This document shows positions 1 to 64,000 of a stretch of DNA of 64,000 nucleotides, one piece after another. The translations under genes and the position numbers were made by a program. The notes under the pieces were generated by a model. It was not told where the DNA came from. It worked only from the letters and a program-made list of their open reading frames with translations, and ran no database searches. Origin of the DNA: Paracoccaceae bacterium (lineage in GTDB: Bacteria; Pseudomonadota; Alphaproteobacteria; Rhodobacterales; Rhodobacteraceae); contig PWZT01000037.1 in assembly GCA_003567315.1 (NCBI GenBank), positions 124,001-188,000 of the forward strand, written 5' to 3'. Position 1 is the first letter of the stretch, and each line of letters starts with the position of its first letter.

Positions 1-2
1 TG

Positions 3-218
3 AGCTACCATCTCGAGGTGCTGCACAAGACGCTGGACCGGATCGAGCCCTATCTGCGCGCGCAGCTTCTGCTCAGCGACGGGATCGCGCGCGCCAATCG
101 CGAGCACAAGGGCATCGTCGATGCCTGCGCCGCGCAGGATGCCGAGCGCGCCGCCGCCCTGACCCGCGCCCATATCCTCGGCGCACGCGATTCGCTGCGG
201 CATAGCTGGTCGGGCTGA
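3..218 (+). CDS. GntR-family transcriptional regulator, C-terminal part (FCD domain), cut by window edge
   Basis: Only the last 71 codons are present; the gene begins upstream of the window. The helical stretch (HLEVLHKTLDRIEPYLR, then NREHKGIVDACAAQDAERAA and a final helix with HILGARDSLR) matches the end of FCD effector-binding domains, where a His in the NREHKGI-type helix often helps bind a metal. Such proteins usually repress catabolic or transport genes in response to small organic acids. The DNA-binding half is outside the window, so the target cannot be inferred. Confidence 0.75.
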   Translation, partial: SYHLEVLHKTLDRIEPYLRAQLLLSDGIARANREHKGIVDACAAQDAERAAALTRAHILGARDSLRHSWSG

Positions 219-779
219 GGCGGGAGGACACCGCTTTCGCAGCCGCCCCGCAGCCGAGCCACGCGCGCCGCTGCAAAATCGGCAGCCACTTCGCAGCGCC
301 CGAACTGCGGCCGCGCCGCGTCATATCGCTCCGCACGACCCATATCAGTCACAAAAGCCCATCCTGCCTGACGACGCCAGCGCCCTCCCCGATCAGCCCG
401 CCCCAGACGATACCACCCAGCGCGCCCTGATTTCATCTTGCCCCAAATACTCTCGCCGAAGGCAGCGCGCCGTCAGGCGCGCTTCCCCCGAGAGGCGGCG
501 CATGCGACCCAGACAGCACACTGGCTCAACTGGATCGCGGAGCACTCCAAACCGCCTGGGAGGTGGCAAGACGGCAATACGCGTTACCCGCCTCGGTCTT
601 GACCCTGACAGAGGAATTTTTCCGCGATGCACGCGTCGCGGGACTGTATCTTTTCGCCGCCCCAAACACTTGCCGGATGCCGCCAGGCCCCCGCAATGCC
701 GTTCCTCGCGTTGCAAGGCCAATGTGCCAGGGTGCAAGATAGATCCGCCGTCAGACAGCGGGCACGAAACGGGCATCGC
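219..779. other. 561-bp intergenic region with no recognised gene
   Basis: Between the GntR tail and the 3' end of betA no frame shows a recognisable protein, start site or alphaproteobacterial codon bias. Its identifiable content is one copy of a ~150-bp dispersed repeat (401-551). The remaining sequence may be a decayed gene, but no match can be named. Confidence 0.6.
401..551. repeat. Dispersed ~150-bp intergenic repeat, copy A
   Basis: Matches copy B at 9319-9476 over nearly its whole length. Shared blocks include GATACC, TTTCATCTTG or CTTCATCTTG, CAAATAC, GCCGTCAGGCGC, the ATGCG block and CAACT-GATCG near the end. Read on the minus strand the core is GGCAAGATGAA preceded by GTATTTG. This type of sequence recurs between genes in many Rhodobacteraceae genomes (recollection, not checked). 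No terminal repeats or ORF typical of an IS are present. Confidence 0.65.
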
Positions 780-2423
780 CTAGCGTTGTGCGCTTTGCCA
801 GGCGGGATGCACCCAGGGCTCCAGATTGGACGCCGCCAACCGCCGACCCAGCATATGATCGGCGATCTTTTCGCCCGCCATGATCGAGGGCGCATTGAGA
901 TTGCCATTGGTGATGCGCGGAAAGATCGAGCTGTCAGCCACGCGCACCCCTTCGACCCCGATCACCCGCCCCTCCGGGTCCACCACGGCCAGCGGATCAT
1001 CCGCCCGCCCCATCCGCGCTGTCCCGCAGGGGTGATAGGCACTCTCGACATGCGCGCGGATGAATTCATCGAGCGCGTCATCCGACTGCGCTTCCGGCCC
1101 CGGCTGGATCTCGTGGCGCAGATAGGGCGCGAAGGCCGCCTGCCCCATGATCTCGCGTGTGAGCCGGATGCAAGTGCGGAAATCCTGCCAATCCTCCGGG
1201 TGGCTCAAATAGTTGAAACAGATGCGCGGCGCCGCTTCCGGGCGGTTGGAGCGCAGCTTCACCCAGCCCCGGCTTTTCGAGCGCATCGGCCCGACATGGG
1301 TCTGAAACCCATGCCCCTCGGCAACGGCCCGCCCGTCATAACGCACGGCGATGGGCAGGAAATGATACTGGATGTCGGGATACTCCACGCCCGCCCGCGA
1401 GCGGATGAAGGCACAGGCCTCGAACTGGTTGGACGCCCCTGGCCCGCGGCGCAGAAACAGCCATTGCGCGCCCACCCAGGCTTTCCCCAGCAGGTTCCAG
1501 TACCGATAGAGCGTCACTGGCTTGGCGGCGGCATATTGCAGATAGAGCTCCAGATGATCCTGAAGATTCTCGCCCACCCCGGCCCGATCCGCCCGCAGCG
1601 CAATCCCGTGCTCTGCCAGATGCGCCGCCGGGCCAATACCCGAGAGCATAAGCAGTTTCGGCGTGTTGATGCTCGAGGCCGCGAGCACCACTTCGGCCCG
1701 CGCCACAAGCTTGCGCCCATCGAGCAACTCAACCCCCGTCGCGCGATTGCGCGCGTCGAAAAGCACCTTCGCAACCTCCCCGCGCACAAGCTGCGCACGC
1801 CGCGTGGCGAGCGCCGGGCGCAGATAGGCGCGCGCGGCCGACCAGCGCTGCCCGTGCCGGATCGTGGCCTCCATCGCGCCGAAGCCCTCCTGCTGCGCGC
1901 CATTGTAATCCTCGGTGACAGGATAGCCCGCCTGACGTCCGGCCTCGATGAAGGCATCGAAGAGCGGGTTCTCGCGCGTGCCCCGGCTTACATGCAGCGG
2001 CCCGCCCTGCCCGCGAAACGCCGACGCCTCGCCGCCATGCCAGTCTTCCATGCGCTTGAAATAGGGCAGCACATCGGCATAGCTCCAACCGCTCGCGCCG
2101 CTTTCCGCCCAATGGTCGAAATCGCGCGCATGGCCGCGCACATAGACCATGCCATTGATGCTGCTGGAGCCCCCGATCACCCGCCCGCGCGGACAGGCGA
2201 GCCTGCGCCCGCCCAGATGCGGCTCGGGCTCGGTCTCGAACCCCCAGTCATAGCGGCGCATGTTCATCGGATAGGACAGCGCGCCGGGCATCTGGATGAA
2301 AGGGCCGAAATCGCTGCCCCCGGCCTCGACCACGAGCACCGAATGGCCTGCCTCGGCCAGCCGATAGGCCACGGCAGAGCCCCCCGAGCCCGCCCCCACC
2401 ACGATGTAATCCGCCTCTGTCAT
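780..2423 (-). CDS. betA: Choline dehydrogenase (GMC oxidoreductase)
   Basis: A 547-residue FAD enzyme that oxidises choline to betaine aldehyde, the first step of glycine betaine synthesis. The N-terminus carries the dinucleotide-binding GAGSGG at residues 10-15. The GMC signature ([19 protein letters not shown]) follows near residue 80. The C-terminal active-site region shows [10 protein letters not shown] with the catalytic His, then the [14 protein letters not shown] segment. I chose the Met beginning [12 protein letters not shown] because it places the FAD fold at the usual distance; an upstream GTG at 2462 would add 13 residues. It is the last gene of a leftward betI-betB-betA unit, 102 bp after betB. 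Confidence 0.93.
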
Positions 2424-2525
2424 GCCGCCCGTCCGCGCGAAAGCCCGCGTGGCGGCAGCCACGCCAAATGCATCTCTTCGCGCCCCGCAAGGGGCGCGGC
2501 CGCAAGGTCAGACCAGGCCGCAACG

Positions 2526-3977
2526 TCAGAAAGGCGCATCGACATCGCCCAGCCCCAGATAGACGGATTTTACCCGCGTGTAATGCTCCAGCGCCGCATG
2601 GCCATTCTCACGCCCCACGCCCGAGGCTTTCATGCCGCCAAAAGGCATCTCCACCGGCGTGAGGTTATAGGCGTTGATCCAGCACGTCCCCGCCTGCAAC
2701 TGCCCCACCACCCGATGCGCCCGCGCCAGATCGCGCGTGAAAACCCCGGCCGAAAGCCCGTATTCCGTGGCATTTGCCCGCGCGATCACCGCGTCTTCCT
2801 CCTCGAAATCGAGCACTGCCATGACCGGCCCGAAAATCTCTTCGCGGGCAATCACCATCTCGTCGCGCACATCGGCAAAGACGGTCGGCTGCACGAAACA
2901 CCCGGCCTCGCCAAGTTGCGCACCGCCGCAGACCAGCCGCGCGCCCTCGGCCTTGCCTTGCGCGATATATCCCAGCACGCGCTCCATCTGCCCCGCACTC
3001 ACCAGCGGGCCCATCTGCGTCGCCTCATCGAGCGGATCGCCCAGCACGATCTTCGCGGTGCGCGCGGCGAGCTTGTCCAGAAAGGCGTCCTTGATACCGC
3101 GCTGCACGAAAACCCGCGTGCCGTTGGAGCAGATCTGGCCCGAGGAGTAGAAATTCGCCAGCATCGCCGCGCCCACGGCATTGTCGAGATCAGCGTCCTC
3201 GAACACGATCAGCGGGGATTTGCCACCCAGCTCCATCGTGACTGCCTTGATGCCCGCAGCGGCCGCCGCATAGACTGTGCGCCCGGTGGGCACCGAGCCG
3301 GTCAGCGAGACCTTGGCCACGCGCGCATCGGCTGCCAGCGCCGCCCCCACGGCCCCGCGCCCCTGCACGACATTGAACAGCCCGTCCGGCAGGCCCGCCT
3401 CGCTCAGGATCTCGGCCAGCGCCAAGGCGGAAAGCGGCGTGATCTCGGAAGGTTTGAACACCATCGCATTGCCGAAAGCGAGCGCGGGCGCGGCCTTCCA
3501 GGCGGCGATCTGCATGGGGTAGTTCCACGCCCCGATCCCCGCGCAGACCCCGAAGGGCTCGCGCAGCGTATAGGCCATGTCCCCGCCCAGCGCGATGGTC
3601 TGACCCGTTACAGTCGGCGCGAAGCCGCCGAAATATTCCAGCGCATCCGCGCCCGAGGCCGCATCGGCCACCAGCGTCTCCTGCAAGGGCTTGCCGGTAT
3701 CGAGCGTCTCCAGCACCGAGAGTTCGCGATTGCGCGCGCGCATGATCTCGGCGGCGCGCCTCAGGATGCGGCCGCGCTCGACCGGCGCACGTGCCGCCCA
3801 TTCGGCCTGCGCCGCCTGCGCGGCTGTCATGGCCTGATCGATCACCTCAGGGGTCGCCTCGAACAGCCGCGCGATGACTTCGCCATTGGCCGGGTGGATG
3901 CTCTCGATCACATCGCCCGATTTGTCCTCGACATATTTGCCATTGATATGATGGCTAGCCTTCGGTTGTGCTCTCAT
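2526..3977 (-). CDS. betB: Betaine aldehyde dehydrogenase
   Basis: A 483-residue NAD(P)-dependent aldehyde dehydrogenase converting betaine aldehyde to the osmoprotectant glycine betaine. The family landmarks are in order: WNYP in the cofactor site, the FKPSE loop, the general-base Glu in MELGGKSP (about residue 250), the nucleophile Cys in [12 protein letters not shown] (about 284), and EEIFGPV. Full length for the family. Its start overlaps the end of betI by 4 bp (ATGA), implying co-transcription and translational coupling. Substrate assignment rests on homology plus its place between betI and betA. Confidence 0.95.
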
Positions 3978-4558
3978 GCCGTGTCCCCCCGGATTGCCGC
4001 CTCGACCCAGCCCAGCACAGCGGCCGAGGCGCGCGCGCCATCGGGCTCGCCTGTGCCGAGCGCTTCATGCAGATAGACCCCGTCGATCATCGCCGCGACC
4101 CCTTCGGCAAGGCTTGCGCTGCGCGCGCCCACCATGGGCCGGAGCGCATGGCGCAGATTGGAGCGCAGCCGCGCCTGATACACGCGCAACAGCCGCGCCG
4201 CCTCGTTCTGGCGCTGCGCCATGACATAGAAATTCAGCCAGGCCGCGACGACCTCGCGGCGGAAATTCGCGCCCGTGAAGGAAATCAGCACCAGCGCGCG
4301 CAACCGCGCCTGGGGACTCTCCGCCGTTGTCAGCGCGCCGCGGATTTCGGCCCCGTAGACCGACAGCAGATGCCGCATCGCCGCGAGAAACATCTGCTCC
4401 TTGGAGCCGAAATAATGATGCGCCAAGGCCGCCGACATGCCCGCGCGCTTCGCGATCCGGCTCACGGTCACATCCAGCGAACCCGCCTGCCCGATCTCGA
4501 TGATCGCAGCCTTGATCAACGCGTCGCGCCTGATAGGCTCCATTCCTAGCTTCGGCAT
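3974..4558 (-). CDS. betI: TetR-family repressor BetI
   Basis: A 194-residue TetR regulator. The N-terminal helix-turn-helix spans about residues 10-55 ([19 protein letters not shown], then [22 protein letters not shown]). The ligand domain ([27 protein letters not shown]) is typical of BetI, which represses choline-to-betaine genes until choline binds. It heads the leftward bet unit and lies head to head with choX. An inverted repeat close to the Escherichia coli bet operator lies in the 104-bp gap, so it probably controls both directions. Confidence 0.92.
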
Positions 4559-4615
4559 GGCATTTCCTGCAGTTTCGAGTCACAATTTCATTGCAGACTG
4601 CCTAGCCGATTGTTT

Positions 4616-4629
4616 ATTGATCGGTCAAT
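4616..4629. promoter_or_regulatory. Probable BetI operator between betI and choX
   Basis: The sequence ATTGATCGGTCAAT is a perfect 5-bp inverted repeat (ATTGA/TCAAT) with a 4-bp centre. It closely resembles the E. coli bet operator core (ATTGGACGTTCAAT, recalled). It lies 34 bp before the choX start and 58 bp before the betI start, positioned to repress both promoters. Confidence 0.65.
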
Positions 4630-4662
4630 CAAGAAAAATATCACAATCGGGAGACACGACAC

Positions 4663-5586
4663 ATGACCCTTCGCCTGACACCTCTGGCCCTCACCGTGAG
4701 CCTTGCGGCTACCCCGGCCTTCGCCGAATGCGAGACCGTCACCTTCTCGGATGTGGGCTGGACCGACATCCCCGCGACCACGGCTGTCGCCACCACGATC
4801 CTCGACGCGCTCGGCTATGAGACGACAACGCTGGTGCTCTCGGTCCCTGTGACCTACACTTCCATGGCCAATAACGACGTCGATATCTTCCTCGGCAACT
4901 GGATGCCCACGATGGAGGCCGACATCGCCCCTTACCGCGAGGCGGGCACCGTTGACACGGTCCGCCGCAATCTCGAGGGCGCGAAATACACGCTGGCCAC
5001 CAACAGCCATGGCGCTGCCCTTGGCATTGGCGATTTCGCCGACATCGCCACTGTCGCCGACGCGCTGCAAAACCGCATCTACGGGATCGAGCCGGGCAAT
5101 GACGGCAACCGCCTGATCCTCGACATGATCGACGCCGATGCCTTCGGGCTCGGCGACTTCACAGTGGTCGAAAGCTCGGAACAGGGGATGCTGGCGCAGG
5201 TCGCACGCGCAGAGCGGCGCGGCGAGCCGGTCGTCTTTCTCGGCTGGGAGCCGCACCCGATGAATGCGAATTTCGACATGACCTATCTGGAAGGGGGCGA
5301 TGACTGGTTCGGCCCCGATCTGGGCGGTGCCGAGGTCTATACCAACACCCGCGCCGGGCTGGTGGAGGAATGTCCCAATCTCGGCCAGTTCCTCAATAAT
5401 CTCGAATTCACGCTGGAGATGGAAAACGAGATCATGGGCGCGATCCTCGATGATAACATGGAACCCGAAGCCGCCGCCCGCGCATGGCTGATCGAGAACC
5501 CCGATGCGCTCGGCCCCTGGCTTGCCGGTGTCACCACGATTGACGGCGAAGACGCGCTCGGCGCAGTCACCGAAGCCCTGAACTGA
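4663..5586 (+). CDS. choX: Choline ABC transporter, periplasmic substrate-binding protein
   Basis: A 307-residue exported binding protein of the ProX/ChoX type. A signal peptide ends at about residue 21 (ATPAFA, then ECETVTF). The mature protein has the FSDVGWTDIPATTAVAT opening and WMPTMEADIAPY motif seen in choline binders. Aromatic residues in such proteins box the quaternary amine. It is the first gene of choX-choW-choV and diverges from betI, so uptake of choline and its oxidation to betaine are encoded back to back. The start is preceded by GGGAG at 4649-4653. Confidence 0.93.
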   Translation: MTLRLTPLALTVSLAATPAFAECETVTFSDVGWTDIPATTAVATTILDALGYETTTLVLSVPVTYTSMANNDVDIFLGNWMPTMEADIAPYREAGTVDTVRRNLEGAKYTLATNSHGAALGIGDFADIATVADALQNRIYGIEPGNDGNRLILDMIDADAFGLGDFTVVESSEQGMLAQVARAERRGEPVVFLGWEPHPMNANFDMTYLEGGDDWFGPDLGGAEVYTNTRAGLVEECPNLGQFLNNLEFTLEMENEIMGAILDDNMEPEAAARAWLIENPDALGPWLAGVTTIDGEDALGAVTEALN

Positions 5587-5593
5587 CGCAATC

Positions 5594-5623
5594 AAGGCCC
5601 CGGTCACGCCGGGGCCTTTGTCT
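5594..5623 (+). terminator. Hairpin after choX
   Basis: AAGGCCCCGG (5594-5603) pairs perfectly with CCGGGGCCTT (5609-5618) around a 5-nt loop and is followed by TTTGTCTT. It looks like a rho-independent terminator. Between the binding-protein gene and the permease gene it would let choX be made in excess of choW and choV. Confidence 0.7.
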
Positions 5624-5671
5624 TGCAGCCTGCCGAAATGGCGTCATGCCCCATGCCCATGGCGGAACCCC

Positions 5672-6523
5672 ATGTCTGATACGCTCACTCGCCTCATCAC
5701 CGACCCGAAAATCCCTGTCGGGCGTGAAGTCGCCAATGCCTTCACCTGGATGCAGGACACTTTCGTCACTGCTTTCGACGGGCTCGAGGCGGGCTTGCGC
5801 AGCGCCATCGAGCTGCTGGCCTTCGCGCTGCAAACCCCGCACCCGCTGCTGATCGTCGCCGCATTCGCTGCGATCACATGGGTCTTGCAACGGCGCATCG
5901 CCCCGGTCGTGATCGTCACGATCTGCGCGCTTTTCGCGCTCAATCAAGGCTATTGGGCGCTGACCATGCAGACGCTCACGCTCGTGCTCGGCTCCTGCTT
6001 CGTGTGCATGGCCATCGGCGTGCCGCTGGGCATCTATTCGGCGCATCACCCGCGCTTCTATCGCGGGCTGACCCCGGTGCTCGACCTGATGCAGACTTTG
6101 CCGACCTTCGTCTATCTGATCCCGGTGCTGGTCTTGTTCGGTCTGGGCATGGTGCCGGGGCTGGTGGCGACCGTGATCTTCGCCATGCCCGCTGCGATCC
6201 GGCTGACCGAACTCGGCATCCGCTCCACCCCGACCGCACTGTCCGAGGCCGCCACTGCCTTTGGCGCGACCACATCGCAGCGCATCCTCAAGGTCGAGCT
6301 GCCTTACGCCTTCCCGCAGATCATGGCCGGGCTCAACCAGACCATCATGCTCTCGCTTTCGATGGTCGTCATCGCGGGGCTGGTCGGCGCGCCGGGGCTT
6401 GGCGTGCCCGTGGTGCGCGCGCTCAACACAGTCAATGCGAGCCTCGGCTTCGAGGCGGGCGCGGTCATCGTCGCGGTCGCGATCATGCTCGACCGGATGC
6501 TGCGCGTGGAGGTGAAGCAATGA
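5672..6523 (+). CDS. choW: Choline ABC transporter, permease
   Basis: A 283-residue inner-membrane protein with about six hydrophobic segments. The binding-protein-dependent permease loop (LSEAATAFGATTSQRILKVELP) docks onto the ATPase. It is close to ProW and ChoW. I chose MSDTLTRLITD, preceded by CGGAA; an upstream TTG would run through the choX terminator. The stop overlaps the choV start (ATGA at 6520-6523). Confidence 0.92.
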   Translation: MSDTLTRLITDPKIPVGREVANAFTWMQDTFVTAFDGLEAGLRSAIELLAFALQTPHPLLIVAAFAAITWVLQRRIAPVVIVTICALFALNQGYWALTMQTLTLVLGSCFVCMAIGVPLGIYSAHHPRFYRGLTPVLDLMQTLPTFVYLIPVLVLFGLGMVPGLVATVIFAMPAAIRLTELGIRSTPTALSEAATAFGATTSQRILKVELPYAFPQIMAGLNQTIMLSLSMVVIAGLVGAPGLGVPVVRALNTVNASLGFEAGAVIVAVAIMLDRMLRVEVKQ

Positions 6524-7563
6524 GCACGCCAGCAGTCCGCTTCGAGAATGTCTCGATCGTCTTCGGCTCCAACCCCTACAAGGCCATCCCGCTGATGGAG
6601 ACCGGCCAGAGCCGCGACGAGATCAAGGCCCGCACCGGGCAGGTGCTGGGCGTGCATGACTGCTCGCTCGATGTCGCGCAGGGCGAGATCGTGGTGCTGA
6701 TGGGGCTGTCGGGTTCGGGCAAATCGACGCTGTTGCGCGCTGTCAACGGGCTCAACCCCATCGTGCAGGGCGATGTGCAGGTCCATGATGGCGCGGGGCT
6801 GGTCTCGGTCCCCAAGGCCAGCCGCGCCAAGCTGCGGCAGTTGCGCATGAAAAGCGTGGCGATGGTGTTTCAGCAATTCGGCCTTCTTCCCTGGCGTTCG
6901 GTGCGCGAGAATGTCGGGCTGGGGCTGGAGTTGGCCGGGCTCGGACGCTCGGAACGCAGCGAACGGGTGGAGCAGCAGTTGGAGCTTGTGGGCCTCGCGC
7001 AATGGGCCGACCAGCCCGTCAGCGCGCTCTCGGGGGGCATGCAGCAGCGCGTGGGGCTTGCGCGCGCCTTTGCGACCGAGGCGCCGATCCTGCTGATGGA
7101 CGAGCCCTTCTCCGCGCTCGATCCGCTCATCCGCACGCGGTTGCAGGATGAATTGCTGCAACTCCAGCAGCGCCTGCAACGCACGATCATCTTCGTGAGC
7201 CACGATCTTGATGAGGCCTTCAAGCTCGGCAACCGCATCGCCATTCTGGAGGGCGGGCGGATGATCCAGTGCGGCACCCCGTCCGAGATTTTCTCCAACC
7301 CCGCCAATCAATATGTCGCCGATTTCGTGGCCAACATGAACCCGCTCGGCGTTCTGCGCGCCCGCGATGCGCTGGCCCCCGCCGCAGCACAGCCCGACGC
7401 GCAGCGGATCGCGGCGGACATGCCGATCCGCGAGGTCTTGCAACGGTTCGATGCGGCGCATGACTGCCTTGTGGTGCAGGAGGGCGAGCGCGAGATCGGC
7501 TGCGTCACCCGCGCCTCGGTGATCGACGCACTCACGGCAGACCGCGCGCGCCCGCGCGCCTGA
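6520..7563 (+). CDS. choV: Choline ABC transporter, ATP-binding protein
   Basis: A 347-residue ATPase that energises choline import. Walker A is GLSGSGKST at 62-70, the ABC signature is LSGGMQQRVGLARA, and Walker B is ILLMDEPFSALD followed by the switch His in FVSHD. The N-terminus carries the 40-residue extension (NPYKAIPLMETGQSRDEIKARTG) typical of ProV-type ATPases. The last ~60 residues resemble a single CBS-like regulatory unit, shorter than the paired CBS domains of ProV or OpuA. Confidence 0.93.
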   Translation: MSTPAVRFENVSIVFGSNPYKAIPLMETGQSRDEIKARTGQVLGVHDCSLDVAQGEIVVLMGLSGSGKSTLLRAVNGLNPIVQGDVQVHDGAGLVSVPKASRAKLRQLRMKSVAMVFQQFGLLPWRSVRENVGLGLELAGLGRSERSERVEQQLELVGLAQWADQPVSALSGGMQQRVGLARAFATEAPILLMDEPFSALDPLIRTRLQDELLQLQQRLQRTIIFVSHDLDEAFKLGNRIAILEGGRMIQCGTPSEIFSNPANQYVADFVANMNPLGVLRARDALAPAAAQPDAQRIAADMPIREVLQRFDAAHDCLVVQEGEREIGCVTRASVIDALTADRARPRA

Positions 7564-7679
7564 CCGCGCGCATCCGCCGCAACGTCATAGCGCACAGGGT
7601 CCGCATCCGGCTTGCAACGCCGTCCGCTTTGGCGTGACTGTGAGGGCAGTGTCACAGATAACCGATCCCGGGAGGCCCG

Positions 7680-8096
7680 ATGCAGATGGACCGCGACGCG
7701 CTGAGCGCGTTTCTGAAATCCGAATTCCAGCAAGTCGCCGAGATGTTCGCAATCGATGCTGTCGCCCCGATGGAGCTGCGCGTGCGGCTTCTGCATCATG
7801 AGCGTCATCTGCGCCCCGGCGGCACAGTCTCGGGGCCCGCGATGTTCGCGCTCGCTGATGTGGCGGTCTATCTCGCGATCCTGTCGATGATCGGGCCGAA
7901 AGCGCTGAGCGTGACAACGAATTGTTCCATAGATTTCATGCGCAAACCGGCTTCGGGCGTGGATCTGATCTGCGATGCGCGGCTCCTCAAACTCGGCCGC
8001 GCGCTCGCTGTGGGCGATTGCCTGATCTATTCGGACGGGCTGGAAAGCCCTGTTGCCCGCGCCTCGCTGACCTATTCGATCCCGCCCGACCGCTGA
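7680..8096 (+). CDS. PaaI-like hotdog-fold thioesterase
   Basis: A 138-residue hotdog protein, probably hydrolysing acyl-CoA. Seen are the LRPGGTVSGPAMFALADVAVYLAIL helix-turn region, where the Asp is the usual catalytic acid, and the strands CSIDFMRKPASGVDLICDARLLKLGRALAV. The start is preceded by GGGAGG. It stands alone between choV and the rRNA methyltransferase, so the substrate is unknown. Confidence 0.8.
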   Translation: MQMDRDALSAFLKSEFQQVAEMFAIDAVAPMELRVRLLHHERHLRPGGTVSGPAMFALADVAVYLAILSMIGPKALSVTTNCSIDFMRKPASGVDLICDARLLKLGRALAVGDCLIYSDGLESPVARASLTYSIPPDR

Positions 8097-8155
8097 CCGC
8101 CTTCCGCAGGCGCGCGCAACCTGCTAGGGCCTGAGCGATCAATGCCCGGAGCCTC

Positions 8156-9328
8156 ATGACCCCTGCCGCCCGCCATCAGGCCGCGATCGAGATCCTCGAG
8201 CGCATCCTTGCCGGAACCGCCGCCGAGCAAGCCCTGACGGCATGGGCGCGCGCCAGCCGTTTCGCGGGCTCCAAGGACCGTGCGGCGATCCGCGATCTGG
8301 TCTTCGAGGCGCTGCGCTGCAAACGCTCTTTCGCGCATCTGGGCGGCGCAGAAACCGGGCGCGGGCTGATCCTCGGCGGGCTGCGCGCGGTGGGGCGCGC
8401 GCCTGCGGAAATCTTCACGGGCACAGGCCACGCCCCCGCGCCACTCACGACCCAAGAGGCGCATTATCACCCCCCACCCATGCCCGAACTGGTCGCGCTC
8501 GATTGCCCCGACTGGCTGGCGCCTGCGCTGAAAACCAGCCTCGGCGATGCGTTTGCCCCTGTGATGGCGGCCCTGCGCACCCGCGCGCCGGTCTTCCTGC
8601 GCGTCAACACCGCGCGGATCACCCGCGCCGCGGCGCAAGACGCCCTTCAGGCCGAGGGCATCCCCACGCGCCCCCACCACCTCGCCCCGACAGCGCTCGA
8701 AGCGGTCGAAAACGCCCGCGCGGTGCAGCGTTCCGCGGCCTATCGCGACGGGCTGGTGGAGTTGCAGGACGCCGCCTCGCAAGCCGTCATCGCCGCGCTG
8801 CCGATCCACGAAGGCATGCGCGTGCTCGACTATTGCGCAGGCGGTGGCGGAAAATCCCTCGCCCTCGCAGCCCGGGGCGCGGATGTCACAGCGCATGACG
8901 CCAATCCCCGCCGCACGCGCGATCTGCCCGGACGCGCGGCCCGCGCGGGCGCTGCGATCACGCTCACGGAAAAGCCTGCGGGCAAGTTCGACATGGTGCT
9001 GACCGATGTGCCCTGCTCCGGCTCCGGCAGTTGGCGCCGTGACCCGGATGGCAAATGGCGGCTGACGCCTGAGAAACTGTCAGAGCTTACCCGCATCCAG
9101 GCCCGGATCCTCCAAGACGCGCGCGCATTTCTGCACCCCGGCGGCTATCTCGCCTATGTCACCTGCTCCCTGCTGGATCAGGAAAATTCCGCGCAAATCC
9201 AGAGACATCTCGCGCAGCCGGACGGGCGCTCGCTGCTGCAGGACCTCCGGCTGACCCCGCAAGATGGCGGTGACGGGTTTTACCTCGCCCTCCTCGGACC
9301 GGACCCCGCCCAGCCTGCGCCCGCCTGA
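8156..9328 (+). CDS. RsmB-like RNA (cytosine-5) methyltransferase
   Basis: A 390-residue SAM-dependent RNA m5C methyltransferase of the NOL1/NOP2/Sun family. An N-terminal NusB-like helical part (MTPAARHQAAIEILERILAG to about 75) precedes the catalytic domain. Motif I is VLDYCAGGGGKSLALAA. Motif IV is TDVPCSGSGSWRRDPDGKW. Motif VI is VTCSLLDQEN with the nucleophile Cys. It is shorter than E. coli RsmB (about 429). Modification of 16S rRNA is likely, but the exact site cannot be read from sequence. Confidence 0.85.
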   Translation: MTPAARHQAAIEILERILAGTAAEQALTAWARASRFAGSKDRAAIRDLVFEALRCKRSFAHLGGAETGRGLILGGLRAVGRAPAEIFTGTGHAPAPLTTQEAHYHPPPMPELVALDCPDWLAPALKTSLGDAFAPVMAALRTRAPVFLRVNTARITRAAAQDALQAEGIPTRPHHLAPTALEAVENARAVQRSAAYRDGLVELQDAASQAVIAALPIHEGMRVLDYCAGGGGKSLALAARGADVTAHDANPRRTRDLPGRAARAGAAITLTEKPAGKFDMVLTDVPCSGSGSWRRDPDGKWRLTPEKLSELTRIQARILQDARAFLHPGGYLAYVTCSLLDQENSAQIQRHLAQPDGRSLLQDLRLTPQDGGDGFYLALLGPDPAQPAPA

Positions 9329-9476
9329 AGATACCGCCCCGCGCGCCTCGACTTCATCTTGCTTCAAATACGCGCGCCGAGGGCAGCGTGCCGTCAGGCG
9401 CTTCTCTCCGAAAAGCGGCATATGCGCCCCAGGCGGCGACGCAACAACGCTTCAACTTGATCGAGAGACACCCAAA
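9319..9476. repeat. Dispersed ~150-bp intergenic repeat, copy B
   Basis: Counterpart of copy A at 401-551, in the same orientation, beginning at the last codons of the RsmB-like gene and running into the cckA promoter region. The two copies share a long common core with small indels. Both sit immediately downstream of a rightward gene's stop region. Confidence 0.65.
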
Positions 9477-9543
9477 GGCATCGTAACCCCTTACAAAAGT
9501 CTACTCATAGTTGTATTTTGCAAATCTCCTGCGTATCGTTGCC

Positions 9544-9559
9544 TTAAACGCATCTTAAC
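9544..9559. promoter_or_regulatory. Perfect CtrA-type box upstream of cckA
   Basis: TTAA-ACGCATC-TTAAC matches the alphaproteobacterial CtrA consensus (TTAA-N7-TTAAC) exactly and lies 26 bp before the cckA ATG. CtrA is the output of the CckA-ChpT relay, so this suggests feedback on the kinase gene. Confidence 0.6.
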
Positions 9560-9585
9560 CCCCGCCGGTCTATAAGCAGAGAAAC

Positions 9586-11949
9586 ATGCAACAGCAGGGA
9601 ATGCCTTTTGGCGAAATCGCGGGGCTCAAGCATATGCAGAGCACAAGACGCAGTGCGATCATCAATGTGACAGTCCTGCTTCTGGGGGCGGTCAGCCTCG
9701 GCTTGTGCATCATCGCGCTTCTGCTCGATCAGGGGGCCTTATCGATGGCCCTTCTGACCAGCGGCGTTGCCATGCTTCTTCTGACCGGGAGCGCCATAGC
9801 TCTGCGCTGGCACACGCGCTGGCTTTCCACTCGCGAAAGCAGCCTGTTCGAGCAATTGCTCGGCAAGACAGAAAACGCCTGCCTGATCACGCAACCCGAC
9901 GGCACGATCATCTGGTCCAACGCGGCCGCGCAGGCGGAATTCCCTGTGTCCGAGGGCAGCGATATCACCGCAATCTTCGCCGATCTGCATGCCGAACCCG
10001 AGGTGATCGCCACGCGGCTGCAACAGCAGGCGCTCGATGATGGAACGGCAGAGCATGTGGTCGCGCAATCCGACACCCGGCCGCGCTACGAGGTGACGCG
10101 GCTAGAAGCCGATCTGCTGCTCTGGCGCATCACCGAGACAGAGCCCGCCGACTGGCGCGACAAGCTGCCCGGCATGATGGTACAGTTCGACGCGGGTGGG
10201 CAGCTTGCCTATGCCAGCCCGGCGCTGCGCAGGCTTTTGCCGGATCACATGCTCACGCGCCGCGCGCTTCTGTTCTCGGATCACCCTCCCGAGCCAGGTC
10301 TGCCCATACCGCTCGACCACCTCCCCTCCGACATCCCCTATTGCGCGCTGCGCCTGCCCGCGCCGACAGAGGCGGAGCAGAGCTATCTGATCTACAGCCA
10401 CACCGGCGCCCAGCGTGACCATGACAGCACCACCGGGCTGTCGGAAACACGCCAGTTGCAGAAACTCCCTGTCGGGCTGGCGCAGATCGATACCGATGGC
10501 AAGCTGTGTTACCTCAATGACGAGGCCCGCAGGCTGTTGCATCTGCGCGAGCGTCAATCCGCCCTGCTCAGCGACCTGCTCGAAGGGCTGGGGCGGCCGG
10601 TGCTGGAATGGATCGCGGATATGGCCTCGGGGCGGCTCTCCGGCTCGACCGAGATCATGCGGCTGACCAACGCCGCCTCCGAGACCTATCTGAAAGTCAC
10701 GCTCTGCAAGCCCGTGCCGGGCGGGAGCGGGCATGTCACGGCCGTTCTGAGCGATGTGACCGAGTTCAAATCACTCGAGGCGAAATTCACCCAGAGCCAG
10801 AAAATGCAGGCGATCGGCCAGCTTGCCGGGGGTGTGGCGCATGATTTCAACAATCTGCTGACCGCGATTGCCGGGCATTGCGATCTGCTGCTCTTGCGTC
10901 ATGACCGGCATGATCCGGACTACCCCGAACTCATGCAGATCCAGCAAAACGCCAATCGTGCCGCAGCGCTTGTGCGCCAGCTCCTCGCGCTGTCGCGCAA
11001 GCAGAGCCTCGAATTCGAGACGGTTGATCTGGAAGAGACCATCGAGGACGCGATCCATCTGCTCAACCGTCTGGTGGGCGAGAAGATCACGCTCACGCTG
11101 CATCATGACGAGGATGTCCGACCGATCCGGTCCGACAAGCGCCAGTTCGAGCAGGTGCTCATGAACCTCGTCGTCAATGCGCGCGATGCCCTGCCAATGG
11201 GCGGCGAAATCCGGATCGAGACTGCCTCCTGCAACCTGCCACATGGGCTCTCGCGGCCCGAGGTCGATCTCCCGCCGGGCGAATATACCCGCATCCGGAT
11301 CAGCGATGACGGTATCGGGATTCCGCAAGCGCTGCTGGCCAAGGTGTTCGATCCGTTCTTCACCACCAAGCGACAGGGCGAAGGCACGGGGCTTGGCCTC
11401 TCGACAGTGTACGGCATCGTGAAGCAATCGGGCGGTTATATCTTTGTCGACAGTGAAGAGGGTGTCGGCACTGTTTTCACCCTCTATTTCACGGCTCAGA
11501 AAGAGCCTGTGGTCGAAGCGCCGGTCGCCGAACCCGCAGCGATGCAGGCCGCGCCGCTTCAAAGCGAAAACGCGCTGATCATGCTGGTGGAAGATGAAGC
11601 CCCGGTGCGCTCTTTCGCTGCGCGCGCGCTCGAATTGCAGGGCCATCAGGTCATTGCCGCGGAAAGCGGCGAGGCCGCGCTCGAAATCCTGCGCGACCCT
11701 TCGGTGCGACCGGATTGCTTTGTCACCGATGTCATCATGCCCGGCCTCGATGGGCCGGGCTGGATCACGCAAATCCGCGACCGTTTCCCCGATACGCCGG
11801 TTCTTTTCATGTCGGGCTATGCCGAAGACAGTCTCCGCGCAGCCCAGGCGCGCATCAGCCACGCGGCCTTCCTCGGCAAACCCTTCTCGCTGGCAGAATT
11901 CACCAGCACTGTGAACGCGCAGCTTCGCAAGCGCGCCGAGGCTGCGTGA
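9586..11949 (+). CDS. cckA: Hybrid histidine kinase CckA
   Basis: A 787-residue membrane kinase heading the CckA-ChpT-CtrA relay, which controls cell cycle, motility and gene transfer in alphaproteobacteria. Two transmembrane helices lie at about 25-75, then PAS-like regions ([18 protein letters not shown] and [19 protein letters not shown]). The dimerisation helix carries the phospho-His at about 419 in [15 protein letters not shown], the CckA-type H-box. The ATP domain has N ([10 protein letters not shown]), [15 protein letters not shown] and [15 protein letters not shown]-terminal receiver has its Asp at about 715 ([11 protein letters not shown]). Its partner chpT is also in this window. 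Confidence 0.93.
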
Positions 11950-12011
11950 GCTGACCAAACGGCCGCGCAATCGCGCTTGTCATGCCCGGCAAGGCGTGCA
12001 AGATACTACAC

Positions 12012-12914
12012 ATGATAAATACCGAAGCCGAAGCGCGCCCGCTCACGGGCATGTTCTGGATGTTTGTGACGGGTCTGTGCTTTGTCGCCGTCACGGCGCT
12101 CGTGAAATATCTGGGCGACGACATGCCCGCCGCGCAATCGGCCTTCCTGCGCTATCTGCTGGGCCTTGTCTTCCTTCTCCCGATGATCGCCTCGCTCAGA
12201 GCCGTCACCTTCACCCCCCGCAACCTGACATTTTTCAGTCTGCGCGGGCTCGTCCACGGGCTCGGGGTCATCCTGTGGTTCTATGCCATGACCCAGATCC
12301 CGCTCGCCGAGGTCACGGCGATGAATTATCTCTCGCCGATCTATGTCGCCATCGGGGCCGCGCTGTTTCTGGGCGAAAGGCTCGCCGCGCGCCGGATCAT
12401 CGCCGTTCTGATCGCATTTCTGGGCGCGCTGATCATCCTGCGGCCCGGGATCCGCGAGATCTCTCCCGGCCATATCGCCATGATCGGCACGGCGATCCTC
12501 TTCGCTGCTTCCTATCTGATGGCCAAACGCATGTCGGGGCAGGTCAATGCCGCGGTCGTTGTCGGCATGCTGTCGATCACGGTCACGATCTGCCTCGCGC
12601 CCTTCGCCTTCGCCGTCTGGGTGCCGCCCACGGCCACGCAGCTTTTCTGGCTGTTCTGGGTCGCGGCCTTCGCCACGGGCGGCCATTACGCGATGACGCT
12701 GGCCTTCGCCGCAGCCCCGGTCACTGTCACCCAGCCCGTGACCTTCCTTCAGCTTGTCTGGGCGGTCATCCTCGGCGCCGTCGTCTTCGGCGAAGCGGTC
12801 GATGTCTTCGTCGTGCTCGGCGGGCTCGTGATCATGTCCTCGGTGCTCTTCATCACATGGCGCGAGGCCGTGCTGCGCCGCCAGATCCGCGCAGCCTCGG
12901 TACAGGCAAGCTGA
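12012..12914 (+). CDS. EamA/DMT-family transporter
   Basis: A 300-residue inner-membrane protein with about ten helices in two EamA repeats, typical of small-metabolite exporters of the drug/metabolite transporter superfamily. Visible elements are FLRYLLGLVFLLPM, the conserved MTQIPLAEVTAMNYLSPIYVAI at the end of repeat 1, and PVTVTQPVTFLQLVWAVILGAVVFGE in repeat 2. I chose the second Met (MINTEAEARPLTG); an ATG at 11982 would add ten residues without a clear ribosome site. Substrate unknown. Confidence 0.85.
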   Translation: MINTEAEARPLTGMFWMFVTGLCFVAVTALVKYLGDDMPAAQSAFLRYLLGLVFLLPMIASLRAVTFTPRNLTFFSLRGLVHGLGVILWFYAMTQIPLAEVTAMNYLSPIYVAIGAALFLGERLAARRIIAVLIAFLGALIILRPGIREISPGHIAMIGTAILFAASYLMAKRMSGQVNAAVVVGMLSITVTICLAPFAFAVWVPPTATQLFWLFWVAAFATGGHYAMTLAFAAAPVTVTQPVTFLQLVWAVILGAVVFGEAVDVFVVLGGLVIMSSVLFITWREAVLRRQIRAASVQAS

Positions 12915-12925
12915 GCGCGACGCGC

Positions 12926-13666
12926 TCAGAGCTCCTCCATCACCGCGTCCGAGACCTCGAAATTCGCCGTGACATTCTGGACGTCATCATCATCCTCGAG
13001 CGCCTCGATCAGCTTCATCAGCGCGCGCGCCCCCTCGAGGTCAAGCTCGGTCGTGGTCTGCGGTTTCCAGACCAGCCGGGTGCTTTCCGCCTCACCAAGG
13101 CTTGCCTCGAGTGCGGCGGAGACCACCGCGAGATCCGTATCCGCGCACCAGATCACATGCCCCTCTTCCGAGCTTTCCACATCCTCGGCCCCCGCATCGA
13201 TCGCCGCGAGCAGGACGCTCTCGGCATCGCCCGCGCTGACCGGATAGACCACCTGCCCCTTGCGGTCGAACATGAAAGCGACCGAGCCTGTCTCGCCCAG
13301 ATTGCCGCCATTCTTGGAAAACGTCGACCGCACATTCGAGGCCGTGCGATTGCGATTGTCGGTCATCGCCTCGACAAGGACGGCCACGCCCCCCGGGCCA
13401 TAGCCCTCATAGCGGATTTCATCATAGCTTTCCGCGTCGCCGCCCTGCGATTTCTTGATCGCGCGCTCGATATTGTCCTTGGGCATCGAGGCCGCCTTGG
13501 CCTCTTTCACCGCCAACCGCAGGCGCGGGTTTTTTTCGGGGTCCGGATCGCCCATCTTGGCCGCGACCGTGATTTCCTTGGAAAGCTTCGAGAACAGCTT
13601 CGCGCGCACCGCATCCTGACGGCCCTTGCGATGCTGAATATTGGCCCATTTGGAATGGCCTGCCAT
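12926..13666 (-). CDS. YebC/PmpR-family protein
   Basis: A 246-residue soluble protein beginning [19 protein letters not shown], the family signature, with [28 protein letters not shown] and [14 protein letters not shown]. The family includes DNA-binding regulators (PmpR) and, in more recent work, factors that relieve ribosome stalling at polyproline. The sequence does not show which applies. It converges with the DMT transporter gene, 11 bp apart. Confidence 0.93.
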
Positions 13667-13754
13667 GATCCCCTCCGGCGTCTTTGCCCTGTCGGCTGCG
13701 TGTTTAGACCAGCGTCGCGCCTGTGAGCAAGCCCAACTGCCGCGCCCGTCCCAT

Positions 13755-13778
13755 GAAAAAAGCCCGCCGGAGCGGGCT
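13755..13778 (-). terminator. Rho-independent terminator of carD
   Basis: On the minus strand AGCCCGC-TCCG-GCGGGCT is followed by six T. It lies 24 bp after the carD stop and before yebC, so carD and yebC are probably separate units. Confidence 0.85.
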
Positions 13779-13801
13779 GATTTCCAGTGTCACAAGCCCA
13801 A

Positions 13802-14308
13802 TCAGGCCGCGCGCGAGACCAGCACGTCATTGACCTGCTTTTGCGCAATCATCTCGTCGCCACCGGCGACGGCCGCGACTTCGCGCGTCAGCCGCTCCAG
13901 CGCGGCCTCATAGAGCTGGCGCTCGGAATAGGACTGCTCGCGCTGGTCATCGTTGCGATGCAGATCGCGCACCACTTCGGCAATCGCGAGCAGATCGCCT
14001 GAATTGATCTTCTGTTCATATTCCTGTGCCCGGCGCGACCACATGGCCCGCTTCACGCGTGCCTTGCCCTTCAGCGTCGCAAGTGCCTTGTCCACCAGTT
14101 CGGGCGAGGCCAGCGAGCGCATGCCCACAGTCGTCGCCTTGTGCGTCGGCACGCGCAGAGTCATCTTCTCTTTCTCGAAGGAAATGACGAAAAGTTCCAG
14201 CTTCAGCCCGGCGATTTCCTGCTCTTCGATCGACACGATCTGCCCGACCCCATGGGCCGGATACACAACATATTCATTCGGACGAAACTCGATTTTCTTC
14301 TTCGACAT
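13802..14308 (-). CDS. carD: CarD/CdnL-type RNA polymerase-binding regulator
   Basis: A 168-residue protein of the CarD_CdnL_TRCF family, which binds the RNA polymerase beta subunit and stabilises open promoter complexes, often at rRNA promoters. The N-terminal Tudor-like domain (FRPNEYVVYPAHGVGQIVSIEEQEIAG) contacts polymerase. The C-terminal helical domain (RRAQEYEQKINSGDLLAIAEVVRDLH) touches promoter DNA. Length and order match alphaproteobacterial members. Confidence 0.93.
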   Translation of the reverse strand: MSKKKIEFRPNEYVVYPAHGVGQIVSIEEQEIAGLKLELFVISFEKEKMTLRVPTHKATTVGMRSLASPELVDKALATLKGKARVKRAMWSRRAQEYEQKINSGDLLAIAEVVRDLHRNDDQREQSYSERQLYEAALERLTREVAAVAGGDEMIAQKQVNDVLVSRAA

Positions 14309-14395
14309 TCACATCTTCCCCTCTGGTCTCACACACCGCAAAAGAAGCCACCACAGGAACCCCACGCTCCTGCAAGACCTCATGATATTGCGACA

Positions 14396-14422
14396 AAAAA
14401 ACGGCAGCTGGCAGCACTGCCG
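14396..14422 (-). terminator. Rho-independent terminator of fdxA
   Basis: On the minus strand CGGCAG and CTGCCG pair around a 9-nt loop, followed by six T, about 95 bp after the fdxA stop. Confidence 0.75.
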
Positions 14423-14516
14423 GGGTGAGACGGTTTCATTTATGAATGATTCCATAACACAAAAAGCCGCCGAATCAAAGCGCATCGCTATCACTCAAGT
14501 GACACGATTGCGCGAA

Positions 14517-14855
14517 TCAGCCGCCTTCGCCGGGAGCTTCGGAGAAATACTTGTCCAGCTTGCCGGTTTCGCCATCGCGCTCCTCGGCGCCGGGCAGCGG
14601 GTCTTTCTTGGTGATGATCACCGGCCATTTCTCGGAATACTTGCGGTTGAAATCCACCCAGTCTTCCATGTCCGGCTCAGTGTCGGGGCGGATCGCATCG
14701 GCGGGGCATTCGGGCTCGCACACGCCGCAATCAATGCATTCATCCGGATGAATGACCAGCATGTTCTCGCCCTCATAGAAGCAATCGACCGGGCAGACCT
14801 CGACACAATCCGTGTATTTGCATGCAATACAATTGTCGATCACCACATAGGTCAT
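14517..14855 (-). CDS. fdxA: 7Fe ferredoxin FdxA
   Basis: A 112-residue ferredoxin with one 3Fe-4S and one 4Fe-4S cluster. The N-terminal ligands are in [17 protein letters not shown] and the second set in [12 protein letters not shown]. The acidic C-terminal extension ([15 protein letters not shown] onward) is the usual extra helix of FdxA proteins. It is a soluble electron carrier. It is followed by its own terminator and preceded, 69 bp away, by the S4-domain gene on the same strand. Confidence 0.95.
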
Positions 14856-14924
14856 GAAAGCGTCCTCGATCCTGGGCGGCGCTTCGGCGCGCGTGTCGCA
14901 GGGGACATAATCCAGCGCCTGCGA

Positions 14925-15302
14925 TCAATCAAGCGCATCCGGCCGTGGCGCGGCAAAACGCCGGCGCGCGGCCTTGTCGGGCCGCCCGCCGGGCAAAGGG
15001 CGCGGGCGCGAGAGGTCGGGCTCGGGCGGGGGTGGCGAGAGATCCTCATAGAGCGCGCGCGCCTCGGGAGCAGGCCCGCGCCGCGTGCCCAGCTCCAGAA
15101 TACGCGCCACGATCACGCGCGGGCCAAGCGCGAAAGTCAGCACATCGCCCGCACTCACCGCATGGGCGGGCTTCGCGATGCGCTGCGCATTCACGCGCAC
15201 GCCCGGCCCCTCGATCAGCTTGACTGCCAACGCGCGCGATTTCACGAAGCGCGCCTGCCAGAGCCATTTGTCGAGCCGCAGCGTGGGTCGCTTCTCGCTC
15301 AC
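14925..15302 (-). CDS. S4-domain RNA-binding protein (Hsp15-like)
   Basis: A 125-residue protein with an S4 fold at the N-terminus (LRLDKWLWQARFVKSRALAVKLIEGPGVRVNAQRIAKPAHAV), as in heat-shock protein 15, which rescues stalled 50S subunits. The tail is Arg- and Pro-rich. It starts 4 bp after the SUV3-like helicase stop on the same strand, so the two RNA proteins probably share a transcript. Confidence 0.88.
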   Translation of the reverse strand: MSEKRPTLRLDKWLWQARFVKSRALAVKLIEGPGVRVNAQRIAKPAHAVSAGDVLTFALGPRVIVARILELGTRRGPAPEARALYEDLSPPPPEPDLSRPRPLPGGRPDKAARRRFAAPRPDALD

Positions 15303-15306
15303 GCGC

Positions 15307-18135
15307 TCATTCCTTAAGCTTCAGGCCCATCAATGCCGCCGCAAACGGGTTGTCGGGGTCGATCCGGTCGCTCTTGCGCGCGGGCCCAGCACTTTGGTCG
15401 CGCTTCGGCCCGGCATTGCGGTCGCGCGGCTTGCCCGACCCCGGCTTGGCACCTTTCGGCTTGCCACCCTTGCGCCGCCCCTCTTGCGGCTTGCGCTCGG
15501 GCCGCGCCTCCCGGCGCGGGCGCGGCGCCCATGTGAAGGTGTAGAAAACCTCGATTTCCTCGGCAGGCGGCGTTTCAGGAGCTTCACCTGTTGTCGGCGG
15601 CATCTCGGAGGGCGTCTCGGCCGCGTCATCCGTCGCGGGCGGTGTTTCGGATGGGGTTGCAGCCGCCGCATCTGTCGCGGCGTCCGCCGGATCACCCGCA
15701 GGTGCCTCGACCGCGCCATCCGCCACAGGGCCGGAGCCCGGCAGATCGGGCTTCACCTTCACCCGCTCGCCCTTCTCGGCCTTGTAGCCAAGCCCTTCCA
15801 TCAGATCGGCGAACTGCTCCAGCGTCGTGCCCGTGATCGAGAGCATATCGGGCGTCGCCTCGAACCCCGCGCGGCTGTCGCAGGCGCGCAGCAGATCGGC
15901 CAGCCGCTCCAGCATGTCGATCCGGATCGCGCGCGCGCCCGCCGGGCGGTAGCCTGCCATCAGATAATGCGTGGACGGCACCTCAGGGATATGCGGGATC
16001 GTCACCAGACCGGGCGGCGGGCTCTCGGGAAACTCCTCCAACCCGTCAGCGAGCGCGCGCAGCACCAGCCGCAACCGCGTCGGCGCGGGTTTCAGAAGCA
16101 ACGGCAGGAAGATCGTGTATTGCCCGAACCGCACCCCATGCTTGCGCAGCATGCCGCGCGCCTCCTGGTCGAGCGCCTTGACATCGGCGGCGATCTCTTC
16201 GCGCGGGATCACCCCCATCGCCTCGACCAGCCGGAAGGCAACACCGCGCGCAAGCCCGCTCAGGGTCTCGTCGCGCGACATGTTCAGAAGCGGCTCGAAC
16301 AGCGCCGCGATCTTGCGGTCGATGAAATGCTGCAACCGGCGGCGGACTTTCTCGGCCACATCCGGCCCCGCCTCGTCATCGACAAAGGCCTGCACCTGCG
16401 GGCGCAGCGCATCATCGCCGCGCATCAGCTTGCCGACCGCCGTCGTGCCCCACATCAACCCGCCCTGTTCGGTGAAATCGAACTCGGTGTCGGGCGCGTT
16501 GTAGAATTTGTCCGCGCGCAGATGAAACAGCGGCGTCAGCGCCGCAAGCGAGGCTTGCCGCAAGGTCTTGGCCTCATCGGCGCTCGCGGTCTTGTCCTGC
16601 CGGAACCGAAACCCTTCCAGCCGACCGATCAACTCGCCCTCGACCGTGACTTCGCCCTTGTCGTTCACCTCTGCCACAAGGCTCTCCTTCTGCTTCAACC
16701 GGCGCAGGAGCACACTGGTGCGCCGGTCAACAAATCTTTGAGTCAGCCGCTCATGCAGCGCGTCTGACAAGCGGTCTTCTACAGCGCGTGTTTCGCCACG
16801 CCAATGATTTTCATCATCGACCCAGCCTTTTCGCTGCGCGATATAGGTCCAGGTCCGGATATGGGCGAGGCGTCGCGACAGCGCGTCGATATCGCCATCG
16901 GTGCGGTCGATGCGCTTGATGTTGCGCGCGAGCCAGGCTGCCTCGATCCGCCCCTGCCCTTGCAGGAAATCGAAGATGCGCCCCAGAAGCCCGGCATGTT
17001 CCGCCGCCGAAATCCCTCGGAAATCGGGCACGCGGCAGACATCCCATAACAGCCGGAGGTCGCGCGCATCTTGCAGCCGGTCGCGGATCTCGGGCTGGGC
17101 AACAAGGGTCTTGAGCGCCACCACATCATCGGCGTCGCGCGCGCGGGCCAGCCAGTCATTGTCGGTCTGCCGCTCCAGCGCGGCGATCAGCCGCTCCGGC
17201 GCGCCGAAATCGAGCTTTGCATTGCGCCATTGCAGCTTGCGCGCGGGCAGGAAGCTGTGGCTCTCGATGGCCTCGATCACCTCATCGGGCAAGGGCCGCG
17301 CCTCGCCCGTCACCCCGAAAGAGCCATCATTCTGATACCGCCCCGCGCGCCCTGCGATTTGTGCCAGCTCATCGGGGCCCAGCGGGCGCATGCGGCGGCC
17401 ATCGAATTTGCGCGTGGCCGAAAACGCCACATGCTTGATGTCGAGATTGAGCCCCATCCCGATCGCATCGGTCGCAACCAGATAATCGACATCGCCATTC
17501 TGGTAGAGCGCGACCTGCGCGTTCCGTGTGCGCGGCGAAAGCGCCCCCATCACCACCGCGCAGCCACCCTTCTGACGTCGGATCAGTTCAGCAATCGCAT
17601 ACACATTTTCAACACTGAAACCCACGATTGCGCTGCGCGCAGGCATCCGGCTTATCTTTTTCGAACCCGAGTAGCTGAGTTGCGACATGCGCTCGCGGCG
17701 CTGAAAACTCACCCCCGGCACCAGCGCCGCGATCGCGCTGCGCATAGTGTCCGAGCCCATGAAAAGCGTCTCGTGCAGTCCCCGGGCAGACAGCAGCCGG
17801 TCGGTGAAGACATGCCCGCGCTCGGGGTCGGCGCAAAGCTGGATCTCGTCGATGGCCACGAAATCCGCGCCAATCTCCAGCGGCATCGCCTCGACCGTGC
17901 AGACCCAGTATTGCGTCCGGTCGGGCACGATCCGTTCCTCGCCGGTGACCAGCGCCACGCAATCGGGGCCGCGCAGTGCGCGAATACGGTCATAGACCTC
18001 GCGCGCGAGCAGGCGCAGCGGCAGGCCGATGACCCCGGTGCGATGCGCAAGCATCCGTTCGATGGCGTAATGTGTCTTGCCGGTATTCGTGGGACCGAGC
18101 ACCGCAACAGCCCGGGACTGCGCGCGCATATTCAT
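15307..18135 (-). CDS. SUV3-like ATP-dependent RNA helicase
   Basis: A 942-residue superfamily 2 helicase close to mitochondrial SUV3. Walker A is GPTNTGKTHYA near residue 17, the Walker B box is DEIQ (VAIDEIQLCADPERGH), and the later IAGRAGRYQNDGSFG is motif VI-like. SUV3 works with RNA degradation enzymes in mitochondria; the bacterial role is not established. I chose the ATG with GGGGGTAGGG just upstream. From about residue 800 the protein becomes low complexity, with repeated Glu-Thr-Pro-Pro, then a Lys/Arg/Gly tail (PKGAKPGSGKPRDRNAG) that probably binds RNA. Confidence 0.88.
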   Translation of the reverse strand: MNMRAQSRAVAVLGPTNTGKTHYAIERMLAHRTGVIGLPLRLLAREVYDRIRALRGPDCVALVTGEERIVPDRTQYWVCTVEAMPLEIGADFVAIDEIQLCADPERGHVFTDRLLSARGLHETLFMGSDTMRSAIAALVPGVSFQRRERMSQLSYSGSKKISRMPARSAIVGFSVENVYAIAELIRRQKGGCAVVMGALSPRTRNAQVALYQNGDVDYLVATDAIGMGLNLDIKHVAFSATRKFDGRRMRPLGPDELAQIAGRAGRYQNDGSFGVTGEARPLPDEVIEAIESHSFLPARKLQWRNAKLDFGAPERLIAALERQTDNDWLARARDADDVVALKTLVAQPEIRDRLQDARDLRLLWDVCRVPDFRGISAAEHAGLLGRIFDFLQGQGRIEAAWLARNIKRIDRTDGDIDALSRRLAHIRTWTYIAQRKGWVDDENHWRGETRAVEDRLSDALHERLTQRFVDRRTSVLLRRLKQKESLVAEVNDKGEVTVEGELIGRLEGFRFRQDKTASADEAKTLRQASLAALTPLFHLRADKFYNAPDTEFDFTEQGGLMWGTTAVGKLMRGDDALRPQVQAFVDDEAGPDVAEKVRRRLQHFIDRKIAALFEPLLNMSRDETLSGLARGVAFRLVEAMGVIPREEIAADVKALDQEARGMLRKHGVRFGQYTIFLPLLLKPAPTRLRLVLRALADGLEEFPESPPPGLVTIPHIPEVPSTHYLMAGYRPAGARAIRIDMLERLADLLRACDSRAGFEATPDMLSITGTTLEQFADLMEGLGYKAEKGERVKVKPDLPGSGPVADGAVEAPAGDPADAATDAAAATPSETPPATDDAAETPSEMPPTTGEAPETPPAEEIEVFYTFTWAPRPRREARPERKPQEGRRKGGKPKGAKPGSGKPRDRNAGPKRDQSAGPARKSDRIDPDNPFAAALMGLKLKE

Positions 18136-18170
18136 CTGCCCTACCCCCAAGGCCCGTGTGGCTTTGCTCT

Positions 18171-18734
18171 CTAGATTTCGGTGCCCGACAGGCGCCGCTC
18201 CAGCCGTTCGATTGCAGTTCTTACGTCATCACGATGGGGATGTATAGCATTGGCCGCCTTGTAGGCCCGATAGGCGCGATCATAGGCTTCGATGTCTTCC
18301 AGAATGCGCCCCACCCCGGCCAGCGCCGAGAAATGCATCGGGTTGAGGCTGAGCGTCTGTTGCAGATCATCCATCGCGAGCCCCAGACGCCCATCCATGA
18401 ACCAGGCGGTCGCGCGCGCATGATAGCCTTCAGCGAAATCGGGCGCATGGTCGATCAGCGCGCTGAAATGGTCGATGGCGGCCGAGGTATCCCCGCGCTC
18501 CATCGCCTCGCGCCCGCGTTGCAGCAGCAGATCCGCACTGGCCGAGCCCGACCGCGACCACAACCGCCCGATCTGGCGCTCGATCCGCTGCCAGCGCGGC
18601 TGATCCGGCGCGCGCAATTCTTCCAGAAGCTCAAGCGCTTCTTCCGATTGCGCCACATTGCTGGCTTGCGCGGGTGCCAGGGCGAAAAACCCTGCAAATG
18701 CCGCAACGGCACAATTGAGAATGGCGCACTTCAT
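18171..18734 (-). CDS. Exported tetratricopeptide-repeat protein
   Basis: A 187-residue protein with a signal peptide (MKCAILNCAVAAFAGFFA to APAQA) and helices forming about three TPR units: LLLQRGREAMERGDTSAAIDHFSALIDHAP, AEGYHARATAWFMDGRLGLAMDDLQQ and the following pair. It is likely a periplasmic scaffold. Upstream in-frame Met codons at 18740 and 18776 are possible. Transcribed 36 bp ahead of the helicase gene on the same strand. Confidence 0.8.
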   Translation of the reverse strand: MKCAILNCAVAAFAGFFALAPAQASNVAQSEEALELLEELRAPDQPRWQRIERQIGRLWSRSGSASADLLLQRGREAMERGDTSAAIDHFSALIDHAPDFAEGYHARATAWFMDGRLGLAMDDLQQTLSLNPMHFSALAGVGRILEDIEAYDRAYRAYKAANAIHPHRDDVRTAIERLERRLSGTEI

Positions 18735-18805
18735 ACCCATAGTGACGAGTGTAGCGCATTTGCCGCATGAATCCATATCTGCGGCATCACAAAACGGAGC
18801 ATATG

Positions 18806-19093
18806 ATGAGCGATATCCTGACCCATGCTGTTGACGCGCTGAGCGCGCGGCTCTCCGACGGGTTCGATGGCACGGCGAAATTCGAGATCGAAGGCGAAGG
18901 CACGATCATGGTCGATGAAAACGGCGTGCGTGTCGGCGATGAAGAGGCCGATGTCACCATGACCGCCAGCGCCGAGACCTTTCAGGGCATCATCGAGGGC
19001 GATGTGAATCCGACCACGGCCTTCATGTCGGGCAAGCTGAAGATCGATGGAAATATGGGGCTGGCCATGAAGCTGGGGTCGGCGCTGAGCTGA
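18806..19093 (+). CDS. SCP2 sterol-transfer-like domain protein
   Basis: A 95-residue single-domain protein of the SCP2 fold, usually a lipid or hydrophobic-ligand carrier. The characteristic run is GTIMVDENGVRVGDEEADVTMTAS, then DVNPTTAFMSGKLKIDGNMGLAMKLG. GGAG lies 7-10 bp before the chosen ATG. Its stop overlaps the hydrolase start by one base, which suggests the pair acts on a common lipid. Confidence 0.88.
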   Translation: MSDILTHAVDALSARLSDGFDGTAKFEIEGEGTIMVDENGVRVGDEEADVTMTASAETFQGIIEGDVNPTTAFMSGKLKIDGNMGLAMKLGSALS

Positions 19094-20025
19094 TGCCTAC
19101 GCCGTTCTTCGCGGATGTCGCTGACGCGCCTGCCCCCGCGCAGATGCGCTGGATGCATGCGGAGGACGGGGTAAGGCTGCGGATCGCGCTCTGGCCGTGC
19201 GGGCCGAAAGGCATGGTCGCCATTTTTCCGGGCCGCACCGAAGTGATCGAGAAATATGGCCGCGTTGTCACGGAGGTGCTGGCGCAGGGCTATGGCGCGG
19301 CTGTCATCGACTGGCGCGGGCAAGGTCTTTCGGATCGTGTGGAGAACCGCCCGCTGCTGGGGGATGTGGCTGATTTCGCGTTCTATCAGCGCGATGTCGC
19401 AACTTACAGCGCAGCACTCGACGCCTTCGCCCCGGACGCGCCGCGCTTCGTGCTTGCACATTCCATGGGCGGTTGCATCGCTTTGCGGGCGCTGATCGAG
19501 GGGTTCGCGGCGCGCGCAGTGAGTTTTTCCGCGCCGATGTGGGGGTTGCGGCTGAGCAATTCCACGCGCCGCGCTGTTGTGACGATGACCTCGGCCCTGC
19601 GTCTGGCGCGACTGGATTTGCGCGAAATCCCCGGCGCGGGCGTGGAGTTCCGGCTTTGGGAAAATCCGTTTGATACCAATGAACTGACGGGTGATCTTGA
19701 AACCTATGCCTGGATGCAGGCGCAGGTTCAGCGCCATCACGAACTGCGCCTTGGCGCGCCCAGCCTGCGCTGGCTGGTCGCGGCGCTAACCGAAACAAGG
19801 GCGCTCGCGCACCTCCCGCCTCCTGATCTGCCCACATATTGCGGGGTAGGCACGCGCGAGGTGCTGGTCTCGGTTGACGCGATTTCTGCGCGGATGGCCG
19901 ATTGGCCGAAGGGGCGCTTGCGCGTGTTCGACGGCGCGTTGCATGAGTTGCTGATGGAACGCGCCGACATCCGCGGACCCTTCCTGCAAGACAGCCTTGC
20001 GCTGTTTGCAGCAAATCAGGACTGA
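19093..20025 (+). CDS. Alpha/beta hydrolase, lysophospholipase-like
   Basis: A 310-residue serine hydrolase resembling PldB-type lysophospholipases. The oxyanion region is FPGRTEVIEKYGR, DWRGQGLSDR is the family loop, and the nucleophile Ser (about 124) is in LAHSMGGCIALR. The catalytic His is likely in GALHELLMER near the end. It is coupled to the SCP2-like gene. No signal peptide, so it is probably cytosolic or membrane-associated. Confidence 0.85.
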   Translation: MPTPFFADVADAPAPAQMRWMHAEDGVRLRIALWPCGPKGMVAIFPGRTEVIEKYGRVVTEVLAQGYGAAVIDWRGQGLSDRVENRPLLGDVADFAFYQRDVATYSAALDAFAPDAPRFVLAHSMGGCIALRALIEGFAARAVSFSAPMWGLRLSNSTRRAVVTMTSALRLARLDLREIPGAGVEFRLWENPFDTNELTGDLETYAWMQAQVQRHHELRLGAPSLRWLVAALTETRALAHLPPPDLPTYCGVGTREVLVSVDAISARMADWPKGRLRVFDGALHELLMERADIRGPFLQDSLALFAANQD

Positions 20026-20060
20026 GCGCAGGGGATCATGACCCGAAACCGGAGGAGCAT

Positions 20061-20384
20061 ATGACAATCACCATTTATGGCATCAAGAGTTGCGACACCT
20101 GCCGCAAGGCACTCAAGGCCCTGCCAGAGGCCGCGTTTCGCGATATCCGCGCAACGCCGCTGAGCGCCGAGGAACGCGCCGAGTTTCATGCAGCCTTCGG
20201 CGACAAGCTCATCAACCGCGCCTCGACCACATGGCGCGGGCTGCCCGAGGAGACGCGCGCAGAGCCGGTCGAGACCTTGCTCGCAGCGCATCCAACCCTG
20301 ATGAAGCGCCCTGTCATCCGCGCGGGCGACGCGCTCCATCTGGGCTGGAAGGCTGATACGCAGGCGGCCCTTGGCTTGAAGTGA
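20061..20384 (+). CDS. ArsC/Spx-family protein (YffB-like)
   Basis: A 107-residue thioredoxin-fold protein with CDTC at residues 11-14 and a later Arg-Pro (MKRPVIRAGD) as in arsenate reductase-like proteins. Small YffB-type members are not proven arsenate reductases. GGAGGAG precedes the start. It lies downstream of the hydrolase, 35 bp away, and may be co-transcribed. Confidence 0.82.
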   Translation: MTITIYGIKSCDTCRKALKALPEAAFRDIRATPLSAEERAEFHAAFGDKLINRASTTWRGLPEETRAEPVETLLAAHPTLMKRPVIRAGDALHLGWKADTQAALGLK

Positions 20385-20402
20385 CGCGCCTGCCCGTTCA
20401 GA

Positions 20403-20609
20403 TCACAACAGTTTCAGATCACTCGCGGATTCGCGCCCGTCGCGGCCTGCGCGCAACTCATAAGCGATCTTCTGGTCGTCTGCGAGCCCGGTCAGCCCGG
20501 CGCGCTCGACGGCCGAGATATGCACGAACACATCCTTGCCGCCCCCTTCAGGCGCAATGAATCCGTAGCCCTTGGTTGTGTTGAACCATTTCACGGTGCC
20601 TGTCGGCAT
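20403..20609 (-). CDS. Cold-shock domain protein
   Basis: A 68-residue CspA-type single-stranded RNA/DNA-binding protein. MPTGTVKWFNTTKGYGFIAP carries RNP1 (KGYGFI), and DVFVHIS is RNP2. The start is fixed by MPTGTVKWFN; a longer upstream frame has no family similarity. It is convergent with the ArsC-like gene. Its ~210-bp upstream gap is long, as is common for structured cold-shock leaders. Confidence 0.95.
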   Translation of the reverse strand: MPTGTVKWFNTTKGYGFIAPEGGGKDVFVHISAVERAGLTGLADDQKIAYELRAGRDGRESASDLKLL

Positions 20610-20820
20610 CGGTCTTCTCCTCATTGTCTCACCCCGCGGCGGTATTGCCCCGGGAACGTTCAGCCAGGTCTTCCTTGGCCGGCTGCGAGAACAGAGGCGT
20701 CGTAGAAAGTCTGTCATCCCACACCGAATTTTGCCATAGCCGGGTTAAAACGCAAGCATTTTGCGGCTATTCCTGATGCCGGATCGGGTTTCGCCGAAGA
20801 TTCAGAAGGATGCCTGAAAG

Positions 20821-21177
20821 ATGCGCAATGCGGCGCTGACGCTCGGACCCATCGGCGGATTATGGGGGATGCTGGTCGGGTTTTTCAGCTTCGGCTACAC
20901 GGATTTGCTGATTCGCTTCCCCGAGCTTGCCGAGATCACCGGCGGCGTGGCCAATATGGCCATGATCCGCACCATGAGCCTCGCCGCCCCCATTCTGGCC
21001 ATCGCAGGCGCGGCGATGGCGCGCTCGGCCAATCTTGTCGGCGGGGTCTTGCTGCTGGTCGCGAGCGCGGGGATGTATCTCGCCTTCGGCTTCGGTGTGT
21101 TTACCATGCTCCCGATTTCCATGTGCGCGCTTGCAGGGCTGCTTGCCCTCGCCGCCCGTCGGCCCGATCCGCATTAA
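20821..21177 (+). CDS. Small membrane protein, unknown function
   Basis: A 118-residue protein with about four hydrophobic segments: 7-27, 46-65, 70-90 and 95-112. Glycine and alanine are abundant. No motif links it to a known enzyme. It lies between the cold-shock and rhlE genes, with its own 5' gap. Confidence 0.6.
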   Translation: MRNAALTLGPIGGLWGMLVGFFSFGYTDLLIRFPELAEITGGVANMAMIRTMSLAAPILAIAGAAMARSANLVGGVLLLVASAGMYLAFGFGVFTMLPISMCALAGLLALAARRPDPH

Positions 21178-21387
21178 ACGCTTGACTTCTCTGCCGTCCC
21201 GCCCCATTTGCCTTGCATCCGGGTCTTGCCGCGTGAGCAATTTGATCGACCCTGGCAGGGCATTCGGCCCGACACATGCTTCCCGACATCACGCGTGGGG
21301 GGCGGCGCATGACCTGCGCCCCCAAACCAGCCCCGGCCTTTGCCCGGGGCCTATCGCCTGTTGCGACAGGCCGTGAGAGGACTGACT

Positions 21388-22683
21388 TTGACTGATTTTA
21401 CCATGTTCGGGCTGCGCCCGGTGCTGATGAGCGGGCTGGAAGCCCACAAGCTGAGCACCCCCACCCCGATCCAGGCCCGCGCGATCCCGATGATCATGCA
21501 GGGCCGCGACATTCTGGGGCTGGCGCAAACCGGCACGGGCAAGACGCTGGCCTTCGGCCTGCCGCTGATGCATGCGCTGCTCGGCGCTGGTCGCCCTGCC
21601 CCCAAAACCACCCAGGCGCTGATCCTTGCGCCCACGCGCGAACTGGTCAACCAGATCGCCGAGACGCTGAACGGCTTCGCTCGCAAGACACCGCTCAAGG
21701 TGCAGCGGGTGGTGGGGGGCGCGGGGCTGAACCCGCAGATCCAGAAACTCGCCAAGGGCTGCGATATTCTCGTCGCCACGCCGGGCCGCCTGCTCGACCT
21801 GCTCGACCGCCGCGCGCTGACGCTCTCGGAAACGCAGATGCTGGTCCTCGACGAGGCTGACCAGATGCTCGATCTCGGCTTCATCCACGCCCTGCGCCGG
21901 ATCGCGGGGCTGCTGCCCAGGGAACGCCAGACGTTGATGTTCTCGGCCACCATGTCGAAACAGATGAACGAGATCGCGGACGCCTATCTCGACCACCCCG
22001 AGCGTATCCAGGTGGCCGCGCCCGGTCGCCCCGCCGAGAAGATCGACCAGTCCGTGCATTTCGTCGCCCATGGCGACAAGGCGCGGCTGCTGGAGGATTA
22101 TCTCAAGGCGCATCCCGAGGAGCGCGCGCTTGTCTTCGCGCGCACCAAGCATGGCGCGGAAAAGCTGATGAAGCTTCTGAACTCATGGGATATCCCGGCA
22201 GGCTCGATCCATGGCAACAAGAGCCAGGCGCAGCGCGAGCGCACGCTTCAGGCGTTCCGCGAGGGCCGCATCAATGTGCTGGTCGCAACCGATGTGGCTG
22301 CGCGCGGGATCGACATTCCCGATATGCGCCATGTCTACAACTATGAGCTGCCCGAAGTACCCGAGAATTATGTCCACCGCATCGGCCGCACAGCGCGCGC
22401 CGGGGCATCGGGGCGGGCCATCGCCTTCTGTGCGCCCGCTGAAATGGGCGATCTGCGCGCGATCGAGCGGCTGATGAAGCGCGATCTCGCAGTCGCTGGC
22501 GGGACGGCATGGCCCGATGAGCTGGCCGGCCCGGCCCGCGCGCAGGCACGCAAGCGCGGCCCCGCGCGCGGTGGCCCGCGCCCCGCGGCCAAACCGGCCC
22601 GCGCAGGCGGCAGGCGCCGCGCGCCCGGCAACAAATCGGGCGGCAAATCGGGTGGCAAGGACCGTGTGCGCCACTCGGCTTGA
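21388..22683 (+). CDS. rhlE: DEAD-box RNA helicase, RhlE type
   Basis: A 431-residue ATP-dependent RNA helicase. The Q motif is TPTPIQARAIP, motif I AQTGTGKT, Ia PTRELVNQ, II DEAD (VLDEADQMLDLGF), III SAT, and VI HRIGRTARAG. The C-terminal ~60 residues are rich in Arg, Gly and Lys, the usual unstructured RNA-binding tail. I take TTG at 21388, giving MTDFTMFGL, with GAGAGG upstream; ATG at 21403 is the alternative. It is convergent with mraY across a shared terminator. Confidence 0.92.
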   Translation: MTDFTMFGLRPVLMSGLEAHKLSTPTPIQARAIPMIMQGRDILGLAQTGTGKTLAFGLPLMHALLGAGRPAPKTTQALILAPTRELVNQIAETLNGFARKTPLKVQRVVGGAGLNPQIQKLAKGCDILVATPGRLLDLLDRRALTLSETQMLVLDEADQMLDLGFIHALRRIAGLLPRERQTLMFSATMSKQMNEIADAYLDHPERIQVAAPGRPAEKIDQSVHFVAHGDKARLLEDYLKAHPEERALVFARTKHGAEKLMKLLNSWDIPAGSIHGNKSQAQRERTLQAFREGRINVLVATDVAARGIDIPDMRHVYNYELPEVPENYVHRIGRTARAGASGRAIAFCAPAEMGDLRAIERLMKRDLAVAGGTAWPDELAGPARAQARKRGPARGGPRPAAKPARAGGRRRAPGNKSGGKSGGKDRVRHSA

Positions 22684-22693
22684 CCGCTCTTGC

Positions 22694-22722
22694 AAAACCC
22701 GGCCCCCGTGGCCGGGTTTTTT
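22694..22722. terminator. Bidirectional terminator between rhlE and mraY
   Basis: AAAACCCGGCC (22694-22704) pairs perfectly with GGCCGGGTTTT (22710-22720), giving a T-run on either strand. It closes rhlE from the left and the dcw transcript from the right. Confidence 0.88.
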
Positions 22723-22724
22723 CA

Positions 22725-23810
22725 TCACCGGATTTTCAGCGTCGCCAGCCCGATCAGCGCCAGCACCAGCGAGATGATCCAGAAGCGGATCACGATCTGC
22801 GGCTCGGCCCAGCCCTTCTTCTCGAAATGATGGTGAATCGGCGCCATCAGAAACACACGCTTGCCCGTGCGCTTGTAATACAGCACCTGAATCACCACCG
22901 ACAGCGTCTCGACCACGAAAATCCCGCCCACGATGGCGAGCACGATTTCATGCTTGGTCACCACCGCAATCGCCCCCAGCGCGCCCCCCAGCGCGAGCGA
23001 GCCGGTATCGCCCATGAACACCGCGGCAGGCGGCGCGTTATACCACAGGAACCCCAGCCCCCCACCGCAAAGCGCCGCGGCGAAGATGAGCAATTCGCCC
23101 ACGCCGGGCACATAATGCACATCCAGATAAGAGGTGAAATCGACACGCCCCACAGCATAGGCGATCACCCCCAGCGTGCCCGCCGCGATCATCACCGGCA
23201 TGATCGCCAACCCGTCGAGCCCATCGGTCAGGTTCACCGCATTCGCCGCGCCGAGGATGACGAAGGCGCCGAAGGGGATGAAGAACCAGCTCATATTGAA
23301 CAGCACTTCCTTGAAGACCGGCACCGCAAGCTGCCCCTGCAGCGCGGGCGGGTGCAACTGCATCGCCGCAAAGGTCGCAGCGAGCCCGATCACCGTGCCC
23401 ATCGCCAGCCGCACGCGCCCCGGCACGCCCTTGACGTTCCCGCGCGAGACCTTGGCCAGATCATCCGCGAAGCCGATCAGCCCGAAGCCCACAGTCACAA
23501 GCAGCACGATCCACACATAGCCATTGTCCAGCCGCGCCCAGAGCAGCGTGGCCAGCGTGAGCGCAGACAGGATCAGCAGCCCGCCCATGGTGGGCGTCCC
23601 GGTCTTGGTGAGCAGATGGCTTTCCGGGCCGTCATCGCGGATCGGCTGGCCATTCGTCTGGCGGCGGCGCAGCAGGTTGATCAACGGCTTGCCGAACAGG
23701 AAGCCGAAAAGCAGCGCGGTCAGAAACGCCGCCCCCGCCCGAAAGGTGATGTAGCGAAACAGGTTGAACCCGGGCACAGTGTCAGCAAACTCGGTCAGCC
23801 AGAAAAACAT
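22725..23810 (-). CDS. mraY: Phospho-N-acetylmuramoyl-pentapeptide transferase
   Basis: A 361-residue inner-membrane enzyme that makes lipid I from UDP-MurNAc-pentapeptide and undecaprenyl phosphate. About ten helices. The conserved catalytic loops are [19 protein letters not shown] and the C-terminal [12 protein letters not shown]. Full length. It is the last gene of this dcw segment and follows murF by 3 bp. The cluster stops here rather than running on to murD. Confidence 0.97.
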
Positions 23811-23813
23811 GGG

Positions 23814-25244
23814 TCAGACATCCTCTCCAGCGGGTGATGCGGCCTCGAGATTGCGCAGCCCGTCCACCACGCGCGAGACAAAACTCGATTTCGAGCCCTT
23901 CACCAGCACAATATCCCCCGGCGCGACCAGAAGATGCGCGATCTGCGCCAGATCCTCGGCCTGCGCGACCTGCCGCCCGCGCTTGCGATGCGGCAGGGCT
24001 GCGTGCAGCGCGGCCATGCGCGGGCCGACACAATGCACCAGATCGACCGCGCGCATGGCCGGAAGCTCCGCAAGCGCGCGATGCATCGCGACCTCATCGG
24101 GGCCAAGCTCCAGCATATCGCCCAGAATCGCGATGCGCCGCCCACCCGCGCCGCCGTCGTCGCGCGCGGGAGTCATGGTCGCGAGCATCTCGAGCGCCGC
24201 CTCCAGCGAGGCAGGGTTGGCATTGAACGCATCATCGATCAGCGTGAAGGACAGATCTTCCACCGGGTCGAGCATGATCTTCTCGCGCAAGCCCCGGCCC
24301 GAGGGCGGCTGCCAGCGCCCCAGCGCCAGCGCCGCGCGCGCCAGATCGCAGCCCAGCGCCTGCGCCACGGCCAGACAGCCCAGCGCGTTGGTGCCGAAAT
24401 GCGCGCCGGCATTGGCCAGCCGCACAGCAAGGCGCAACTGCCCGATCTGCGCGCGCATCACCAGCGCATGTTCGGTCTGGGCCATGTCATGCAGCCGGAT
24501 CTCGGGCGCGGTCTTGCCAAACGGCAGGCAGGTCGCGCCCGATGCCTCTGCCGCTGCGGCCAGGATCGGGCTTGTGGCCAGATCGCTGGGGTATATTGCA
24601 TGAGCATCTCGCGCGAGCCCGTTGAAAATACTGGCTTTCTCTTCCGCGATGCCGTCGATGCTGTCGAAGGCTTCGAGATGCGCGGGCGCGATGGTGGTGA
24701 TCATGGCGACATGCGGGCGGGCGAGGTGGGCCAGAGGCGCGATCTCGCCGGGATGGTTCATCCCGATCTCGATCACGGCGAATTCGGTCTCGGGATGCAG
24801 CCGCGCCAGCGTGACCGGCACGCCCCAGTGATTGTTGAAACTCGCCTCGGCGGCCTGCACGGCCCCGAAATCCGACAGCATCACGCGCAGCATTTCCTTG
24901 GTCGAGGTCTTGCCGACCGAGCCCGTCACCGCGATCACCCGCGCCTTTGCCCGCGCGCGCCCGGCCGCGCCGAGTGCTGTCAGCGCCGCCATGACATCGG
25001 CCACCAGCAGCAGCGGCGCATCCTCGGCCACGCCCTCGGGCCGGTAAGCCACCAGTGCAGCGGCTGCGCCCTTTTCCAGCGCCTGCGCCACGAAATCATG
25101 CCCGTCGCGCGCCGCTGTGAGCGCCACGAACAGATCGCCCGGCTGCAAGCTGCGCGTGTCGATCGAAATGCCGCTGGCCTGCCAGTCGCCAATGGCCTGC
25201 CCGCCTGTTGCCTTCGCGGCTTCTGCGGCGCTCCAGAGGCTCAT
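23814..25244 (-). CDS. murF: UDP-MurNAc-tripeptide:D-Ala-D-Ala ligase
   Basis: A 476-residue cytoplasmic Mur ligase that adds D-Ala-D-Ala to the wall precursor. Three domains: the N-terminal substrate domain (DTRSLQPGDLFVAL), the ATP domain with P-loop GSVGKTSTKE and IEIGMNHPGEI, and a C-terminal domain with DDAFNANPASLEAAL. Its ATG overlaps the murE stop by 4 bp. Confidence 0.97.
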   Translation of the reverse strand: MSLWSAAEAAKATGGQAIGDWQASGISIDTRSLQPGDLFVALTAARDGHDFVAQALEKGAAAALVAYRPEGVAEDAPLLLVADVMAALTALGAAGRARAKARVIAVTGSVGKTSTKEMLRVMLSDFGAVQAAEASFNNHWGVPVTLARLHPETEFAVIEIGMNHPGEIAPLAHLARPHVAMITTIAPAHLEAFDSIDGIAEEKASIFNGLARDAHAIYPSDLATSPILAAAAEASGATCLPFGKTAPEIRLHDMAQTEHALVMRAQIGQLRLAVRLANAGAHFGTNALGCLAVAQALGCDLARAALALGRWQPPSGRGLREKIMLDPVEDLSFTLIDDAFNANPASLEAALEMLATMTPARDDGGAGGRRIAILGDMLELGPDEVAMHRALAELPAMRAVDLVHCVGPRMAALHAALPHRKRGRQVAQAEDLAQIAHLLVAPGDIVLVKGSKSSFVSRVVDGLRNLEAASPAGEDV

Positions 25245-26743
25245 GCCCGTGCCTCCAGCGCCGCAATCGCGACCGAGGCTTGTTCGACATCATCGAAGGG
25301 ATAGACCGTCTCGCCCACGATCTGCCCGGTCTCATGCCCCTTGCCCGCGATCAGCAGCGCATCCCCCGGCCCCAGCGCATCGACCGCGCGCAAGATCGCC
25401 TCGGCGCGGTCGCCGACCTCATTCGCCTCGGGGCAGGCTTGCAGAATCTCTGCACGGATGACCCCCGGATCCTCGGATCTTGGGTTGTCGTCTGTCACAT
25501 ATGCAACATCGGCGTTCTCAGCCGCCGACTTGCCCATCAATGGCCGCTTGCCCCGGTCGCGGTCGCCGCCCGCGCCGAAAACGACCAGAAGCCGGCCCAT
25601 CACATGCGGGCGCAGCGCCTGAAGCGCCACCTCCAGCGCCGCAGGCGTGTGCGCGTAATCCACGAAAACCGGCGCGCCATTGGCCCGCCTGCCCGCCAGT
25701 TGCATCCGCCCGCGCACACCCTCGAGCCGCGCGAGCCGCATCGCGACCTCGCCCATCTCGGCCCCGCAGGCCAGCACCAGCCCGACGGCTGCGAGCACAT
25801 TCTCGGCCTGAAACCCGCCGATCAGCGGCAGATGCTCCTGATAAACCCGCCCGTCATAGGAAAAGCGCAGGATCTGCCCCTCGGCCTCATAACGCTGGCC
25901 CAGAATACGCAGATCGGCCTCGGCATGGCGCCCGATGGTCAGCGTCCCCTGCCCGCGCGCCTCGGCAATCGCGAGGATTTCGGCTCCCGCCGCATCCTCC
26001 ATATTGATCACCGCCACCCCGTCATCGGGCAGCAGCCTCGTGAAAAGCTGCGCCTTGGCAGCCAGATAGGCCTCCATCGAGGCGTGATAATCCAGATGAT
26101 CCTGCGAGAGATTGGTAAAGGCCGCCGCCTGCAACTCCACCCCATCCAGCCGCCGCTGCTCCAACCCGTGCGAGGACGCCTCCATCGCCGCATGGGTGAC
26201 ACCTGCTTGCGCCATCTCGGCGAGCAGGCGGTGCAGCGTGATCGGGTCGGGCGTGGTATGCGCAAGCGGCGCGGCAAACGCACCCTCGATGCCGGTCGTG
26301 CCGATATTGACCGCCTCATGGCCCAGCGCCATCCAGATCTGGCGCGTGAAACTCGCCACGGAAGTCTTGCCATTGGTGCCCGTGACCGCGACCATCACCT
26401 CGGGCTGTGCCCCGAACCACAGCGCCGCCGCCCCGGCCAAAGCCGCGCGCGGGTCCTGCGCCAGCACCAGCGCCGCGTTGCTGCCAGCCAGCGCCTCGGC
26501 CGCCAGATCAGCGCCTTCGCGATCCGTCAGGATCGCCGCCGCGCCCATGCGCAGCGCATAGCTGATGAATTCGCCGCCATGCACACGGCTGCCCGGCAAG
26601 GCCGCGAACAACCCGCCCTCGCAAACCGCCCGGCTGTCGATGGCCAGACCATGCACCGTGACATTCTCTCCGCGGCTCGGGCTCAGACCCAGAGCAGAGA
26701 GCGGACGGGGGGGCAGATCGGTCACGCGCGATATTCCCTTCAC
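25241..26743 (-). CDS. murE: UDP-MurNAc-dipeptide:meso-diaminopimelate ligase
   Basis: A 500-residue Mur ligase adding the third stem-peptide residue. Landmarks are DSRAVCEGGLFAAL, the P-loop GTNGKTSVASF, MEASSHGLEQRR and VDYAHTPAALE. The motif DDNPRSEDP is the family's meso-diaminopimelate selector, so the wall is of the common Gram-negative type. It lies 69 bp after ftsI and overlaps murF. Confidence 0.97.
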   Translation of the reverse strand: MKGISRVTDLPPRPLSALGLSPSRGENVTVHGLAIDSRAVCEGGLFAALPGSRVHGGEFISYALRMGAAAILTDREGADLAAEALAGSNAALVLAQDPRAALAGAAALWFGAQPEVMVAVTGTNGKTSVASFTRQIWMALGHEAVNIGTTGIEGAFAAPLAHTTPDPITLHRLLAEMAQAGVTHAAMEASSHGLEQRRLDGVELQAAAFTNLSQDHLDYHASMEAYLAAKAQLFTRLLPDDGVAVINMEDAAGAEILAIAEARGQGTLTIGRHAEADLRILGQRYEAEGQILRFSYDGRVYQEHLPLIGGFQAENVLAAVGLVLACGAEMGEVAMRLARLEGVRGRMQLAGRRANGAPVFVDYAHTPAALEVALQALRPHVMGRLLVVFGAGGDRDRGKRPLMGKSAAENADVAYVTDDNPRSEDPGVIRAEILQACPEANEVGDRAEAILRAVDALGPGDALLIAGKGHETGQIVGETVYPFDDVEQASVAIAALEARA

Positions 26744-26812
26744 GACAGCATGGGTGGCGCCTGTTACTCCAGTTCGGCGGCCCTGTTCAATGGCTCATAT
26801 CACGCGCGCCGC

Positions 26813-28594
26813 TCACTGCGCGGCGGCCAGCGCAGCTTCGGCGGCCGAGACAGAGCCCGGGCGCAAGCCCAGCAGCGGCGCGATGCGGCGCGTGATCTCG
26901 GCCGAGACCGGCACAGCCGTCCAGCCCGCCGTGCGCCTTGGCTCGGGGCCGGTCGTGTCCACTGGCTCATCCAGCGTCACGATCAGCGTATAGCGCGGCT
27001 CATGCGATGGAAAGACGCTCGCGAAGGTCGCGAGCACTGCGTTTTCCTTGTAGCCGCCGCCCTGCGGATTGGGTTTGTCGGCAGAGCCGGTCTTGCCGCC
27101 CACCGGATAACCCGGGATGCGCGCAAAAGACGCCGTGCCCTCCTGCACCACCTGATGCAGCATCAGCTTGATCTGCTCGGAAGCGCGCTCGGAAATCAGC
27201 CGCTCGCCGGGCTGCACCTGGTCCTGGCGCAACAGCGTGGGCGTGACCCTGTAGCCGCCATTGACCAGCGCGGAATATCCCGCCGCCAGCGCCAGCGGGC
27301 TGGTGGACATGCCATGCCCGTAAGAGATTGTCATGACCGAGAGTTCGGACCAGCGATCGGGCAGCAGCGGGCGCGCGCGCCCGGCCTCGGCCAGTTCCAG
27401 CGGCATCGAGCTCAACAGCCCGAATTTGCGCAGGAATTCCTGCTGACGCTCCGCGCCGATAGGCTGCATGATGCGCGCGGTGCCGATATTCGAGGATTTG
27501 ACCATCACATCCTTGACCGACAACTCCGGCCCGTAATTGCGGAAATCGCGGATGCGGAAGCGCCCCCATGTCAGCGGCCCGCGCGTGTCGATCTTGCTCG
27601 CGGGCGTGACCTCACCCTCATCGAGCGCCTGCGCGACCGCGAAGGTCTTCATCACCGAGCCAAGTTCGTAATAGCCCTGCACGGCGCGGTTGAAGAGCGG
27701 GCTGTCGGCCGGCTCGCCCTCCGTCGGCGGGGGCGGGCGATTATTCGGGTCGAAATCGGGCAGCGAGACAAGGCTGATCACCTCGCCCGTTTGCACATCC
27801 ATCACCACAGCGGTCGCGCCGCGCGCGTTGAGCATGCGCTTGCCGCCCTCAAGCACCTCGGTCACCGCCGCCTGCACACTCAGATCGAGCGACAGGCGCA
27901 GCGGCTCGTCGATCAGATCGGGGTCGCGCAGCCGATCCTCGAAATAAAGCTCGGTGCCCGCCACCCCGATCACCTCCGCCGCGCGCACCCCCTGCTGGCC
28001 ATAGCTTGCCCCGCCCAGAATATGCGCCGCGATCCGGCCATTTGGATAAACCCGCATCTCGCGCGGCGCAAAGAGCAGGCCGGGCTCGCCAATATCATGC
28101 ACCGCCTGCATCTGCTCGGGCGAGAGGCGCGAGCGGATCCAGATGAAGCGGCGATTGGGGTCGGTGAAGCGCGCGGTCATGCGGTCGGCATCGACATCGG
28201 GGAAGATCCGCGCGAGTTCGCGCGCGGCGTGTTCCGGCGCGACCATGCGCCGGGTTTCGGCATAGAGCGCATGCGTGGCCATGTTGCTGGCCAGCACGCG
28301 GCCATTGCGATCCACGATATCAGCGCGCGCGCTCGAGATATCCTCGATCACACCGCGCGACACTTCAATCGGTGCCGTGGCCGCCAGCAGCCCCATCCGC
28401 GCGCCGAGCACGACAAAGGCGCACACAAACAAGAGCGCGAGCGCGAGCAGTCGCGTCTCGGCCCGCGAGCGCGCGTGATCGCGGGCGGCTTCCTGGCGCA
28501 GCCGCCGGTTTTCGCGCTCGATCAGATCGGGGTTTTCGCCCTTCTCGCGCGCCTGCAACACACGGGCGAGCGGGCGCAATGGGGTGCGGATCAT
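26813..28594 (-). CDS. ftsI: Septal peptidoglycan transpeptidase FtsI (PBP3)
   Basis: A 593-residue bitopic membrane protein that cross-links septal wall. A cytoplasmic basic tail precedes one transmembrane helix (about 50-70), then a pedestal with DIVDRNGRVLASN and the penicillin-binding domain. The catalytic Ser is about residue 313 in GSVMKTF, the second motif is SSN and the third KTG (VGGKTGSADK). Its start overlaps the ftsL stop by 4 bp. Confidence 0.96.
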   Translation of the reverse strand: MIRTPLRPLARVLQAREKGENPDLIERENRRLRQEAARDHARSRAETRLLALALLFVCAFVVLGARMGLLAATAPIEVSRGVIEDISSARADIVDRNGRVLASNMATHALYAETRRMVAPEHAARELARIFPDVDADRMTARFTDPNRRFIWIRSRLSPEQMQAVHDIGEPGLLFAPREMRVYPNGRIAAHILGGASYGQQGVRAAEVIGVAGTELYFEDRLRDPDLIDEPLRLSLDLSVQAAVTEVLEGGKRMLNARGATAVVMDVQTGEVISLVSLPDFDPNNRPPPPTEGEPADSPLFNRAVQGYYELGSVMKTFAVAQALDEGEVTPASKIDTRGPLTWGRFRIRDFRNYGPELSVKDVMVKSSNIGTARIMQPIGAERQQEFLRKFGLLSSMPLELAEAGRARPLLPDRWSELSVMTISYGHGMSTSPLALAAGYSALVNGGYRVTPTLLRQDQVQPGERLISERASEQIKLMLHQVVQEGTASFARIPGYPVGGKTGSADKPNPQGGGYKENAVLATFASVFPSHEPRYTLIVTLDEPVDTTGPEPRRTAGWTAVPVSAEITRRIAPLLGLRPGSVSAAEAALAAAQ

Positions 28595-28965
28595 GGCTCG
28601 TTCTCCTCGCTACGTCCCAAGACCGACTCGATCGCGCCGAAGACCTCGATCCCGTCTTCCAGATCGGCCCCGAAATCGGGCATCGGATAGGCGATCTCGC
28701 CGATCTCGCCGAAATGCAGCGCCGTCATGGGCACCAGCTTGAGCTTTTCAAAATTGAGATCGACCAGTTCCCGCAGCCGGTCGTGGCGGTTGAGATAGGC
28801 CCATTCGGCGCGCTGCATGCGCAGCGACTCCTCGAGACCCGCGATCTCGCGCTCCAGTGCGCGGCGTTCATTCATCGCACTTTGCGTCAGATGGTTCTCG
28901 CGATACGCCCAGGCCGCAAGCGCGATAACCCCCAGCGTGGTGCAAAGATAGAGCAGACTGCGCAT
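28591..28965 (-). CDS. ftsL: Cell division protein FtsL
   Basis: A 124-residue bitopic protein: one hydrophobic N-terminal segment (MRSLLYLCTTLGVIALAAWA), then a coiled coil (ERRALEREIAGLEESLRMQRAEWAYLN), then an acidic tail. Sequence conservation is always low in FtsL; the length, topology and place between rsmH and ftsI make the call. It recruits FtsI and activates septal synthesis. Confidence 0.9.
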   Translation of the reverse strand: MRSLLYLCTTLGVIALAAWAYRENHLTQSAMNERRALEREIAGLEESLRMQRAEWAYLNRHDRLRELVDLNFEKLKLVPMTALHFGEIGEIAYPMPDFGADLEDGIEVFGAIESVLGRSEENEP

Positions 28966-28967
28966 CC

Positions 28968-29960
28968 TTACCGTCCCTTCTCGCGTGCAAGCGCGGGCAA
29001 TCCCAGACCTGCGCGATCCACTGGCCCCGCAGGCGCCTCCAGCCGTTCGGCCATGCGCAGCCGTGCCGAGCGCGCGCGCGGGTTCTGCGCCAATTCCGCA
29101 TCATCCGCGCTGATGCCGCGTTTCTCGATCAGGCGGAAACGCGGCGCGATCACTTCGGGCGCGGGCGCGTGGCGGCTGCCCCCGCCACCCTGCCCTGCGC
29201 GCGCGGCCAGAAAGCGTTTGACCACGCGATCCTCCATCGAATGAAAGCTGACCACGGCGAGCTTGCCGCCCGGCTTCAGCGCCCGCTCGGCGGCCTCAAG
29301 CCCTGCGACCAGCGCCTCGAACTCGGCATTCACGGCGATGCGCAGCGCCTGAAAGCTGCGTGTGGCCGGGTGGCTCTGGCCGGGTTTCGGGCGCGGCAGG
29401 CAGGCGCTGACGATGCCGGCGAGGTGCAGCGTGGTCTCGATCGGGGCCTCCTGCCGGGCCGCGACAATCGCGCGCGCTATGCGGCGCGCGGCGCGTTCCT
29501 CGCCGTAATGAAAGAGAATATCGGCGAGTGTGGCTTCTTCCGCCTCATTGACCAGATCGCGCGCTGACACGCCGCTTTGCGACATGCGCATGTCGAGCGG
29601 GCCATCCTTGGCGAAGGAAAACCCGCGCGCGGCCTGGTCAAGCTGCATCGAGGACACGCCCAGATCGAGCACCACCCCATCGACCAGCCCGCCTGCATGC
29701 GCGTCCAGTTCCGCGAAATTGCCCGCCACCAGCGTCACCCGCGCCCCATATGCGTGCGCCCAGCCTTTCGCCATCTCCAGCGCCAGCGGGTCGCGGTCGA
29801 TCCCGATGAGATGCGCGGCACCCGCCTCCAGCAGCCCGCGCGCATAGCCCCCCGCGCCCAGCGTGCCATCGACCCAGACGCCCCGGATCGGGGCCAGATG
29901 CTGCAGGATCGGGCGCAGCAGAACCGGAACATGCGGGGTCTCGGGTGCGCCCTGCATCAC
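28968..29960 (-). CDS. rsmH: 16S rRNA (cytosine-1402-N4)-methyltransferase
   Basis: A 330-residue SAM-dependent methyltransferase (formerly MraW) acting on the decoding centre of 16S r[16 protein letters not shown] opens the protein, the SAM site is [17 protein letters not shown], and [19 protein letters not shown] and [13 protein letters not shown] are family blocks. The start overlaps the mraZ stop by 4 bp. Confidence 0.97.
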
Positions 29961-30487
29961 ACCTCGCGAAGATATGGGCGGCCCTCACGGCTCTCGGGCA
30001 ACAGGACACGCGGGTCGTAATCGGCGGGCTTGTCCGCGTCGAGCGCATCGTCCTCGGCCCCGTACACCGATTCATAGGTCGCGTTCTTCCAGATCTGGAA
30101 ATGATCATTCAGACCCACGAACCGCGCCTTCTCATCCGGCGTCAGCGCCAGCTTGTCGCGCAGATATTGCGGCAGGATGATCCGCCCGTCCTCGTCGATC
30201 TGCGCCTCGATGGAGTTGGCGTGATAGGTCAGCTCCATCTCCTTGCGCGCGGGCGTGCCGGGCTGCATCATGTCAATCCGGTCCTCGATCACTTCCATTG
30301 CCGCAATCGTGAAACAATCCAGACGTTTCTGGTATTTCAGCCCCGAGACGATGATGAAATTCGGCCGCAGCCCCTCTGTCCAGTCAGGATCCCCGCGTTC
30401 GATCACACGGCGGAACGAAGCCGGGACCGACACGCGACCCTTTGCATCCACCTTCTGGTGGTATGTGCTTCTGAACCTGCGTGCCAC
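29957..30487 (-). CDS. mraZ: Transcriptional regulator MraZ
   Basis: A 176-residue protein, first gene of the dcw unit. Two AbrB/SpoVT-like repeats are visible: [14 protein letters not shown] and [15 protein letters not shown]. MraZ forms rings that bind its own promoter region and tune dcw expression. The start is GTG with AAGGA about 12 bp upstream. The 176-residue length is somewhat longer than E. coli MraZ (152). An UpsM-like leader RNA lies directly upstream. Confidence 0.95.
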
Positions 30488-30533
30488 AGCGCGGCGGTCC
30501 TTTTTTCTGGCGCGCCGTCAATAAGTCAGGCGC

Positions 30534-30745
30534 AAATTAAAACGGCGGATCGAGCTGCTGCCACTGCCCGATCCGCCGACTGTCCCATCGCTGGGGGCCC
30601 GGTTGGCGCTCGCTCCTTGGGGGGGAGGGGGGATGCTGCTCGCGAGCGCGCCGGATCTTTTCATTTCAAGATAAAGCGGGTGCCTGTATGAAACTGCCTC
30701 GGTGGGGTCTTGGGTGCCCCTTAGCTGCCCGTTTATCTTGTTATA
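30534..30745 (-). ncRNA. UpsM-like RNA from the dcw 5' leader
   Basis: A perfect 10-bp stem, CGGCGGATCG with CGATCCGCCG (30569-30578 and 30543-30552), encloses a 16-nt loop and is followed on the minus strand by TTTTAATTTG, about 50 nt before the mraZ start. In Rhodobacter sphaeroides the abundant sRNA UpsM (about 206 nt) is released from this exact position by partial termination ahead of mraZ. The 3' end is well supported. The 5' end is only estimated from the known UpsM length. Confidence 0.6.
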
Positions 30746-30824
30746 TGGAATGACATGGAACTTCATGGTCAGCAAGGAAAAAGATGGAACTTGGTTTTTG
30801 GACGTGATCCGCGTTTTCCGAGAG

Positions 30825-30848
30825 TTACCCACAGGATGCTGTGGATAA
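30825..30848. promoter_or_regulatory. Inverted pair of DnaA-box-like sites in the dcw upstream region
   Basis: TGTGGATAA (30840-30848) is a perfect DnaA box (TTATCCACA on the other strand). The adjacent TTACCCACA (30825-30833) differs by one base. The pair is inverted and separated by 6 bp. This may couple division-gene expression to DnaA; binding is unproven. Confidence 0.45.
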
Positions 30849-30927
30849 GCCGTTAACCAATCAATATATGGTAAGAACAATTCTGGAACGGGTCGAGATA
30901 AGCCAAGCTTGACTAGAGCGAACTGGG

Positions 30928-31196
30928 GATTCTCCCGCCATCGGCACAGGTCGAAAAAATATGCGGCCCGCGCACTCTGTTGCAGTCTCGCAACAAAATT
31001 GCGCGCAACAACACGCCTGGCAAAGAATGCTTTGCGCAAGAATCTCCAGATTCACTCGAAAAACACAGCGAATCACGGCCCAGTGATTCGTTCGAGACCA
31101 TCGCGTGAAGCCGAAATCATCGGGACCATGAGATTCCATGAGCTTCCCGAGGCGCAATGTCCAGCAGATCCATGAAATCCCATCCGCGCCCGATTC
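30928..31196. promoter_or_regulatory. Cluster of seven GANTC (CcrM) sites upstream of the dcw leader
   Basis: GANTC sites begin at 30928, 31040, 31049, 31070, 31085, 31132 and 31192, seven in 269 bp where about one is expected by chance. The region lies between the mrp stop and the dcw leader and holds no convincing gene. CcrM methylation of GANTC gates cell-cycle promoters in alphaproteobacteria. Confidence 0.5.
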
Positions 31197-31211
31197 CCGC
31201 CCGCGCGACGT

Positions 31212-32276
31212 TCAGAGCACCTCGATCAGCCGCGCCGCCATCCGGTCATAGGCGCGCGCCACCGGGCTGTCGGTCGCCGCGACCGGCACGCCGCCATCCC
31301 CGGCCAGCCGCACTTCCACACTCAGCGGCAATTCCCCCAGAAACGGCAGACCCTGCCGCTCGGCCTCCACGCGCACCCCGCCCTCGCCGAAAATATGCTC
31401 CTCATGGCCGCATTTGGGGCAGATGAAGGTCGACATGTTCTCGATCAGCCCCAGCACCGGGGTTTTCAGCGTCTGAAACGCCCGCAGCGCCTTGCGCGCA
31501 TCCAAGAGCGCCACATCCTGCGGGGTCGAGACCACGATCGCACCGCGCACATCGAATTTCGAACACAGCGTAAGCTGAATATCGCCCGTGCCGGGCGGCA
31601 TATCGACGATCAACACATCAAGCTGCCCCCATTCCACCTGCGTCAGCAATTGCTGCAGCGCCCCCATCAGCATCGGGCCGCGCCAGACAACGGCCTCATC
31701 AGGGCGCAGCATCAGCCCGATGGAGATCATGGTCACGCCATGCGCTTTCAGCGGGATGATGGTCTTGCCATCGGGCGAGGCCGGACGGCTATCCACCCCC
31801 ATCATGCGCGGCTGGCTCGGGCCATAGATATCCGCGTCGAGCAGACCCACACGCAACCCCTGCCGCGCCAGCGCAACGGCAAGGTTGGATGCGACCGTGG
31901 ATTTGCCGACCCCGCCCTTGCCCGACCCGATGGCAAGGACATGGCGCACACCCGGCACAGCTTGCTTGTCGGGCGCCGTGGTGGGATGGCGGCCCAGCGT
32001 GAAGCTCGGCGCTTTGGTCTTGGGGGCCGGGCCATGCGCTGTCAGCGCGACCGAGACCTGCGAGACACCTTCGAGCTTGCCCACCGCCGCCTCGGCCGCA
32101 TCGCGCAAGGGCGCAAGCGCCTTTGCCATCTCGGCGCCCGGGCATTCGAGCACGAAGCGCACGGCCCCACCCTCGACCACCAGCGCGCGCACCAGATCGC
32201 GCGACACCAAGCTGCCCCCATCGGGCAGGGTGAGTGTATCGAGGACCGCGAGCACCTCTTCGCGCGTGACTGCCAT
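31212..32276 (-). CDS. Mrp/ApbC Fe-S cluster carrier ATPase
   Basis: A 354-residue P-loop protein that holds and transfers Fe-S clusters. An N-terminal MIP18/DUF59 domain (about 1-80) precedes the deviant Walker A GSGKGGVGKST. The middle shows LDADIYGPSQPRM and DMPPGTGDIQLTL. A bridging cluster ligand pair CPKC is in MSTFICPKCGHEEHIFG. It diverges from the HIT gene and is the nearest gene ahead of the dcw leader on the same strand. Confidence 0.94.
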   Translation of the reverse strand: MAVTREEVLAVLDTLTLPDGGSLVSRDLVRALVVEGGAVRFVLECPGAEMAKALAPLRDAAEAAVGKLEGVSQVSVALTAHGPAPKTKAPSFTLGRHPTTAPDKQAVPGVRHVLAIGSGKGGVGKSTVASNLAVALARQGLRVGLLDADIYGPSQPRMMGVDSRPASPDGKTIIPLKAHGVTMISIGLMLRPDEAVVWRGPMLMGALQQLLTQVEWGQLDVLIVDMPPGTGDIQLTLCSKFDVRGAIVVSTPQDVALLDARKALRAFQTLKTPVLGLIENMSTFICPKCGHEEHIFGEGGVRVEAERQGLPFLGELPLSVEVRLAGDGGVPVAATDSPVARAYDRMAARLIEVL

Positions 32277-32403
32277 GCCATGACCTTTCTGACCCGTTCC
32301 AGAAAATCGGAGATTTGAGCGTCTGAGACAAGAGGGGCCGCACGCATCGCGATTGCGCTGGCGCGGGCGCTATGGCACTTATCGCAACAAAACGAGAGTG
32401 CCC

Positions 32404-32829
32404 ATGGAAAACTGCCTGTTTTGCAAGATCGCCGCTGGCACCTTGCCCGCGCACAAGATCTACGAGGACGAGCATATCCTCGCCTTTCTGGATCTGCACC
32501 CGATCCGCGAGGGGCACACGCTGGTTATCCCGAAAGCCCATCACGTCTGGTTCGAGGATCTGCCCGAGCCGCTCGCCACCCGGATCACAAGCTGCGCGCA
32601 GAAAATCGCACGGGCCATGAAGACGCTTTATCAGGTCGAGCGCGTGTCGCTTTTCTACACCGGGATCCATGTGCCCCATGCGCATGCGCATGTCGTGCCC
32701 ATGCATCACGTGCATGACGTGACCTCGGCGGCCTATCTGCAAGAGGGGCTCGACCATTTCGCCACGCCCCCGCAACTGGCACCGGATCAGATGGGCGAGA
32801 TCGCGAAATCGCTACGCACGCGCCTGTGA
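32404..32829 (+). CDS. HIT-family nucleotide hydrolase
   Basis: A 141-residue protein of the histidine-triad family (Hint-like), which removes groups from nucleoside phosphoramidates. Start MENCLFCKIAAGTLP has the typical CxxC zinc-like pair. The triad is HVPHAHAHVVP near residue 92. Length is normal for the family, with a short C-terminal helix. Physiological substrate unknown. Confidence 0.92.
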   Translation: MENCLFCKIAAGTLPAHKIYEDEHILAFLDLHPIREGHTLVIPKAHHVWFEDLPEPLATRITSCAQKIARAMKTLYQVERVSLFYTGIHVPHAHAHVVPMHHVHDVTSAAYLQEGLDHFATPPQLAPDQMGEIAKSLRTRL

Positions 32830-32903
32830 TCGCTGGAATTGCGATCTGCGTTTCAGCATCGCACAGGCTTTATGCGCAAAATCCGCCCAATTGTTCATGC
32901 GAT

Positions 32904-32939
32904 ATGCATGTTTGAAATTTACCTTGCGTAAACATGCAT
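32904..32939. promoter_or_regulatory. Long inverted repeat upstream of the DUF1127-sRNA unit
   Basis: ATGCATGTTT (32904-32913) and AAACATGCAT (32930-32939) are perfect 10-bp arms around a 16-bp centre, about 110 bp before the DUF1127 start. It could be an operator, or a hairpin ending the HIT transcript. A weak stress-sigma-like promoter, TTGTGC-15-CTATCT, can be drawn further down at 32971-32997. That assignment is speculative. Confidence 0.4.
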
Positions 32940-33048
32940 CTAGCGCATGGCCGCAATGCAGCATCGCGCGTTGTGCAGGTGCAGCATAGTGCTATCTTTC
33001 TCTCAACAGCACCGGCAGTGGTCGGCGCGAGATAGAGGTAGAGTAACG

Positions 33049-33261
33049 ATGGCGCATCTTGTCGAAAACTTGGGCATAGCGCACCCGAAACAAGGGGTTT
33101 CCAGCCTGTTTGGCCGGATTTCCGAGGCTCTGGCGAAGCGCCGGGTTTATAAACGCACATATGCGGAGCTCAGCCAGCTCAGCACGCGGGAACTCGACGA
33201 TCTGGGTATCTCGCGCTCGATGATCTCGCGGCTCGCACGCGAAGCTGCGGAAAGGAAATAA
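33049..33261 (+). CDS. DUF1127 small protein, CcaF1-like
   Basis: A 70-residue basic protein ending in the DUF1127 motif: YKRTYAELSQLSTRELDDLG, then ISRSMISRLAREAA. In Rhodobacter sphaeroides the homologous gene (RSP_6037, CcaF1) is stress-induced, encodes an RNA-binding protein and is co-transcribed with the CcsR small RNAs directly downstream. The same arrangement is seen here. GAGGTAGAG precedes the start. Confidence 0.88.
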   Translation: MAHLVENLGIAHPKQGVSSLFGRISEALAKRRVYKRTYAELSQLSTRELDDLGISRSMISRLAREAAERK

Positions 33262-33266
33262 CGGTT

Positions 33267-33335
33267 TCGGGCCCCTCTCCTCCTCCCTGGGGTCCGATTG
33301 CGGCGGTGGCCACTCCTCCTCCCTTGGTCACCGCC
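33267..33335 (+). ncRNA. CcsR/cuckoo-type small RNA, unit 1
   Basis: Two adjacent hairpins 4 nt apart, starting 6 nt after the DUF1127 stop. Hairpin 1 pairs 33267-33275 with 33289-33297 (one G-U). Hairpin 2 pairs 33302-33312 with 33325-33335 (one G-U). Both loops display CTCCTCCTCCCT, complementary to Shine-Dalgarno sequences. Cuckoo RNAs are defined by two such loops, and R. sphaeroides CcsR1-4 act in oxidative stress and C1 metabolism. The function here is inferred. Confidence 0.85.
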
Positions 33336-33376
33336 ACTAATTCCGGCAAGGGCCACGCGCCCGGCACCGGATCAGA

Positions 33377-33450
33377 ATGCCGCCCGCTCCTCCTCCCTAG
33401 GGCGCGCATGACAGAGTGATCGGCCCTCCTCCTCCCTGGCCTGTCACTCT
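33377..33450 (+). ncRNA. CcsR/cuckoo-type small RNA, unit 2
   Basis: Hairpin 3 (33377-33385 with 33400-33409, one bulge) and hairpin 4 (33413-33425 with 33438-33450, one 2x2 internal loop) lie 3 nt apart, each with loop CTCCTCCTCCCT. The 41-nt spacer before the unit can fold as TCCGG/CCGGA. Stem sequences differ from units 1 and 3 while the loops are identical, a mark of selection on the loop. Confidence 0.85.
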
Positions 33451-33477
33451 CAAGAACTGGCCTTCGGGTCAGAAAGA

Positions 33478-33560
33478 TTGCAAAGGCCCGCTCCTCCTCC
33501 CTAGGGTCTTGCAAAATCGGCGGCAGTCCCCTCCTCCTCCCTGGGACTGTCGCCTTTATT
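33478..33560 (+). ncRNA. CcsR/cuckoo-type small RNA, unit 3
   Basis: Hairpin 5 (33478-33489 with 33504-33514, small internal loop) and hairpin 6 (33519-33530 with 33543-33554, one G-U) lie 4 nt apart with the same CTCCTCCTCCCT loops. The last stem is followed by TTTATTCATTTAT, so it may also end the transcript. A 27-nt spacer separates it from unit 2. Confidence 0.85.
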
Positions 33561-33583
33561 CATTTATGACGGTATTTCGGCCG

Positions 33584-33652
33584 AAAATGAAAAAATCGGG
33601 TGATGGGTTTTTTCATTTTTGGCGTATTTTCCCAGAAAAATGAAAAAATCCC
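33584..33652. repeat. AT-rich triple repeat able to form alternative hairpins
   Basis: AAAATGAAAAAATC (33584-33597), its near-inverse GGGTTTTTTCATTTTT (33605-33620) and AAAAATGAAAAAATCCC (33636-33652) occur in order. The middle arm can pair with either outer arm. The block lies between the small-RNA array and the uvrD stop, which converge. It may be a bidirectional terminator with two competing folds. Confidence 0.6.
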
Positions 33653-33680
33653 AACATGCTGTTTTCATGGGCGTTTTTGT

Positions 33681-36062
33681 TCAGAACGGCACATCATCAG
33701 CCTGATCCGCAGGCACGACGAATTTCGCCACCAGATGCCGCGCGCTGGATTTTTCGAACTCCACGAAGAGCTTATCCCCATCAACCGCCGCCACGCGCCC
33801 ATATCCGAATTTGCGGTGAAACACCCGCGCCCCAACCTCAAACGCAGGCGCCGCTGTCCCGTCGATAACCATGTTGCGCGCCTCGCGGGGCTGGCTGACG
33901 GGTCGGTTTCCAGCCGATTGCAGCCTGCGCCAACCTGGGGAGTTATAGACATCCGCGCGCTGCGCACGGCTCTCGATCCCGCTCGCCGCTGCGGCCATGC
34001 CGCCGCCATAGAGCCCCGGCGGCGTTAGCACCTCCACATGCGCGCTTGGCAATTCATCGACAAAGCGCGACGGCATCTGAGACTGCCACTGCCCGTAAAC
34101 TCTTCTGTTTGCAGCGAAACTTATGGTACAAAGCTGCTCGGCACGGGTGATGCCGACATAGGCCAGCCGCCGTTCCTCCTCCAGCCCCTTGCGCCCGGAT
34201 TCGTCCATCGAACGCTGCGAGGGAAACAGCCCATCTTCCCAGCCGGGAAGAAACACCACCGGAAATTCCAGACCCTTGGCCCCGTGCAGCGTCATGATCG
34301 AGACCTTCGCCTCTCCGGCCTCGGTGTCATTATCCATGATCAGCGAAATATGTTCGAGGAACCCTTGCAGGTTGTCGAATGATTCCAGTGCCTTGATCAA
34401 CTCCTTGAGGTTCTCCAGCCGTCCCGGCGCCTCGGGCGTCTTGTCATTTTGCCACATCTCGACATAGCCCGACTCCTCGAGGATCTGCTCGGCAAGCTCG
34501 ATATGGTTGACCGCCGCGCCTTCAGGGCGGATCACCTCGATCAGATCGTCATCCGCCTCCGCTGGCCCTGCTGTCCCGACAGCGCTGTGCCAGCGCGCGA
34601 TCGCCTCGAGCAGCGCGCGCAATTGCCCGCCACCCTTGCCCTTGATCTCGCCTGCCTCGATCGCGAGCGCCGCCCCCTGCACGAGCGAGACCTCATGGCT
34701 GCGCGCCGTGCGCTGGATCACCTGCTGCGCCTTCTCGCCAAGCCCGCGTTTGGGCGTGTTCACCACCCGCTCGAAGGCCAGATCATCGCCTGGGCTGACG
34801 GCGAGACGGAAATAGGCCAGCGCATCTCGGATCTCCATGCGCTCGTAGAAACGCGGCCCGCCGATCACGCGATACGGCAGCCCGATGGTCAGAAACCGGT
34901 CCTCGAAAGCGCGCATCTGGTGGGAGGCGCGCACCAGCACCGCCATCTGATCGAGGCTGAAAGGCATCAGCCCGCGCGTGCCACGGCTCAGATCCTCGAT
35001 CTGCTCGCCGATCCAGCGCGCCTCTTCCTCACCATCCCAGTGCCCGATCAGCCGCAGCTTCTCGCCCTCGCGCGCCTCGGTCCAGAGCGTCTTGCCCAAA
35101 CGCCCCTCATTGCCCGCGATCACGCCGGATGCCGCCGCGAGGATATGCGGCGTCGAGCGGTAATTCTGCTCCAGCCGGACGACCTCTGCGCCCGGAAAAT
35201 CCCGCTCGAAGCGCAGGATATTGCCCACTTCCGCGCCGCGCCAGCCATAGATGGACTGATCATCATCGCCCACGCAGCAGATATTCTTGTGCCCGCCCGC
35301 CAGCAGCCGCAGCCACAGATACTGCGCGACATTGGTGTCCTGATACTCATCGACCAGAATATAGCGAAACCGTTTCTGATAGGTTTCAAGCACATCCGGA
35401 TGCGTCTGGAAAATCGTCACACAATGCAGAAGCAGATCGCCGAAATCGCAGGCATTCAGCGTCTTGAGGCGCTGCTGATAAGCCGCATAAAGCTCCGTTC
35501 CGCGATTGTTGAAGGCGCTGGCCTCGGATGAGGGCACCTGATCGGGCCGCCAGGCGCGGTTCTTCCACTGGTCGATGATCGAAGCCAGAAGCCGCGCGGA
35601 CCAGCGTTTTTCGTCGATATTGGCCGCGGAAATCAACTGCTTGAGCAGACGGATCTGGTCGTCGCTGTCGAGAATGGTGAACGTCGATTTGAGCCCCACA
35701 AGCTCGGCATGGCGGCGCAGGAGTTTCGCGCTGATCGAATGGAAGGTGCCGAGCCAGGGCATGCCCTCTACAGCTTCGCCGAGAAAACCGCCGACGCGCA
35801 GTTTCATCTCGCGCGCGGCCTTGTTGGTGAAGGTCACGGCGAGGATCTGCGAGGGCCAGGCGCGGCCCGTGTTCAGCAGATGCGCAATCCGCGCGGTCAG
35901 CGCCTTGGTCTTGCCCGTGCCCGCGCCTGCAAGCATCAGAACCGGGCCATCGAGCGTCTCGACCGCCTTGCGCTGCGCGGGGTTCAGACCGTCGAGATAG
36001 GGCGCCGGGCGCGCGGCCATTGCCTGGGCGGAAAGCGGCAGATCGGTGTTGAAATCACTCAT
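33681..36062 (-). CDS. uvrD: ATP-dependent DNA helicase UvrD/PcrA
   Basis: A 793-residue superfamily 1 helicase for excision and mismatch repair. Motif I is AGAGTGKTKAL, II is VDEYQDTN, III DDDQSIYGWRGAE, IV LEQNYRS, V MTLHGAKGLEF and VI YVGITRAEQL. The C-terminus ends in a Tudor-like fold (RVFHRKFGYGRVAAVDGDKLFVEF) that binds RNA polymerase in UvrD/PcrA. I chose MSDFNTDLP, ten codons inside the longest frame. Confidence 0.94.
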   Translation of the reverse strand: MSDFNTDLPLSAQAMAARPAPYLDGLNPAQRKAVETLDGPVLMLAGAGTGKTKALTARIAHLLNTGRAWPSQILAVTFTNKAAREMKLRVGGFLGEAVEGMPWLGTFHSISAKLLRRHAELVGLKSTFTILDSDDQIRLLKQLISAANIDEKRWSARLLASIIDQWKNRAWRPDQVPSSEASAFNNRGTELYAAYQQRLKTLNACDFGDLLLHCVTIFQTHPDVLETYQKRFRYILVDEYQDTNVAQYLWLRLLAGGHKNICCVGDDDQSIYGWRGAEVGNILRFERDFPGAEVVRLEQNYRSTPHILAAASGVIAGNEGRLGKTLWTEAREGEKLRLIGHWDGEEEARWIGEQIEDLSRGTRGLMPFSLDQMAVLVRASHQMRAFEDRFLTIGLPYRVIGGPRFYERMEIRDALAYFRLAVSPGDDLAFERVVNTPKRGLGEKAQQVIQRTARSHEVSLVQGAALAIEAGEIKGKGGGQLRALLEAIARWHSAVGTAGPAEADDDLIEVIRPEGAAVNHIELAEQILEESGYVEMWQNDKTPEAPGRLENLKELIKALESFDNLQGFLEHISLIMDNDTEAGEAKVSIMTLHGAKGLEFPVVFLPGWEDGLFPSQRSMDESGRKGLEEERRLAYVGITRAEQLCTISFAANRRVYGQWQSQMPSRFVDELPSAHVEVLTPPGLYGGGMAAAASGIESRAQRADVYNSPGWRRLQSAGNRPVSQPREARNMVIDGTAAPAFEVGARVFHRKFGYGRVAAVDGDKLFVEFEKSSARHLVAKFVVPADQADDVPF

Positions 36063-36155
36063 GCACCGGACAATAGCGGAGACGGGCCCCAAGGAAAAGC
36101 CGTGTTCTTGTTACGTTCCTAATTCGCCGGATAAATTCGCGCGACGGGCCGTCAG

Positions 36156-36581
36156 TCAGGCATTGTAGCGAAAGGATCGCAGAAACGACCGCAGCAGTGT
36201 CACCGATTTCGGGTCCGGGATAAAGCGATCGGCATCATCGAGCATGTCTTGCAGGGACATGGATGCGTCTTTCAGCACATCCGACAGGTCTCTTTCATTG
36301 ACAAAGCCCATCGACCAATCGGGGAAGGCCCGCGCTTCGACCTCGGCATCGAGGAGCATCAGAATGCTCGCATGGCGCGGATCCTTCTTGATTCGACCAA
36401 AGACTGTCTGCACGGCCTGCGCCGTCCCCTCGAGCGCCTGAAAGAAGCAGCCTTCGTGATAGACCAGAAGTCCAGTGACCTGATCCTCCTGATTGCGCCG
36501 GCGCGAGACCGCGAGGATTTCTTCGATTTCCGCGTTGCTCATCAGGTTACGCGATGTGCTCAGATAAATTATGCGTCGCAC
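36156..36581 (-). CDS. Stand-alone BLUF-domain blue-light sensor
   Basis: A 141-residue flavin photoreceptor. The BLUF hallmarks are present: Tyr in RRIIYLS, Asn in RRRNQEDQVTG, Gln in CFFQALEG and Trp/Met in FPDWSMGF. These form the hydrogen-bond switch around FAD seen in AppA of Rhodobacter. Only ~45 residues follow the domain, so it must signal through a partner. Start is GTG with AGGAG 7 bp upstream; an in-frame TTG twelve codons earlier is less likely. Diverges from lldD. Confidence 0.92.
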   Translation of the reverse strand: MRRIIYLSTSRNLMSNAEIEEILAVSRRRNQEDQVTGLLVYHEGCFFQALEGTAQAVQTVFGRIKKDPRHASILMLLDAEVEARAFPDWSMGFVNERDLSDVLKDASMSLQDMLDDADRFIPDPKSVTLLRSFLRSFRYNA

Positions 36582-36689
36582 TCTGGCTCCTGTGTTTTTC
36601 CCGCCTCGGGCTCGCAAGCTAGCATCGGCTGCGTTAACAAAGCGTAATACCGCCGGGACATATCCGCCGGAAAACGGAGAGACAGGACG

Positions 36690-36725
36690 ATGGATGATTT
36701 GCCCCTGACCGATTGCGCCAGATGA
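36690..36725 (+). CDS. Possible 11-codon leader peptide translationally coupled to lldD
   Basis: MDDLPLTDCAR is preceded by GGAGAGACAGGA and its TGA overlaps the lldD ATG (ATGA at 36722-36725). The lldD start itself has no clear ribosome site, so translation probably enters through this mini-ORF. No peptide function is implied. Confidence 0.45.
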   Translation: MDDLPLTDCAR

Positions 36726-37888
36726 GCCTCGATCTGCGCTACCCTGCGCTTTCGGACCTGAAAACCGCCTGCAAGCGGCGGGTGCCGTGGTTCGTGTGGG
36801 AGTATCTCGACAGCGCGACCGGCAGCGAGTCGGTCAAGCCGCGCAATCGTGCGGCGCTGGAGGCGGTGCTGTTTCGCCCGGCGATCCTGCGCGGGCCGAT
36901 TGCGCCTGATCTGAGCACGCGGTTTCTGGGGCAGGACTATGCGTTGCCTGTGGGTGTGGCACCTGTGGGCATGTCGGGGCTGATCTGGCCGGGGGCGGAG
37001 GCCGCGCTGGCCGCGATGGCGCAGGACACCCGCCTGCCCTATTGCCTGAGCACGGTCGCCACACGCCTGCCCGAAGAAATCGGCCCGATTGCGGGCGATA
37101 TGGGCTGGTTTCAGCTTTACCCGCCCAAGGATCCCGAGATCCGCGCCGATATTCTGGCCCGCGCGCGCAAGGCCGGGTTCCGGGTGCTGGTGCTGACGGT
37201 CGATCTGCCCGGCCCGTCGCGGCGCGAGCGGCAGTTGCGCGCCGAGCTTGCGATCCCGCCCAAGCTCACGCCCGCGATGCTGTGGCAGATCGCGCAGCGG
37301 CCCGCCTGGGCGCTGGGCACCTTGCGCGCGGGCCAGCCGAGGCTGCGGCTGATGGAGGAGTATCTGCGGCTCGATGGCAATGCGCCCTCGACCGCGCATC
37401 CGGGATATCTGCTGCGGGCCGCGCCGGATTGGGACTATCTGCATGCGGTGCGCGATTTGTGGGACGGGCCGCTGGTGATCAAGGGCGTGCTCGAGCCCGA
37501 GGATGCGGAACGGCTGCGCGCGGCCGGGGCGGATGCGATATGGGTGTCGAACCATGGCGGGCGACAATTCGACGGCGCGCCTGCGGCACTCGCCGCGCTG
37601 CAAGCGATCCGCGCGCGGCTGGGGCCGGAAATGCCGCTGATCTATGATGGCGGGGTCGAGGGCGGGCTCGATGTGCTGCGCACGCTGGCGCTGGGGGCGG
37701 ATTTCACAATGCTCGGGCGCGGATGGCATCATGCGTTGGGGGCGCTGGGGCCTGCGGGGGCGGCGCATCTGGCAGAGATCTTGCGCGCGGATATGGTCGC
37801 GAACATGATGCAGATGGGGATTACGCGGCCCGAGGAGGCGCGAACGCGGCTGTGGCCAGCGCCGGACATGAAATCTAACGAAACCTAA
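36722..37888 (+). CDS. lldD: FMN-dependent L-lactate dehydrogenase
   Basis: A 388-residue alpha-hydroxyacid oxidising flavoprotein, likely converting L-lactate to pyruvate and feeding the respiratory chain. Landmarks are PVGVAPVGMSGLIWPGAE and FQLYPPKD, the catalytic WVSNHGGRQFDGAPA with active-site His and Arg, and IYDGGVEGGLDVLRTLALGA binding FMN phosphate. Other family members (mandelate or glycolate oxidases) cannot be wholly excluded. Pyruvate carboxylase follows on the same strand, 77 bp on. Confidence 0.88.
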   Translation: MSLDLRYPALSDLKTACKRRVPWFVWEYLDSATGSESVKPRNRAALEAVLFRPAILRGPIAPDLSTRFLGQDYALPVGVAPVGMSGLIWPGAEAALAAMAQDTRLPYCLSTVATRLPEEIGPIAGDMGWFQLYPPKDPEIRADILARARKAGFRVLVLTVDLPGPSRRERQLRAELAIPPKLTPAMLWQIAQRPAWALGTLRAGQPRLRLMEEYLRLDGNAPSTAHPGYLLRAAPDWDYLHAVRDLWDGPLVIKGVLEPEDAERLRAAGADAIWVSNHGGRQFDGAPAALAALQAIRARLGPEMPLIYDGGVEGGLDVLRTLALGADFTMLGRGWHHALGALGPAGAAHLAEILRADMVANMMQMGITRPEEARTRLWPAPDMKSNET

Positions 37889-37965
37889 CAAAGCCTTTAC
37901 TGCGCCGCAGAAATCGGCCTAGAAAACGGACCAATAATAACGCTTTCACAGCCAAGGGGGGCGCA

Positions 37966-40900
37966 ATGGCCGCGTTCAAGAAAATCCTCGTCGCGAACCG
38001 GGGCGAAATCGCCATTCGGATCATGCGGGCCGCCAATGAACTGGGCAAGCGCACTGTCGCGGTCTATGCCGAGGAGGACAAGCTCGGCCTGCATCGCTTC
38101 AAGGCCGATGAGGCGTATCGGATCGGCGAGGGGTTGGGGCCCGTGGCCGCCTATCTCTCGATTGACGAGATCATTCGTGTGGCGACAGAGTCGGGCGCGG
38201 ATGCGATCCATCCGGGCTACGGGCTCTTGTCGGAGAACCCTGATCTGGTGGAAGCCTGCGTGGCCAACGGGATCACTTTCATCGGCCCGAAAGCGGAAAC
38301 CATGCGCGCGCTCGGCGACAAGGCAAGTGCGCGGCGCGTGGCGATCGAGGCGGGCGTGCCGGTCATCCCTGCAAGCGAGGTGCTGGGCGAGGATATGGAG
38401 GAGATCCGCGCCATGGCCGAGGCGATCGGCTATCCGCTGATGCTCAAGGCAAGCTGGGGCGGGGGCGGCCGGGGCATGCGCCCGATCCTCGCGCCGGAGG
38501 AGCTGGAGGCGAAAGTGCGCGAAGGCCGACGCGAGGCGGAGGCCGCGTTCGGCAATGGCGAGGGCTATCTCGAGAAGATGATCGAGCGCGCGCGCCATGT
38601 CGAGGTGCAGCTTCTGGGCGACACACATGGCAATCTCTACCATCTCTATGAGCGCGACTGCACTGTCCAGCGCCGCAACCAGAAGGTCGTCGAGCGCGCC
38701 CCGGCCCCCTATCTCGACGACGCGCAGCGCGCCGAGATCTGCGAGCTTGCGCTGAAGATCGGCCGCGCCGTGGGCTATCAGAACGCGGGCACGGTCGAGT
38801 TCCTGATGGATATGGACACGGGCGCGTTTTACTTCATCGAGGTCAATCCGCGCGTGCAGGTGGAGCATACGGTCACTGAGGAAGTGACCGGCATCGACAT
38901 CGTGAAGGCGCAGATCCGCATCGCCGAGGGCGCGACGCTGTCGGAGGCCACGGGCACGCCCAGCCAGGGTGATGTCACGCTGACTGGCCATGCGCTGCAA
39001 TGCCGCGTGACCACCGAAGACCCGCATAACAATTTCATCCCCGATTACGGCCGGTTGACGGCCTATCGCTCGGCCACGGGGATGGGGATCCGGCTTGATG
39101 GCGGGACGGCCTATGCGGGCGGCGTGATCACGCGCTACTACGATTCACTGCTGGTGAAGGTGACGGCCTGGGCGCCCACGCCCGAGGAATCGATCTCGCG
39201 CATGGACCGGGCGCTGCGCGAGTTCCGCATCCGGGGGCTGAGCACCAATCTGGAATTCGTGATCAACCTGCTCAAGCACCCGACCTTCCGCGACATGAGC
39301 TACACCACCAAGTTCATCGACACGACGGAAGAGCTGTTCAATTTCCGCAGGCGACGCGACCGGGCGACCAAGCTGTTGACCTATATCGCGGATATCACGG
39401 TCAACGGGCACCCGGAGACCGCCGGGCGCGCCGTGCCGCGCGCCGGGATCAAGACGCCGGTTGCGCCCAAAGTCTCGGGCACGCCACCGCGCGGGGCCAA
39501 GCAGATCCTCGATGAGCAGGGCCCGCAGGCCGTGGCCGACTGGATGGCCGCCGAGCAGCGGCTGCTATTGACCGACACGACCATGCGCGACGCGCATCAG
39601 TCGCTTCTGGCCACACGCATGCGCTCGATCGACATGATCCGCGTGGCCCCGGCCTATGCGCATACCCTGCCGCAGCTATTCTCGGTCGAGTGCTGGGGCG
39701 GCGCCACATTCGACGTGGCCTATCGCTTCTTGCAGGAATGCCCCTGGCAGCGCCTGCGCGATCTGCGCGCGCGCATGCCAAACCTTATGACGCAAATGCT
39801 GCTGCGCGCCTCGAACGGGGTGGGCTATACGAATTACCCCGACAATGTGGTGCAGTTCTTCGTGAAGCAGGCCGCCGAGACAGGGGTCGATGTGTTCCGC
39901 GTCTTCGACAGTCTGAACTGGGTCGAGAACATGCGCGTGGCCATGGATGCGGTGATCGAGGCGAACAAGCTCTGCGAGGGCACGATCTGCTACACCGGCG
40001 ACATCCTGAACCCGGATCGCGCGAAATATGACCTGAAATATTATGTCGCCATGGGCAAGGATTTGCGCGATGCAGGTGCGCATGTTCTGGGGCTGAAGGA
40101 TATGGCGGGGCTGTTGAAGCCTGCCTCGGCGCGGATTCTGATCAAGACGCTGAAGGAGGAGGTCGGCCTGCCGATCCATTTCCACACGCATGACACAGGC
40201 GGGATTGCGGGCGCGACGATCCTTGCGGCGGCCGAAGCCGGGGTCGATGCGGCCGATGCGGCGATGGATGCGCTCTCGGGCAACACCTCGCAGCCGACGC
40301 TGGGCTCGATAGTCGAGGCGCTGCGCTTTACCGACCGCGACACTGGGCTCGATATGGGCGCGATCCGCAAGATCTCGGATTACTGGGAAGAGGTGCGCGC
40401 GCATTATGCCGCATTCGAATCGGCCCAGCAGGCGCCGTCCTCCGAGGTCTATCTACATGAGATGCCGGGCGGGCAGTTCACCAATCTCAAGGCGCAGGCG
40501 CGCTCGATGGGGCTGGAGGATCGCTGGCCCGAAATCGCGCGGAGCTATGCGGATGTGAACATGATGTTCGGCGATATCGTGAAGGTGACGCCATCCTCGA
40601 AGGTGGTGGGCGATATGGCGCTGATGATGGTGAGCCAGGGGCTGAGCCGGGCGGATGTCGAGAGCGGGCAGAAGGATGTGAGCTTCCCGGATTCGGTGAT
40701 CGACATGCTGCGCGGCAATCTCGGCCAGCCTCCGGGCGGTTGGCCCGAGGGGATCCTGCGCAAGGTTTTGAAGGACGAGGCCCCGCTCACGGACCGGCCC
40801 GGCAAGCATCTGGAACCGGTCGATCTGGAGGCCGAGCGCAAGCGCCTGAGCGAGGAGCTGGAAGGGTTCAAGGTCGATGACGAGGACCTCAACGGCTATC

Positions 40901-41409
40901 TAATGTATCCCAAGGTCTATCTCGATTACATGGGGCGCCATCGGATTTACGGCCCCGTGCGCGCCTTGCCGACGCGGACTTTCTTCTATGGCATGGACTC
41001 GGGCGAGGAGATCACGGCGGAAATAGACCCGGGGAAGACACTCGAGATCCGCATGATCACAGTGGGTGAGACCACGGATGATGGCGATGTGAAAGTGTTT
41101 TTCGAGCTCAACGGCCAGCCGCGCACGATCCGCGTGGCCAATCGCGAGGTGAAGGCCAAGACCGCGCAGCGCGTCAAGGCCGATGCGGGCAATGCCGATC
41201 ATGTCGGCGCGCCGATGCCGGGGGCTGTGGCCTCGATCTCGGTCAAGGCCGGAGACAAGGTCAAGCCCGGCGATCTGCTGTTGACGATCGAGGCGATGAA
41301 GATGGAGACCGGGCTGCATGCCGACCGCGAGGCAATTGTGAAAGCAGTCCATATCCAGCCCGGCGCGCAGATCGAGGCGAAAGACCTGTTGGTCGAGTTC
41401 GAGGGGTGA
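37966..41409 (+). CDS. pyc: Pyruvate carboxylase
   Basis: A 1147-residue biotin enzyme that makes oxaloacetate from pyruvate. The biotin carboxylase domain (about 1-455) has ATP-grasp motifs (SWGGGGRGMR, EVNPRVQVEHTVTE). The carboxyltransferase domain (about 545-810) begins LLTDTTMRDAHQSLLATR. A PYC-specific central domain leads to a C-terminal biotinyl domain with the Lys of EAMKMETGL near residue 1112. Full-length single-chain type. With lldD upstream it suggests lactate-derived pyruvate is fed into the TCA cycle. Confidence 0.97.
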   Translation: MAAFKKILVANRGEIAIRIMRAANELGKRTVAVYAEEDKLGLHRFKADEAYRIGEGLGPVAAYLSIDEIIRVATESGADAIHPGYGLLSENPDLVEACVANGITFIGPKAETMRALGDKASARRVAIEAGVPVIPASEVLGEDMEEIRAMAEAIGYPLMLKASWGGGGRGMRPILAPEELEAKVREGRREAEAAFGNGEGYLEKMIERARHVEVQLLGDTHGNLYHLYERDCTVQRRNQKVVERAPAPYLDDAQRAEICELALKIGRAVGYQNAGTVEFLMDMDTGAFYFIEVNPRVQVEHTVTEEVTGIDIVKAQIRIAEGATLSEATGTPSQGDVTLTGHALQCRVTTEDPHNNFIPDYGRLTAYRSATGMGIRLDGGTAYAGGVITRYYDSLLVKVTAWAPTPEESISRMDRALREFRIRGLSTNLEFVINLLKHPTFRDMSYTTKFIDTTEELFNFRRRRDRATKLLTYIADITVNGHPETAGRAVPRAGIKTPVAPKVSGTPPRGAKQILDEQGPQAVADWMAAEQRLLLTDTTMRDAHQSLLATRMRSIDMIRVAPAYAHTLPQLFSVECWGGATFDVAYRFLQECPWQRLRDLRARMPNLMTQMLLRASNGVGYTNYPDNVVQFFVKQAAETGVDVFRVFDSLNWVENMRVAMDAVIEANKLCEGTICYTGDILNPDRAKYDLKYYVAMGKDLRDAGAHVLGLKDMAGLLKPASARILIKTLKEEVGLPIHFHTHDTGGIAGATILAAAEAGVDAADAAMDALSGNTSQPTLGSIVEALRFTDRDTGLDMGAIRKISDYWEEVRAHYAAFESAQQAPSSEVYLHEMPGGQFTNLKAQARSMGLEDRWPEIARSYADVNMMFGDIVKVTPSSKVVGDMALMMVSQGLSRADVESGQKDVSFPDSVIDMLRGNLGQPPGGWPEGILRKVLKDEAPLTDRPGKHLEPVDLEAERKRLSEELEGFKVDDEDLNGYLMYPKVYLDYMGRHRIYGPVRALPTRTFFYGMDSGEEITAEIDPGKTLEIRMITVGETTDDGDVKVFFELNGQPRTIRVANREVKAKTAQRVKADAGNADHVGAPMPGAVASISVKAGDKVKPGDLLLTIEAMKMETGLHADREAIVKAVHIQPGAQIEAKDLLVEFEG

Positions 41410-41416
41410 AGGGGGT

Positions 41417-41451
41417 GCCAGCGCAGGGGGCATCGAACCCCCTGCACTGGC
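41417..41451. terminator. Hairpin between convergent pyc and fliP
   Basis: GCCAGCGCAGGGGG (41417-41430) pairs with CCCCCTGCACTGGC (41438-41451) with a single mismatch around a 7-nt loop. There is no strong T-run, so it may stabilise 3' ends rather than terminate by itself. Confidence 0.55.
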
Positions 41452-41476
41452 GCTGCCGCGGCGCCCCCGCTGGTGG

Positions 41477-42214
41477 TCAGAGATAGCTGCGCACGAGCGC
41501 TTCCGAGATCAGCCGCCAGCCATCGGCGATGACGAAGAAGGACAGCTTGAAAGGCAGCGAGACAATCGCGGGCGGCACCATCATCATGCCCATCGACATG
41601 AGCACGGCGGCGACGACAAGATCGATGATCAGGAAGGGCAGGAAAATAAGGAACCCGATCTGGAAGGCCCGCGCCACCTCGCTGAGCATGAAGGAGGGCA
41701 CCAGCACCGAAAGCGGCGCATCGGGCGAAAGCGCGGCAGTGACATCGGGGCGCAGGCTTGCAAGGCTCGCGAATGTGGCCGGATCGACGCGGGCGGCCAT
41801 GAAGCGGCGGAACGGGTCCATCGCCTGCACGAATGCCTGATCGAGCTCGATCTCGCCATCGGTCAACGGCACGATCCCGCCCTGCCAGGCCGCCACGAAA
41901 ACAGGCTCCATCACGAAATAGGTCAGAAACAGCGCCAGCGAGACGATGAGCATATTCGGCGGCGATTGCATGAGCCCGAGCGCCTGGCGCAGGATCGCCA
42001 GCACTGTGACGATGAAGGGAAAACAGGTCACCATCACCAGGATACCCGGCACGAGGCTGAGCAGCGTGAGCAGGATCAGCAATTGCACCGCCCGCACGCT
42101 CAGCGCGCCGTCATCGCCGAAATCGAGCTGGATTTCCTGCGCCGCAAGCCCGCCCGCGCCGGCGAGCCAGAGCCCGAGGCCCAGAAGCGCGCATGTCACC
42201 CCCTGCCGCAGCAT
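41477..42214 (-). CDS. fliP: Flagellar export apparatus protein FliP
   Basis: A 245-residue protein of the flagellar type III export gate. A signal sequence (to about 25) is followed by four membrane segments. Conserved parts are LVPGILVMVTCFPFIVTVLAILRQALG and VLVPSFMLSEVARAFQIGFLIFLPFLIIDLVVA. Length and motifs match FliP. It is the distal gene of the leftward fliF-H-N-P set. Confidence 0.96.
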   Translation of the reverse strand: MLRQGVTCALLGLGLWLAGAGGLAAQEIQLDFGDDGALSVRAVQLLILLTLLSLVPGILVMVTCFPFIVTVLAILRQALGLMQSPPNMLIVSLALFLTYFVMEPVFVAAWQGGIVPLTDGEIELDQAFVQAMDPFRRFMAARVDPATFASLASLRPDVTAALSPDAPLSVLVPSFMLSEVARAFQIGFLIFLPFLIIDLVVAAVLMSMGMMMVPPAIVSLPFKLSFFVIADGWRLISEALVRSYL

Positions 42215-42218
42215 CGCG

Positions 42219-42503
42219 CTAGAGCGCCTCGCGCAGGTCGATGATTTCGGTCAGGCGCACACCGAGATAGCCCGCCTGCGCGCCCTCGATTTCCTGCAAT
42301 TCACCACGCGCGATCAGCTTGTCGCCGATGAACAGCTCGACCGGATCATCGATGCGCCGGTCCAGCGTGAGCACGGAGTCGCGCCGGAGCTTCATCAGGT
42401 CGCGCACCATGGGTCGCGCGCGCCCGACCGAGATCACGATCTCGATGGGAACCTGTTTGAGAATTCCGGTGTTGATATCGGCGCTGATCTCGGCGTCATC
42501 CAT
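42219..42503 (-). CDS. fliN: Flagellar motor switch protein FliN
   Basis: A 94-residue protein consisting almost entirely of the SpoA (surface presentation of antigens) fold: LKQVPIEIVISVGRARPMVRDLMKL, then DDPVELFIGDKLIARGELQEIEG. It forms the base of the C-ring, which controls rotation. The start MDDAEIS overlaps the fliH end by 8 bp. Confidence 0.92.
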   Translation of the reverse strand: MDDAEISADINTGILKQVPIEIVISVGRARPMVRDLMKLRRDSVLTLDRRIDDPVELFIGDKLIARGELQEIEGAQAGYLGVRLTEIIDLREAL

Positions 42504-43095
42504 GCTGCGTCTCCTTGTGTTCTTGTGACCGGGTCCGTTCCAGCAGCTGCGAAAGAGCTGCGAGCACGGAATTAAGGTTGATCTCGCGCTCCTGCGCATC
42601 GAGTTGCACAGAGACCTGGGCATCCGCGAAGCTCGGCTCCGCCGAGAGGGTGATACCCTCCTGGCCGGTCGCCGCGACAATCTGGCCCAGCGCGGCCATG
42701 GCAGACGGCGCACAGCGAATTTCGATCTGCACCGACATGCCCTGCGCGATCACCGTCGCAAGCTCTTCGGCCAGAAGCGCAGGCAGCGCCGCTTGCGCCG
42801 CGCGCGGCATCAATTGCTGCAGCATCGCCTCGCTGAGCGCCACAAAGCTCTGCGAGAGCGCCTGATGCGCCTCGGCATAGCTGAATCGGATGGCCTGAAG
42901 CGCTTCTTCCGCTGCGATGCGGCGCAAGGCATCTTCATCGCGCATCTGCTCGAGCGCATCATGCCAGCCGGCGGCGTAGCCTTGTTCATACGCAGCCTCG
43001 CGGGTCTTCTCTGCCTCGGCCTGACTGATGCTGCCGGACGGATCGTCGAAGGCCGCTGTTTCGAAAACCTCAAGCTTCAGCAATGCCTGGCTCAT
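42496..43095 (-). CDS. fliH: Flagellar assembly protein FliH-like
   Basis: A 199-residue protein with a Glu- and Ala-rich N-terminal helix (EAEKTREAAYEQGYAAGWHDA) and a C-terminal domain like FliH/YscL, which binds and regulates the export ATPase FliI. Sequence identity in this family is low; the call leans on helical pattern and on the position between fliF and fliN. No fliI gene is next to it. Confidence 0.78.
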   Translation of the reverse strand: MSQALLKLEVFETAAFDDPSGSISQAEAEKTREAAYEQGYAAGWHDALEQMRDEDALRRIAAEEALQAIRFSYAEAHQALSQSFVALSEAMLQQLMPRAAQAALPALLAEELATVIAQGMSVQIEIRCAPSAMAALGQIVAATGQEGITLSAEPSFADAQVSVQLDAQEREINLNSVLAALSQLLERTRSQEHKETQHG

Positions 43096-44660
43096 GACGG
43101 CTCCTTCCGTTCATCCATCCAGTGACGCAGCCCCTGCACCGCTTCCTGACCGCGCGCATCGATCAGTTTTTGCAAACGCGCCACAGGCTCATCCTCGTCT
43201 GACGCTTCGGTCGAGAGCGCAGGCGCCAAACCGCTGTTTTCGCTGACTTCGCCCTGCGGCAAGGCAGCGAATTCCTGCCGAGGCTCCAGCATCTCCGCCT
43301 GTTGGTTGTCGCGCCCCAGCGCCTTGAGCACCGGACGCAGGCCGAACAGGCTGATAAGCACCACCGCCAGCAGCAGGAACGCCCATTTCAGCAAGGTCAT
43401 GATATCGAGATCGGCCGTGGAGAAGAGCCCGTCGCCCGCCTCCGTGCCAAGCGCGGCAACCGGCTCGAAGGGCAGCGAGCGCAGGGTAATGACATCGCCG
43501 CGGCTCTCGTCGAAGCCGATGGCCGAGGCGACCAGATCGCGCAGCGCCTCCAACTCATCTGCAGGGCGCGGCGCCCAGCTCGGCTGCCCATCCTCGCCCG
43601 GTGTCGTCTTGCCGTCGATGAGTACGGCGACCGTGATGCGGCGCACGGCTCCGGGCAGCCGCTCGATTTCACGCCGCGTCTCGGTCAGCTCGAAATTGGT
43701 GCGCCGGCGGGTTTGCGTTTCGCGCGCCTCTGCCGTGCCATCGTTATCGGCAGCATCCCCATCGGGCAGATTGCTGGCGACAGTCACGCCCTGGCGACGG
43801 GTATCGGTGCTCGTGATGCTGCTCTCCTCAACCTCCGTGCTGACCGGAACCTGCGCGTCCGGGTCCAGCCGCCGCTCATGGATATGTTCGCGGTCGGTCA
43901 CGGTTTCCACGCTCAACTCGACGACCGCCCGGCCATGCCCGACATGCGCCTCGAGCAAACGCTCCACATTCCGCCGCAACTCCTTCGCGCGATCATCGCC
44001 CGAGCCCTGATTGCCCAGATCGGAGTCGGGCCCGTAGACCAGCCCGCCATTGCCATCGATCACCGACACATCCGCAGGCGTCATGCCCGCCACGGCCGAG
44101 GCCACAAGAAACTGGAGCGCCCTGGCCTGCGTCGCACTCAGCGCGGCGCCCGAGGTCGTGACCGTGACCGACGCCGTGGGGGCGGTCTCGCGCCGGAACG
44201 GGCTGTTGCCAGCCTGGGCTATATGGACTCGGGCCGACCGGATATGCGGGCTCGCAACGATGGTTCGCGCCAACTCGCCTTCCTTCGCGCGCCAATAGGC
44301 CGCGTCGAACATCTGCGATGTCGTGCCGAACCCCGAGAGGTTTTCCAGCAGCTCATAGCCCGCATGGGTATTGGCCGGCAGCCCGCTCGCAGCCAGCATC
44401 AGCCGGGTTTCGTCGCGCTGGTTGCTCGGCACGAAAACCGCATCCCCGCGCACCGAATACGCGATGCCGCGCGCTTCCAGCGCCTGAACAACTTCTCCCG
44501 CCGCGCCGTCTTCCAGCCCCGCATAGAGCAACGACATTCCCGGCGCCGCTGCGATCCGCCCCAGGATGACGATAACGGCGACAAGGGCGAGGCCACTCCC
44601 GACGAGCAGACCACGTCGACGCATATCCAATGCATTCCACACAGACTGAAGCTGTTGCAC
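43092..44660 (-). CDS. fliF: Flagellar MS-ring protein FliF
   Basis: A 522-residue inner-membrane ring protein. Two transmembrane helices (about 17-40 and 425-445) flank a periplasmic part with ring-building motifs, including GMSLLYAGLEDGAAGEVVQALEARGIAY and ARVHIAQ. The cytoplasmic C-terminus normally grips FliG. It overlaps fliH by 4 bp and diverges from fliL, with a CtrA-like box between them. Confidence 0.94.
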   Translation of the reverse strand: MQQLQSVWNALDMRRRGLLVGSGLALVAVIVILGRIAAAPGMSLLYAGLEDGAAGEVVQALEARGIAYSVRGDAVFVPSNQRDETRLMLAASGLPANTHAGYELLENLSGFGTTSQMFDAAYWRAKEGELARTIVASPHIRSARVHIAQAGNSPFRRETAPTASVTVTTSGAALSATQARALQFLVASAVAGMTPADVSVIDGNGGLVYGPDSDLGNQGSGDDRAKELRRNVERLLEAHVGHGRAVVELSVETVTDREHIHERRLDPDAQVPVSTEVEESSITSTDTRRQGVTVASNLPDGDAADNDGTAEARETQTRRRTNFELTETRREIERLPGAVRRITVAVLIDGKTTPGEDGQPSWAPRPADELEALRDLVASAIGFDESRGDVITLRSLPFEPVAALGTEAGDGLFSTADLDIMTLLKWAFLLLAVVLISLFGLRPVLKALGRDNQQAEMLEPRQEFAALPQGEVSENSGLAPALSTEASDEDEPVARLQKLIDARGQEAVQGLRHWMDERKEPS

Positions 44661-44714
44661 TGCGAATCTCCTTGAATCCGGCTTCTGCCGTGATCCGGTT
44701 TTCGCAGGCAGGGA

Positions 44715-44729
44715 TTAACATTCGGTTAG
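44715..44729. promoter_or_regulatory. CtrA-like box between divergent fliF and fliL
   Basis: TTAA-CATTCGG-TTAG matches the CtrA consensus (TTAA-N7-TTAA) at seven of eight fixed positions. It lies about 55 bp from the fliF start and 46 bp from the fliL start. CtrA activates flagellar genes in many Rhodobacteraceae. Confidence 0.45.
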
Positions 44730-44774
44730 TGACATTGTGGCAAAACAAGACATGGATCGAAAACACGAGGCATC

Positions 44775-45260
44775 ATGTCGACAACCGCCGAACCACCCGC
44801 AGAAACGCCTGACGCAGCACAGAAAAAAAGCGTCCTGCGCCCTGTCCTGTTTGGATCTCTCGCCGCCATCCTGCTGGGCGGGGGGGCATTCTATGCTGTG
44901 TTTACCGGGCTGATTCTGTCGGAGCAGCAGACATCGTCCCCCAGCCAGCCGAGCGCTGCGGAGACTGTTTTCATCGCGATCGAGCCGATCACGGTCTCCC
45001 CACCCCCGGAACGCGGGGCGCGGTTCATCCGGCTCGCAGTGCAGATCGAGGCGCCTGTCGACTCGCAGGCCGAAGTGAAACGGCTGACGCCGCGATTCGT
45101 GGACATGATCAATACCTATCTTCACGCCGTCGATCTGGACGATCTGCGTCAACCTGCCGCACTTATCAGGCTGCGTTCGCAATTGCTGCGAAGAACCCAG
45201 CTCATCGCGGGCGAGGGGCATGTCAGCGACGTGCTGATCACTGAATTCATCATCGATTGA
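44775..45260 (+). CDS. fliL: Flagellar basal-body protein FliL
   Basis: A 161-residue single-pass protein: short cytoplasmic tail, one transmembrane helix (PVLFGSLAAILLGGGAFYAVF) and a periplasmic stomatin-like domain (ARFIRLAVQIEAPVDSQAEVKRLTPRFVDMINTYL). FliL rings surround the stator and increase torque. First gene of a rightward motor operon. Confidence 0.93.
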   Translation: MSTTAEPPAETPDAAQKKSVLRPVLFGSLAAILLGGGAFYAVFTGLILSEQQTSSPSQPSAAETVFIAIEPITVSPPPERGARFIRLAVQIEAPVDSQAEVKRLTPRFVDMINTYLHAVDLDDLRQPAALIRLRSQLLRRTQLIAGEGHVSDVLITEFIID

Positions 45261-45267
45261 GGGGCCC

Positions 45268-45690
45268 ATGGAAATTGTCATAGATGTCGTCATCGGTCTC
45301 GCAGCCTTCGTTGCTGCGGCCTATTGTCTGGTTCTGTCGCGGAGGCTGCGCGCGCTGACCCGCCTCGACGGCGATCTCGGCCGCGCGATCGCGATCCTGT
45401 CGCAACAGGTCGATGGTCTCACGACTGCGCTGACCAAGGCACAGAGCTCCAGCGAGGAGTCCGGGAAAATGCTCGCCGCGAAAATCGCCGAAGCGGAAAC
45501 GACCGCGCGGCGGCTCGAATTGCTGATGGCGGCCTATCGCCCACCGGAATCGCCAGCGACAGCGCGCTCCATGGCGGAGGCGTCCGCGCCCGATGGTGAT
45601 GATTTCACCCCGCGCATCCGCGCGCCCAAAGAGCCCGAGCGGGGCCGGCGGATCCTGCGAAGCCGTGAGCCAAAAGGGGTGGTTTCATGA
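45268..45690 (+). CDS. DUF6468-type flagellar-locus membrane protein
   Basis: A 140-residue protein with one N-terminal transmembrane helix (IDVVIGLAAFVAAAYCLVLS), a coiled coil (about 30-90) and an Arg-rich tail. Its place directly between fliL (7 bp) and the MotE-like gene (4-bp overlap) is the main evidence for a motor or basal-body role. Caulobacter PflI, a flagellar positioning protein, is a possible relative. No enzymatic motif. Confidence 0.7.
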   Translation: MEIVIDVVIGLAAFVAAAYCLVLSRRLRALTRLDGDLGRAIAILSQQVDGLTTALTKAQSSSEESGKMLAAKIAEAETTARRLELLMAAYRPPESPATARSMAEASAPDGDDFTPRIRAPKEPERGRRILRSREPKGVVS

Positions 45691-46262
45691 AATCCTCGCG
45701 CGGATATCGGTGGTTGGGGGCCTATGGGCTGTCGATCCTTGCCGTGATTCTCCTTGGCGCAGGCATGTCGCGGCTCGGCCTCGGCATTGCCGTCGTGCTC
45801 GCCGGAGAAGGCGTGGCGCAAGAGGCTGCACCGGAGCTTGCGGCTGGTGACGGCCAGAATCTGGGCGAGCTGTTCGAGACGCTGCGCGCGCGGGAAGAGG
45901 CGCTGGATGCCCGCGCAGCACAGCTCGACGAACGCGCGGACGCTCTCAGATCGGCCGAGGCGGAGCTTTCAAGACAGCTCGATGCGCTGACAGAGGCCGA
46001 GGCGCAGCTCGCCGCAACGCTGAAGATGACCGAAACGGCTTCGGAGCAGGACCTGCAGCATCTCACCACGGTCTTCGAGAGCATGAAGCCCGCGCAGGCT
46101 GCCGAGCTTTTCCAGCAGATGGATATCGATTTCGCTGCCGGTTTCATCGCGCGGCTGCGCCCCGAAATCGCGGCCGAACTGCTCTCGGGGCTCGATCCGA
46201 TGGTCGCCTACGGCATCAGCGCCGTGCTGGCAGGACGCCACGCCCGGACACCTACCAGATAA
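45687..46262 (+). CDS. MotE-like flagellar motor protein
   Basis: A 191-residue exported protein: a hydrophobic signal-anchor (about 10-40), a long coiled coil (LFETLRAREEALDARAAQLDERADALRS onward) and a C-terminal MgtE-N-like helical domain (LTTVFESMKPAQAAELFQQM, then FIARLRPEIAAELLSGLDP). This layout is that of MotE, the chaperone that helps fold periplasmic MotC in rhizobia. Here MotA, not MotC, is adjacent. Confidence 0.78.
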   Translation: MKSSRGYRWLGAYGLSILAVILLGAGMSRLGLGIAVVLAGEGVAQEAAPELAAGDGQNLGELFETLRAREEALDARAAQLDERADALRSAEAELSRQLDALTEAEAQLAATLKMTETASEQDLQHLTTVFESMKPAQAAELFQQMDIDFAAGFIARLRPEIAAELLSGLDPMVAYGISAVLAGRHARTPTR

Positions 46263-46372
46263 ATGGCATGAAGCGTCTGCTATGGCAGGAAAATCTTAAG
46301 TCTTTGGTGCGACAGTGAGTTTGAGAAATACCGGCAAGAAGTCCGTCTCAGCCTAGTGGGGAGTACTGCAGC

Positions 46373-47242
46373 GTGATTGCAATAATTGGAATTGTCGTCG
46401 TCCTGGTGATGGTATTCGGGGGCTATCTGGGCTCTGGCGGCACAATGCATATCATCCTAAAGGCCTTGCCTTTCGAGATGGTCATGATCGGTGGCGCTGC
46501 GGTCGGCGGATTCATCCTCGGCAATGACATCGGGACGATCAAGGCGACCGGGCGCGATGTCAGTCGCGTTTTCAAGGGTGTCAGATGGGCCCCTTCGGAT
46601 TATCGCGATCTGCTGTGCCTGCTCTTCGAACTGATCTGGCTCGCGCGGCAAAACCCGGTGGCGCTGGAAGAGCATGTCGAGAACCCGGCGGAGTCCTCGA
46701 TCATCTCCCGATATCCGCGCATTGCAGAGGATCATGAGGTGATCGATCTTATCTGCGATACGCTCCGCGCGGCGGCGATGAATTACGATGACCCGCATCA
46801 GGTCGAGGAGGTGCTCGACAAGCGGCTCGAAATCCGCAAGCATCACGCGCTTCATACCAGCCATGCCGTTCAGATCGTGGCCGATGCCCTGCCCGCACTC
46901 GGGATTGTTGCGGCCGTGCTCGGCATCATCAAGACGATGGGGGCCATTGATGAGCCGCCCTCCATCCTTGGCGCGATGATCGGCGGCGCGCTGACAGGGA
47001 CCTTCCTGGGCGTGTTCCTCGCCTACTGCTTCGTCGGCCCGATCGCGAGTCGCATGCGCATGATCGTCGAGGAAGATGACCATTTCTACCAACTCATCCG
47101 CGAGGTCCTCGTGGCGAATCTCCATGCACATCCGGCCAATATCTGCGTCGAGGTCGGACGGCAGAATACCCCGCATAACAATCGCCCGGCCTTCAGCGAC
47201 ATCGAAACGGCGATGCGCGAAATCAAGAAGAATGCGGCTTGA
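46373..47242 (+). CDS. motA: Flagellar stator protein MotA
   Basis: A 289-residue stator subunit with four transmembrane helices. N-terminal MIAIIGIVVVLVMVFGGYLG is helix 1. The large cytoplasmic loop (about 60-165) carries the charged residues that contact FliG. The second pair includes ALPALGIVAAVLGIIKTMGA with the proton-channel Pro. Start is GTG. No motB is next to it. A 110-bp gap separates it from the MotE-like gene. Confidence 0.94.
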   Translation: MIAIIGIVVVLVMVFGGYLGSGGTMHIILKALPFEMVMIGGAAVGGFILGNDIGTIKATGRDVSRVFKGVRWAPSDYRDLLCLLFELIWLARQNPVALEEHVENPAESSIISRYPRIAEDHEVIDLICDTLRAAAMNYDDPHQVEEVLDKRLEIRKHHALHTSHAVQIVADALPALGIVAAVLGIIKTMGAIDEPPSILGAMIGGALTGTFLGVFLAYCFVGPIASRMRMIVEEDDHFYQLIREVLVANLHAHPANICVEVGRQNTPHNNRPAFSDIETAMREIKKNAA

Positions 47243-47245
47243 CGC

Positions 47246-49585
47246 ATGAGGTGGGTTTCCGCTCTTCTGACGATCTGCGCGATTATCGTCCTGCCCACGG
47301 GTGCAACAGCCGAAAGAGCCGTTGTTGAAGTGCATGCCGGGGAGCATCGCGATTACACACGCCTGCTCATGCAACTGCCTGAAGGCGTGTACTGGACGCT
47401 GAGCACGCAAGGGGCTCTTGCACGGCTGGAGATCGCTGGCGCAAACATAGATTTCGACCTGTCCCAGACATTCGCGCGCATTCCGCGAAGTCGCCTCCAT
47501 GGTATCCGCCAGGTCGACAATGAAATCGAGCTGACGCTGTTATGCGCCTGCGACGTGGTCGCCTATGAAGACATTCCGCAGTTCCTCGTGATCGACATCA
47601 GAGGCTCTGTTTCGGAAGGCAGGCTCGCCCCGACCGCGTCACTGCGCCCGCAGCCCCGTCCCGGCACCAGCGCCGAGGGTACATTCGCGCCGATGCGCGC
47701 GGGGCAGGCCCTGGCGCACCGCCTGCGACGCCCCGAAACTGCGCCTGCCCAGCTCCCTTCACTCACATTGACGGCAATCTCGCGCCCCGGCGCGCCCGAG
47801 ACATACCTAGCCCCCGCCCCTGACATCGCGCCCGACGCTGGAACCGCAGGGTTTCCCGAGGACGCGGTGGCAGATGCGATCATCGGCGCGTTGACACGCT
47901 CGGCTGCGATCAAGCCAGGTTTCGATCCGCAATCGCCCCCAACTGCTCCAGAGCGCGCGCAGAATGACGCAAAATCGGCGGATGCGATTGCAGTGCCGAA
48001 AGACCTGGGCGCACATGTCGCAATCTCCGGTCTGCCGGATGGCGTATCTCGCAATGACCGGACGGAGGGATGCGTTGATCCCGACGCACTGGATATCGCT
48101 GCCTGGTTCGACTCGCACAGCCAGACCCAGCATGCAAAGCTGCTGCATCACCTCACCGATGAATTCGGCCAGATCACCAGTGGCAGCGCTGTGACGCTTG
48201 CGCGATCCTATTTTGCTCTTGGCTTTGGTGCTGAAGGACGCATGGTGCTGTCGCTCATCGAACCTGCGGGTGCAATTCCGCCCGAGTTGGTAACGATCAG
48301 CTATCTCCTTGATCTCGAAACCCCACCCAAGAATATGCCCGACGGTTCGGAAAACTGTGGGAAAAAGGGCGTTTTATGGGCGTTCCTCGCCGACCCGCCC
48401 CAAGAGCAGGTGCAGGCTGGCAAGCTCGAGCAGTTGGTCCACGCAGTCAAGGCGCTGCCCAAGCATCTCAGAGTGCATTTGGCACCCCCGGTTATCACCC
48501 GGCTTTCGGCGCTCGGGCATGTGGAACCAGCGCAGGTTCTCCAGCAAGCCGTCGGCCGGGTCGGGGATGAGCCGAGACCCGGCATCACAGAAATTCCCGG
48601 CACAGGACCAGTAGCGCTCCAGGGCGCAGACGGGGCGGGACTTTCCAGGTCGCAGATCATCAAGCTGTCGGACCAGGACCTGCTCCGGCACCTGCCGCAT
48701 AGTCATCATCTTGCGCCGCACATTCGCGATGCCTTGCTTGATCGCGCCCTGCTGCGCCAATTCGAATTGCGCCACAGTGCCGAAGGTGACGCATTCGCCG
48801 AGCAAGTTATCAATGCGCATGCACGCAACGAGGACTTCCAGAATGCCTTCGCAATCCTTGACTCCCGCGAAACTGGCCTGCGGGAAGACCTGCGCGAAAA
48901 ACTTGGCAGAGACTTGCTTGCAGCGCTCGTGGAGAGGGCTGAGGACAGTGATTTCGTGACAATCACATTCGCGCACCGCCCATGGGACCGAACAGACCTC
49001 GAGGCAGCAACAGTCCATGCCATTGCGCGCAGGCTTGCCGAATTGGGTTTCGAACACCAGGCACGACAGATGGAACTCGTCCACGTCGCGGCTGTCAACG
49101 CAGGCAACAGCGATCGCCAGTCTGCCAGCGGCGCGGCAAACATATCTGATGAAACCATAGAAGCTTCCGACCTGACCGCAGACAGTCCCGCTGCGCCGCC
49201 ATCGGAAACGGGAGCAGAGGTTGATACGCCGTTGGCGATACAGAGCGCTGCGGACATGCGCATGGACGCGGTGCCGGATGCTTCAGGCGACCCCGATGCA
49301 CAGGCCAATGCCGTGCGGGCACAGAACGCAGTCGCTGCCTTGCGCGCGGCAGAGCAGGCAGACGCGCGCTCTGGCACCACAGGCTCCGAGGGGATTGCAC
49401 AAGAAGAGACCGAAAGACGAATAGGCGCCGATACGATGCGCCCCGAAGACGAGACAAGATCGGTTGCTCCAGAGGATGTTGATGCTGATTTGGCCATATT
49501 GTTGCAAAGCGAACGCGCACTTGAAGACAGCGCAGCATTGCGCGCGCGGATTCAGGGATTGATCGGCACAGATCAGATGCGATGA
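47246..49585 (+). CDS. Large exported protein of unknown function next to motA
   Basis: A 779-residue protein 3 bp after motA, surely in the same transcript. A signal peptide (about 1-22, ending ATA) leads to a beta-rich stretch at 23-130, VVEVHAGEHRDYTRLLMQLP and FARIPRSRLHGIRQVDNEIE, similar in rhythm to AMIN domains. The middle (about 280-640) is helical and TPR-like; the C-terminus is low complexity and acidic. I cannot name a family. Rhodobacter MotF, a motor protein with a periplasmic domain, is a functional analogy only. A role in the flagellar motor is inferred from position. Confidence 0.7.
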   Translation: MRWVSALLTICAIIVLPTGATAERAVVEVHAGEHRDYTRLLMQLPEGVYWTLSTQGALARLEIAGANIDFDLSQTFARIPRSRLHGIRQVDNEIELTLLCACDVVAYEDIPQFLVIDIRGSVSEGRLAPTASLRPQPRPGTSAEGTFAPMRAGQALAHRLRRPETAPAQLPSLTLTAISRPGAPETYLAPAPDIAPDAGTAGFPEDAVADAIIGALTRSAAIKPGFDPQSPPTAPERAQNDAKSADAIAVPKDLGAHVAISGLPDGVSRNDRTEGCVDPDALDIAAWFDSHSQTQHAKLLHHLTDEFGQITSGSAVTLARSYFALGFGAEGRMVLSLIEPAGAIPPELVTISYLLDLETPPKNMPDGSENCGKKGVLWAFLADPPQEQVQAGKLEQLVHAVKALPKHLRVHLAPPVITRLSALGHVEPAQVLQQAVGRVGDEPRPGITEIPGTGPVALQGADGAGLSRSQIIKLSDQDLLRHLPHSHHLAPHIRDALLDRALLRQFELRHSAEGDAFAEQVINAHARNEDFQNAFAILDSRETGLREDLREKLGRDLLAALVERAEDSDFVTITFAHRPWDRTDLEAATVHAIARRLAELGFEHQARQMELVHVAAVNAGNSDRQSASGAANISDETIEASDLTADSPAAPPSETGAEVDTPLAIQSAADMRMDAVPDASGDPDAQANAVRAQNAVAALRAAEQADARSGTTGSEGIAQEETERRIGADTMRPEDETRSVAPEDVDADLAILLQSERALEDSAALRARIQGLIGTDQMR

Positions 49586-49922
49586 GAGTCGCATCGCGCA
49601 ACATTGGGCGACCACTCCCCAGCAGGTTCGGCGCAAAGACATGGCCGTGACCTGAAGTCAATGCCTTCAAAGAAAGCCGGCGAAGCGGTCAGGAAGGCCA
49701 GAAAGCCGGCCAAGACCTCGCAGCAGAAGCGGCAAGCACGATAGGTGAACAGCGGCTCCGTCTATCCGGATCAGCCGGGCCTCCGATTTACGGGGCGCCG
49801 AATTATGTCTCGACTGCGGACCCGCTTCACGCGAGCGTTTCTATTCATTGTCGCGGTAGCGTGGCTCGCCGCCCGATCTGGCCCGCCTTGTGGGTTTTTC
49901 AGACAGCACATATGCTGCGCAA
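49586..49922. other. Intergenic region with no firm gene
   Basis: Between the motA-linked gene and the sensor kinase no frame looks coding except a 27-codon basic ORF (49661-49744). No response-regulator gene is present, although one is usual beside such kinases. No terminator was found. Confidence 0.55.
49661..49744 (+). CDS. Possible 27-residue basic peptide
   Basis: The frame starts MPSKKAGEAVRKARKPAKT and ends in QQKRQAR, giving ten Lys/Arg residues in 27. It reads like a histone-H1-type tail. No good ribosome site precedes it, and it could be the remnant of a larger basic protein. Confidence 0.22.
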   Translation: MPSKKAGEAVRKARKPAKTSQQKRQAR

Positions 49923-51263
49923 ATGCCGCGCAACTTTTTCCCCCGTATCCTGCCCGCCAGTTTTTACGGCCGGGCTGTTCTGATCCTGATCATCCCGATC
50001 ATCGTTATCCAGATCGTGCTGTCGGTGGTCTTCATTCAGCGCCATTACGAGCGTGTGACCGCGCAGATGACGACCAATATCCTGCGCGATATTCATTTCC
50101 TGACTGCCCGGTTGAATCAAACCCCCGAACCCGAGGCCACGTTGGCGGAATTCGCTGATCTGATCGACATCCTCCAGATCGAGATCATGCTCCCCGAACA
50201 GGCCAGCCCCATCCCCGCGCCACCCTTTGTGCCGCGGTTTGATCTGGCAGGGCGGGAGATCATCCGGGTGCTGGAAAAGGAACTGCCGTCGCTGGTCGCT
50301 GCGGATCTGATCACGCGATCAGGGGACCTGCGCATGTGGGTGCGCAGTAACCATGGCGTACTGGAATTACGACTGCCGCGGCGGCTGGTCACGACCTCGA
50401 ACCCGCATCAGCTGCTCGTGATCGTGTTTCTGGCCTCGGCCCTGATGACGCTGATCGCGTTCCAGTTCCTGCGTTTGCAGATCCGTCCGATCCGTCGGCT
50501 TGGCGCGGCCGCAGAAGCCTATGGGCGCGGCGAGCGTGTGGCCCTGCGCGCCTCGGGCGCGCGTGAGATCCGGGCCGCGGCGCATGCCTTCATCGACATG
50601 CGCAACCGGATCGAGCGGCAGCGCGCCCAGCAGAAGATCATGCTTTCGGGCGTCAGCCATGACATGCGCACCCCATTGACGCGGATGCGGCTGATCCTGT
50701 CGATGATGCCGGAAGATGACGACCGCGCAGCGCTTGAAGCCGAGATCGCCGATCTCGACAAGCGGCTCACGGGTTTTCTGGATTTCACGCGCGGACAGAT
50801 GACCGAAAACATGACCAAGACAGATCCCGGCGCGCTTGTCGAGGATCTGGTCGCGCGCTACCAGAGCGCGGGGTATGCGCTAACCCTGCGCCGCGCGGTG
50901 GATCTGCCCGCAAGCCTGATGGCAGACCCCGACGCATTGTCACGCGCACTCGACAATCTGATCAGCAATGCGCTGCGGCATGGGCAGCAAGCCGATATCC
51001 ACATGGATGTCGCACAGGGCCATCTTCGCATCAGCGTTGATGATGATGGGCCCGGCATCGCGCCCGAGGACCGCGAGCGGGCCTGCGAGCCCTTCGTGCG
51101 GCTCGATGAAGCGCGCAATGCCGATAGCGGCGGGCTGGGCCTGGGCCTTGCGATCGTTTCAGAGGTCGCGCGCGCGCATGGGGGGAAGCTGGAACTCGCG
51201 CGCAGCCCCACGCGCGGGGGCCTGCGCGCGATCTTGCAGCTTCCACTGCCTCAAAGGCGGTAG
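49923..51263 (+). CDS. EnvZ-like sensor histidine kinase
   Basis: A 446-residue membrane kinase. Two transmembrane helices (about 16-38 and 160-180) enclose a ~120-residue sensor domain. A HAMP linker follows, then HisKA with phospho-His in SGVSHDMRTPLTRMRL. The ATP domain has NLISNALRHG, DDDGPGIAPEDRERACEPFVR and GLGLGLAIV. The layout matches EnvZ or the Rhodobacter PetP-type kinases. No regulator gene is adjacent. Its end overlaps the carboxypeptidase end by 13 bp. Confidence 0.85.
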   Translation: MPRNFFPRILPASFYGRAVLILIIPIIVIQIVLSVVFIQRHYERVTAQMTTNILRDIHFLTARLNQTPEPEATLAEFADLIDILQIEIMLPEQASPIPAPPFVPRFDLAGREIIRVLEKELPSLVAADLITRSGDLRMWVRSNHGVLELRLPRRLVTTSNPHQLLVIVFLASALMTLIAFQFLRLQIRPIRRLGAAAEAYGRGERVALRASGAREIRAAAHAFIDMRNRIERQRAQQKIMLSGVSHDMRTPLTRMRLILSMMPEDDDRAALEAEIADLDKRLTGFLDFTRGQMTENMTKTDPGALVEDLVARYQSAGYALTLRRAVDLPASLMADPDALSRALDNLISNALRHGQQADIHMDVAQGHLRISVDDDGPGIAPEDRERACEPFVRLDEARNADSGGLGLGLAIVSEVARAHGGKLELARSPTRGGLRAILQLPLPQRR

Positions 51264-52720
51264 ATCTCGGCGAATTTCGCCTCGAGATAGGCCAGAAGCG
51301 GCGCTTCATCCGGCGCGAACCCGCAGGCATGGGCAATCGTGTCACGCGGGCCGCGCAGCGCGCCGAATCTTTGCAGCCGCGCGCGCAGCCAGGCCGTTGC
51401 CGCGCTGGTTTCGCCCTGTTCGAGCGCAGGGCCGAGATCGGGCAGATCGGCGCTGAGCGTCTGATAGAGGCAACCCGCATAGATATTGCCCAGCGCATAG
51501 GTCGGGAAATAGCCGAACAGCCCGACAGACCAATGCACATCCTGCAACACGCCATTGGCGGGCGTATCGACCGGGTAGCCGAAATCAGCCTCGAACCGGG
51601 TATTCCACGCCTCCTCGAGATCTTCGGCATCCAGCGTGCCGCGGATCAGCGCGCGCTCGAGATCGAAGCGCAGCATGATGTGGAGATTGTATTGCACCTC
51701 ATCGGCCTCGGTTCGGATGTAGCCGGAATTGACGCGGTTCACGGCGGCGTAAAACGCATCTGCATCGGGCAGGCTGAGCGCGCCGAATTCCTGCACCATC
51801 GCCCCATAAAGCCAATGGGTGAAGGCGCGCGAGCGGCCAAGCTGGTTCTCATAAATCCGGCTCTGGCTTTCATGCACGCCCATGGAGACGCCCCGCCCGA
51901 TGGGCGTCAGCCGGTGCTCGGGCGCGACACCTTGCTCATAGGCGGCATGGCCAACCTCGTGGATGGTGGAATAAAAACAGTTGAAGGGCTCTTCCACGAC
52001 GACGCGGGTGGTGATGCGCACATCATCGCCCGAACCGGAAGAGAAGGGATGCACAGCAAGATCGATCCGGCCACGGGTGAAATCATAGCCGAAATGCTCG
52101 GCCAGACGGCGCGAGACGCGTAGCTGGCCGTCCTGCGGAAAATGCCCGGTCAGCGCGGGTGGGCTGTCTGCGCCCAGGATCGCCTCGCGCAATGCGACAA
52201 GGCGCGGGCGCATCCGGGCGAAAGTGGCCGCGACGGTCTCGGAATCCGTCTCGGGCTCGTAATCGGCCATGAGCGCATCATAGGGGTCACCACCCTCGGC
52301 GATGGCGGCCCCTTCTTCGCGGCGCAGCGTAATCATCTGTTTCAGCCAGGGCAGGAAGCTCGGGACATCGCCCGCAAGCCGCGCTTCCTCCCAGGCGGTT
52401 TGCGAGAGCGGTGTTACGCGCGCAAGCTCTGCGGCGAGGCGGGCGGGCACCTTGGTGTTGCGCGTGTAATCGCGGCGGATTTCGCGCAGATTGGCGGCCT
52501 CGACCGCATCGCGCGGCTCTGCGGCCCCCAGCCACTCGCCGATGCGCGGGTCGGTGCGGCGGGCGTGCAGGATCTCTTCGAGCGCGGCCATTTCCTCGGA
52601 CCGCTGCGCATTTGCGCCGCGCGGCATCATGGTCTGCTGGTCCCAGCCCAGACGGCCCGACACCTGCGCGAGTGCCTCGGTCTGGCGGGCATGCGCCATC
52701 AGGTCGTCATAGGCAGTCAT
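51251..52720 (-). CDS. Metallocarboxypeptidase, M32 (Taq) family
   Basis: A 489-residue zinc carboxypeptidase that trims basic or neutral C-terminal residues. The zinc motif HEVGH is in STIHEVGHAAYEQG, with GVHESQSR downstream providing the third ligand. MTAYDDLMAHARQTEALAQV is the family N-terminus; the frame extends upstream but would run into ctaA. Overlaps ctaA by 4 bp. Confidence 0.93.
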   Translation of the reverse strand: MTAYDDLMAHARQTEALAQVSGRLGWDQQTMMPRGANAQRSEEMAALEEILHARRTDPRIGEWLGAAEPRDAVEAANLREIRRDYTRNTKVPARLAAELARVTPLSQTAWEEARLAGDVPSFLPWLKQMITLRREEGAAIAEGGDPYDALMADYEPETDSETVAATFARMRPRLVALREAILGADSPPALTGHFPQDGQLRVSRRLAEHFGYDFTRGRIDLAVHPFSSGSGDDVRITTRVVVEEPFNCFYSTIHEVGHAAYEQGVAPEHRLTPIGRGVSMGVHESQSRIYENQLGRSRAFTHWLYGAMVQEFGALSLPDADAFYAAVNRVNSGYIRTEADEVQYNLHIMLRFDLERALIRGTLDAEDLEEAWNTRFEADFGYPVDTPANGVLQDVHWSVGLFGYFPTYALGNIYAGCLYQTLSADLPDLGPALEQGETSAATAWLRARLQRFGALRGPRDTIAHACGFAPDEAPLLAYLEAKFAEIYRL

Positions 52721-53871
52721 GCTTTGGCTCCTTGCGTGCGCAAACTGTCGAAACGGGGGTATTGCGCCAGATGGCGGGCGCGGATGACCAGCACCCAAAG
52801 CACCACGGCCGTCGCCTGATGCGCGATGCCCAGTTGCCAGGGCGCGCCATGCATGACGGTCGCGATCCCCAGTGCGACCTGCGCGGCCATCACGGCGAAC
52901 ATGGCGTGGAAAGCCGTGCGCGTGGCCGAATAGCTCGATTTGCGCCCCTTGAGCCAGACAATCACAGCGAAGATCGCCAGCAGATACCCTGCCTTGCGGT
53001 GCAGGAATTGCGTGGTGGCCGGGTTCTCGAAGAAATTCAGCCACAGCGGCTGCATCGCGAAAAGCTCGGGCGGGATGAAGACGCCATTCATCAGCGGCCA
53101 GTCGGTATAGCCGCGCCCGGCATCGATCCCGGCGACAAGCGCGCCAAGGATGATCTGCAAGAAGGTGAAATGCATCAGCCCGGTCGAGAGCGAGAAGAGC
53201 CGCCCCTCGCGCGCCCGCCGCGCAGCGATCAACTCGGCCTCGGGACGGTTGAGCAGGAATGTGTACCACGCGATCAGCCCGAGAATGACGAAGGCCAGCC
53301 CCAGATGCACCGCGAGGCGGTAGGAGGCCACCGCCGTCATGCCCTCGGTCAGGCCCGAGGCGACCATCCACCAGCCGATCGCACCTTGCAGCCCGCCCAG
53401 CGCGCCAAGACCCAGCAGGCGCGGCGTCCAGCCTGTTGGGATGCGCCTGGTCAGCCAGAAGAACAGGAAGCCCAGCCCCCAGACCAGCCCGATCACGCGG
53501 CCCAGCTGGCGATGGCCCCATTCCCACCAGTAGATGACCTTGAACTCCTCGAGCGTCATGCCCTGATTCATCAGCCGGTACTGGTCGATCTGGCGGTATT
53601 TCTCGAATTCCTCGAGCCACATCTCGGCGCTGAGCGGTGGGATCGCGCCCGTCACCGGGCGCCATTCGGTGATCGAGAGGCCGCTATCGGTAAGCCGCGT
53701 CATCCCGCCCACCACGATCATGATGCAGACCAGCGCAAAGAGCGACATCAGCCAGAGCCGGATCGCCCCGCGCGCGCCTGATCTGGTGCGATCGATCACA
53801 CCGCCTCGCGGCTCGGGTTTCTTGGCCGTCGTATCCGTGACTTCCTCGAAAATGGCGCGTTTCTTGGCCAT
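52717..53871 (-). CDS. ctaA: Heme A synthase (CtaA/Cox15)
   Basis: A 384-residue inner-membrane protein with about eight helices that oxidises heme O to heme A for cytochrome c oxidase. Conserved His ligands occur in WWEWGHRQLGRVIG, in RLAVHLGLAF, and in FLHRKAGY and IAHQATA of the second half. Landmarks GGMTRLTDSGLSITEWRPVTG and GGLQGAIGWWMV identify Cox15-type enzymes. Overlaps the carboxypeptidase. Confidence 0.95.
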   Translation of the reverse strand: MAKKRAIFEEVTDTTAKKPEPRGGVIDRTRSGARGAIRLWLMSLFALVCIMIVVGGMTRLTDSGLSITEWRPVTGAIPPLSAEMWLEEFEKYRQIDQYRLMNQGMTLEEFKVIYWWEWGHRQLGRVIGLVWGLGFLFFWLTRRIPTGWTPRLLGLGALGGLQGAIGWWMVASGLTEGMTAVASYRLAVHLGLAFVILGLIAWYTFLLNRPEAELIAARRAREGRLFSLSTGLMHFTFLQIILGALVAGIDAGRGYTDWPLMNGVFIPPELFAMQPLWLNFFENPATTQFLHRKAGYLLAIFAVIVWLKGRKSSYSATRTAFHAMFAVMAAQVALGIATVMHGAPWQLGIAHQATAVVLWVLVIRARHLAQYPRFDSLRTQGAKA

Positions 53872-53970
53872 GGGGCTCTCCTGTCAGAACGCGTCGCAGG
53901 CTATTGCGGGCGTGGATCGGGTTCAAGCTGGTCTAGCAGGCTTGGCGGGGCGTTGTCCTGCGACTTTCCG

Positions 53971-54741
53971 TCAGCCATCGCGCCTGCGCGCGAGTTGGCG
54001 CAACATGCCGTGGAGTGTCTGCACATCCGCGCGGGTGAGCGCGAGCCGCGCCCACATGTTGCGCAGGTTCAGCCGCATGTTAGCCGCCTTCTCGGCCGGA
54101 AAGAAGAACCCAGCGGCCTCAAGCCGTTCCTCGAAATGATCGCCGAGCTTCTCGCGCTCGATGGCGCTGGCGAAGTCCGTGCCCGCGAGTGCCATCACTT
54201 CGGGCGGGGTCTCGGTACTCAGGCGGTTGAATTCATAGGCCATGAGCAGCACGCATTGCGCGAGATTGAGCGAATAGAAGGCCGGGTTCACCGGCACTGT
54301 GATGATCGCATTGGCGCGCGCCACATCCTCATTCTCCAGCCCCGCACGCTCGGGCCCGAACAGCACCGCCACGCGCTTGCCCGCCTCCAGCATTGCGCGC
54401 GCCTCGACCATGGCGCGTTCGGGCGTGCGCACGGGCTTGGTCAGCCCGCGCCCGCGTGCGGTCGTCGCATAGACGTAATCGCAATCGGCAATCGCCCCTG
54501 CCAGATCGCCGAACAGCCCGGCCCGCTCCAGCACGCGCGAGCCGCCCGAGGCCATGGCGACAGCCTTGGGGTTGGGCCAGCCATCGCGCGGATCGACCAG
54601 ACGCATGCGCGCGCAGTTGAAATTCAGCATCGCACGGGCGGCCGCCCCGATATTTTCGCCCATCTGCGGGCGGACCAGCACCATGATCGGGCTCGGGGCA
54701 TCGAAGAGCGGGTCGTCGAGCGGGGTCATCTGCGCATCCAT
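53971..54741 (-). CDS. trmJ: TrmJ-like tRNA/rRNA 2'-O-methyltransferase
   Basis: A 256-residue SpoU/TrmH-superfamily (SPOUT) methyltransferase. The N-terminus MVLVRPQMGENIGAAARAM is the family start, and FGPERAGLENEDV and VPVNPAFYSLNLAQCVLLMAYE form the knotted SAM site. It most resembles TrmJ, which acts at tRNA position 32. It diverges from the ThiE-like gene, 119 bp apart. Confidence 0.88.
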   Translation of the reverse strand: MDAQMTPLDDPLFDAPSPIMVLVRPQMGENIGAAARAMLNFNCARMRLVDPRDGWPNPKAVAMASGGSRVLERAGLFGDLAGAIADCDYVYATTARGRGLTKPVRTPERAMVEARAMLEAGKRVAVLFGPERAGLENEDVARANAIITVPVNPAFYSLNLAQCVLLMAYEFNRLSTETPPEVMALAGTDFASAIEREKLGDHFEERLEAAGFFFPAEKAANMRLNLRNMWARLALTRADVQTLHGMLRQLARRRDG

Positions 54742-54860
54742 CCGGAAAATCCTGCGCTGCCCTTAGCTTGCCGCTCATGCGGCTTCAAGCGGTGCGGCTG
54801 CTTGTCTCGGGATTGCCCGCAGGCTATCAGGGCGCCAATCGAGAGCAAGCGAGGCGCGGC

Positions 54861-55478
54861 ATGAGCAAGGATACCCCCCAGATTTATCTGATCACCCCGC
54901 CCGTGATCGACCTCGAGACCTTTCCGCCTCTGCTCTCGCGGCTTCTGGATGCGCATGAGGTGGCCTGCCTGCGTCTGTCGCTGGCGGCGCGCGATGAAGA
55001 CACGATCCTGCGCAGCGCCGATGCATTGCGCGACATCGCCCATGCCCGCGACATTCCTCTGGTGATCGAGGATCATGTTCTGATGGTGGAGCGCCTCGGC
55101 CTCGACGGGGTGCATCTTCGCGAACCGGGCACGCGGATCCGCAAGCTGCGCGAGAGCCTTGGTGCGGATGCGATCATCGGGGCCTATTGCGGACAATCGC
55201 GCCATGACGGCATGAATGCGGGCGAGGCAGGCGCGGATTATGTCAGCTTCGGGCCTGTGGGCGAAAACGCGCTCGGGGATGGCGCGGTTGCATCGCATGA
55301 TCTGTTCGAGTGGTGGTCGGCGATGATCGAATTGCCCGTCGTGGCCGAAGGCGCGCTCAGCCGCGACCAGATCGCGGCGTTTGCACCAGTGACCGATTTC
55401 TTTGCCATCGGCGATGAAATCTGGACGCGTGAGGATCCCATGTCAGCGCTGGCAGATCTCACGGCCCCGCTGCGCTGA
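54861..55478 (+). CDS. ThiE-like thiamine phosphate synthase family protein
   Basis: A 205-residue TIM-barrel protein. LITPP opens it; IEDHVLMVERLGLDGVHL and YVSFGPV resemble ThiE and the TenI family. The usual KDR loop and the typical phosphate-binding Gly residues are not obvious, so true thiamine phosphate synthase activity is uncertain. Its last 20 bp overlap the end of olsA. Confidence 0.72.
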   Translation: MSKDTPQIYLITPPVIDLETFPPLLSRLLDAHEVACLRLSLAARDEDTILRSADALRDIAHARDIPLVIEDHVLMVERLGLDGVHLREPGTRIRKLRESLGADAIIGAYCGQSRHDGMNAGEAGADYVSFGPVGENALGDGAVASHDLFEWWSAMIELPVVAEGALSRDQIAAFAPVTDFFAIGDEIWTREDPMSALADLTAPLR

Positions 55479-56298
55479 GCGGGGCTGCAGCGGCGAATCC
55501 TTCCCGTACGCAAGCCTCGCAGGCTTTCGCAAGCGCCTTGCGATCGGCGCAATGCGCGACCGCGATGGGAGGGTGGAAGACAAGCGCAACCTCGCCAGAC
55601 GCTTTTTCGGCCAGGACACGCAGCAAATGCGGGGCAAAATCCATGTCTCCCCACCACCCATAAAATCGCGGATCACGCCCCCATGGCGCGTGATAGCGCA
55701 GGCTTACAGGCTGGATATGCAGGAAATCCTGCAATTCCGGGGTGAAGAACGCGGCAAAAAGCGTTGATTTGAAGGGCAGAACACGCAGGCTGTCCGAACT
55801 GGTGCCTTCGGGAAAGAACAAGAGCCTGTGTCCAGCTCGCAGCCGCGCCTCAAAGATGAGCTTCTGGCGCGCGGCGTCGAGCTTGTGGCGCCGGATGAAC
55901 ACGGTTCCCGTGGCCCGCGCGAGCCGGCCGATCACCGGCCAATCGGCGACCTCGGCCTTGGACACGAAGAAAACCCGCGCGGCAGCGTTGAGCACGAAGA
56001 TATCGAGCCAGGAGGCATGATTGGCCACCAGCGCACCGCGCGCCTCCATGACGCGGCCCTCTACACGCAGCCGCAACCCGAGCACGCACAGCACTGCGCG
56101 GCAGACTGCCTGCGTGAGATAGGGGGTGACGGGGCGGCGCAGCCCGAAGACAGGCCGCTCCAACACGCGCAACAGGAGCTTCATGACCAGCCCGCCGAAG
56201 ATCAGGAGCAGCAACAGCGCGCCACGCCAGAGCACGCGCGGCCATGCGCCTCGCGGGAGCGTTACCGACGGGGGCGGCTGCTCCGAGGTCCATGTCAT
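55459..56298 (-). CDS. olsA: Lyso-ornithine lipid O-acyltransferase
   Basis: A 279-residue PlsC-type acyltransferase. The HX4D motif is NHASWLDIFV; FFPEGTSSD is the second family motif. One N-terminal membrane helix (about 25-45). With olsB immediately upstream (4-bp overlap) it would complete ornithine lipid, a phosphorus-free membrane lipid used under phosphate limitation. Confidence 0.9.
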   Translation of the reverse strand: MTWTSEQPPPSVTLPRGAWPRVLWRGALLLLLIFGGLVMKLLLRVLERPVFGLRRPVTPYLTQAVCRAVLCVLGLRLRVEGRVMEARGALVANHASWLDIFVLNAAARVFFVSKAEVADWPVIGRLARATGTVFIRRHKLDAARQKLIFEARLRAGHRLLFFPEGTSSDSLRVLPFKSTLFAAFFTPELQDFLHIQPVSLRYHAPWGRDPRFYGWWGDMDFAPHLLRVLAEKASGEVALVFHPPIAVAHCADRKALAKACEACVREGFAAAAPLSAAGP

Positions 56299-57101
56299 GG
56301 CGATGTCGAGGGCGTACTGGCATGGCGCGCGAAAGCGCGGGCTTGGTCTGACATGCGCGCTGTGTCGAGGATGATACAGACATCGGTCGTCTGGAAGGCA
56401 TGGTCGAGATAGACCCCCTCACCCACCATGCCGCCGAGCCGCAGATAGGCGCGGATGAGTGACGGCATCTGCGTCAGTGCCGCCCGCCGGTCCAGCGCCT
56501 CGGGCGCGATCGGGGTGAAGCTGGCGGGCTGGCGCGCTGTCACACGTAACGCGGGTGGGGCGAGATGGTGGTGGTGCAGCCAACTGAGCGGCTGCACCCA
56601 TCGCATCGGGTCATCACTTGGAAAACTGGCCGCACCGAAGAGTATCTCGATCCTGTTGCGCAACACATACTCCGCGAGCCCCTGCCACAAATGCAACATT
56701 CCAAGCCCCCCTCGATGCGCCGGATCGATACAGGATCTACCCAATTCCAACAATCGACGCCCGGAGCCGCGCAACGGGGCGAGATCGAACTCGTCATCGC
56801 AATAGAAACGGCCCGCACGACCAAGCCGCGTGTCCGGCAGAAGCCGATACACCCCGACGACATGCTCTGCGTGGTCCGGATCGCGCTGCCCGTCGATAAG
56901 CAGAAGATGATCGAATATCGGATCGAATGCATCGCGCTCGAGCCGGTTGACGTGATCGATCATGGGGCCTGTCCCGCCCATTTCCTCGATGAAGACGCGA
57001 TACCGCAGGCGTTGCGCCGCGCGCAGATCCTGCGCATCGCGCGCAAGCCGCACATGAAGGCTGCCCTGTTGTCCGGATACGGGCTCGATGAGCTTTACCA
57101 T
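56295..57101 (-). CDS. olsB: Ornithine N-acyltransferase (acyl-ACP dependent)
   Basis: A 268-residue GNAT-like enzyme that transfers a 3-hydroxyacyl chain to ornithine, first step of ornithine lipid synthesis. RLRYRVFIEEMGG near the N-terminus and LELGRSCIDPAHRGG are the OlsB hallmarks. First gene of the olsB-olsA pair. Confidence 0.92.
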   Translation of the reverse strand: MVKLIEPVSGQQGSLHVRLARDAQDLRAAQRLRYRVFIEEMGGTGPMIDHVNRLERDAFDPIFDHLLLIDGQRDPDHAEHVVGVYRLLPDTRLGRAGRFYCDDEFDLAPLRGSGRRLLELGRSCIDPAHRGGLGMLHLWQGLAEYVLRNRIEILFGAASFPSDDPMRWVQPLSWLHHHHLAPPALRVTARQPASFTPIAPEALDRRAALTQMPSLIRAYLRLGGMVGEGVYLDHAFQTTDVCIILDTARMSDQARAFARHASTPSTSP

Positions 57102-57187
57102 GCCATACCGCTCACAGATGCAGGGATTACCTCTATAAAATTGCAGGATACGCCTTGCATACTACTTAAGGTTGTGAAACCCTGCCT

Positions 57188-57364
57188 TCAATCAGGATTA
57201 ACCAAGATGAGAGAGACCTGTGCCGCATTAACGACCTTTTTACCTGCTTCTGTGAAGTTCACAGTAACGCGCTCATCGATGCGGGACTGGACCTGTCCCA
57301 GACCCCATTGCGGGTAATCAGGATGGCGCACGAACATACCGGGGGAGAGGACATGATGGCTCAT
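57188..57364 (-). CDS. DUF3553 small protein
   Basis: A 58-residue protein made almost wholly of a DUF3553 domain: GMFVRHPDYPQWGLGQVQS, then DERVTVNFTEAGKKVVN, a small barrel like those attached to UvrD or CarD proteins. I take ATG at 57364, with GGGA just upstream; an ATG at 57376 is possible. Its 5' end overlaps that of chpT. Confidence 0.82.
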   Translation of the reverse strand: MSHHVLSPGMFVRHPDYPQWGLGQVQSRIDERVTVNFTEAGKKVVNAAQVSLILVNPD

Positions 57365-58009
57365 AATCCCATGCATACTGCGCAGGCGCGTTCAGAGCAA
57401 ACATCAATCACACCATTCGAAATCAGTGCGATGGTGGCTGCGCGGATTTGCCACGACCTCGTCAGCCCGCTCGGGGCGATCGGGAATGGGGTCGAATTGA
57501 TGCAGGTCTGCCAGTCTGCGCCTGGTGAAGAACTCGATCTGATCGCGCAAAGCACCAGCAGTGCGAGTGCGAAACTCCGGTTCTTTCGCGTGGCCTTTGG
57601 TCCGGTGAGCGCCGATCAACGCATCTCAGACGCCGAAATCCGCTCAATCCTCAAGGATCTGGGTCCGTACCAAAAGCATGAGCTTCTGTGGTCCTGCGAC
57701 GAGAGCCTTACGCGGCGGCAGGTGAAACTGGCTTTTCTGCTGCTCATGTGCCTCGAGACTGCGCTGCCCTGGGGCGGCAAGATCATGGTGAGCGCCTCCA
57801 ATGGCCGCATGACATTTTGCGCGCGTGCTGACCGGCTGAAGCTCGATGACAGTCTCTGGACTGCTGTCAGAAACAAGGCGCCGCTCGCGGAATTGAGCTC
57901 CGCGCGCATACAGTTTGTCCTCGCTGCCGCGGAGCTTCAGGAGCAGAATTGCGAAGTTGTTTTCCATGATCAGGTCAACAGCCTGACACTCGATCTGACA
58001 TTTGGCTGA
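57353..58009 (+). CDS. chpT: Histidine phosphotransferase ChpT
   Basis: A 218-residue cytoplasmic protein that passes phosphate from CckA to CtrA. The phospho-His is at residue 34 in ARICHDLVSPLGAIGNGVEL, a pattern diagnostic of ChpT. The rest resembles a degenerate kinase ATP domain (VKLAFLLLMCLETALPWGG). GGGGGAGAGG precedes the start. A weak CtrA-like box (57228-57242) lies in the neighbouring coding sequence. cckA lies 48 kb away on the same strand. Confidence 0.92.
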   Translation: MMAHNPMHTAQARSEQTSITPFEISAMVAARICHDLVSPLGAIGNGVELMQVCQSAPGEELDLIAQSTSSASAKLRFFRVAFGPVSADQRISDAEIRSILKDLGPYQKHELLWSCDESLTRRQVKLAFLLLMCLETALPWGGKIMVSASNGRMTFCARADRLKLDDSLWTAVRNKAPLAELSSARIQFVLAAAELQEQNCEVVFHDQVNSLTLDLTFG

Positions 58010-58168
58010 GCGGTGGCGCCCGCAGGGCTGCGGATCATGTCAGGCGCAGTCAGATACGGCATATCCAGTGGCTATCGCACATGTCAAATATGCAGGGATG
58101 ACACGCGCTTCGGATATGATAGGCTCTTGTGGCATGCAGTAATCGGGCGCGGCCCGGAAGGAGATGTC

Positions 58169-58441
58169 ATGACAAAACTGATCCCAGCAACCATTCTTGC
58201 AGCGGTGTTCGCGTTGGCAGGGTGCCAGATGACGCAGCAAGAGCGCAGCGTCGTCGGCGGTGTGGCCGGTGCGGCCGGGGGGCTGGCAGTTGCCAATCTG
58301 TTCGGCGCCAATACGAATTGGAGAATAATCGGCACTGTCGCAGGTGCGGCCGCCGGGACGCTTCTGGCGCAGAACACCCAGACTGGCCGCTGCGCCTATG
58401 CCCGCGGCGATGGCACATATTACGAGGCTGCCTGCCCGTGA
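58169..58441 (+). CDS. Small outer-membrane lipoprotein with glycine zipper
   Basis: A 90-residue protein with a lipobox (LAGC after a short signal peptide) and a glycine-zipper 2TM-like helix, VVGGVAGAAGGLAVANLFGA, then GTVAGAAAGTLLAQ. Such lipoproteins sit in the outer membrane. AAGGAGA precedes the chosen ATG. It is closed by a strong terminator. Confidence 0.83.
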   Translation: MTKLIPATILAAVFALAGCQMTQQERSVVGGVAGAAGGLAVANLFGANTNWRIIGTVAGAAAGTLLAQNTQTGRCAYARGDGTYYEAACP

Positions 58442-58457
58442 TAGGCCCTGAGAAATG

Positions 58458-58489
58458 AAAAAAGCCCCGGCCAATGCCGGGGCTTTTTT
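58458..58489. terminator. Bidirectional terminator after the lipoprotein gene
   Basis: AAAAAAGCCCCGGC (58458-58471) pairs perfectly with GCCGGGGCTTTTTT (58476-58489) around CAAT. It serves the lipoprotein gene from the left and the amidohydrolase gene from the right. Confidence 0.9.
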
Positions 58490-58585
58490 CTTTGAGGACG
58501 GTAGCGGCCCGCAACTCTCTGCCAGACCAACGAAACACGCAGGACCTGCGTGCGCGGTCGGCAGGCCCCTCGTGAGCGAAGCCTG

Positions 58586-59749
58586 TCAGGCGGCAGGCAT
58601 GCGTTGCTCTGCCAGTTCGACCCAGAAGCTGCACCCGGCCGGGATCACGGAGTCATTGAAATCATAGGCCGGGTGGTGCACATCGGCGGTGTCTCCATTG
58701 CCCACAAGAATATAGGCGCCCGGACGCTCCTGCAGCATATAGGCAAAATCCTCGCCGCCCATGACGAGCGGCGCCGTGGCGCATTGGCCTGAAACAGCGC
58801 GGGCTGCCGCCACGGCGTGTTCGGTCTCTGTCTCGGTGTTCACCATCACCGGATAGCCGCGACGATAATCGACCCGGGCCTGCGCGCCGAAGGCCGCCGC
58901 CGTGTGCTCGGCCAGCGCCTTGATCCGCGTCTCTGCCAATTCCCGCATCTCGGGGCTGAGCGTGCGGACGGTCCCGCGCAACGTCACATGCTGCGGGATC
59001 ACGTTGAACGCCTGCGATTCGGTCACGAAGGAGGTGACCGAGACCACGATTTCCTGCGTCGGATCGGCATTGCGGCTGACGATCGTCTGCATGGCGACGA
59101 CCAGCTGCGCTGCGACAACTGTCGTGTCGATGCATTGATGCGGCTTTGCCGCGTGACCGCCCTTGCCCTCGACTGCAATCTCGAACTGGTCGGTCGCCGC
59201 GAAAAACGCGCCCGGGCGAATCGCGAATTCCCCCGGCGGGGTGCCGGGCCAGTTATGCATCCCGTAGACTTCCTGAATGCCGAAACGCTCCATCATCCCG
59301 TCGCGGCACATCTCGTCGCCGCCACCGCCGCCTTCTTCGGCTGGCTGGAAGATCACGACGACAGTGCCATCGAAATTCCGCGTCTCGGCCAGATAGCGCG
59401 CGGCGCCCAGCAGCATCGCGGTATGCCCGTCATGGCCACAGGCATGCATCTTTCCCGCCTCTTTCGAGGCATGCGCCGCACCGGTCGCCTCATGGATCGG
59501 CAGCGCATCCATATCGGCACGCAGCCCGACCACGCGCCCCGAGCCTGTGCTCTTGCCCCGGATCACACCGACAACGCCCGTGCGCCCGATCCCCTCGACC
59601 ACCTCGTCGCAGCCGAATTCGCGCAGTTTATCGGCTACGATTCCGGCAGTACGATGGCAATAGAAGAGAAGCTCGGGATGGGCGTGGAAATCACGGCGCC
59701 ATTCTGTGATCTCGGGCAGCATTTCGGAAAATCGGTTGCGGATCGGCAT
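58586..59749 (-). CDS. M20-family amidohydrolase (hippurate hydrolase-like)
   Basis: A 387-residue dinuclear metal hydrolase that cleaves N-acyl amino acids. RRDFHAHPEL, the metal-binding MHACGHDGHTAML and FQPAEEGGGGG are the family motifs; the dimerisation domain follows (about 185-300). The Met of MPIRNRFSEM is taken as the start, eight codons inside the longest frame. Substrate not determinable. Confidence 0.9.
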   Translation of the reverse strand: MPIRNRFSEMLPEITEWRRDFHAHPELLFYCHRTAGIVADKLREFGCDEVVEGIGRTGVVGVIRGKSTGSGRVVGLRADMDALPIHEATGAAHASKEAGKMHACGHDGHTAMLLGAARYLAETRNFDGTVVVIFQPAEEGGGGGDEMCRDGMMERFGIQEVYGMHNWPGTPPGEFAIRPGAFFAATDQFEIAVEGKGGHAAKPHQCIDTTVVAAQLVVAMQTIVSRNADPTQEIVVSVTSFVTESQAFNVIPQHVTLRGTVRTLSPEMRELAETRIKALAEHTAAAFGAQARVDYRRGYPVMVNTETETEHAVAAARAVSGQCATAPLVMGGEDFAYMLQERPGAYILVGNGDTADVHHPAYDFNDSVIPAGCSFWVELAEQRMPAA

Positions 59750-59851
59750 TTTCGGGTCCCTGTTATCAAACATCCGGTCATGGGAGTTCCACGCAACATG
59801 CCACAGTCCAAGAGGCTCTGCCAGAATGCGGTGTGAAAAAACTTCACATGT

Positions 59852-60733
59852 TCATGCTCCACCGCGAAACTCATCTGCGCGGTACCCCTGAAGATAGAGC
59901 AGCGCGCTCAGATCGCCATGGTTGATGCGCAGATCGCATTGCGCGGCCACGGAAGGCTTGGCATGAAGCGCCACACCCGCCCCTGCGCGCCCCAACATGC
60001 CCAGATCATTGGCGCCATCCCCCACGGCGATGACCTCCAGCGCGGTGATGCCCAGCCGAGCGGAGATCTCCTCCAGCGCCTGCACCTTGGCGGCGCGCCC
60101 AAGGATCGGCTCGGCAACAGTGCCGCAGAGTTGGTCATTCGCGATATGCAGTGTGTTGGCGCGATGTTCATCGAATCCAAGGCTTTTGGCGACATGGGCG
60201 GTGAAGGCAGTGAAGCCGCCCGAGACCAGCACCGCATACCCGCCATGCGCCTTCATCGTCGCAATGAGCTCGTGCCCGCCCGGGGTGAAGCTGATCCGCT
60301 CGTCCAGCACCTTCCTGATCACGCTCGCGTTCAAGCCCTTTAGCAGTGCCACGCGCTCGCGCAGAGCCTCCTCGAACTCCAGCTCGCCATTCATCGCGCG
60401 CGCGGTGATATCGGCGACATAGGCCCCGACCCCGGCTTCATCGGCGAGCTCGTCGATGCATTCCTGCCCGATCATGGTGCTGTCCATATCGGCCAGCAGC
60501 ATCCGCTTGCGCCGCCCCTCGGCCGGCTGGATCGCGAGGTCGATGCCCTGCCCTTGCAGATCTTCCCAGACCTGCCAGTGATTATCGGGCATCTGCGCGA
60601 GCGGAAATTCGGCTGCGATGCCGGGGTTGAGCCAATCTGCATCGCCCCCGCCCCAGGCATTGCGCAGTGCCTCGATGATCGGGCGCTCGAGCATGGGCGT
60701 GGCGGGGTTGGTGAGCAGCGTGACGATGAACAT
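59852..60733 (-). CDS. serB: Phosphoserine phosphatase
   Basis: A 293-residue HAD phosphatase, last step of serine synthesis. The catalytic Asp pair is in [27 protein letters not shown] is motif II and GDGANDLGM motif III. An N-terminal ACT-like region (about 1-75) precedes the HAD domain. Start [10 protein letters not shown]; the long upstream frame would read through the serC leader. It diverges from serC. Confidence 0.95.
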
Positions 60734-60819
60734 GGACAAGTTTCCGATGATGGACAGGCGGGGATGCAGATTGTGGGCATGCGGGGACTTAGTGGAATTT
60801 TCTGTCTTGTGCCAGCCTC

Positions 60820-60886
60820 GATCCCGCTCTATCTCCAGCGGCGGGACACCCTTCCCCAACGAAGGGCATATATCTGGAAGGATACC
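60820..60886 (+). promoter_or_regulatory. serC-leader-like structured 5' UTR
   Basis: Two stems precede serC: TCCCGC/GCGGGA (60822-60827 with 60841-60846) and CCCTTC/GAAGGG (60849-60854 with 60861-60866). TCCAG in the first loop can instead pair with CTGGA (60874-60878) at the ribosome site. Rfam describes a serC leader upstream of alphaproteobacterial serC; the family match is by recollection and needs a covariance search. Confidence 0.55.
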
Positions 60887-62044
60887 ATGACTGCACCTGC
60901 ACAACCGGCCAAGCGCCCGGACAATCCGCGCTTTTCATCTGGCCCCTGCGCCAAAATCCCGACATTCGAGCTTGCGAAACTCGCTGATGCGCCGCTGGGG
61001 CGGTCGCATCGCGCCGCTGTCGGCAAGGCCAAGCTGAAAGCGGCCATTGACGGCACGCGCGAAATCCTCGGCGTGCCCGACGATTACCGCATAGGGATCG
61101 TGCCTGCCTCGGACACGGGCGCAGTGGAAATGGCGATGTGGTCGCTACTGGGCGCGCGTAAGACGACGATGGTCGCTTGGGAGAGTTTCGGCGCGGGCTG
61201 GGTGACGGATGCGGTCAAGCAGTTGAAGCTCGATGCGGATGTGCGCACGGCCGATTACGGTCAGATCGTCGATATGGCGGCGATTGATTACGATACTGAT
61301 GTGGTTTTCACATGGAACGGCACCACCTCGGGCGTGCGGATGCCGCATGGTGACATGATCCCATCGGATCGCGCGGGGCTCACGATCTGTGATGCGACCT
61401 CGGCGGCTTTTGCAATGGGTCTGCCCTGGGACAAGCTCGATGTCGTGACCTTCTCCTGGCAGAAGGTTATGGGCGGTGAGGCTGCGCATGGAATGCTGAT
61501 CCTGAGCCCGCGCGCCGTGGAACGGCTGGAGAGTTACACCCCGCCCTGGCCGCTGCCCAAGATTTTCCGCATGACGAAGGGCGGCAAGCTGAATGAAGGC
61601 ATCTTCAAGGGCGAGACGATCAACACGCCCTCGATGCTGGCAGTGGAGGATTACCTTGTCGCGCTCGACTGGGCGCGCGAGATCGGCGGCCTGCCTGCGC
61701 TGATTGCGCGCTGCGATGCGAATGCGGCTGTAATCGCGCGTTTCTGCGAGACGCATGACTGGATCGCCAATCTGGCCGAAGACCCGGCGACCGCCTCCAC
61801 AACGAGTGTCTGCCTGAAATTCACCGATCCTGCGATTGCCGATGGCGCGGCCTTCGCCAAGGCCGTCGCGAAACGGCTGGAAGCCGAGGGCGTGGCTTAT
61901 GACATCGGCGCGTATCGCGATGCGCCTGCGGGGCTGCGGATCTGGTGCGGCGCGACAGTCGAGACCGCCGATATCGAGGCGCTGATGGGCTGGCTCGACT
62001 GGGCCTATCATGCCGAGCGCGCGGCCCTTGCTGATGCGGCCTGA
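60887..62044 (+). CDS. serC: Phosphoserine aminotransferase
   Basis: A 385-residue PLP enzyme making phosphoserine from phosphohydroxypyruvate. [17 protein letters not shown] is the alphaproteobacterial N-terminal form. The PLP Lys is in [22 protein letters not shown] lies upstream. It precedes serA by 68 bp; the two probably form an operon. Confidence 0.96.
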
Positions 62045-62112
62045 ACATTGACCGGCGGGCCCTCGCCCGCCGTCCCTCACAGATTATCCCTCAAAGACAG
62101 GAGCCACATTTC

Positions 62113-63708
62113 ATGGCACCCAAGGTACTTGTATCTGACAAACTCTCTGAAACCGCCGTTCAGATCTTTCGTGATCGCGGCATTGATGTGACCTTCGACC
62201 CCGCCATCGGCAAGGACAAGGAAAAGCTCCTGTCGGTGATCGGCGAATATGACGGGCTCGCGATCCGCTCCGCCACCAAGGTTACCGAAAAGGTGCTTGA
62301 AGCCGCAACCAACCTCAAGGTCGTGGGCCGCGCCGGGATCGGGGTGGATAATGTCGATATTCCGGCGGCCTCGAAAAAAGGTGTGATCGTGATGAACACG
62401 CCTTTCGGCAATTCCGTGACCACGGCAGAACATGCGATTTCGCTGATGATGGCCGTGGCGCGCCAGATCCCCGAAGCCGATGCCTCGACCCAGGCGGGCA
62501 AATGGGAGAAATCGCGCTTCATGGGGGTGGAGTTGACCGGCAAGACGCTGGGCGTGATCGGTGCGGGCAATATCGGCGGGATCGTCTGTGACCGCGCGCT
62601 CGGGCTGCGCATGAAGGTGGTCGCGTATGACCCCTTCCTGTCGGAAGAGCGCGCGACCAAGCTGGGCGTGACCAAGGTCGAGTTGGATGAATTGCTGGCG
62701 CGCGCCGATTTCATCACGCTGCATGTGCCGCTGACCGACAAGACGCGGAAAATCCTCTCGGCCGAAAACATCGCCAAGACGAAGAAAGGCGTGCGGATCA
62801 TCAACTGCGCGCGTGGTGGGCTGGTTGATGAGGCCGCCCTCGCCGAGGCGCTGAAATCGGGGCATGTCGCGGGGGCGGGCTTCGATGTGTTCGAGGTCGA
62901 GCCTGCCACCGAAAGCCCGCTTTTCGGCCTGCCCAATGTCGTCTGCACCCCGCATCTGGGCGCCTCGACCACCGAGGCGCAGGAGAATGTGGCGCTGCAA
63001 GTGGCCGAGCAGATGTCCGATTACCTGCTGACAGGGGCCGTGCAGAACGCGCTCAACATGCCCTCGGTCACGGCGGAAGAGGCGCGCGTGATGGGGCCGT
63101 GGCTGAAACTGGCCGCGCATCTGGGCGCTTTCGCTGGCCAGATGACCGATGAGCCGATCAAGGCCATCAATATCCTTTATGATGGCTCAGTGGCGGAGAT
63201 GAACCTCGATGCGCTGGGATGCAGCGTGATCGCGGGCGTGATGAAAGCCAGTAACCCGGATGTGAACATGGTCTCCGCCCCGATCGTGGCCAAGGAGCGC
63301 GGGATACAGATGTCGCGCACGACACAAGGAAAATCGGGGGTGTTCGATGCCTATATCAAGCTCACGGTCGTGACCGCGACGCGCGAGCGGTCGATTGCGG
63401 GCACGGTCTTCTCTGACGGCAAGCCGCGCTTCATCCAGATCAAGGGGATCACGCTCGACGCGGAAGTGGGCGCGCATATGCTTTACACCACGAATGAAGA
63501 TGTGCCCGGCATCATCGGCACGCTGGGGCACACGATGGGCGAGAACGGGGTGAATATCGCGAACTTCACGCTGGGCCGATCCGAGGCCGGGAAGGATGCG
63601 ATTGCGCTTCTGTATCTTGATGCGCAACCGCCCGAGCCCGTTCTGGAAAAGCTGCGCGCGACCGGGATGTTCCGGCAGGTGCGTCCGCTTGTCTTTGATG
63701 TCGCGTGA
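62113..63708 (+). CDS. serA: D-3-phosphoglycerate dehydrogenase
   Basis: A 531-residue NAD enzyme, first step of serine synthesis. The Rossmann motif is GVIGAGNIGGIVCDRALG, and the catalytic Arg/Glu/His occur in INCARGGLVDEAAL and TPHLGAST. An intervening domain and a C-terminal ACT domain (about 460-531) make this the long feedback-regulated type. Confidence 0.97.
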   Translation: MAPKVLVSDKLSETAVQIFRDRGIDVTFDPAIGKDKEKLLSVIGEYDGLAIRSATKVTEKVLEAATNLKVVGRAGIGVDNVDIPAASKKGVIVMNTPFGNSVTTAEHAISLMMAVARQIPEADASTQAGKWEKSRFMGVELTGKTLGVIGAGNIGGIVCDRALGLRMKVVAYDPFLSEERATKLGVTKVELDELLARADFITLHVPLTDKTRKILSAENIAKTKKGVRIINCARGGLVDEAALAEALKSGHVAGAGFDVFEVEPATESPLFGLPNVVCTPHLGASTTEAQENVALQVAEQMSDYLLTGAVQNALNMPSVTAEEARVMGPWLKLAAHLGAFAGQMTDEPIKAINILYDGSVAEMNLDALGCSVIAGVMKASNPDVNMVSAPIVAKERGIQMSRTTQGKSGVFDAYIKLTVVTATRERSIAGTVFSDGKPRFIQIKGITLDAEVGAHMLYTTNEDVPGIIGTLGHTMGENGVNIANFTLGRSEAGKDAIALLYLDAQPPEPVLEKLRATGMFRQVRPLVFDVA

Positions 63709-63716
63709 GTCCATGC

Positions 63717-63747
63717 GAAGATGGCCCCGGTCTTCGGGACCATCTTC
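63717..63747 (+). terminator. Hairpin after serA
   Basis: GAAGATGGCCCC (63717-63728) pairs with GGGACCATCTTC (63736-63747) with one mismatch around a 7-nt loop, without a T-run. It may be a terminator or 3'-end stabiliser, 20 bp before the next gene. Confidence 0.5.
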
Positions 63748-63766
63748 ACCATGACGGGAAGCGATA

Positions 63767-64000
63767 ATGCGCAGCTATGCCATCGGCGATATTCACGGGC
63801 AGCTTTCCCTGCTCAGCGACGCGCATCGCCGGATCGAGGCGGATCGCAGGGCGTGCCGCGACCCCGATGCGCCTGTGATCCATCTCGGCGATCTGGTGGA
63901 TCGCGGGCCTGACAGCGCGGGCGTGATCCGCTTTCTGCGCGAAGGGATCGCCGCTGGCGCGCCATGGGTGGTGGTCAAGGGCAATCACGACCGGCTGTTC
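63767..64000 (+). CDS. Metallophosphoesterase (serine/threonine phosphatase type), cut by window edge
   Basis: The first 78 residues are present. GDIHG (residues 7-11), GDLVDRGPDS and GNHDR are the three dinuclear-metal motifs of calcineurin-like phosphatases. It is close to bacterial PrpA-like or Ap4A-hydrolase-like enzymes. The rest is beyond the window. Confidence 0.88.
   Translation, partial: MRSYAIGDIHGQLSLLSDAHRRIEADRRACRDPDAPVIHLGDLVDRGPDSAGVIRFLREGIAAGAPWVVVKGNHDRLF

Follow-up and report, generated by a model that had tools for sequence, protein, structure and literature searches.

The best described relative of the locus reported here is found in Rhodobacter sphaeroides, where an RpoHI/RpoHII promoter yields a joint transcript of ccaF1, encoding a DUF1127 protein of 71 aa, and four CcsR RNAs (PMC10253847; this and all other papers are cited from excerpts). 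The ccaF1-CcsR transcript is processed by RNase E, with CcaF1 having a role (PMC10253847), and both the cotranscription and the RNase E processing into sRNAs are described in PMC10253847 and PMC8625941. The association of a DUF1127 gene with CcsR-type RNAs in alphaproteobacteria is referred to as the CIN1 locus (PMC10253847). A separate line of work concerns the LysR-type regulators VtlR and LsrB. VtlR acts as an activator, direct or indirect, of DUF1127 genes or sRNAs (PMC12595884, PMC7486931), the gene order trxB-vtlR is given as well conserved in Alphaproteobacteria (PMC7486931), and LsrB is called unique to Rhizobiales (PMC11975290). The LsrB consensus, GCAT-N3-TG-N3-T, has been placed at -61 to -49 of PabcR1 (PMC8844928).

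The locus in our window (the whole stretch of 64,000 nucleotides analysed, from a Paracoccaceae bacterium) is a DUF1127-cuckoo operon (CIN1, ccaF1-CcsR type) with three two-hairpin units. The operon type is already known: a DUF1127 gene followed by tandem CCUCCUCCC hairpins is the ccaF1-CcsR/CIN1 layout of PMC10253847 as excerpted, and the CcsR/cuckoo identity that a sequence-only reading of this DNA had proposed is supported. We regard the array as adding a further natural variant to a known type of stress-RNA operon; its promoter element and predicted targets are worth following.

The DUF1127 gene and its hairpin array

The DUF1127 gene (Table 1) lies directly upstream of the array on the same strand, as it does in 31 of the 32 genus loci parsed, the window included, and the distance from the end of its ORF to the first 9-mer CCTCCTCCC is 13-20 nt in 31 of 32 parsed genus loci. 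The neighbours of the locus are a HIT-domain gene upstream (32404-32829), in the same orientation, and a convergent gene for a UvrD-type helicase downstream. A Natronohydrobacter sp. MAG (L148) has a HIT gene, promoter and DUF1127 start like those of genus members such as L097, a resemblance by which the window may belong to the Natronohydrobacter/Roseinatronobacter group. The window's genome carries a second DUF1127 gene of 69 aa, recognised by a Pfam match, downstream of ruvC (L227 5903-6112, G000:C14).

The 12-mer CTCCTCCTCCCT is present in six exact copies, all on the forward strand, at 33277, 33313, 33387, 33426, 33491 and 33531. Together these span 33277 to 33542, with no copy elsewhere in the window, and 100 dinucleotide-preserving shuffles gave a mean of 0.00. 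The sequence-only reading had described six hairpins with identical loops behind a DUF1127 gene, arranged as three pairs with particular spacings, and folding recovered both. Each copy of CTCCTCCTCCCT sits in its own hairpin, with predicted loops of 12-14 nt that all hold the 12-mer, and the two hairpins of a pair lie 4, 3 and 4 nt apart, the pairs themselves being separated by 41 and 27 nt. That reading had missed two spacer hairpins and an 18-bp hairpin beyond the array (Table 1). Folded as a whole, the region 33262-33660 reaches -168.4 kcal/mol (z -7.37; none of 100 shuffles equal). When folded singly, hairpins 2, 4 and 6 are strong, and hairpins 3 (z -2.01, 9 of 200 shuffles as good) and 5 (z -1.51, 18 of 200) are weak.

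Table 1. Features of the locus, numbered from the first nucleotide of the window.
Feature	Position	Strand	Support
TTTACCTTGCGTAAA, TTTAC-N5-GTAAA inverted repeat immediately 5' of the promoter box	32918..32932	+	relaxed form in 29/31 genus loci
CGCATGGCCGCAATG, VtlR/LsrB-like box (GCAT-N3-NG-N3-T), 26 nt 5' of TTG	32944..32958	+	motif match, genus alignment
TTGTGC, putative -35	32971..32976	+	conserved in genus alignment
GTGCAGGTGCAG, second box GTGC-N4-GCAG, overlapping the -35, PhaR-like	32973..32984	+	29/31 genus, 22/24 family loci
CTATCTT, putative -10	32992..32998	+	genus alignment
DUF1127 protein gene, CcaF1-like, 70 aa	33049..33261	+	PF06568, E 2e-14, 53.5 bits (cut-off 23.3)
Hairpin 1 (pair 1)	33267..33297	+	folding, genus covariation
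Hairpin 2 (pair 1)	33302..33335	+	folding; both-side changes in 8/10 counted pairs
Spacer hairpin between pairs 1 and 2	33342..33371	+	folding; outer stem in genus consensus (helix 4, 98.2% of cells paired)
Hairpin 3 (pair 2)	33377..33409	+	folding, z -2.01; stem without a pair in RNAalifold consensus, alignment poor there
Hairpin 4 (pair 2)	33413..33450	+	folding, genus covariation
Small UUCG hairpin between pairs 2 and 3	33457..33472	+	folding; not in RNAalifold consensus
Hairpin 5 (pair 3)	33478..33514	+	folding, covariation; strongest CcsR1 match (E 2e-9) is to hairpins 5 and 6 together
Hairpin 6 (pair 3), probably also terminator in most relatives	33519..33554	+	-24 kcal/mol, z -6.18
AT-rich 18-bp terminator-like hairpin, 3' of array	33580..33623	+	folding

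A search with the Rfam covariance model, which had been suggested as a check, bore out the family assignment in part. At gathering score, Rfam gave no match at the array, whereas in a permissive search CcsR1 (RF02791; gathering 65.3 bits) matched pair 3 at 44.0 bits (E 2e-9) and pair 1 at 32.6 bits (E 4.6e-6), with pair 2 reaching only 12.9 bits (E 3.1). CcsR1 also matched ten of ten other genus loci, with no E-value above 3.5e-6 and no score reaching gathering. The model ar14 (RF02344) matched in the window at 44.9 and 44.2 bits, below its gathering score of 58.8, and among 18 named relatives ar14 reached gathering in five and CcsR1 in none. Because the CcsR1 matches stay below gathering, we file the array under the broader DUF1127-cuckoo kind and not under Rfam CcsR1. 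The sole gathering-level Rfam match in the window is a serC leader RNA at 60839-60890 (RF00517, 71 bits, E 1.2e-13).

The loop pattern of one pair was found in 35 of 37 genus genomes and in 142 of 198 family genomes; the reversed control of this pattern gave 0-2 (genus) and 0-4 (family) matches per genome and strand. We parsed 35 genus loci, including that of the window (L038), of which 28 have six exact loops and four have five exact loops and one near-miss, so that six loops are present in 32. The remaining three comprise one different, single-pair locus and two loci beginning at contig ends. The earlier count of three units, as opposed to the four of R. sphaeroides, was thus right, and three is the rule in the genus. 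Each pair position has its own sequence across the genus, with pair 3 the most conserved and pair 2 the least like the others. The comparison shows that the three units are old and position-specific in the genus, not interchangeable recent copies. Across the family, pair matches per genome are very variable (0-25). One locus, L007 (G165:C1:334949-335888), holds about 25 loop pairs in a higher-order repeat of three successive spacer types, a copy count far above that of every other genome in the sample. Certain genus genomes additionally hold a single-pair cuckoo locus at another site, where the DUF1127 pattern applied here has no match (L098, L099, L100 and L101).

Covariation was assessed in an alignment of those 28 genus loci, the window's among them, whose six loops are all exact; RNAalifold produced a consensus of 47 pairs from it. 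Standard pairs fill 97.4% of cells versus 90.3% in shuffles, and 27 of the 47 pairs are double-changed versus 14.6 (sd 2.0) in shuffles, with none of 500 shuffles as high. Structures with slid partners have at most 10 double-changed pairs, a comparison in which the consensus structure has an advantage because it was derived from the same alignment. Neither hairpin 3 nor the UUCG spacer hairpin is in the consensus, and both are outside the covariation count. Counted for hairpins 1 to 6 in turn, 28, 27, 28, 28, 28 and 28 of the 28 loci leave the 9-mer CCTCCTCCC unpaired with a stem closing it; with shuffled flanks the same was seen in 22 of 168 cases. Selection on both stems and loop, as claimed earlier, is supported by the covariation.

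Within 16 nt after hairpin 6, a run of at least four T is found in 25 of the 28 genus loci (at least five T in 23), for which reason this last anti-Shine-Dalgarno hairpin probably doubles as a terminator in most relatives. In the window the run is broken (TTTATTCATTT, longest run TTT), and the separate 18-bp terminator-like hairpin lies beyond hairpin 6. Between the array and uvrD (33580-33660) there are three AAAATGAAAAAA-like arms, two direct and one inverted, giving the AT-rich 18-bp hairpin a possible alternative partner; similar arms are present in the closest relative, L045.

The promoter and its candidate regulators

The upstream regions of 31 genus loci are strongly conserved in alignment. 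A box of the GCATRGCNGCAWT type (GCATN3NGN3T) stands exactly 26 nt before the TTG in all 31, and the first box stands 26-27 nt before it in 21 of the 24 loci of our family promoter set (those with a parsed DUF1127 ORF, out of 30 family loci). If the TTG is taken as -36 to -34, the first box covers approximately -62 to -50. In the window, 12 of its 15 positions are those of the VtlR motif given in PMC12595884, read as the reverse complement. The best match agrees with this motif at 12 or more of 15 positions in 28 of the 31 genus loci and in 20 of the 24 from the family, where about 0.1 and 0.2 are expected from resampled sequence. The window's box, GCATGGCCGCAAT, has six of the seven fixed positions of the LsrB consensus as given in excerpts of PMC7486931 and PMC8844928; the full consensus is present in nine of the 31 genus loci, the window not among them. 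RpoHI/RpoHII promoters have TTG as their conserved triplet at -35 (PMC3441632), and CTATCTT fits the preferences for C-14, T-13, A-12 and T-9 reported in the same source. The gap in TTG-N18-CTATCTT is one nucleotide under the 19 that the numbering in PMC3441632 implies.

All GTDB genome contigs were scanned for a stricter pattern in two parts (first box, gap, ATTGTGC box), which matched at least 116 stretches. The matches listed comprise 80 loci with 81 sites; six sites have less than 300 nt of sequence after them, leaving 75. Among the matches listed, a DUF1127 gene follows 74 of the 75 readable sites (63 found by a strict ORF pattern, ten more by Pfam and one, L188, by eye), and CCTCCTCCC occurs within 900 nt after 71 of the 75. 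Of the 80 listed loci, 77 have titles with what we take to be Rhodobacterales genera or families, and three are titled only as Pseudomonadota, Alphaproteobacteria or bacterium. In the window's genome, the version of the pattern with the second box occurs once, at this locus. Ten genomes were examined for the strict pattern, and six lack it; one of these six, G179, possesses PhaR together with a looser box. The sole exception to the DUF1127 association among the 75 sites listed is in Yoonia litorea (L119), which has no DUF1127 ORF. Near 5394-5800 of this locus, the promoter element is followed, after 60 nt, by seven loops without an intervening DUF1127 gene, indicating that the RNAs can exist without the protein.

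The conserved promoter box is a new lead that may reveal an unrecognised regulator. Judging from its sequence and position, an activator of the VtlR/LsrB (LysR) type is probably bound around -60, in combination with RpoH-like -35 and -10 elements. A broader proposal would be that DUF1127-cuckoo operons throughout the Rhodobacterales answer to a LysR regulator of the VtlR/LsrB type that has gone unrecognised in this order, in an ancient alphaproteobacterial circuit merged with RpoH. We offer this tentatively, as an idea whose chances fall slightly short of even. If it were true, a LysR protein acting through the DUF1127 protein and anti-Shine-Dalgarno RNAs would control pyruvate dehydrogenase and C1 or alcohol oxidation, and a circuit of the LsrB type would exist in a group said to be without LsrB. 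The promoter box would then join the CcsR/CcaF1 work in Rhodobacter and the VtlR/LsrB work in Rhizobiales into one circuit. A LysR ORF beside trxB, the place of vtlR/lsrB in Agrobacterium, was not found in the trxB neighbourhood of the window's genome. Searching for ar15 (RF02345, abcR) as a way toward the LsrB neighbourhood yielded no match in 96 class genomes and was uninformative, as the controls were silent too. The literature searched, as excerpted, does not speak of a site for VtlR/LsrB or PhaR at ccaF1/CcsR.

The boxes could instead be sites for PhaR, so that this regulator of PHB granules would control the operon in place of a VtlR/LsrB-like LysR protein or together with it. The boxes resemble CTGCNNNGCAG, an R. 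sphaeroides PhaR site given in PMC12542648, and TGCRNYGCASMA (PMC6201568), and S. meliloti phaP promoters have two copies of the PhaR site flanking the -35 (PMC12542648). A phaR gene is present in the window's genome (PF07879, E 7.7e-28), where CTGCN3GCAG sites lie upstream of the gene adjoining phaR, probably a phasin (named by eye), and PhaR hits were obtained in 191 of 198 family genomes. In addition, the complete genome G150, with no PF07879 hit, has lost GTGC-N4-GCAG and kept the form of the first box (GCATGGCGGTATT before the TTG); this is one case and would fit two different binders. The palindromes had led us to favour PhaR as sole owner of the boxes, a reading that was demoted by the genus and family alignments anchored on the -35 and by the VtlR motif, and is kept as a rival. 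At 26 nt before the TTG, the family alignment shows GCATRGCNGCAWT and not a palindrome, and the palindrome of the genus is 8 bp further downstream than GCATRGCNGCAWT. The window's own palindrome, CCGCAATGCAG, has one mismatch to CTGCNNNGCAG, and the box is present in G098 and G166, which gave no PF07879 hit (assemblies 84% and 71% complete). On balance, we consider control by PhaR rather unlikely.

We also think it unlikely that this is a plain RpoHI/RpoHII stress operon, in which the conserved upstream sequence would be an extended promoter only, without a dedicated regulator. R. sphaeroides ccaF1 does have an RpoHI/RpoHII promoter (PMC10253847), and TTG...CTATCTT in the window would fit one (PMC3441632), but a 13-bp element at -62 to -50, with its spacing fixed in the genus and in most family loci, exceeds the footprint of a sigma factor.

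Predicted targets and the operon as a whole

In sense, the loop corresponds to the 16S anti-Shine-Dalgarno sequence and would accordingly pair with the Shine-Dalgarno sites of mRNAs and not with the ribosome's own anti-Shine-Dalgarno. The sequence-only reading had proposed binding to mRNAs or ribosomes; pairing with mRNA sites, in competition with ribosomes, is feasible, and pairing with the ribosome's anti-Shine-Dalgarno would not be expected. The loop complement GGGAGGAG has 49 sites in the genome, 43 of them outside the array. No enrichment of the complement was seen in the genome, with 49 sites versus 68 for the reversed control (CCTCCTCCC: 16 versus 20). Sixteen of the 43 were judged by eye to be at Shine-Dalgarno positions, 3-9 nt before the start codon of an ORF of at least 75 aa. 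Two of those counted (L071 and L238) are in a frame open upstream. Other sites, among them L074, L077, L235, L239, L244, L248, L250 and L252, are Shine-Dalgarno-like and were left uncounted, their start codon lying at only 0-2 nt, at a long distance or within a longer open frame, or being a rare one.

According to NCBIfam, the genes at the counted sites include those for the E1-beta (E 1.2e-253) and E2 (E 6.9e-159) components of pyruvate dehydrogenase, adjacent on one contig, and for a PQQ-dependent dehydrogenase of the methanol/ethanol family (E 2.5e-199). About 5.4 kb from the latter, on the same contig, is the gene for a substrate-binding protein of the PQQ-alcohol-dehydrogenase system (E 4.9e-140); a 3-oxoadipyl-CoA thiolase and others complete the set. 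The agreement of these predicted targets with the pathways reported for CcsR is striking, yet such sites are ordinary strong Shine-Dalgarno sequences, here chosen by eye. The predicted sites of the pyruvate dehydrogenase E1-beta and E2 genes and of the PQQ alcohol dehydrogenase gene offer directly testable base-pairing pairs in a family with few targets.

Taken together, we consider it very probable that this is a three-unit DUF1127-cuckoo operon, cut into anti-Shine-Dalgarno sRNAs that block carbon-metabolism mRNAs, with an RpoH-like promoter and probably a LysR-type activator. Transcription would depend on the RpoH-like -35 and -10 together with a VtlR/LsrB-type LysR activator around -60, and would proceed from this single promoter through the DUF1127 gene and all six hairpins. 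The transcript would be cut into small RNAs with two anti-Shine-Dalgarno loops each (a step that RNase E carries out in R. sphaeroides, with assistance from the DUF1127 protein). By pairing with purine-rich Shine-Dalgarno sites, these loops would keep mRNAs of carbon metabolism from being translated; the functions predicted as targets here are pyruvate dehydrogenase and PQQ-alcohol oxidation. The sequences themselves establish the gene, the hairpins with their covariation, and the conservation of both the units and the promoter box. We infer cotranscription, processing, stress induction and targets from relatives, and LysR-type control from sequence only. That the hairpins are not sRNAs but a stabiliser or terminator of the DUF1127 mRNA, or a sponge for mRNAs or proteins with Shine-Dalgarno sequences, would suit the T-run behind hairpin 6 in most genus loci and the very variable copy number, but the invariant loops on co-varying stems, the Yoonia litorea locus with its box and loops lacking a DUF1127 ORF, and the processed CcsR RNAs reported in R. 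sphaeroides (PMC8625941) make it highly improbable.

Comparison with described systems

The three-unit DUF1127-cuckoo operon can be set beside four systems, as these are described in the excerpts cited. The first is the VtlR/LsrB circuit, described in Brucella, Agrobacterium and Sinorhizobium, in which DUF1127 genes and anti-Shine-Dalgarno sRNAs such as AbcR are switched on by a LysR regulator. The site there is GCAT-N3-TG-N3-T at -61 to -49, compared with GCAT-N3-NG-N3-T at about -62 to -50 here; the window differs at one fixed base, and no LysR gene was found adjoining trxB. NfeR1 of Sinorhizobium meliloti is a stress-induced sRNA with three identical anti-Shine-Dalgarno motifs that inhibit translation (PMC8844928). 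Unlike the present array, it is a single 115-nt RNA, for which the excerpts of PMC8844928 mention no DUF1127 gene. With the cuckoo family (ar14, SmelA075 and SmelA099), the locus shares a varying number of hairpins, anti-Shine-Dalgarno loops of the CCUCCUCCC type and divergent stems (PMC3927594), whereas the window scores below the ar14 gathering cut-off of 58.8 and its hairpins are paired behind a DUF1127 gene. In comparison with ccaF1-CcsR1-4 of Rhodobacter sphaeroides, there are three units here versus four, and the window scores below the gathering cut-off of Rfam CcsR1 (44.0 versus 65.3 bits). Going by the description of the R. sphaeroides locus, the two share a small DUF1127 gene (70 aa here versus 71 aa), tandem CCUCCUCCC hairpins, a putative promoter compatible with RpoHI/RpoHII (TTG...CTATCTT in the window), and a terminator-like end.
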